The notes under the pieces are model-generated. The model saw nothing but the letters and a program-made list of their open reading frames with translations, ran no database searches and was not told where the DNA came from. The position numbers were made by a program, and so were the translations under genes. This document shows positions 1-33,897 of a stretch of 33,897 bases of DNA, one piece after another. Position 1 is the stretch's first letter. The number at the start of each line of letters is the position of its first letter. Location: assembly GCA_000697665.1 (NCBI GenBank), contig KL197754.1:1-33897 (forward strand), read 5' to 3'. This DNA is from Jaapia argillacea MUCL 33604 (lineage: Eukaryota; Basidiomycota; Agaricomycetes; Jaapiales; Jaapiaceae).

Positions 1-498
1 AGCATCTCCGAGTCCAGGAAGCATTCAATGTGTGGATGTCCACCTCCAATGGAGAATTCCATCTCTGCCTTGCACACTTGTTTGAAAATGGTGCACAGAC
101 CCTGGTCTTCATCAGTCTTTACTCAATCCATTCATTTAACTGTTTGATGTACTTCACCCATCAAGCCAAATGTCTCAGGGCCTAGGGTTCGGCACACAAG
201 CTTCAGAGCCTGAGTTTTGGGGTGTTTGTTTTGGGGCCAAGTTTTGTTTTAGTTTCTTGGAGCAACTCAATGTGCTGGGTGGATAGATTTCAAAGTGTTG
301 GCAAGACCCATCGAGCTCCTTGTTTTAGCTCTGAGCTTTCGGATGACAATTCAGGGCCCGAGTTTCGGGGTTGTTGCTTCGGGGCCAAGTTTCATTTGAG
401 TATTTTCAGGCAATTACAGGACCCTGTTGGCTACATTTTGGAGGGTTGGATCAATAAATTCTTTCCCCTTGGCCTGCTCCAATCTCAATCAACCCAGT
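1..498. other. AT-rich DNA without a recognised gene
   Basis: No reading frame here resembles a known protein. There is an imperfect internal direct repeat: the stretch at about 211-246 (GAGTTTTGGGG...GGGGCCAAGTTTTG) returns at about 359-391 as GAGTTTCGGGG...GGGGCCAAGTTTC. Several of the differences are C/T, which fits the decay seen in the neighbouring retroelement. The stretch may be the far end of that element, but I could not find integrase or RNase H motifs in it. Confidence 0.4.
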
Positions 499-1262
499 GG
501 CCAACAGGTTGATAACCTGAGCAACGGAAACAACTCTCTTGTATTTGATGATTCCCACTACACAGCTATCGCCACATACTATTTGCTGGATTTCTCACAG
601 GATGACATTCGGTCCTGTGTGGGTTGGCCAACAGGTTAACAACCTGAGCAGCCGGTGGGTTGATAGCCCAGGCAGCAAGAGAAACCCCTTTTTATTGAAC
701 AATTCTGAACACTTACTTGTAGAGCAACCCTTACCACTTCATTTCTCGTTGTATCACCTCCCATTTCTACCCAAAACCTGGCCTTCTGGAATGGTTGGCT
801 GATGGGTTAATAACCCCAGTGGCCGACAGGTTGATAACCCAGGGAGCCTGCGTAGCCTCCTTTTATTCAATACTTCAGAATCCATAGCTATCAAATACGC
901 ATATACACTTGTTTTTTCACTAGATTACATTCAGTTTCTATCCAGGACCTGACTGTCTTTGGGTGTCGGCCAACGGGTTACCAACCCCAGCGGCTGGTGC
1001 ATTGACAACCTGCGCAGTTTGAGGACCTCACTTTCATTGAATATTTGCCACCATACAGCTGTTGTATCGTTTTAGACAGATCCTGAATATGCATATCTCC
1101 AATCGATATAACAGAATTTTCATCCAGGACCTTATTTCTTGATGTGTCAGCCAACCGGTTATCAACTGGCATCAGCCAATGGGTTATTAACCCCCATCAG
1201 CCGACGTCGGTTGGCTCGTTAATAACGGTGTTTTGCTCCATCAGTTGGTGGGTTAATAACCC
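499..1262. repeat. Diverged ~170-bp tandem repeat array with palindromic core
   Basis: At least five diverged copies of one unit start near 499, 626, 793, 967 and 1148, with spacings of about 127, 167, 174 and 181 bp, plus a last partial copy near 1241. Each unit opens with a core such as GGCCAACAGGTTAACAACCTGAGCAGC, cut by variants of the near-palindrome GGGTTAATAACCC. Exact or near-exact palindromes lie at 804-816, 1181-1193 and 1250-1262. After the core the units share a CCTTTTATTGAA-like block and, in the later copies, an ATCCAGGACCT block just before the next core. No protein-like reading frame spans the array. Confidence 0.7.
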
Positions 1263-1990
1263 AAAAAAAGGCTGAATGGGCTGGGTGGAATAGGCCATTT
1301 GGTAATGCCAGTGACTTTGACTGGATCCATTTCAACAAGGTTGTGAGAAACCACCAATCCAAGATGCTCAATCTTAGATGTTTCAAAAGTGCTTTTCTCT
1401 GGTTTGAGGAATAAGTTGTTTTCCTCCAAAATATGCATGACTTCATGCATGATTTTTCAATGTTCCTCCAGAGTTTGCATGAAGATGAGGATATCATCTA
1501 AATAAACAACAACTACCCCACAGTTGATGAGGTCTTTCAATAGTTTGTTCATCATAGTTTGAAAGGTAGTTGGTGAGTTGGTGAGTCCAAAGAACATGAC
1601 CATGGGTTTGAATAACCCTCAACTAGTCTTGAACACAACCTTCCACTAATCTCCATCTTTGATCTGAACATTGTTGTATCCCCATCATAGATCAAGTTTT
1701 GAGTAAATTTTTGTGTCTTTAAGCTTATCAATTAATTCAGAGATGAGGGGTATTGGATGGTTGTTCTTAATGTTTTGTGAGTTCAGATATTGGTAGTCTT
1801 GACTGGGGTGAAGCTTTCTGTCCTTCTTATTGACAAAGAAGAAGGGTGATGATATCAGTGATTTGGAGGGCTGATGTACCCTTTCCAAAGTTGTTCCTTC
1901 AGGAAGGCATTGAGCTCCTTTTGTTCTGCTGGAGATAACAAATAGTTTTTGCAGTTCTTGGGTGTAAGGTTCCCTTACCATGTGTCTCAC
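1255..1990 (-). pseudogene. Ty3/Gypsy-type reverse transcriptase remnant
   Basis: Read on the minus strand this is the reverse transcriptase of a Ty3/Gypsy-like LTR element. Visible landmarks in order are a pre-RT block (...LSPAEQKELNAFLKEQLWKG...), SSPFFFVNKKD, a DYQYLN block, IYSKLDL, the [16 protein letters not shown] block and the catalytic VVYLDDIL. The thumb start (EMDPVKVTGITKWPIP) ends near 1260. The frame is broken by a shift near 1866-1876, by TGA at 1685-1687, 1619-1621 and 1457-1459, and by TAG at 1646-1648. RNase H and integrase are absent, and the frame ends inside the repeat array. It is a dead copy. Confidence 0.9.
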
Positions 1991-2290
1991 TGGTGTTTGC
2001 CTTGATTGCCTATACTGTACCATTTCAATCAGTTCGACAAACACATGACTTTTTTATTTCTCTGACAAATCTCAGAAAACCTGAAAAATCGAAATTAAAT
2101 TATTCCAGGGGTTAGAAAAAATCAGCTGTGACATGTGACTGTTGAATTGATTGAAATGGTACAGTATGTCATTTTCCCCCCTTTGTTGCATCTCAGTCTG
2201 CTACAATGCAACAAAGGTATGTCTCATTTCTTATATATGATCTCCTGTACTTATCAGTCTGCTACAATACAACAAAGCATGTTACTATCA
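1991..2290. repeat. Repeat-rich insertion splitting the pol remnant
   Basis: The pol text stops near 2290 (linker side) and resumes near 1990 (RT side), so this stretch interrupts it. It contains an imperfect 36-bp inverted repeat (2012-2047 and 2132-2167, about four mismatches, 84 bp loop). It also contains a 23-bp direct repeat with one mismatch (2194-2216 and 2255-2277, CAGTCTGCTACAATRCAACA core). The first copy of that repeat is part of a 10-bp perfect hairpin (2181-2190 with 2207-2216, CTTTGTTGCA/TGCAACAAAG). A small non-coding insertion such as a MITE would explain it, but the ends and target-site duplication are not clear. Confidence 0.5.
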
Positions 2291-3360
2291 GGCTGTATAA
2301 TTAGTTCGGTACTTGACCAAGTCAAGTTCCATTGGGTTTCCAGTCTTCTTTGAGCTCAATTGCATGATCCAATGGTCTAGCTTTTGGGAATCATTCTGAT
2401 ACCTTCTTTTTGAAGACCTCCCAATATTTCCTATATTTGGGATGTACCATTTCTTTGAATGTTTTTCCTTTTTGTCCTTTGGCCTCTTTTTTGGCCAACT
2501 CAATGGATTTATTTCTATGGGCTTGTACCTATATTCCAGCCATCTTGCGTACAGGTATTGCTTCCTTCCCTTATTTCATCAAGGATGTGTAGGGTTTAGC
2601 AAGGAATGGTTCCTCTGGGTCTGGTTCTCCAATGAGAACTTGGTATGTGTGAATTCCATTATGATTCCATCTCTCTGCAATAGAATCCAGTGGGTCAGAT
2701 AGACTGTCAATGGTCCAAAGTTCTTTTGGCAATGCTATTCTGCGTCCTTTTGCCTGAGCTCATATATATTTGGGCAGTAATTTCCAAGAGGGTCATGACA
2801 AGTGAGTGGTATCATTATTTTAACTAGAGGAGGACATAATGTTTTGTTTGACAGGGGGTTTCATCTGTCAAAGCCAAGTATCTGGTCAATCTGATGGTTT
2901 GGTATGAACAATGCCTGGTCCTTTGATTTAGCAGGTATTTGGGCAACAAGTAAATTTAAGGTTATAGTCCTGCCATCCAACTTCCAGATTATGTTCATGA
3001 AGCCAATCAGTTCCTAAAATTATGTCATTGTCTCCAATGTCCACGACATAAAACTGATTGCTTTCCCAGTACAATGTATTATGTGGCCCCTTAATTTCCA
3101 GATCAAGTTCCACACAATCCTTGATTTCTCCCCCCTTGTTTTCAGTGTCATCAACATTGTGGACAGGAATGAGGGAGGTGAGTCAATGAGTCATGATTTG
3201 ATGTTTCTTCACTAGGGCCTTGGTTACAGCTCTTTTGTTCCTTCCCACTAACTCCACTTCTAGGTGTAATGATGGTATGCCATTTTTCTTGAGTGTGGAG
3301 ACAGATATTTTGTTAGGGATATTGGTATCCAAGATCATAAATCTGTTATAGGAAGGATTG
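2288..3360 (-). pseudogene. Retroelement protease and protease-RT linker remnant
   Basis: On the minus strand the segment 3113-2928 matches the C-terminal half of a retropepsin-like Gag-Pol protease (FYVVDIGDNDIILGTDWLHEHN). The preceding part (about 3350-3200) reads ...NKRAVTKAL and then jumps straight to VKKHQIMTH followed by TGA. The place where family members carry the DSGA/DTGA catalytic aspartate is missing, which looks like an in-frame loss of about 13-14 codons. Positions 2503-2288 hold the lysine-rich linker that precedes RT in this family (KKRPKDKKEK ... ELDLVKYRTNY). The enzyme would be inactive. Confidence 0.8.
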
Positions 3361-3565
3361 TTCTTTGTCCTCCAGTCTGCTGTCGACTGAGGACAATCTA
3401 AAAACCCAGATCAGCAAATTCTTCCTGAATTGCCATATATGCTTCTCCTATCTCTTCATCTGGTATTTTTTGGATGAGATATTGAATCCAATCCAAGTCA
3501 GAACAAGGCTGCATGTCTCTTCTGATGTGAGCATTTCTAGTTCTATGGTCAATGGTTCAGTTAGG

Positions 3566-4354
3566 GCATTGATGACTGAGATGCCCTAGTTGTCGACAAC
3601 TGAAGCATCCATAGTTATATCAGAGATATTGTTGTTCTCTTTCAGTAAGGGGTCTGAGATTTGTGGAGACATTTGGACAAGGAGGTAGTGATCATTTGGG
3701 ACAATGAATCAGTCTGGGGAATTGAGGTTCCCCTGGATCATATATTGGGTCATCCCCCCAATTTAGAGTATCCATTCTTGATACTAGTGGTATTTCTGAA
3801 ATGATTCCCAATGTACTAGTATTAGGTAGACTAGTATCTGATGGTGGTGGTGTAGGATCCAGGATAGGTGTGATCACTCTAACCTGACTTTGATCCATTT
3901 TAGGTGAAGGGAGTTTAACCCTAACCTGTGGATGTAGGAGTGTTGGAGATGATCCTTGCTTCTGTTGATATAACCTATCTGGACTTGGTATAGTACACAA
4001 GTCTAGATTCAAGAATCTAGAATCTAGAAGATTCTGATCATTGAGTGGTTGGGAGGACATGGGGTTGTGGATCAAACTGTAGAAGGTTGGATGAAAGTGT
4101 GGCTGGGGATGGTGGAGGTCTATATTGGGTGGTGTTGGATCTCTGAGTTGTTGTAATTCTGCAAGAACTTGTGCTATTTCGAGCTCAAGTGATGTATAAG
4201 ATGAGGGTGTTTCATTAGGTGTCATAATGGGTAATTTTAAGGGTGGAAAGTGATGATAGTCTTCTCCTGTGGTCATTGTACTTGGTTCAAGCAAACCTGG
4301 GTAGAGGTGGCTAGACAACACCTGTAGGGTAGATAGAAGGTAGATCTTGTTCAA
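3566..4354 (-). pseudogene. Retroelement gag remnant with CCHC zinc knuckle
   Basis: A minus-strand frame from about 4354 to 3692 (220 codons, proline-, serine- and threonine-rich) is followed, after a stop and about 85 nt, by a perfect CX2CX4HX4C zinc knuckle at 3566-3607 (CFSCRQLGHLSHQC). That knuckle marks the end of gag in Ty3/Gypsy elements, and the order knuckle-protease-RT on the same strand supports the reading. The usual capsid domain of about 150 residues does not fit between the two parts and is not recognisable in the 220-codon frame, so it is probably deleted. The first codon is a guess. Confidence 0.7.
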
Positions 4355-4900
4355 GTGTTAAGATCGTTACTTCAATGAAGTACACAATGAAAGAATTTGA
4401 TAGTTCTCTGATGATATCTAGGCTACAGCCCCAGAAGTAGAACAATGAGAGGATGGGAGACTATCAGAGGTTTTCAGACAGAAGATCAGGCAAGGATCAA
4501 GTAGGGATGATGTGAATAAAGATAACAATCTATATTGACAAAGTGAACAAGATGGGGAATACTAGCAAATACAGGGAAGTATTTATACTAATGATGAGGC
4601 ACAGTCCATAGTAAGCATAGTCTGCAGTCCATAGTGAGGATAAGTAAGAGAGTAGTAAGCATGAGTCAAAGTGAGTCAGAAAGATAGGAGTCCATAGTCT
4701 GTAGTCCACAGTTGGTGGCCTGGATCATGCTGGAAGGCTGGATGTTGGTGTATTGGGGAGTCGGAGTGATGAAGGTTGGCACAAGTGAATGATGATGCAC
4801 TAGAGGTCAAATGTGCAGGAACAGTGTCGGAAAAATCTAGGAATGGTGATAAGTGTGTTAAAATCCATTGTCAGGCCCTGATAACCAGTTGTCAGAGAAC
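4355..4900 (-). repeat. Probable LTR/leader of the retroelement
   Basis: Upstream of gag on the minus strand lies non-coding DNA with promoter-like features. There is a TATAAATA box (plus-strand 4580-4587), and upstream of it three copies of AGTCCATAG (4603-4611, 4626-4634, 4689-4697), like U3 enhancer repeats. A TGTCAGAGAACA/TGTTCTCTGACA boundary candidate lies near 4890-4901. LTR borders usually read TG...CA, which this end fits. I cannot locate a second LTR copy in the window, so the limits and the primer-binding site stay unproven. Confidence 0.35.
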
Positions 4901-5402
4901 ACTATTTGGATCAGGAAGTTGCCAGGGCACTTAATGATCTTATAAGGGCTTCATAAAAGGCCTTGGTTAGTAGGCGCCATGACGACCAGACGTCCCTGAA
5001 GGCCTTATAATCCCATTGCAACCAGTTATCAGGGGTTAACAGAGGGGCTTTCCTGATCAGGCATTTTAGAAATTTCCGACAAGGGATGTATTGAAGGGAT
5101 ATTGAAGGGGTATGTACCCATCCCTTGTGTTTAGGAGGAGTATGTTTATAGTACTTGATGATTCCATACATGGAAGGATCAGATATCTGCAAGGAGTGTC
5201 AAATGACTCAAGAAAAATGAAAATAGGTGTAGCACAGTGTGATTCTCAACAGGTATAGTAGATGTGAGCCATGGCCAGTTCTTCTTAATGCATTTTTTTC
5301 TTTCTTTTTTTCTCAATCCTGTGAAATAAGACTGGTTTTTTATAGCAGCCTGTTAGAAATGACTGCCTCAAGTGATGTAATTGTGCAATGCTGAACCAGG
5401 TC

Positions 5403-5510
5403 ATGTTATATGGTAGCAGACCAAGTAAGCACAAGATCTTGTAGCTATGAGACAATATATCTATGTTATATGGTAGCAGACTAAGATACAACATACCTGG
5501 AAACAACTTA
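5403..5510 (+). repeat. Second, inverted copy of the GTAGCAGAC composite repeat
   Basis: A 23-bp direct repeat (ATGTTATATGGTAGCAGACYAAG at 5403-5425 and 5463-5485, spaced 60 bp, one mismatch) is followed by ATACAACAT. The reverse complement of 2190-2285 has the same layout: two GTAGCAGACT units 61 bp apart, TAAGYACA after the first, ATGAGACA between them, and AGATRCAACA after the second. The two places therefore carry homologous repeats in opposite orientation, about 3.2 kb apart. Confidence 0.6.
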
Positions 5511-5805
5511 TAAAGTAATGGTTGACACTAACAAAATACATAGTAGGGTACCCTCACAATCTTCTATGGTATGGGATGGTTAGTGTATCTGTTCAATCAA
5601 GCTTGAGAGAACCCTCCTCCCAACTTTATAGAAGTTAAGAATTATCCAAGAATAAAGATCCAAGAAAAGCATTCTTTGATTGGTTCTCCTCAGCCATTGG
5701 GTATATTCAAATTCATCTCACAGTTTAATCCCCAACTAATGGTCTCATTTTGTACTCATTATATCTACCTCCCATCCACTCACTCCTCCCACAAAGAACT
5801 GCCTT
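5511..5805. other. Spacer and 3' flank of glutaryl-CoA dehydrogenase
   Basis: No gene is visible. The stretch lies between the repeat at 5403-5510 and the stop codon of the minus-strand dehydrogenase, whose 3' untranslated region it must contain. Base composition changes here: the left is AT-rich and CpG-poor, the right is normal genic DNA. Confidence 0.4.
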
Positions 5806-8651
5806 TTAGTTTGCGAAAGCCTGAATGCCAGTCATAGCTTTCCCAAGTATAAGTGCATGGATGTCCTATCAATCAACCAAAAAAGTCAGTAAACTATCAT
5901 ACCAGGAACACCACTATAAGTGAAAACCAACATGTGTGCCTATTGAAACCAAACCCAAACTTCATTAGCATTGCACTACTGACCAACGAAAAGAAAAGCC
6001 ACCTTCATATGTATTGGTCACTTGTAAATTCGCTACATGACGACCAACATGGTACCTAATCCAACCACCATCATCAGCAATCCACCCACACCTAAACAGT
6101 GACGAGAATCACTCACTCATCCGAACAAGCATTCCCACCAAGCACATCCAAAATGATCCTCGAATGTTGAAGTGCCTTCCCACAATTATTCCTCTTGACC
6201 ATACTAATCATCTCGGGTGCTACAGCTCCTGCATCCTTCAGTCGTCCGACCTGTCATGATACCAAGAGTAAGAAAGTACCATGTAACCACGAGGGCGAGA
6301 ATGACAACTCATAGTGGAAAAGAAAAACCGCACCTGCAAACTCGCCAACAACCCTAATGCAACTTCCGTCTGTGCGTCAACCAATTTCTTCTGTACCAAC
6401 TGGAAACTAGCCAACGGTCTTCCGAATTGTTTACGTTCGAGTCCATAGGCTAGGACGCGAGAGATACAGTCTTCGAGGGCACCCATTACACCCCATGAGA
6501 TGCCGAATCTGGTGGGTTGGATGTGAGGAGGTGTTTCAAGATAAGGGGTAATAGGGGTGCGAGGGAAGATGGGGAGGGAGAAGGAAGGAAGGGAGGAAGC
6601 AAAGATGTACCGAGCATTATTAAGACACGAAAACGGTCCACCTAAACCTTTCGCACCAGGTAACATCGCTTCATTGGGGACCTGTCCACCCCTGCCATCA
6701 GAAAACAAGAACAAAAGTACACAAAGGACCAAAGGAGAGGAGACGAACCTTGACACCATCCATAAAGATAGACCCAGTAAGCGAAGCTCTCAATGCCAAT
6801 TTGTTCTTGATTGGTGGGGCTGAGAGACCTGGGGTTCCCTGTGGGATGATATCGGAAACATTCCATCAGATTGGGTGGTTTTCGGCGAGTGAGGGGGAAG
6901 GAGTAAGCGAGCGAGGGGAACGAGCGAGAAATGAGTGAGCATGAGAGGGAGTGAAGGAGGGAAAGGAGAACGAAGGAGAAGCATACATTTTCAAGTAAGA
7001 AGCCCCTAACCTTCCCATCCCATTTACACCTCGCCCAAACGACAAACAAATCCCTAGCCGCACATCAACAATCAGTATCCTCGCAATCACCAAACCCCCC
7101 CCCCCCTCAAGGGAAGGGCGAGAAAAGACAAAAAAAAACTCACGCAAACGGAGCGTTACTAATCCAAGTCTTACTCCCGCTAATGACAAAACCTCCACCT
7201 CCGGGTGCTTCTTCTGCTGTTGTCTCCATTCCGGCTGGGTCAGAACCGTGGTTTGGTTCTGTTAGGCCCTGGAGGAAGCAAGCGATGGAGGCGAGTGATG
7301 GGAGGCGAGTGAGGGAAGCGAACAGAGGGCAAGAGAAAGGAGAGGAGGAAGGAGAGAGGAGAGGAGTGGGTGACAAGTCAGCGAGGGGGAGGTGGTGGGA
7401 GCGAAAATACTCACAAAGCATCCTACGATCTCTCCTTTCGCTGTTAAGATAAAGAACAAATCAGACTTTGTGCAATGGGAGGGTGTGGGGAGGGAGGGGG
7501 GAGGGAGGATAGCAATATGCGAAGGAGAAGGGAAGGGTGGGTATATGTGTAGGGGAAAAGGAGGGTACGCAAAGGAGGAAGCCGAAGCAGAGTATATACA
7601 AAGAACAAAGACAGAATACCCACCGAGACCCGGCAGCCACCTCTCCTTCTGCGCCTCACTTCCAAACTCTGCGATAGGATGCATGACGAGAGATGATTGG
7701 ACCGAGGCTGTTGATCTATATCCTGAGTCGACGCTGAAGGGCAATGTAAACTGGCTTAGATTTGGGTTCGAAAGGGAGGGAGGTGGGTGTATGTAGGTGT
7801 TAGGAGGGCGGGATCACGAGACGCGAGATATATCCTCGAGAGGAGGTGATATATGCTCCCAGAGTCACGCCATGCCCTCCAACCATAACCCCCAAAAACC
7901 CACCCAAAAAAGGAAAAAGACGTACCGTTCGATCTCCCTAGCCACCAACCCATAGGCAACATAGCTGACCCCCGCACAACCGTAGCCTTTTATAGTCGGA
8001 CCTAACAAACCAAGGGAACCCATTTCGCGGAGGATGGAGGTGTCGAGGGCTGATTGGGGAGTGGAGTGAGGGGTGATATGAGGGTGGGAGGAAGGGAGGA
8101 ACACACTTTCGTTTCGGTATGCATCGAGGACTCGAGGCATTAGGTTCTCCTAGACCGGGCATGAACAGCAGCCTCTCGGACTTCAGAACTAAACCTGAAC
8201 TCGCCTGACAATACTCTCTCGCTGTATCCCTACACGCCACACATCAAAACCAAACCTCAGGGGTGGAGTAGGAAAGGAGACGTACCGAATAGCGATCTCA
8301 TCCTCCGTCAAGAGCGATTCCAAAGTCAATGGATCCTGTCACCACGAATCGAACCCGGGTTCTTGTGAATGGAGGGATAAGCTCACCTCCCAGTTGAACT
8401 TTGCGAATTCTGAGGGAGGAAGTTAGTAGGGGGAACGAGACGAGGTTGGGTTCGGAACATATCCGGAGCCAACCAATCCAGACTTAAGAGGTCAATGACC
8501 CGAGCTCCGGTGGTGCCAAAACACCTCTACACTAACACCCCGAAACACGCAGAAAGAATATGAAAGACTGACTAGACGACCTGACCGCCATGGACGTCGA
8601 GAACATCCGACGATGCGCGATGGAACGCGTTAAATTTCGCGAGAGCATCAT
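5806..8651 (-). CDS. Glutaryl-CoA dehydrogenase, mitochondrial (17 exons)
   Basis: FAD flavoenzyme that oxidatively decarboxylates glutaryl-CoA to crotonyl-CoA in mitochondrial lysine and tryptophan breakdown. Exons (plus coordinates, transcription order): 8573-8651, 8387-8409, 8286-8335, 8205-8229, 8107-8149, 7926-8049, 7624-7733, 7415-7440, 7144-7268, 6987-7053, 6749-6838, 6611-6681, 6334-6508, 6117-6250, 6003-6055, 5932-5939, 5806-5865. They total 1263 nt (420 aa; human enzyme about 438) with consistent phases. Family text includes [51 protein letters not shown] and TYEGTHDIHAL with the catalytic Glu. The start [20 protein letters not shown] is a typical mitochondrial presequence. The longer frame beginning at 8802 has no ATG. 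No peroxisomal SKL ends the protein. Exon 1 donor is the least certain junction. Confidence 0.93.
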
Positions 8652-8820
8652 TTTGCGAGGCGGAGCTTGGTGTGGACGAGGAATGTAAAGGCTTGGAACA
8701 CAAGAACGAGGAAGACAAGGGCGAGCGAGTCAAGTGGGCGTCGGTTATATGCCTACCGGACGGCGGAATAGGAGCGCGGAATGGGCGCTTAAGCGTCGGC
8801 AACAGAGGTTAGGTCTCTGT

Positions 8821-8839
8821 CACGTGATCTGCAGCCAAT
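8821..8839 (-). promoter_or_regulatory. Possible upstream elements of the dehydrogenase gene
   Basis: About 170 bp upstream of the ATG at 8651 there is a palindromic E-box CACGTG (8821-8826) and a CCAAT motif (8835-8839). Both are common activator sites in fungal promoters. No TATA box is evident. The assignment rests only on position and motif, and CACGTG also occurs by chance elsewhere (for example at 12741). Confidence 0.3.
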
Positions 8840-9131
8840 CATGACTTGACTCGAGACGAACCGTTGTTGACTTGATGGACTGAGAGCTCATTCCAGGACT
8901 CCTGTTGCGCCGCTCCTGGCTTACTCAAAAAAGTACCAATCGAAACTGCAGCTTTATATGCAACACGCTGTATCTGACTCCGCCATATCTCGACTGATGC
9001 ACAAAGATACAGACCGTTGTTCGAGACCAAACAGAGCCACCTACAGACGATAAACCCCATCCCAACCCATCATTGGCAACTTGACAAGTGGCGTATAGAG
9101 TCATGTCCCACAAGGGCATACGGCGCCATCC

Positions 9132-10808
9132 TCAAGCCCACGATCTCCTCTTGGCAACAGGTATAACCTCCCTCTGTCTCCCATCCTTCGAAACACTCCT
9201 ATTCCTCCCAACACTCCGCTCGTCCCGAGGCGGTACCAACAATCGACCATTATTTGACAGAGTCGATCGTTGAGAGATTTTCCCAGCATTTTTCACCGCG
9301 TCGGCGTACTTCGTCGAAACTTGTGCGGAAGCGTCAAGCGTACTAGGTTTCGCTATTGGAGACTTGGGTCGTGGTGTCTCGACGTTAGCAGACCGTTGGA
9401 CTCCAGTCACTCGACCTCGGCTTTGAGCCATGTCATCGGCTGTGGCATATGGTGATCCTTTCCGTCGGGGGGTGGATGGACTTGGACTCGGGGTCGGGGT
9501 CGGGCTGGGTTCTACGAGTGTTACATTCGAGGACATCGTGTCCGAGCGTTGGAGTTCGAGGGTGGGATGGTCTGGCGTCCCATTACCTAACGAAAGGGTT
9601 AGTAGCGAATTCCTCCCAGTCTCAAGGTTGAGCTAACCATTCATCTGTCCTAAACTCCTCGAACCAACTCTCCGATCCTCCATAACCCTCCTCAAACCTT
9701 CATTCTCCAGCCGCAACCTCTCAATCACACTCTCCCTATCCTCAAGCAGAATATCCAACCGATTCTTCGAAAGTTCGAAGGTGCGCCTCGCCTCCTCCGA
9801 TTGCCACCTGCACTCTGCAAGAGCCATCTTCGCCTCCTCGACCTCCTTCCTCATCTCCTCCTCAGCCTTCATCCGCTCCTCTACCTTCTTCACCATCTCG
9901 GCCCTCTTTCCGTCCGACTCCTTCCACTTATTCTCCAAAGTCTTATACGCTTCCTGTCGATACCTCATAACTTGTTTCGTAGCCAATTTTGCCGCCGTCA
10001 ACTGCTTATCCAAGCCCAACCTCGTATTCTCCGATGCTGCCAAGCGTTCCTCCAAGTCCGCACGTACGCGTTGTTGGAGGACGAGGTCGAATTGAGCGTC
10101 AATCAAGGCTGAGACCAGTTCGACTTCCTTTTTTGCTAATTGGGTAACTTTGTTGCCGTAGAAACGTTGGAGGCCATTAAGGTGGAGGATTTGTTGGGTA
10201 TGGGCAAACTCTACTGCTGTCCACCTTCGACTCCCGCTCCCGTTCTTCTCGATTCCCACCATACTACGCGAATGTTCATCCAAGTGGAATTCTGATACTT
10301 CTTGCGGGATCGACTTTGCGATGTTGCTCCATAATCTTCCAGAAAACCACCAACAATTGAACGTGTGAACATTGTAAGATGGAGCGCAAGTTACTGTGAT
10401 TTCGAGGAGGAGTCCTATGAGTGAGATTTGTGTTCGTGGATGATGACTTTGGTTTATCGTGAGTCTAGCGATGATATGGTCCTCATGGACCATCAAGTCG
10501 TATGCGTTATTCGAAATCGTGATAGTGTCGATTGATTTGGACGTTCGACGCGGTCCAAAGACGGTGGACCAAGAATCGGTGTCACGTTCGATACGAAAGG
10601 CAACGGTGGTATTGGTGGTTAGGATTAGGAACTCATGAGATGGCGTTCCAGGCGTCTTGCCCCATTTCATGCTAGTCATGTGGATTTGATCAATCCCGTC
10701 CGCCAAGGCTTCAGGCGACTTGGTCCATTTGCAAAAGTCTTCGACTGAGTTGGTACGAGAGAGACTGTGGGTATGGGCTGAGGGGAGGTCGAGGAGGTCT
10801 TTGATCAT
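9132..10808 (-). CDS. Coiled-coil protein with HEF...NCWWF N-terminal domain
   Basis: Two exons, 9638-10808 and 9132-9586, joined across a 51-nt intron with a CTAAC branch site; 541 aa. I do not recognise a named family. Residues ~20-200 form a globular part with a His in SHEFLIL (H58) and a Cys in HTFNCWWF (C152). Residues ~215-385 are strongly charged heptad-like sequence (EERLAASE..., KKVEERMKAEEEMRKEVEEAK), a long coiled coil. The C-terminal tail is rich in Ser, Pro, Thr and Arg, low-complexity (PSPTPTPSPSPSTP) and probably disordered. The His/Cys pair resembles the order in LRAT-like and PPPDE permuted papain folds, an inference only. A spliced exon boundary upstream (intron 10829-10885) suggests a 5' UTR intron or one more coding exon. 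Confidence 0.75.
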
Positions 10809-10828
10809 GATATCTCTAGCGCCTTCGT

Positions 10829-10885
10829 CTACAATTGAACGTTAGTGCACCAGACAGATGAAACGAAACGGATTTGAGAGCTTAC
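10829..10885 (-). other. 5' intron of the coiled-coil gene
   Basis: On the minus strand the sequence reads AG|GTAAGC at 10886/10885, CACTAACG as branch site and TTGTAG| before 10828, a textbook 57-nt intron. It ends 20 nt before the chosen ATG. The frame upstream of the donor is open for only a few codons before a stop, so it most likely splices a 5' UTR. Confidence 0.55.
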
Positions 10886-11934
10886 CTAACTGGATACGAG
10901 GTCTCTAAACAGATTTCAGAGTGGTATATTCAGCTTTCAAACTAGATCTCGTCTTGCAGTCTAAAGCATTCAAATAAGAGTTGCTGTCGATAGAATGAAA
11001 GGTAATGCAGAGCATCGCCACATCATTAACTGCGGCCTGTGTTAATCATCGAGCTTGCCATGCAATGCAGGCGCTTGATAGGACTGCCTCGAGGTGCTAT
11101 AGGTCGGCCCCAATGTCAGGTGCATGGTACTGGCGATATCGAAGCGCTGGGAAGGATTATCGTCCCAGAAACAGTTAACCTCGAATCCATGATCAGAGAG
11201 GTCGTCGTGGCGCCGAGCTTGAATATGGAGCTTGCCGAGAGGATGCAGAAGTCACATCGATGAAGCTCGGACTTACCTCGCGTTTTTATTCATATGCATC
11301 CATCGAAGATATGTCATCTAACGAGAAGGCACAACATACCTACCTTGGTCGCTTCACTCTGGTCGTTCGGTAACTTGCCTGCGAGAGAAGGATGTTTTAA
11401 AGCAATCGATACAAATTCTAGATACTACGAACGAACGAGTCCCAAAAGATGAGGGAGAGATATATGGAGTACACCACCGGACTTTGACACGGCGAAAATA
11501 ACGAAACAGATGCAATGAGCTACAGACAAATGTGATAAAGAGGTCAGAATATTCAAACTCCAACCGGGGGAAGTATATGCAAAGCGACGACAAAACAAAT
11601 CGTCGGATAGATATGTAAAAGGAGTGCGTGCGTGTGTGCAGTGGTGGCAGGTGGGATGAGCCGGGGAGTGTCGGGTAGACCGGTGTGTCCATATGTACAG
11701 AGGTGCAAGATGTATGGTACATCGACTGGTGTGCGTTCTGTCACCGGCGCGAAGGGGTGTGATGAAGGCGGAGCGCGTCAAGCCACCGGAGGATAGACGG
11801 TGGTAGGGCGTCGTTGCCGTTGACAGAAAGTGAGGCGGCATGAGGAACTAAGGAATCGATGTTAGTCAAGGAGATACGGGAGGGGGATCGAAGGATGGGA
11901 CTCACTGCTCAGACCAGCCATCACGTTGGGTTTA
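10886..11934. other. Intergenic stretch without supported gene
   Basis: Holds the 5' region of the coiled-coil gene and the 3' region of the secreted-protein gene. Open frames occur on both strands (for example minus 11841-11425), but they overlap each other and show no family motif, periodic residue pattern or splice logic. I see no RNA gene. Confidence 0.4.
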
Positions 11935-12267
11935 TCAAAACGGCGCGTCCCTTGGTACTACGTCCAGCGGTGAAGGTAGTGGTTCCCTCTCGACCACCTC
12001 ACGCACTTCGAGTTCCGCCGTTCGAGCAAGGAGTTCCAACTCGGAAGGGGGTTCGGGAGAGGCATCAGCCTCGCGAGAACAAGTGTATTTGCACATTCTC
12101 TTCTCCTGGATGACCTCTACTGGAAGGGGTGCAGCGAACGTAGGTACCAGGAGGGCAACTAAAAAGGGGAAGAAACAGGTCAGTGAAATCCTAAAATGGA
12201 TAATCGGAAGGAGTAACTGACAGAATGCGAATAGGGTGAAGAGAGTGAGGACGATATTGGACTGCAT
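11935..12267 (-). CDS. Small secreted protein with CX3C motif (2 exons)
   Basis: Exons 12222-12267 and 11935-12158 give 89 aa. The N-terminus is a clear signal peptide (hydrophobic core LTLFTLFAFFALLVP, likely cleavage after TFAA). It is followed by a dibasic Kex2-type site (EKR, residues 34-36), then CKYTC, then an acidic Glu/Arg/Pro-rich tail. The 63-nt intron (GTCAGT...TTTTTAG) is a multiple of three and contains no stop, so an unspliced transcript would still encode a 110-aa secretory protein. No known family is recognised. It could be a processed peptide precursor or an effector-like small secreted protein. There is no CaaX end, so it is not a pheromone precursor. Confidence 0.6.
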   Translation of the reverse strand: MQSNIVLTLFTLFAFCQLLLPIIHFRISLTCFFPFLVALLVPTFAAPLPVEVIQEKRMCKYTCSREADASPEPPSELELLARTAELEVREVVEREPLPSPLDVVPRDAPF

Positions 12268-12318
12268 TGTATCGGATGGACGGAACGGGTAAAGAATGTA
12301 GGTTTGGTGAAGGGGGTG

Positions 12319-13560
12319 TCACAAGGCGGGGGGCGGGATTGATGAAAGAATGGAGATCAAGACGATCTTGTTTTGTTTTGAGTGAGGGTGGGGGGATACA
12401 AAGTGAAGCCTACGGGAGTGAGGCAACGACCTGATGTTCTCATCCATTCGGGACCTACACATCTTATACCCAAACGATGCGAACTCGCCAAACCTCGAGG
12501 CCATGACGGTGGCAATGGAAGGGAACGCGATACTTGAAAGTAAGGGCCCAAAATGGTATGCTTGTCCAGGGGGAAAGACGACGAAAGGATCAGCAACCGT
12601 CATCCATTTTCGCAAGAGGTGGGTACCGAGAATTGGAACGCCATTTGCACCGTCGTCTACAAAGCCAGCCCCGTATCGAGAACAAGAACATAAGTTTGAC
12701 ACGCGCCCAATTTGGAAATCTGAAAGAGATACATACCGTGTCACGTGATCGACATCACGATTCTACAAAGTCTTCGACTCTCGCACTCGGTCTTATGGGA
12801 ATATCTTTCCTCGATTTTTTGACGTTGTGTTGGATAGAGTCAGATTAAGGGACATGCCGGCATGGGTACCTGATCTCCGTCCCCGACTTTGTTGCAAGTG
12901 GGTCTGTTAGAGTTGCGATTGACCTGGAGTGTCAGACAGCTGAACAATGGGATACTCACAAACGATAGTGCCCTCGGATGGAATCTGTCACCCTGGAATG
13001 AGAGATGGGTAACTTGGGGGGAGGGGGACGGTTATTCCAGGGAATGCATGAGAAATCGACTCCGTCCAAAGGCTCGGCGTCGGGAAAAGCTGCCGTGACA
13101 AATTTGGTCATTGAACTTCTCGTCCATTGCATTTGCTTCCGTTGTCATCTCCAAAGATGCCGGCTATTTGATCTTTCACCGGACTACGTATGGTGCGTTG
13201 TCGAGTTCGCTGCCGTCGTCCAAGACACTGGTGTCATCTGAACAAGCTGCGTATCGGTCAACCTGCTAGTTCTGTTCAAATACGTAGGACTATACGAACA
13301 ACTTACAGTTTTGGGTCCCATAAAGGCACATGCAACACCACCAACATTTCAAAGATTGGATTCGAGGCTATCTCCCTCCCTCAAATACGCGGAGACATCG
13401 GTGATACCCAAGGCACATCTTCCCGTTCTTTGGCCCATACGCGCCTATACCCACGGGAGTATTCTTCCACATGCGCAGTTTGGCCCTGGGTCCCATAGAT
13501 ACGACTCTCCCATAACCTTCACGCAAGGTTAAGAATATTCCAGTGATGTCGTTCCTATCA
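12319..13560 (-). other. Unresolved, possibly decayed multi-exon gene
   Basis: Several minus-strand pieces look protein-like but do not assemble. A frame at 12744-12319 carries ...DDGANGVPILGTHLLRKW... and ...FPSIATVMASRFGEF.... An 18-codon block at 12870-12923 is bounded by CAG| and |GTACCC (VNRNSNRPTCNKVGDGDQ). Blocks near 13030-13100, 13190-13230 and 13310-13420 also look coding (KMCLGITDVSAYLREGDSLE, NVGGVACAFMGPKT with |GTAAGT after it). Stops and frame changes separate them. I cannot name a family, and this could be a pseudogene or a set of shadows. Confidence 0.25.
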
Positions 13561-15120
13561 GTCCAGTTCTTTGGTCATCGTCCTTGGCAGAAAGCGCCGG
13601 TGACAGCTCCTAGGATCGTTGGCGTTCCATTCTTCGAATCCTCCTGCCCATCGAAGCATAGGGGGGACGTGGATTGACACGCTCCCCTGCGTGGTGCTCC
13701 ATTTCGTGATCGAACAGTTCAGCTTCACGTATAGGAGCCTCCAGGATACTGGTGACTACCGAAATTCTTCGTCGTCGACAAAGGGTAAGCCAGCCTCGGT
13801 TATATTGCGACATGAGGGTTCACACCGATCCATGGGTCGGTGCCTCGACGCTGAGTATGTACCATCCTGCTGGCTATCGTGGTGGTGAAGTGGCGAGAAA
13901 ATTCTGATCGATCTAAATCCCCCTCTCGCCGAAAGCCCAACTATGAGCTAGTGTGGCGATATGTGCTCGGCCCAGAAACCAGCAGGTGAGCAACTATCAT
14001 GGGGCATGTCGTGCGGAATTCATCGACATCCGAGGGCTCAAGGGGAAGGCTCTATGGAACCAAAAAATTGACGGTCCATTGCTCCCGGGAGTGCGGTAAG
14101 ATTGTAGTGTTCTCCCTAGGCATGAACGACGGCCTTTGGCAAAGGGCGAGCATATCGGATTTGTTCGTTTTCTGCACTGGTAGGGAGGCGTGTGGTGCAT
14201 CACTGAGAATGGGGGATTCATGTGGCGTGAAGTGTCGCAAGTGTCAGACATCAGACGTTTCAAGCTTCGAAGAAATTCCATCTCGCCGTGTTTCTTTGGC
14301 AGTTCGCTTGGTAGGATATCCGGTTCTATTCTCCATTGCGCACAATGGGCGGGTAGCCTCGAGTGGCGGACCGCAGTATGCGCAGGTGAAACGAGGAGCT
14401 CACAAGCGAGGTCGTTCCTGGTTGCGTCCCGGGAAAGGGAGGGTTACTGTATTCGGTCAAAGATGTCTGACGGAGCCGTCGCGGGGAAATATGTGGAGGC
14501 GGCGAGGTTAATGTGCTTTGTGCCACATGTAGACGAACGCTTCACCAAACCAGAGAATATGCGGATATTTTATCCAACCGGGCAGAGTGCGCCTTTTCTG
14601 ATCGTCTCGAAAGCCTCGTCCTTCTGGAACCACGCCAAATTTTGGAAATTGTGACGCCGTAGTACAGCGAGCAGGAGAGAGTGCAACCACCAGTCTCGTC
14701 GTGCTTGAAGCTGTCAAACATTCGGTGAGAGTTACAAGCGCTAAATCGGGGGAGTTGCGCATGTCGGGGTCGGCGGTCAGATTGACTGGAAACTCGCGCA
14801 GGCGGGCAAGACGAAAGAGAAGCCTCCTCGAGGAAGAGAAACGCGACGAATCGAAAGAACGCGCAGCCTTCCTCCGGTCTTCGGGGTTGTGAGCTCCAGT
14901 CGAGATCACTTCGAACGATATTCCTTCGTGTTCGGGTGGGCTCTACACGATGCATACGGATGAAACAGTTGGTGTAAACCGTCTTGTATGTATTCCAACG
15001 CTTTTAGGATCCAGGGTGAGCTAATCATGAAGAGCACTAGAGTTTCAAGGATCGTTTCTTGTGGCCAATGCACGACTCGTGGTCGGCAACGAAGCAATAA
15101 CGAGACAACAAAATTTTCAC
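13561..15120. other. Long stretch without supported gene
   Basis: Open frames of 130-170 codons exist on both strands (for example plus 13999-14511 and minus 14955-14542). They overlap in conflicting frames and none shows a conserved domain that survives scrutiny. The DNA is GC-richer than the retroelement region and CpG is not depleted. I see no tRNA, rRNA or clear repeat. Confidence 0.35.
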
Positions 15121-15831
15121 ATGCAGGCTCCTCCTCTCCACCCGCCTTGCATCCACCTGGAGATTGTCCGCCCGAAGTATTTTGATTTTGCCACGGCTCC
15201 TGCTTGGATCTCTCGTATTTTACTCGACGCTTCCGCCTTCAAACCCAAGTCAATTTATCTGAGAGGTTTCATTGTCCAGTCTTCTCCAACCCGATGTCGT
15301 ACCAGTATCGGGCTTCACATAAGCACTCCTGACCTCGCACATACTGCGTGGCGCGTTGGCGCTCGCCCTTTCTCAGAGACTCGGTGGGATTGGGGCACGC
15401 AAACACCCCGGACACGGTTGATGCCGGACATCGTGTCTTCTGACCGACATGCGGACATGGGTCAAGGTCTGGTGAGTCTAATCGGTTCCCTCAATGAGTG
15501 GCGCTTTTACCAAACGATCTCGTACGCAGTTCCCGTTGAATGTGTAGAAATTGAGGGACTGGGCAGAGGTCAAATTCGACGATGCGTCCACTTGCCTGTA
15601 GAGAAATCGGTATGCTACCGTTCCATTTACCCTCACTGTCCCCTGAGCCGAGTTGACCACCTGAGTCGACAGAGCCCGTATCTGAGGTCTGAACCTCTGT
15701 TCGATATGATGACCTCAACAACCCCGAACGCGGACCCTTTCATTTTATGTCTTTACGATGATCACCGTGGCGGCCGTATAGCCCTCGACCCAGTGGTACA
15801 TAAGATGGCTGACCCTTCATCATCGGCCTGA
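15121..15831 (+). CDS. Uncertain open frame, hypothetical protein
   Basis: An uninterrupted frame of 236 codons from the first ATG, ending 19 bp before the next gene on the same strand. The residue mix is ordinary, with scattered Trp, Cys and Arg, but I recognise no domain, signal peptide or membrane segment. The opposite strand also has open frames here. It may be chance in CpG-rich DNA. It is listed because of its length. Confidence 0.2.
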   Translation: MQAPPLHPPCIHLEIVRPKYFDFATAPAWISRILLDASAFKPKSIYLRGFIVQSSPTRCRTSIGLHISTPDLAHTAWRVGARPFSETRWDWGTQTPRTRLMPDIVSSDRHADMGQGLVSLIGSLNEWRFYQTISYAVPVECVEIEGLGRGQIRRCVHLPVEKSVCYRSIYPHCPLSRVDHLSRQSPYLRSEPLFDMMTSTTPNADPFILCLYDDHRGGRIALDPVVHKMADPSSSA

Positions 15832-15850
15832 ACGCACGGCGATCTTCATC

Positions 15851-16750
15851 ATGCAAACTGTTCACCACCATAACCTCACTCTCCCCATCGAACTCATCCT
15901 CATATCCTTTGAGCTCGCTCTGACCCCATTCAATTTCCAAATCGCGACTTCGATATCATTGACTTGCTCATGGGCACGCCGATTTTGCACCCCGTATCTC
16001 TTTTCCACGCTCTCAGTCAACAACGTCCAACAACTCACCTTGCCCCCAACTATTGGCCGCGCCGTCCATAACCTTTGGGTGGATCATGTCGGGACTGATT
16101 GGGAGAGGGTGGGTGGTTTGTTTGGAAGATGCCCAAATTTCGAGCGTATCGCTTTACCTGGCGCGTACATGAAAGCTCTGTGCGGCTCTCTCCCCGATCT
16201 TCACGAGTCGCAGGGGAAACATGAGGAACTCGGCGGCCGAAGCGTTGCACGTTGTCGTTCCTTGTTCATATTTGGTGACATGGATGGATCATTCGCCGCC
16301 TTCACCTCCTTTACCCACCTCACCTTCCTCAAAAACATCACTCACCTTCGTATCGAAGCCCCCGTCGATGTCGTGAAATCGATCCCAGGCGAACTACTCC
16401 CAAACCTCACTCACCTCGCTCTGCCTATCTCCAAACCCTTTCTTACCCTCGATGGCGCAGGCTCGTTGATTATAGTGCGGATGATGTCGAGTTTGGAGAA
16501 GTTGGAGAAATTGGTCTTGACAACAGACATGAATGTCTATGTCGTCGCGTACACATCCTATCTCTCTCTTCGCCGACGACTTTCGGAGTGGAGGGGACGG
16601 GCCCGGGTTGGGTTCCTCATCGTATGGGAAACAGATGCAGATGTGGAGAAATGGAAGTATGAGATAAAGGAGGGGGTGACGGTTTGGGATAACCCTGCGA
16701 TAGACTGGATCCAGCGTCCACATGTTCGTCGGTCAGCTGGTGAAATATGA
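15851..16750 (+). CDS. F-box-like protein, 299 aa
   Basis: Single-exon gene. Residues ~10-55 have the F-box-like pattern LPIELILISFELAL...ISLTCSWARRFCTPYLFSTL, the Skp1-binding motif common in agaric genomes. The rest shows weak leucine-rich periodicity (SFTHLTFLKNITHLRIEA, LLPNLTHLALPI) and a C-terminal acidic/aromatic block (WETDADVEKWKYEI...WDNP). F-box proteins recruit substrates to SCF ubiquitin ligases, but the target cannot be inferred. The minus-strand gene at 21542-22627 has the same layout and may be a paralogue. Confidence 0.75.
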   Translation: MQTVHHHNLTLPIELILISFELALTPFNFQIATSISLTCSWARRFCTPYLFSTLSVNNVQQLTLPPTIGRAVHNLWVDHVGTDWERVGGLFGRCPNFERIALPGAYMKALCGSLPDLHESQGKHEELGGRSVARCRSLFIFGDMDGSFAAFTSFTHLTFLKNITHLRIEAPVDVVKSIPGELLPNLTHLALPISKPFLTLDGAGSLIIVRMMSSLEKLEKLVLTTDMNVYVVAYTSYLSLRRRLSEWRGRARVGFLIVWETDADVEKWKYEIKEGVTVWDNPAIDWIQRPHVRRSAGEI

Positions 16751-17158
16751 GGCCATCCTGACGGAAAGATGGGTGAGCACCTCGAGTTGTGGTACTAGAA
16801 AATCTTGACTGAACCTTCACCTTATCAGGTCAAGGCTTACGTAGCTTCTTTTCCAGTTTTGACCCTGTATGCTCTACGAAACGTTCCTCAATGCTATTGC
16901 TATACGTTGCCCTTATCATCGATGGAAATATTCAGGAGTTGGGGTTCCTAAAATGGTCTCCGATGATACATTGTCCGACGACCCGGGATATCGTTGCTTA
17001 CCAGTCTCCGCGGTTTAGGATTCGCCATTTACACCATGAATAATAATCATCGACGCGGGAGCATTCCGTGGCCTCTCATCACCAGCGTAAGAGTGGTATC
17101 AGAACTGACATGGATTCGCTTCATTTTCATAGCACATTTCAGATCAACATCTTCACTC

Positions 17159-18266
17159 ATGCCTCCCAAAGTGTGGTTCAGTACGTGATTCTTGTCATAC
17201 AGTTTACTCGTCTCTGACGCCATTCCTCAGTTACTGGCGTGTCTTCTGGTCTCGGTCGAGCGTTGACAGAACACGTCCTGAAGGAAGGAGAGATAGCTGT
17301 TGCGACCCTCCGTAACCCTCAGACCCTCAGTGATCTGTCCACGAAATATCCGACTTCTCAGCTGCTTGTTGTCAAGGTAGACGTTACCAAGCCCGACGAC
17401 ATTACATCTGCATTCAAGAAAGTTCAAGAAGAATTTGGGCGACTTGATGTTGTTGTCAATAACGCTGGTTATGGTGCATTGGCGGAAATCGAAGGAACCC
17501 CGGTTGACGGAGTTGCGAGGGGTGTGTTTGAGGTCAACTTTTGGGGAGCAGCCAATGTCAGTAGAGAGGCGGTTAGGTTTTTCAGGGATGTCAACGTCCC
17601 CGGTGTGGGCGGAAGACTATTGCAGATTTCATCGATGGCTGGTGTTGAGGCGGGTCCGGCTATCGGCTACTATAGTGCTAGGTCCGTCGACCCCTTTCTT
17701 TTTGCTCCACAGGTCCTGATCAACTCACCTGGTCATTTTTGCAGCAAGTTCGGTGAGTCGTATTTCTTGCAAGAGGGTGCATTGTGAGTATATCCTGATG
17801 GCGGCATCGTCAACTTAAGCTTTGGAGGGATTCTCTGAATCGCTCCGGAAGGAACTCAATCCCGCCTGGAACATCAAAGTAAGCGAGTGATTGGTCACAT
17901 CGAAAGTATAGATATAATGTTGATATCATCCCGTAGATCAACGTCATCGAACCAGGAGGCTTCCAAACTCGTGGCACAAAACCCGAATCCCTCGTAACAG
18001 TTCCACCCCACCCGGCCTACGACTACCCTGGAAGCCTAACATCAATGGTTCGGCAGTATATCACAACTGCAGTCCTACCTGGCGACGCCAACAAAGCTGT
18101 CGGCAGGATCTATGAGATCGTCACTCGTGATGGCGACCTGCCTTTCAGGATTCAACTGGGGAAGGATTCGATTGCGGCTGTTAAGAGGAAGATTGACGAC
18201 CTTCAGGCAGATGTGGTCGAGGTTGAGAAGCAAGGATGGTCCGAGAACTTACTCTTGGCCAATTAA
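17159..18266 (+). CDS. Short-chain dehydrogenase/reductase (5 exons)
   Basis: NAD(P)-dependent oxidoreductase of the classical SDR type; substrate unknown. Exons 17159-17180, 17231-17681, 17745-17752, 17820-17878 and 17937-18266 total 870 nt (289 aa). Family motifs: cofactor loop TGVSSGLG (the Gly-rich TGxxxGxG), NNAGYG, ISSMAG with the catalytic Ser, and YYSASK with the catalytic Tyr and Lys, then EPGGFQT. The third exon is only 8 nt and carries the catalytic Lys codon; skipping it destroys the active site and shifts the frame. It lies between an F-box-like gene and a kinase gene on the same strand. Confidence 0.93.
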
Positions 18267-18446
18267 GCCACTTTCGCATTTTGGTATGTCGGTGCCACTG
18301 CCCACGTGTCACATTGTTCTTACGGTGCTTTGTTCATAGGAGTGACAGCCACTGGTAGCCACGACCACGGTCGATCGTTTGAGTCGGATGTGGTCCCTAC
18401 GGTGGCCCTGGACGCTTTGCTTCCTCTTTGTGGCTCTTCTGGATGG

Positions 18447-18453
18447 TATATAA
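18447..18453 (+). promoter_or_regulatory. TATA box of the FunK1-type kinase gene
   Basis: TATATAA lies 83 bp upstream of the kinase ATG at 18536. It is followed by a pyrimidine-rich leader (CTATTCTTTTCACC..., CCTTACCTACACCTTCCC) typical of fungal transcription start regions. Confidence 0.5.
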
Positions 18454-18535
18454 CGGGCAATGGGATGTTCACTATTCTTTTCACCATACCATCCCCTTAC
18501 CTACACCTTCCCTGCCAACCGAACTTTACTTCAAG

Positions 18536-21087
18536 ATGAAGCGATCACACGATGAGACCATCACGCAGTCACTCGAAGGCTTGCCGCCGCACTGTTCATT
18601 CGCTTCCTGTGAAGACCAATGCCGTGTGCTCGAACGCCTATCGGAGGAAGACAGGCGCACCTTACTCTACACAACACGCGGGCCCCGGATACACGAAATC
18701 ACTGCATGTCTGAACTCCCTTGACTTGAAAAGTCCAGCCTACGACCATATCTCCGGATTCATGAACCATGCTTTCGGGCTGGATGATGAATTCATTGCCT
18801 CGGTAGTTGAGGAGGTCAAGAGGCTCGATTTACTTCGTATGAGCGATGACGGGCTCAAGGCGACGTGGACCAACTTTCCTCGAGATCCAACATCTCCGGA
18901 GGAGATTTTCCCAGCCTTTGTGCAATTGTCAACCGCTGTTACAACCGTTTGCTGTCGACTGCGAGGCAAGCCAGTCGGAATCTCTTGGCACGACATCCGT
19001 GGAGACGGGAACAGACCACCCCCTGACTCTGCTCCCGAGGCCACATTCCGACCCGAGGTTGTCGCTACTATTCCGAACGAAAGCAGCAGGTCCAATGACA
19101 CGGATTGGTGGCTGAGTGTCTTGGCACCTATAACAGTCACTCACCCTCAGAATCCCGAGAAGGCTGTCGTTGATCTTTTACGCCACATACGACAAGTCTT
19201 TCAATCCCAGGCCAATCGACGTTTCGTGTACGGTATCTTAGTAGCCAAGACCAAGATACAGGTCTGGTTAGTCGATCATTCGACCCCCCTTATGTCGTCC
19301 CCCTTTGATATTCATGAGGTGAGGAACATTTCGCCCTGGCTACTAAATTGCTTTGATCATATCCTGGCAGAACCCTGCGGAATTCATTCAACTCGTTGCG
19401 GGTCTTACCACCAGTCCTGACCACATCCTTGGTTGGGACACGTCTATGAGGTTGTCTTCGGTACAGTCCCTCTATCCCTCCAAGCACATTGTATGGGAGG
19501 TGTCGATGCCAGGCGCGGACAGGACAGATGAAGAATTCATTCTTTTTCACCAAACCTTTATGACTGTTAAGGGGATCCTATTTGGACGGGCCACACGGAT
19601 ATGGAAAGCTTGGAGGAAAAGCGAGTTGACCAAACCAGCATATCAACGCAAAGTGGGGTTATCCTATCTTTTCTGGAGCCGTTCTCACCAATCTATTCGC
19701 AGGTGTATATCATGAAAGATACATGGACTGCTCTCACGGACATCGAAGGCGAAACAGTTGCCAAGATTGGCTCGTGCGAAGGTGTTGGGCGCGTATACTC
19801 AGCCAGGACTGTTATCAACCCGGACACTGGCGGCTACGATACGACTCACCACCCTGTCCGCCTCTGTATTGTTGACGAAGAGTCCTCATCCTCCATCGAC
19901 CTCAGCCTCTACGCTCACTGGCGTGCCAATCACTATTCAGGATATCTGCGCAAGACCTGGTTACCTGTGCGTCGTCCGTTGGGGTATTGTTGGCCTTCTC
20001 TACCGGAACTTCGGCACTACCGATTACTCCTGGAAGACTACGGACTACCCCTCACAAAGTTTACCAACTTACTTGAGCTCGTCGGTGCATTCCAGGATTT
20101 GGTTGCTGGTGAGTAATGGACAGTCGTGGGGACCTCAAATTTTTCTGACATTTGTGAATTCAACACACTCTCGCCTTGTCGAGAAGGGTTTCCTGCATGG
20201 TGACATAAATGACGGGAACATTTTGCTCACGGGAGCGCCGGCACCCCACCGAGCGATCTTCATTGACCTGGAGCTTGCATTCCGCTTCCGAAAAGATAAA
20301 CGCTATCCACGCTACGACGGCCCTCTCGTGCGTTAGACTCCGAGTTTATTTCCGACCATAACTAATACGATGAGCACAGAACGGCACTGATATCTATGAC
20401 AGCGCTGAAGGTTCAACCGATGAACGGGTCGTGGATGTGTCGCTTGACGAATCACCTCAGGGATCCGCCATCCCAATTTTTCTCTCTCCAATCCACGAGC
20501 TGGAGTCAATCTTCTGGGTTCTGTGCCACCTGACGATCGAAAGATTGGGGCCCTGTATGTATCGGGGGTTCCCTGAAGAATTCATGGAGATGGCAAAGCA
20601 ATTGTGGGAACCCGAAGACAGTTCCGAGGCGGGCGAGATCAAACTCGACATTCTGACGGACGAGGGAGCCTTCCAATCCTACATTTTGGATTGTATGGCT
20701 CCATATTTCGAGCCTGTCAAGCCCATTCTTGCTCAGCTTCGTTCAATCCTTTACGCGGGCTACAAGGAACGCTCTTTGAACGGCTTCAAGGATCCCCAAC
20801 TTGTCACTGCACTACATATACAATTCATGGACGCATTGGCGAAGGGAGAGGCTGCCATCCGGGCTCACGGTCATCCGATGGATGAAGAGGAACCGTACCG
20901 ATCTCAGTCCGACCGTGAGGTTATGAGGAGGCATGCGGATTGGATATACGATCCTATCGATTACCAGGCGTCGGGGTTGAAGATAGAAAGTGGCGAACAG
21001 GACAAGGGGAGTCTTAGAGATGTTACCAACAATGGTGTCGAAGCTTCCGAGAGCGGAGGGAAGGCGAAGAAAGTTAGGATAGGATGA
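18536..21087 (+). CDS. FunK1-type protein kinase with a probably broken splice site
   Basis: Fungal-specific FunK1 kinase, expanded in mushrooms; substrates unknown. Exons: 18536-19318, 19371-19652, 19703-20108, about 20164-20327 and 20380-21087, giving ~780 aa if the third intron is removed. The N-terminal region ends with RRFVYGILVAKTKIQVWLVDHS, then NPAEFIQLVAGL...LGWD as in the family. The catalytic loop is FLHGDINDGNILL (HGD instead of HRD, so a non-RD kinase), and FIDLELAF stands for the DFG segment. ELESIFWVL is the usual family landmark after it. Intron 3 has a good GTGAGT donor and CTGAC branch site, but no AG before 20182. The frame-preserving acceptor position (20162-20163) reads AA. 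Without splicing, a TAA follows the donor at once. Confidence 0.85.
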
Positions 21088-21541
21088 TGCACCGGCTGGG
21101 CCTAGCGGGGAATATATTAGTGAAGCTAACGAGTCGAGGAATGTATGGGCTGATAACACTACTATGGTTGCTCTTATTTTGTTCATTGGAGTCGGTACCG
21201 ACCCACAAATGAAACGCAGTCTTCAAGCTTCACACGAAGCATGGCTAATGCAACTGAAACAAGAGGGAGGGAGGAAAATATGCATATGGCGGAAAACGAC
21301 TCCGAGGACAGCTTGCGCCTCTACACATTACTACATCGTCATTACAGGCATTATTACCTTTATCACAAAAACTCTAATCGAAAGCCAGGAGACAGCAAGA
21401 AGAGCATCTAGAGGTCTAGAAGAAAACCAAACGGAAAGCGAGGAACAGTCGAATACCGGCAAGCGAAATCTATACGAGAAAGCCACGATCCTCGCGAGGA
21501 GGAGAGCTGAACATGAGATCCACCCAAAGAATTGGGTCAGT
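21088..21541. other. Convergent intergenic stretch
   Basis: Lies between the plus-strand kinase and the minus-strand F-box-like gene, so it should hold two 3' ends. A 149-codon plus frame from 21164 has no recognisable motif and runs into the F-box gene on the other strand; I treat it as chance. Confidence 0.4.
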
Positions 21542-22627
21542 CTAATCCTCCTTCATCTCCGCCTTGATCTGGGCATGACGCTTGACAGCATCATCCCAGA
21601 AGTTGAACAATGATGGTGTCTGCCACTCCTTCACCCAAGCGCCGTATTCGCCGTCGACGACAAGCAACCTCTCATCTTCTCGCGCAACCTCATCCAATAA
21701 AAGCCAGATACTCGACTCTCGAATATCTTTCCTCATCAGTTCGCGATCTTGGCTTTCCCTCCGAAGGGAAGGGAATATACTGACGACCATCATCTTGAGG
21801 GTCTTTCTCGACCTCAAGCAATCACGAATATCGGAGGTGAAAGCGAGGTCGTTATCTTCGTTGGCACGGGCGCGTCGACAAAGGTGGAGGTGGGAGAGAC
21901 TCGAGAGTGGGGATGAGAAGGAGTCGAGAACGGATGGGAGGGAATGGTACAAGTCGGATGGTTCGCAGAATCGGAGATGAGTGAGGGAAGCGAATAGAGC
22001 TGGGTTGGGTTTTCTATGCGAGGAAGGGGTAGAAGTAGACCCTGCCGGAAGGTAGAATGATAGTATGGGCTTGGGAGCGAGATCGATGTAAGATCCAAGG
22101 ACGAGCTCGAACGGAGATGGTGGGGATGATGTGGTGATGTGTTTGACATCACGGTACGATGATGTCCGAGGTGGGAACGATGCGGTGAATGGTAGATCGC
22201 AAGGAGGCAAAGCTAAAACTCTGCAGCCAGAGCAAGTATGTACGATCCTAGCCAGTTCGTTCTCGACGTGACTATGCATCCTCCCTGTCCATGTCACCGC
22301 CAACTTCTTGACATGGTTGGAAATGAAACCAGGGGGCTTGGTAAGGGTCGTGCGATGGAATAATGATATCTTGTGAGGAGTCGCGAGGGTGACATTGGTA
22401 TACAGTATGATGTCTATGAGCTGGCTGATTCGTTTGCAAATCGACGCGAGGGCGGACGCGTTTCGTCTATTGTATATGATGACCAGGTCTAGGATCTTGA
22501 GAATGAGTTCGGAGGGAAGGGTCAGGAGGAACGAAGCCTGTCCCTGCGGTGTCGTGAAATACAACGAAAGCCCGCGCTTTCGCGTCAAGGTTGAGGAGGT
22601 GGTCGATGTAATGGTGGTCGTCGACAT
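21542..22627 (-). CDS. F-box-like protein, 361 aa
   Basis: Single-exon gene. The first ATG is at 22627 (the frame opens three codons earlier with TTG). After a Ser/Thr-rich start, residues ~35-80 have an F-box-like pattern (LPSELILKILDLVI...ASICKRISQLIDIILYTNV). Then comes a region with leucine-rich flavour (LFASLTHLRFCEP, LSSLSHLHLC) and a C-terminal block (LLVVDGEYGAWVKEW...FNFWDDA) that parallels the end of the F-box-like protein at 15851-16750. Probable SCF substrate adaptor; target unknown. Confidence 0.75.
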   Translation of the reverse strand: MSTTTITSTTSSTLTRKRGLSLYFTTPQGQASFLLTLPSELILKILDLVIIYNRRNASALASICKRISQLIDIILYTNVTLATPHKISLFHRTTLTKPPGFISNHVKKLAVTWTGRMHSHVENELARIVHTCSGCRVLALPPCDLPFTASFPPRTSSYRDVKHITTSSPPSPFELVLGSYIDLAPKPILSFYLPAGSTSTPSSHRKPNPALFASLTHLRFCEPSDLYHSLPSVLDSFSSPLSSLSHLHLCRRARANEDNDLAFTSDIRDCLRSRKTLKMMVVSIFPSLRRESQDRELMRKDIRESSIWLLLDEVAREDERLLVVDGEYGAWVKEWQTPSLFNFWDDAVKRHAQIKAEMKED

Positions 22628-23869
22628 GGTGCCCAAATTCCGGAGGGTATCAAGATGGTGGTTGGCAGTAAAAAAGCAAAAGATACTGACTCACCTATAT
22701 GTAGCGAATTGGCCAATCGCGCTATCGTTGGGGGTTACGGCGACGGCGTAGTAAGCTAAATCGGCTCCCCGGTTCACTCCGACCTCCGGTTGGTTCCAAA
22801 CTCTGAGCTTCAGCGCAGACGGTGGCGATGGCGACATGATCGCCCAATGACGATCTTCCTGAATACTGTTTCCTCGGAAGACAGATGTACCACACCGGCA
22901 GCAAGTTGCACAAGCTACACCGAGCAGTATCCTAGCATACAGGAGCTATTTCTGCAGTCCATTTGGCTGGGTCGTGCAGGGTCTTCGATGGCGACGGCGA
23001 CTAGGAAGATACCAGTGTTTTTGGAACTTCATCGTCGTTGACGAGAGAAAGGAGCAGGTCTAGATGAAAGTTTCGCAGGAGCTACGCTCGTGAGTATTCA
23101 TTTCGAAGCTGGGGGTCTCCTGACCCACTGGTCAAACGTGGAACTTATGTCTGGCATCTTGCTGGCATCTATACAAGTACCTGCGTCAGGTTTCAACCGA
23201 AACGGCAATCATCAAAGAAAGGGGGAACCGCTGCAATTAATACAGAACAACCTCCAGGCGTGTTCAAGAACAGCGGATGAGGGTACGGCAACTACGGTAT
23301 ACTCTCAACGGCTCTGCGCCTGCTCCTACTTACTCCGTGCCAGAGACTCGGGCTGACTCGGGGCGTGCTTTCTAACCAAACTCTTGCTCAGTCATATGAA
23401 GCTCAGTTTCCCAAATTCGCGGCCTGCGCATGAAGGTGCATGTCTCCCGTATTTCTGACCATAGCGTATCTCGTCTGTTGTGTTTGACATATGTTGTTAA
23501 CTAAAGCTGAAGCGCTGAAGATTGGGGAGGGTGCTAAATATGATGATGCTCTTGTATGCTGCCCTCCTCGTCCAGAAAAGTTCCAATTCTACGAGGGATC
23601 CATGACTTCTATATCTACTGAGCCAATGCTGTACCAAGTCCTTTGAGCTGTGCAGCCAAGGTTCCGCCAGACCCTCGACTATCCCACTTTTGGTTCCTAT
23701 CGCCTCCTTCAGTCCATGAACTCAATGTCGTCGCATGGCGCCGATCATGCAATTTGCTTCAAATGCATACGCTTAGTGACAATGACAGCAGCTCCTTGTT
23801 CGTGAACTACACCCTCCCCTTCGACCTGGGAGGCTGGGACTTGGCATTGATTGCTGAGCAACCTTCAAG
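22628..23869. other. Divergent promoter region, no supported gene
   Basis: Separates the minus-strand F-box-like gene from the plus-strand RING gene. Small overlapping frames show no motif. Both genes may be driven from here. No TATA box is convincing near either start. Confidence 0.4.
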
Positions 23870-26800
23870 ATGAGTATCAGTCCCAGCGAGGTGTTTTCAG
23901 GGATCAAATTCATTCAAGGCGTGGTTTCGAAAGTGAGTACAGTTCTATCTGACGCGTGGCTGTTCGAAATGCTGTGTACTGACGAGCAACGCGTCTCAGG
24001 TGAAGGATAATCGAACCAACCTTCAGCGTCTGTCCAGCCGTTTGGAACATATTCTTGTTACTATTGAGGAGACGAAGAGTCGGGATGCCATCAGTTCGGA
24101 TGATTATAACGATGCTATGACCGTCTTGTCCGAGTGAGTGTTTGGTTCTAAATTTGCGTAGGCGTTGATATTCACGCGTTGGAATGGCAATGAAGACTCG
24201 TTGAACGATCGCAGAGGGCTACGCAGAAGGAACTGAAGCGTTCACTGGGAGACAGAACGTGGAACCGAAACGAGATTGATATTGAGATTAAACGAATTAT
24301 TGAGGATGTAAACCATCATCTCAGCACCCATTCGGTCAGTTTCTACGTTGCGCTCTGTCTGGCTAGGTCTGAATTTGGTGTTTGGTTAAAGATCCAAGTC
24401 ATGGATGCCATGCAAATGTGAGTGTGCATGTATTCACCTTTTCCCCGTCTAGCTTATGCTATGTTCCAGTACTAACGAGAAGAGCTTTACGATGTTGTCC
24501 AATATGGTTTCGTCGGGTATGGAAGATATTATGGCAATGGCACGTCCCCTTCCTGGACCAAAATTCCTACACAAATGCTTATCCATCACAGGTAGCAGCT
24601 TTGGATCAGCGTCTCAACACCCCCGCCGGCCCGAACTGGTCTCCGTAAGCAGAGCAGTCTTCCCCTCAGTATCCGTGACTGATATTGACTTGATGATAGA
24701 CTCATTTTGGCACGAGCCCAGGATACTTGGCGCCAACTGGCCCGAGAAGTTGAAGAACAAAGCCGGGAGCAATCCTTCAAGAAAGCGACAGCGAAGTCTG
24801 AGAGAGGGTTTGGGCCGTCTCCTAACGTGCGGGTAAGACCTTTCAATTATCATCATCGGCATCTATGACTGAATTCCTTCGTGGGTAATCACCTTCAGAT
24901 TAATAGCTTCGGCCCTGCCGTACGTGTCTCCCTGCCACGGCTCACGATGGATTCATCTAACTGGAGCATATAGCCACCACAGCCCGTCTATAATCCGGAT
25001 CGGAACTCAAGAAGAGTAAGTGCGTCATCTTACTCTATGTATCGCATTTCATTGAATTTCATCGTGCTACTTAGATATCTGTGCCAACCAATGGCAACTT
25101 GGACTTCGACATCAAATCCGTGCGTATGATGGCAGCCCAGGGACGGACTTCTATCCAAATCACTGGTCTGAGGCATAGCGATGTGACTGGTGATATAATG
25201 GAGCGTGTCACTATCGAGAATATTCACCCATATGCGCATTTCAACGACGTTCTCAAGGCGATCAGAAACAACGGTAAGCTCGTTACATCCTTCGTGCAAC
25301 ATCGCGTTCTCAGCATCTGTTTCCAGGCTACAATGTCCCGGACGATCTGATTGAAGATCAACTACTCTGTAACATCACGAAAGGCTCTACTCAGTTTGAT
25401 GCTACTGCTCCGGGCGGCTTGCAAATTGACGAGTGAGTAGGCTGTCGTATTGATCGTTCTCCTCGCGTCTCATCTTTATGTAGGACTATGCCCCTCATTC
25501 AATGGTGGACGAAATATATCGAGTTTCACGGTTTGGCACCTGCCACAACACCAAGTCACACTCTAGCAACCCTGAGCGATTATGGCACGGCGGTCACGGT
25601 CGGAGGTGTAGAGTTTCGTTTTCATCGAACCCTTCGTGTGCCCGATGGTGCTGCGCCGAACATGCTCCCGGAAGTAAGTGATTCGACCTGTTTTTCCTTT
25701 GATCCGTCTGATCGAACCCATATTATAGAGTCTGGGTATGTTCCCATTGGTACCCGTCGCCAAATATGCCCACAAGTTGCCTCCGAAAGTTGTTGAGGCT
25801 GGAGGTTTTATTATTGTGAGTGACTGTGAGGTTGATGTCTGTCGCTGCGTTTGTTCTAACGTTGCTCTAGCCGATGTTCCAAAGGGAAGCCATGTGGATT
25901 GCGTTTACAACATCCTCGCGGGAGGCGCCGGAAGCGATTAAGGTCTCTGTTGGGAGTACGTGTTCCTCGCTGTCTTGATGTTTCCCCTTCTCATGTATAT
26001 GCTCAAGGTGTCAACGCGATCTCTGGCATTCCAAAGGACAAACCGACTCCCCCAAGTGGGGAACAAGATTATATCGTCGCAGGACTGCAACCATGGCTTG
26101 ATGGTGTGATGACTGAAGCTGGGGTTGTACGACAGGTCTGGATCCTGTGTTTTGTACATCTCGCTTTGAATTGACATCGGGTCCCAGTTTGTTGCCATGT
26201 CCCACGGTGGTAATTATACCGTCGAAGAACAAGTTACAGGCGAGGCGAAGCATGGTGGTATGCAGTTCGATGTCTTCCCTCGACGAGATGAGCGATTTGG
26301 CGAATTTTATCTCCACACTCGCGGCAAGAGTCATTGGACTCCCGATGGGACCCTCGCGAGTGACAAAACCCCTCGCGAGCTGAATTTACGGGTCGGCAGT
26401 GTCATTGGTGTCCGAGAGTAAGGCCATCTGTTCCTTTACCAGATCGGTGGAGGGTACTCATCTGCTTTCAAGTGTTCCCTCCATGAAAGGAGATCAAGAT
26501 CTTGTCAAGAATTGGAGACTTTCGGGCTACAGAAGAAGAGTACACAACGTGGTCCACTTGAACGCCCTGTATCACCGAGTGCCAACACCACCTATTTACG
26601 TACAGCCCAGAACCTACGTACAACCCAATATCTACGTACCACCCAATACCTACGTGCCCCCACCCATGCCTCCGATTCCCAATTCATATCCCACACATGA
26701 CGAAGGTCCTGGCATCCTGGCATCACTATGCTGTTGTTTTGGTAGAAGCAGAGGAAACACGGATATGCCAGACACCTATTATGGAGGACCGAAGATGGCA

Positions 26801-28104
26801 GGGCCGGGACCCTTCTCACCCAATCCCTACCCGGAGCCCTCGTATGGAATGTACCCCCAGTACCCCGTCGCCCCTATCGCCACGATGCCAACGTACTACC
26901 AATCATCACCGATGCCCACGTACACATCACCGCCGATGCAAAGCCCACAGTACCAGGGGTCTCTTCCACCTGGTTCCGGCGCGGAACCCACGTACACATC
27001 ATCGCCGGGGCCAAGCTATCCCCCTACGCAGTCGTCAATGCCTCCTCCCCCTATGATGCAAGCACCTTCGCAATTTTATTCCACTCCTGAGGTATCGTTA
27101 TCGACGCCATATCCCGCTCCCATGGAATCATGCGGTCCTCCGTCTTATGATCCGCCCGTACTCTACAACGCTGCACCAGCCCCAAACAGGAATAATTCAA
27201 GTTATCCCGAACCGCAAGCGTCTCGGAGTGAGGCCGCTCCACCGCCTCCCACCGCGGTTTCGCCTCTAGGGCTGGCACCTGGAGGGAAAATGTGAGTTCT
27301 AACGCACACGCTCCTCAATGATTCTGACCTTATTACAGAGAACAGAAGATATACCAAGATTCTGTGTCTCCTAGAGTAAGTCGAATTTGGTCCTCACTCC
27401 GCTCTGCTGCATCTTAATTGAGGCAATATAGATGTACGATGAAGAACAAGGGCACCGGTTCCATATCCATATTCTTAGTCCTTCTGATTGGGAGGTATGT
27501 GGTCTTCACACATTCCGTTTCAAGTTGGCTCTGTTCACAAGGATCCCAGATCGTCACCGGCGTCTTACCACCCATCAGCCCGATCACAGCAGAATCATAC
27601 ACCGGCAATAACATCCCCTGGTTCTCGATTGCCGACGACTACACCACAGGTTTGACAAACACATCGCAAGCACTGGGGAACCTCAAATCCGTACACGAGA
27701 TGGATCGGTCGAAAGGTTTCCAGTTGCCTGACCTCGTGGATCCCGATCGTCCCCCGAATTGCCCCTTACATTCACGATCTACATCGACCTGCATCTTCCG
27801 TCCGTGCTCACACGTCGGATGCGACTCTTGCTTGGGTGCAGCGATGCTGAAAGGGTCTCGTTGCCCTAAATGCAACGCGCGGGTGGAGAGATTTGTTGGG
27901 ATAAAAGAACCCATCGCACAAGTGACTGAGATGTCAAATGATGCACCCGGCAGCAAAGAATGGAATGTCGCCCAAATTGAGGATCTAGCGCAGCGTGCAA
28001 CCGTCTCGAATAACGTTGCCATCATTCATCTTGAGGGAGATCGCGTGGCTCCCCTTCATGCCCCACCCTCCTACGAGAGTACATTTCCTCCTAACCGATA
28101 TTGA
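23870..28104 (+). CDS. Multidomain RING-finger protein, helical-bundle N-terminus (20 exons)
   Basis: Exons: 23870-23932, 24000-24133, 24196-24334, 24392-24417, 24470-24539, 24592-24644, 24700-24832, 24899-24919, 24974-25015, 25075-25273, 25327-25432, 25484-25673, 25729-25815, 25871-25955, 26008-26135, 26188-26417, 26473-27291, 27339-27375, 27432-27494, 27550-28104; 3180 nt, 1059 aa, phases consistent. Residues 1-205 are helical and charged, resembling the four-helix (MLKL/HeLo-like) N-termini of fungal death proteins (inference). Residues ~228-568 are a beta-rich module with QPWLDG and RQFVAMSHGGNYTVEEQVTGE, a block I remember from unnamed fungal and slime-mould proteins. Residues 569-841 are Pro/Tyr/Met-rich with a CCCF cysteine cluster. 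ILSPSDWE/IVTGVLPP follows, then a RING finger (946-983: CPLH...PCSHVGCDSC...CPKC). Likely an E3 ubiquitin ligase. Intron 5 is GC-AG. Confidence 0.85.
26599..26670 (+). repeat. 18-bp coding tandem repeat in the Pro/Tyr-rich linker
   Basis: Four head-to-tail units of 18 bp (26599-26616, 26617-26634, 26635-26652, 26653-26670) encode YVQPRT, YVQPNI, YVPPNT and YVPPPM. Each starts with TACGT. Such in-frame minisatellites can change copy number by slippage without breaking the reading frame. Further downstream the CCCACGTACACATCA phrase occurs twice (near 26917 and 26988). Confidence 0.8.
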
Positions 28105-28231
28105 TGCCGGGTGATTTATCGCCAACATGTAATTACACGTCGAAATGCATTCTTCTCCGTTCAGTAAAGTAGGGGAAGGGTAGCTTCAACTCACAGACCA
28201 CTTCGTCGCATTCGCCCATACAAATGGAAGT

Positions 28232-28237
28232 TATATA
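28232..28237 (+). promoter_or_regulatory. Possible TATA box of the MYND gene
   Basis: TATATA about 145 bp upstream of the ATG at 28379, followed by CT-rich DNA (TCTCCCTTCCTGCACC). It also lies just beyond the stop of the RING gene, so the two genes are tightly packed head to tail. Confidence 0.3.
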
Positions 28238-28378
28238 TGTAACGTAACGACGCGCTTGTGGCGCAGAATTTCAATCCGAAAATGATAAGTCTTGATCTCC
28301 CTTCCTGCACCACTCCATCGTCTCACAATCCCCTTACCGTCGACTAACTCAAACTATCTCCCAATCTTTGACCCAACC

Positions 28379-30167
28379 ATGGACCAGAACGCAGCTTTGA
28401 ACGACCCTAGGGTTCAAGCTGTTCTGGGTCGCCTCGAAGCCCGTCCTTATCTTCAGGGAAACGATCTCCCTCGCAAGAATGCAAAGGCAAGGCTCAAGTG
28501 CGCATATATGGGATCCTACATGAAGGATCTCTTTGCCACTCATCCGAAACCTGCCCCATTATTGAATCCTCCAATTGTTACGGGAATGGCGGACGCCTTG
28601 AATCGGCTTCACTCCGTCTTGATGAAATATGGGGATGTGACTCGGGAAGAATTCAAAGAAGTACGAGACAATCCATTCCAACCACGTTCGCTGCGAAACT
28701 AATACATTCGCGTATTCCAGGTCCCTGGTCTGTTGAGACGGTTAAGGGAGCTACTTCGTGTTTACTACGACTCCATATTTACCGGCCACAACCCTGCCTC
28801 TTACCGATTCTGCGATGTCCAATCGATTTCGGAAGTGGGTCTGACGCTACATGAAATCGGGTTGTATCTCCAGTTCAATCCAATTCGCCTCCGCCAGTTG
28901 ATGGCGTACGCCGGCCTCGAAATGGACACCTTTTTGCTGGATGATCCCATTGATGTCGGGGAATGGCGCCAAGTGGCTGATGCTCGAACACGTCAAGTCG
29001 ATGCCGATCCCGAGGCCGATGACGACGACCGAATGGCTTTGGCAGAGCTAGACCAAAAATCGCAAAAAGACCAGGCAGGATATCAAATGATGTTTTTCAT
29101 TGCCGACGTCCTTGTTGCGCTTTTCTTCCATCCAAAGTTGGATCGGAAGGATAAGGAAAGGAGCAAGAAAGCCCTAGCCAGAATAGTCGAATGGTCAACG
29201 GTGGGTATGTACCGGGATGCGTTTGGGGACGCGTTGACGGATGCCATGATTGATGTCTACAAGTCACAAAAACATCTTGTCGAGTTCGGTCAAGCTGGGG
29301 GACTTGGCGCTTTGATCGGAGATTGGGTGAGCTACTGGGTTACAAATTTGAATTCACTTGTTTATCGATCCGCTCTCAGGCCGAAAGTAATTATAAGAAC
29401 AGTTGGTGCAAAGAGGCCGTCGAAACACTCCCCGATGCCGCTTGGAATCGACAAACAGACGCCTCATTGGATTCTGTAATGCGTGGTCTGCTCCTCAAAC
29501 AGGAACATGATGGGGACGAGATCTTCGTATGTTTCCTTGACATAGTAGTTCTGATTCCGTTCTAATCTGCTCCTCTCCCGCGCAGCAAACTCTGACAGTC
29601 GCCAGAATGTTTCATAACATATACATTCGTTACGGCTTGAAACCGTTCGAACGAGCCAGCAAATTCTCTCCCCTCGACATTATCTTCTACTTCCTCTTTC
29701 GCCGCGCTGCGAAACGGAAACAAAAACTCCAAACCGTGGAGGACTGGGTGGCCCTTTTGAACAAGTATCGCGAGGTTCCGAGAGCGACAAGGACGAGGCA
29801 TTCTTGGATTCTCATGTCCGTCTCCACTCGTTGGGACTTCGTCAGTATGGATGTAGATCAAGGATATGGCTGTCGGAGTCCTGCCTGCCCTACTCGAGCC
29901 GAACTTGTGGAATTGAAAGCGCGGAGGGTCAGGGGCATTAGGAACCACGATGTCGAGGAGAAATTGTACAAGTTTGGTGGAACTCCTTCTGCCTGTAAAA
30001 AGTTTGTCGGCTTTCCTCAGCTAGGTCAACCACTTGCTAATATCTATTGCCTGGCTAGCTGCCGACATGTTGCATATTGCGGCAAAGAGTGTCAAGCAGC
30101 AGATTGGAGGCGGCACAGGGAAGAGTGTAGAACCGAGGGTGCCAAGGGTCACAATGAGGATGTGTAG
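28379..30167 (+). CDS. MYND-type zinc-finger protein (4 exons)
   Basis: Exons 28379-28660, 28721-29326, 29380-29526 and 29586-30167 give 1617 nt, 538 aa. The first ~420 residues are helical and of unknown function (...VPGLLRRLRELLRVYYDSIF..., LVALFFHPKLDRKDKERSKKAL). The C-terminus carries a MYND-like finger. An upstream pair GCRSPAC is followed by YCLASCRHVAYCGKECQAADWRRHREEC, matching the CxxC...YCxxxCQxxDWxxHxxxC pattern. MYND fingers bind protein partners, often in transcription or methyltransferase complexes, but no SET domain is present here. Agaricomycete genomes hold many such hypothetical MYND proteins. Confidence 0.85.
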
Positions 30168-30539
30168 GACGGGGATGTCGTTCAAGCTCGTCCATCACTA
30201 GTTTCTGCCTTCCCTAGCGTCGTTGCCTGCACCCAACTCGACTGCTTTCTCGGATGTAGTCCGAGGGAGGCGAGTGCTCGAGGAACGCAATCCCGTTGGA
30301 ATTAACAAAGCTCATGTACACTAATACATTATACACCCCAATATCTAAGTCGTCTATTGATACAGTCCCCTCAAATCTCGTAGCAGCTCAGATGAAGGAA
30401 TGATAACGCAATCTCCGCAGAGGTCCGTCACGCGTACTCATGAGGCCGCGCACCACCGGTAGCAGGAGAAGTGCTAGGAGGGTCTCCGTAGCATTTCAGG
30501 ATATAACCACATAGAGTCTTGGCATGTCATCAACTCCAG

Positions 30540-32636
30540 TCACGTGCACGAATACTCACTGTGATCCTTACCCGCAAGTACCTCAAGAGAGATACGGTAT
30601 GACTCTTGTTCACTTGGTATCGGTATTGTCGACGATTTGATACCGTGTGGGGAAAGAGGTGGCTCTTCTTCTGGTTGAGAGGGCGCAGGCGATTCGTTGT
30701 CTGGATCGGGTATATGTTTAGCACCAGGCTGACCGGGCAGGGTGTGTGAGTCTAGGGAAACGGAAAGAGAATATATCAGGCACATACCAAAGCATCTGCC
30801 GATGATGTGTGGGGTATACGAGTGGTCATCTCCACGTCTCCAAGCGATGCTGTGCTCTACACAATACAATCACATGAAGGTGTCAGACTAGACTTTGGGA
30901 TAAAAGAGAGCGCAAACGACATACACCCTGGCCTCTATAATCATCCACGTCGGCGCAAGAAGTCATTGAGTCACGAGTAGACCAAAAACCCTTAGTATCG
31001 GCTTGTACTGATAACTGTGGAACTCGTAAAGAGCGATTTTTCTGGGAATTGAGGTCTTCGCGCATGGAAGTTCTGGCGTTGAGAGTAGAAAGAAAAGTGT
31101 TGGTATATAACTTTTCATACGAAAATATCAGTTTCCTTTGGGACGAGGGAAGGTTTGGGAGACGATGCGGACCTTTGCAAGGGGGAGGTTGAAGATGAGG
31201 TGGAGGGGGTATGGCTTTTATCGCACGAAGAGGTCAGGTTAAAGCGGATTGGGAGGAATGGGAGGACGTACAGAAGCCAGGTAGAGGATGAGATTGAGTA
31301 GGGCTGCAATGGCGGTGATCATCCCTGTGTGCACGGTGGCTGACGAGGAGGGGAAAATAGATGAGAAGGGGTGATAAAGACGTGGCGGGAACTACGCTCA
31401 CATCGAATCAGTTTAGATATCAGAGTATCCATCGTAATCAATCCCGTCTTGCTCCGTTTCTACTCCCATTCAACAACCGATTCACCAGCCACATCAAAAG
31501 TCCGCCTCTTCTCGGTACGAGACAAGGAACGACGCACCAGGAAGCGATAGAGGGAAGCAGTGATGGTGACATCCACGCTCGCAGCTGACACCAACCAGAT
31601 AACGATGGGGACTTTGACTCGGAGTTCTCCCCATTCTGCAGAGTTTGGGACTAGATTGCCCATTATTGATACCGTAATGCCGGATGCTGAAGCGAAATGA
31701 AGGGAATAATCAGATGCCAAACGAGGTGGGAACTAAAAGGAGGGTTGAACATCACTCACCTGCTTGAACTACTATTCCAGCACAGATGATTCCGTTTAGC
31801 GACCAGAAGGGCGCGAAGACATATACTCGTCGCGCGAAGAAACCTTGCACACATGCTGAAATGATAGCCTGCATAGACACGTCAAGGCCAACCCTACGAC
31901 GAATGAAGTGGTTGGGAACCGACATTGAAGAGTGGACCTGTGAGATGTTGATCTTAGGCGTTGGATGGGATGAGGTGATGCAAGGGGCTTACTGGTTGTC
32001 GCAACTGTTCATTGAGGGGTTAGATGAAGGGATAGTGAATATGGCGGGAAGGTGAACGCACGCCAGTTCACTCGACCTACAGATTCGAGATTTCCTATGC
32101 GAACAGAACCAAAATACGTCAGGTGTAAAGCATGATGATCGATCGAGAGAAACCTTCAGGATAGGGGTGGAGAACTGACCAAAGTTCGAGATGAGATCTT
32201 GATATAAAACCACGGCAAGAAACGCTGTATTCGCAGTATCCGCGACGAGAAGAAACCACACCTTCACAAGAAGGCAAGTCAGATTCAGAAGAAAGTCTAT
32301 GGTAGGGATGATGGATCTGAGCGGCTCACCAATCGCCTAACGCCTTTCCTGTCGCTGGGTCCAAATCAGCCCGCGACGATGCACAACTTAGATAAGATGG
32401 GACTGACTCTTTGAAGGCGCGGAAGTATGTGAGGCACTGTGTTAACATCACGCCATATAGGAAAACATTCAAGAAGATCCCTGCATGGAAGGAGGTCGGT
32501 TGAAGATGTATGCGCCACAACGGGAGGAAACCAACCTATGAAGTTGGGGCCCAATCTGAGAGATGAAGATCAATATTGAACCGACCTGATTGTGATCAGG
32601 TGTGGCCACAACTCACATTAAGTCAAGAATGCCCAT
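30540..32636 (-). CDS. DUF6534-type seven-helix membrane protein (16 exons)
   Basis: Integral membrane protein of an agaric-expanded family of unknown function. Exons in transcription order: 32617-32636, 32536-32555, 32408-32480, 32330-32354, 32180-32261, 32062-32094, 31993-32004, 31924-31937, 31760-31868, 31538-31686, 31402-31459, 31272-31324, 31173-31214, 30927-31110, 30788-30856, 30540-30751; 1155 nt, 384 aa, phases consistent. Family landmarks are LGPNFIGIFLNVFLYGVML near the N-terminus, FLLVADTANTAFLAVVLY, VQGFFARRVY, GIICAGIVVQA, IWLVSAASVDVTITASLY, RSKTGLITMDTLISKLI, ITAIAALLNLILYLA and YTNTFLSTLNAR. Seven hydrophobic segments are countable. The tail after ~residue 245 is hydrophilic and Pro/Ser/Glu-rich. 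Exons 7 and 8 are 12 and 14 nt. Small-exon junctions and the last three exons are less certain. Confidence 0.88.
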
Positions 32637-33603
32637 CGTCGACAGCGTTCGAGAGACTGAGGTGTGAAAGAATGAGGGTTGCGGGGACTCTGGGGAACGC
32701 TACTCAAGTGAAGGTTTCGTCGTCATATTGAGGATATTTTACAGCCTGGTGAGTGTTGTTCCCCGCCTCTGATTACAGCTGATTGCCTAGGCCTATTATC
32801 AATTAGTTCGTAGTGGACCCTTTGACGTCTGACTCGGAAGGTGACGTTGATTGGCGGCCAAGCAGCCGGATTCGTCGCGATTGGGATCTGGAGAAGCGAC
32901 GCTGAAATCTGCTTCCAAAGTTCATCTGTTCGCCATGCATACGCTGATCAGGGATGTTCGCAACCTCGACCACAGGAGGAGCAGAGCAACGAGGGTCGTA
33001 CGTTCAGATTGTAAGTGCCAGTGGCTCCTGGCAATAACCTGATATTGATCACGTATAGGTTAGGGTTGCCGTATGTACTTAGACTTCGATGATGCCAAGG
33101 AATTGATGGTGGAATGTTTGCAAATTCGGCGTCCAATTAGCGACATACGTCCTGAGTGCGCCGAGCGAAGGACTGGGGGCACTTAGAAGCAGACGGAGAT
33201 GACGAAGAAATCTCGATTTATATACCACAGTGACAACTAAGGAGCTAAGACGCGGTGGCTATCCAACACTACTACAGGGCCAACTGAGAGTGCAACAGGA
33301 AAACCGGAGCAACATGGGAAGGTTCGAAAGATATAGAGCATAGGGTGTTTTCAAAATGATATCGTGGAGGTGAGAGGTACCGGGGTGGCAAGTATCGGGA
33401 TAGGCAATAGGTCGGAAGACACGAGACAAGTCATAAAGCAGATGAACAAAACAGTTAGTATTGCTACAGAATCAAACTGTCACGTTCATTTTACTTTTGA
33501 TCACCTGACCTGTAGAACATTCGTTAGTATTCTAACCAGTAGCATTAAGATCTCGGTATGACGCCTTATTGCGCCATCGGACTATTCTTAGCCAGTCATG
33601 TAG
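32637..33603. other. Intergenic stretch without supported gene
   Basis: Contains the upstream region of the minus-strand membrane-protein gene. Short frames on both strands lack motifs. A TTAGGGTT at about 33060 is a single chance occurrence, not a telomeric array. Confidence 0.4.
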
Positions 33604-33897
33604 TATATAAGCTTGTACCATCTTAATGCAAACCCCAGTCTTGAGCTGGTCTATTCCAAACCAGCCACTCTTGTGTGTCATCGGTCGACCTCATTACTCC
33701 TTGTTGCTACTCGCACTCCTCATCCAGCGCTGCTGCCAGTCACATCCCTGGTTGTTGTTTGTTGCTGACATTAGCTCAAGACTTTCTCGTTACCAACCGC
33801 CCTTGTTGCTCGCATACGGCAGCGCAGGAGTATCCGACGTCGACACCGACCTATACCGCGTCAAGACGCTCGAGACTAGATTCGTATCCGACATATG
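33604..33897 (+). promoter_or_regulatory. Possible promoter and 5' leader of a gene beyond the window
   Basis: TATATAA at 33604-33610 is followed by pyrimidine-rich, increasingly CpG-rich DNA (CTCATTACTCCTTGTTGCTACTC..., CCTGGTTGTTG). That layout fits a fungal promoter and leader pointing to the right. No convincing coding start is seen before the window ends in CATATG. Confidence 0.25.

Follow-up and report, generated by a model that had tools for sequence, protein, structure and literature searches.

The question raised by this locus is whether one gene of the mushroom Jaapia argillacea MUCL 33604 joins a helical bundle of the death or membrane-acting type to a RING finger within a single protein, and what the conserved module between the two parts is. 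The window, i.e. the whole stretch of DNA that was analysed, covers 33,897 nucleotides (contig KL197754.1, assembly GCA_000697665.1).

Gene model and the second copy in the genome

The single-frame model of 20 exons and 1059 residues given in the original prediction is rebuilt exactly, with the same exon and residue counts. The sequence landmarks named for it are located as well, with QPWLDG at residue 477, YTVEEQ at 502, CCCF at 655, and the RING ligands at 946–983.

23870..28104, + strand, whole coding region, 20 exons, 1059 aa (rebuilt model; intron agreement with the paralogue)
23870-23932, 24000-24133, 24196-24334, 24392-24417, 24470-24539, + strand, exons 1–5
24592-24644, 24700-24832, 24899-24919, 24974-25015, 25075-25273, + strand, exons 6–10
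25327-25432, 25484-25673, 25729-25815, 25871-25955, 26008-26135, + strand, exons 11–15
26188-26417, 26473-27291, 27339-27375, 27432-27494, 27550-28104, + strand, exons 16–20
24540..24591, + strand, intron 5, GC-AG (the paralogue has GT at this donor)

The host genome (43.7 Mb in 95 contigs) contains another full-length copy, on contig C18 (L022), which encodes 1212 residues including a C-terminal repeat extension. When its exon junctions are set by comparison with the homologous window gene, this paralogue agrees with that gene in all 20 exons and their phases, and all of its 19 introns are GT...AG at the positions found in the window gene. The mean identity between the two copies is 85% in exons and 75% in introns, splice sites excluded. 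Exon 17 differs in length by 255 nt between them, and the frame is kept.

A later acceptor for exon 3, which gives a form of 1052 residues, was rejected. The N-terminal piece of that form scores only 24.3 bits against the Pfam family MLKL_N, compared with 29.6 bits for the 1059-residue form, and six of the seven residues added in the longer form are identical in the paralogue; the 1059-residue form is preferred on these two grounds. A split into two genes at 26417–26473 is very unlikely judging from the sequence comparison, since the paralogue keeps the intron at this place and the homologues of both sides are a single continuous protein in bacteria, as described below.

Domain X and its relatives in bacteria and phages

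For the conserved middle module, neither Pfam nor NCBIfam nor the PDB gives a match up to E 1. Searches with the module by tblastn find it in 6 of 72,556 plasmid records at 40–47% identity and in 2 of 50,697 phage records at 37–46%. Scanning of genome contigs gives at least 592 pattern matches, with 575 relatives among the matches listed, and viral contigs give 17 relatives among 29 pattern matches. The best 80 of the 575 listed genome-contig relatives were kept together with the 17 viral-contig relatives, making 97 loci, in most of which the domain, called X here, is an uninterrupted open frame of about 300–380 residues. A profile of X was made from 46 bacterial and viral-contig proteins chosen from these loci. 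It matches the window protein with 284 bits in two pieces, in the order A then B, with a linker between them.

25608..26331, + strand, module A, first half of domain X, residues 371–540 (196.7 bits to the X profile)
26474..27274, + strand, inserted linker, residues 570–836, Pro/Tyr-rich from about residue 607 (defined by comparison with the paralogue)
27239..27723, + strand, module B, second half of domain X, residues 825–933 (84.9 bits to the same profile)

The paralogue scores 210.6 bits in total, with pieces of 146.5 and 61.7 bits, and the decoys (50 shuffles and the reversed sequence) are all silent. Among the residues invariant across the 46 aligned members, the window copy retains 33 of 36 and the paralogue 25 of 36. 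In the bacterial protein, module A is followed by a variable stretch and then by a block equivalent to the fungal residues just ahead of the RING. Because the X profile matches both flanks, fungal residues 371–933 are regarded as one domain X that is interrupted by approximately 285 residues. The module carrying QPWLDG and YTVEEQ and the C-terminal part, originally treated as separate units, are thus two halves of a single domain of bacterial type.

The position of the interruption should be noted. A predicted model of one bacterial X member has a pLDDT of 91.3 and a pTM of 0.89, and its sole stretch under pLDDT 50, residues 180–194, lies at the site of the fungal insertion. This model suggests that the fungal Pro/Tyr linker is inserted where bacterial X has a disordered loop.

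As far as the scanned members show, X is an uncatalogued family: the best E value is 0.025, and all matches are chance-like, for the members scanned against Pfam (seven), NCBIfam (five), PHROGs (four), and PADLOC (four). No relative of X with a solved structure was found. According to titles and tree labels, X occurs in Myxococcota, Chloroflexota, Actinomycetota, Cyanobacteriota, Acidobacteriota, Gemmatimonadota, Poribacteria, and others. Its spread is patchy; it is present in 2 of 194 genomes of one member's phylum and in 32 of 101 genomes of another member's genus, the member itself being included in each count. All four genomes examined for copy number have one copy, while Nitrosomonas marina gave two loci. 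Searches of the J. argillacea genome itself gave no copy of the middle domain beyond the gene pair, such counts being lower bounds.

The neighbourhood of X was inspected at 105 loci (L039–L143), which are the best matches and not a random sample. A helix-turn-helix (HTH) gene lies at most 150 bp upstream of X on the same strand in 35 of the 105 loci, including 11 of the 17 viral contigs, and at 150–330 bp upstream in two more. The remaining flanks contain one further HTH match, in L141. Since the HTH partner is not seen in the rest of the 105 loci, it does not define the family. Genes of astacin-like peptidases are found near X in 8 of the 105 loci and those with caspase domains in 4, both being raw counts with no genome-wide background rate. 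The caspase neighbours in L043 and L102 are above the Pfam cut-off, that in L106 is just below it, and that in L045 is recognized by tblastn. The portion of PMC7159879 drawn on here describes conflict systems of bacteria that include caspase and trypsin components. Two longer open frames fuse X with other parts, namely TPR repeats in L076 and a VWA domain (below the cut-off) in L094.

N-terminal domains, RING-like finger, and short motifs

Two domains precede X in the window protein.

23870..24644, + strand, helical bundle of the MLKL_N type, exons 1–6, residues 1–161 (PF22215 match at residues 15–140)
25075..25595, + strand, second N-terminal domain, residues 228–366 (dN/dS 0.15 between copies)

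The Pfam family MLKL_N (PF22215), with a curated cut-off of 27 bits, matches residues 1–155 with 29.6 bits (E 5e-7) and residues 1–200 with 28.0 bits. The match extends over 126 residues at the N-terminus, and the next Pfam family is far lower, at 13.2–13.7 bits. MLKL_N is silent in the decoys (the reversed sequence and five shuffles), in which the top score to any family is 17.2 bits. However, the score decreases to 24.3 bits in the full protein of 1059 residues and is 22.8 and 23.5 bits in the N-terminal pieces of the paralogue, all under the cut-off. Weak matches to other helical or coiled-coil families are also present, including Mer2 in the Pfam scan (13.7 bits) and, in other libraries, ZorA2 (13.6 bits, E 0.02) and PbeC (14.8 bits, E 0.002). 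Pfam includes HeLo-type models; the Pfam scans, run up to E 1 or 0.5, list no match to the HeLo family, though distant members may escape such scans. The MLKL-like bundle, proposed originally from sequence patterns, thereby gains a stronger basis than was claimed for it, namely a Pfam match, but this match is borderline, with neither the full protein nor the paralogue reaching the cut-off. The assignment as an MLKL_N-type bundle is likely but borderline at the level of sequence. Two truncated extra copies on C18 cover only residues 1–208 and 1–113 and contain bundle exons.

Residues 228–366 match nothing in Pfam or NCBIfam up to E 1 and nothing in the plasmid records, and their best PDB match has an E value of 0.33, so that no relatives outside the gene pair were found in these four collections.

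The linker and the C-terminal region contain the following elements.

26588..26599, + strand, PPIY (residue 608), linker PPxY (chance level)
26729..26740, + strand, CCCF cluster, residues 655–658, candidate S-acylation site (kept in the paralogue)
27137..27148, + strand, PPSY (residue 791), linker PPxY (chance level)
27760..27894, + strand, RING-like zinc finger, residues 946–990 (ligand pattern, Pfam piece score, and PDB matches)
28063..28074, + strand, PPSY (residue 1047), PPxY of the C-terminal tail (PPIY in the paralogue)

The linker shows 53% identity over 180 aligned codons between the copies. CCCF is kept in both, though nearly half of the aligned residues of the linker differ. By analogy with cysteine clusters in general, the CCCF cysteines may be S-acylated. 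Shuffling gives an expectation of 1.26 PPxY motifs in the linker, where two are observed, and of 0.02 in the tail, where one is observed.

The eight potential zinc ligands of the finger are C946, H949, C961, H963, C966, C969, C980, and C983, all of which are kept in the paralogue, where the finger is one residue shorter ahead of the last ligand pair. The spacing C-x2-H-x11-C-x-H-x2-C-x2-C-x10-C-x2-C fits the C3HC4 cross-brace, with seven of the eight ligands canonical and His at position 2. In the PDB, the top matches are RNF4 and RNF123, with PCGF6 and TRAF6 also matching (E 4e-4 to 5e-3). In Pfam, zf-C3HC4_3 gives 26.0 bits for a 50-residue piece and 18.9 bits for the full protein, compared with a cut-off of 27, and zf-RING_5 gives 25.6 and 18.5 bits, respectively, compared with 27.9. 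When the entire genome is searched with zf-RING_2, 26 places are listed, and the window gene is not among them. The single-sequence fold of the RING, made on 66 residues, is uninformative (pLDDT 45.5). The predicted RING finger is therefore plausible from its near-canonical ligand set and stays below the Pfam cut-offs, which is why it is named RING-like here.

The dN/dS ratio between the two copies is 0.26 overall (952 aligned codons). It is 0.09 in the bundle, 0.15 in residues 227–366, 0.16 in module A (367–570), 0.22 in module B (837–945), and 0.26 in the tail; it is 0.66 in the linker and 0.79 in the RING, the latter over only 44 codons with few silent changes. The ratios indicate that the bundle, X, and the tail are under purifying selection.

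Possible functions and comparison with known systems

The explanation we tentatively put first, as a possibility short of a firm expectation, is one protein composed of an MLKL/Cbl-type bundle, a small domain, X with a Pro/Tyr arm, a RING-like finger, and a PPxY tail, which would act as a membrane-tethered sensor. The disordered loop of X would have been stretched into the Pro/Tyr arm bearing the CCCF cluster, and S-acylation of its cysteines would tether the protein to a membrane. X would sense a ligand or partner and restrain the bundle. Upon detection, the bundles would assemble at the membrane and bring the RING domains together, and the joined RINGs could then ubiquitinate a target or the protein itself. 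The fusion suggests a membrane-anchored sensor, and this sensor may use ubiquitin.

The same parts could also form an adaptor ligase resembling Cbl, in which the bundle is a substrate-binding scaffold and never a membrane toxin, and a membrane protein is removed by ubiquitination, perhaps in cooperation with a Rsp5-type ligase through PPxY. Cbl proteins have an N-terminal helical bundle, a RING, and a proline-rich part in one protein, so a bundle and a RING together need not mean death. From this plan, adaptor-type signalling is as likely as killing, and signalling or removal of a membrane target is preferred to the direct formation of pores, since a bundle combined with a RING is the Cbl layout and a killing role is conjectural. 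The window protein shares these part types, and its C-terminal PPxY is conserved; bundles of the Cbl-N type, moreover, stand at the head of some plant NLRs, according to the part of PMC11218826 drawn on here. However, no Cbl_N, EF-hand, or SH2 match emerges when the complete protein and pieces of it are scanned against Pfam, the RING is under the cut-off, and the linker PPxY motifs are at chance level. The window protein further differs from Cbl in having X ahead of the RING and another linker. An adaptor of this kind is rather unlikely.

A cell-death executor, the role that the original prediction had in view, perhaps for heterokaryon or defence responses, is unlikely. Its bundle would permeabilise membranes as in HET-S or MLKL, X and the linker would hold it off, and the RING would limit the protein level by self-ubiquitination, with a role in non-self recognition or defence. 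Allorecognition genes often diversify, whereas this bundle evolves slowly between the copies; the bundle match is borderline, and the Pfam scan of the protein gives no NACHT or NB-ARC match. On the other side are the MLKL_N match itself, the two truncated genomic copies with bundle exons, and the few bacterial X genes that adjoin caspase and metallopeptidase genes. The sections of PMC9815663 drawn on here also place basidiomycete MLKL-like domains in the most frequent superfamily of NLR N-termini in Basidiomycota and report them outside NLRs; they count 600 such sequences at the N-termini of fungal NLRs, besides hundreds of homologues that are not linked to NLR domains. These BaMLKL proteins, abundant in Basidiomycota, likewise have an N-terminal helical domain matching MLKL-type profiles; they head NLRs or stand alone in that account, whereas the window protein combines the bundle with X and a RING-like finger and has no NACHT or NB-ARC match. 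HET-S/HeLo and HELLP belong to a broad superfamily of MLKL-related bundles, so far as the portions of PMC9815663 and PMC12881547 used here describe it, and the bundle of the window protein would fall into it too, but the window protein has no listed HeLo-family Pfam match, and its RING and X are additional.

A bolder reading, quite unlikely in our estimation, holds that X is an uncatalogued sensor domain of bacterial and phage conflict or stress systems, which a fungus has built in between a bundle of the death type and a ubiquitin ligase. The protein would then be a one-protein immune receptor lacking an NLR core, in which X does the detecting, the bundle comes together at an S-acylated site of the membrane, and the RING executes or restrains.

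That generic helical similarity explains the bundle match, leaving a RING-like protein with an X domain, is improbable: the MLKL_N scores are borderline and the same scans give weak helical and coiled-coil matches (Mer2, ZorA2, PbeC), but the next Pfam family is far below, the reversed and shuffled sequences are silent for MLKL_N, and the match covers 126 N-terminal residues.

The nearest known systems also include the bacterial and phage X family, which has the same A-then-B order and 33 of whose 36 invariant residues are kept in the window protein. Bacterial X is mostly uninterrupted and often lies beside an HTH gene, whereas in fungal X a long arm separates the two halves, and the domain is fused with a bundle and a RING. 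No description of a bundle–X–RING fusion was found among the open-access papers listed. Similar sequences presumably exist in other mushrooms. The combination of parts looks new, while the bundle and the RING are of known kinds.

The gene links a domain found across many phyla of bacteria and in phages to bundle and RING modules of eukaryotes. Should X be a sensor, the HTH–X pairs of bacteria would offer a simple laboratory handle on what X senses, and the fungal gene would show how a eukaryotic signalling protein can take up such a part. Mushroom MLKL-type bundles are abundant yet little tested, and the gene would extend their known uses by an architecture free of an NLR core.

Domain X in bacteria and phages

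The X family is widespread among bacteria and phages, as represented by the 105 best-matching bacterial and viral loci (L039-L143). No convincing match to the family was found in Pfam, NCBIfam, PHROG or PADLOC for the members scanned. A helix-turn-helix gene lies upstream of X in many of these loci, and the pairing is also observed in large viral contigs. Two loci should be noted.

L043 4953-10444, Bradyrhizobium plasmid: X locus with peptidase genes
L042 3953-5061, phage record Rctr197k: X match spread across two overlapping reading frames

The genes that follow X in L043 encode an M12 metallopeptidase, a protein with a caspase domain and a trypsin-like protein. The second of the two X frames in Rctr197k is annotated by the depositor as a similar feature, not as a CDS.

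Neighbors and copies of the window gene

The window gene is flanked by two open frames, for neither of which a Pfam search gave a match up to an E value of 0.01.

Window 21542-22690, minus: open frame on one side
Window 28289-29479, plus: open frame on the other side

The full-length paralogue (L022) and two truncated copies (L037 and L038) lie on contig C18 of the same genome (G000).

L022 about 2270-3040, minus: C-terminal repeat extension, unit of roughly 33 residues
L037 5043-5991, minus: truncated copy, matching residues 1-208 only
L038 5943-6412, minus: truncated copy, matching residues 1-113 only

The paralogue carries C-terminal repeats, whereas the window gene lacks them. Both L037 and L038 diverge from the window gene past the matched part, and may be either decaying copies or genes for the helical bundle alone.
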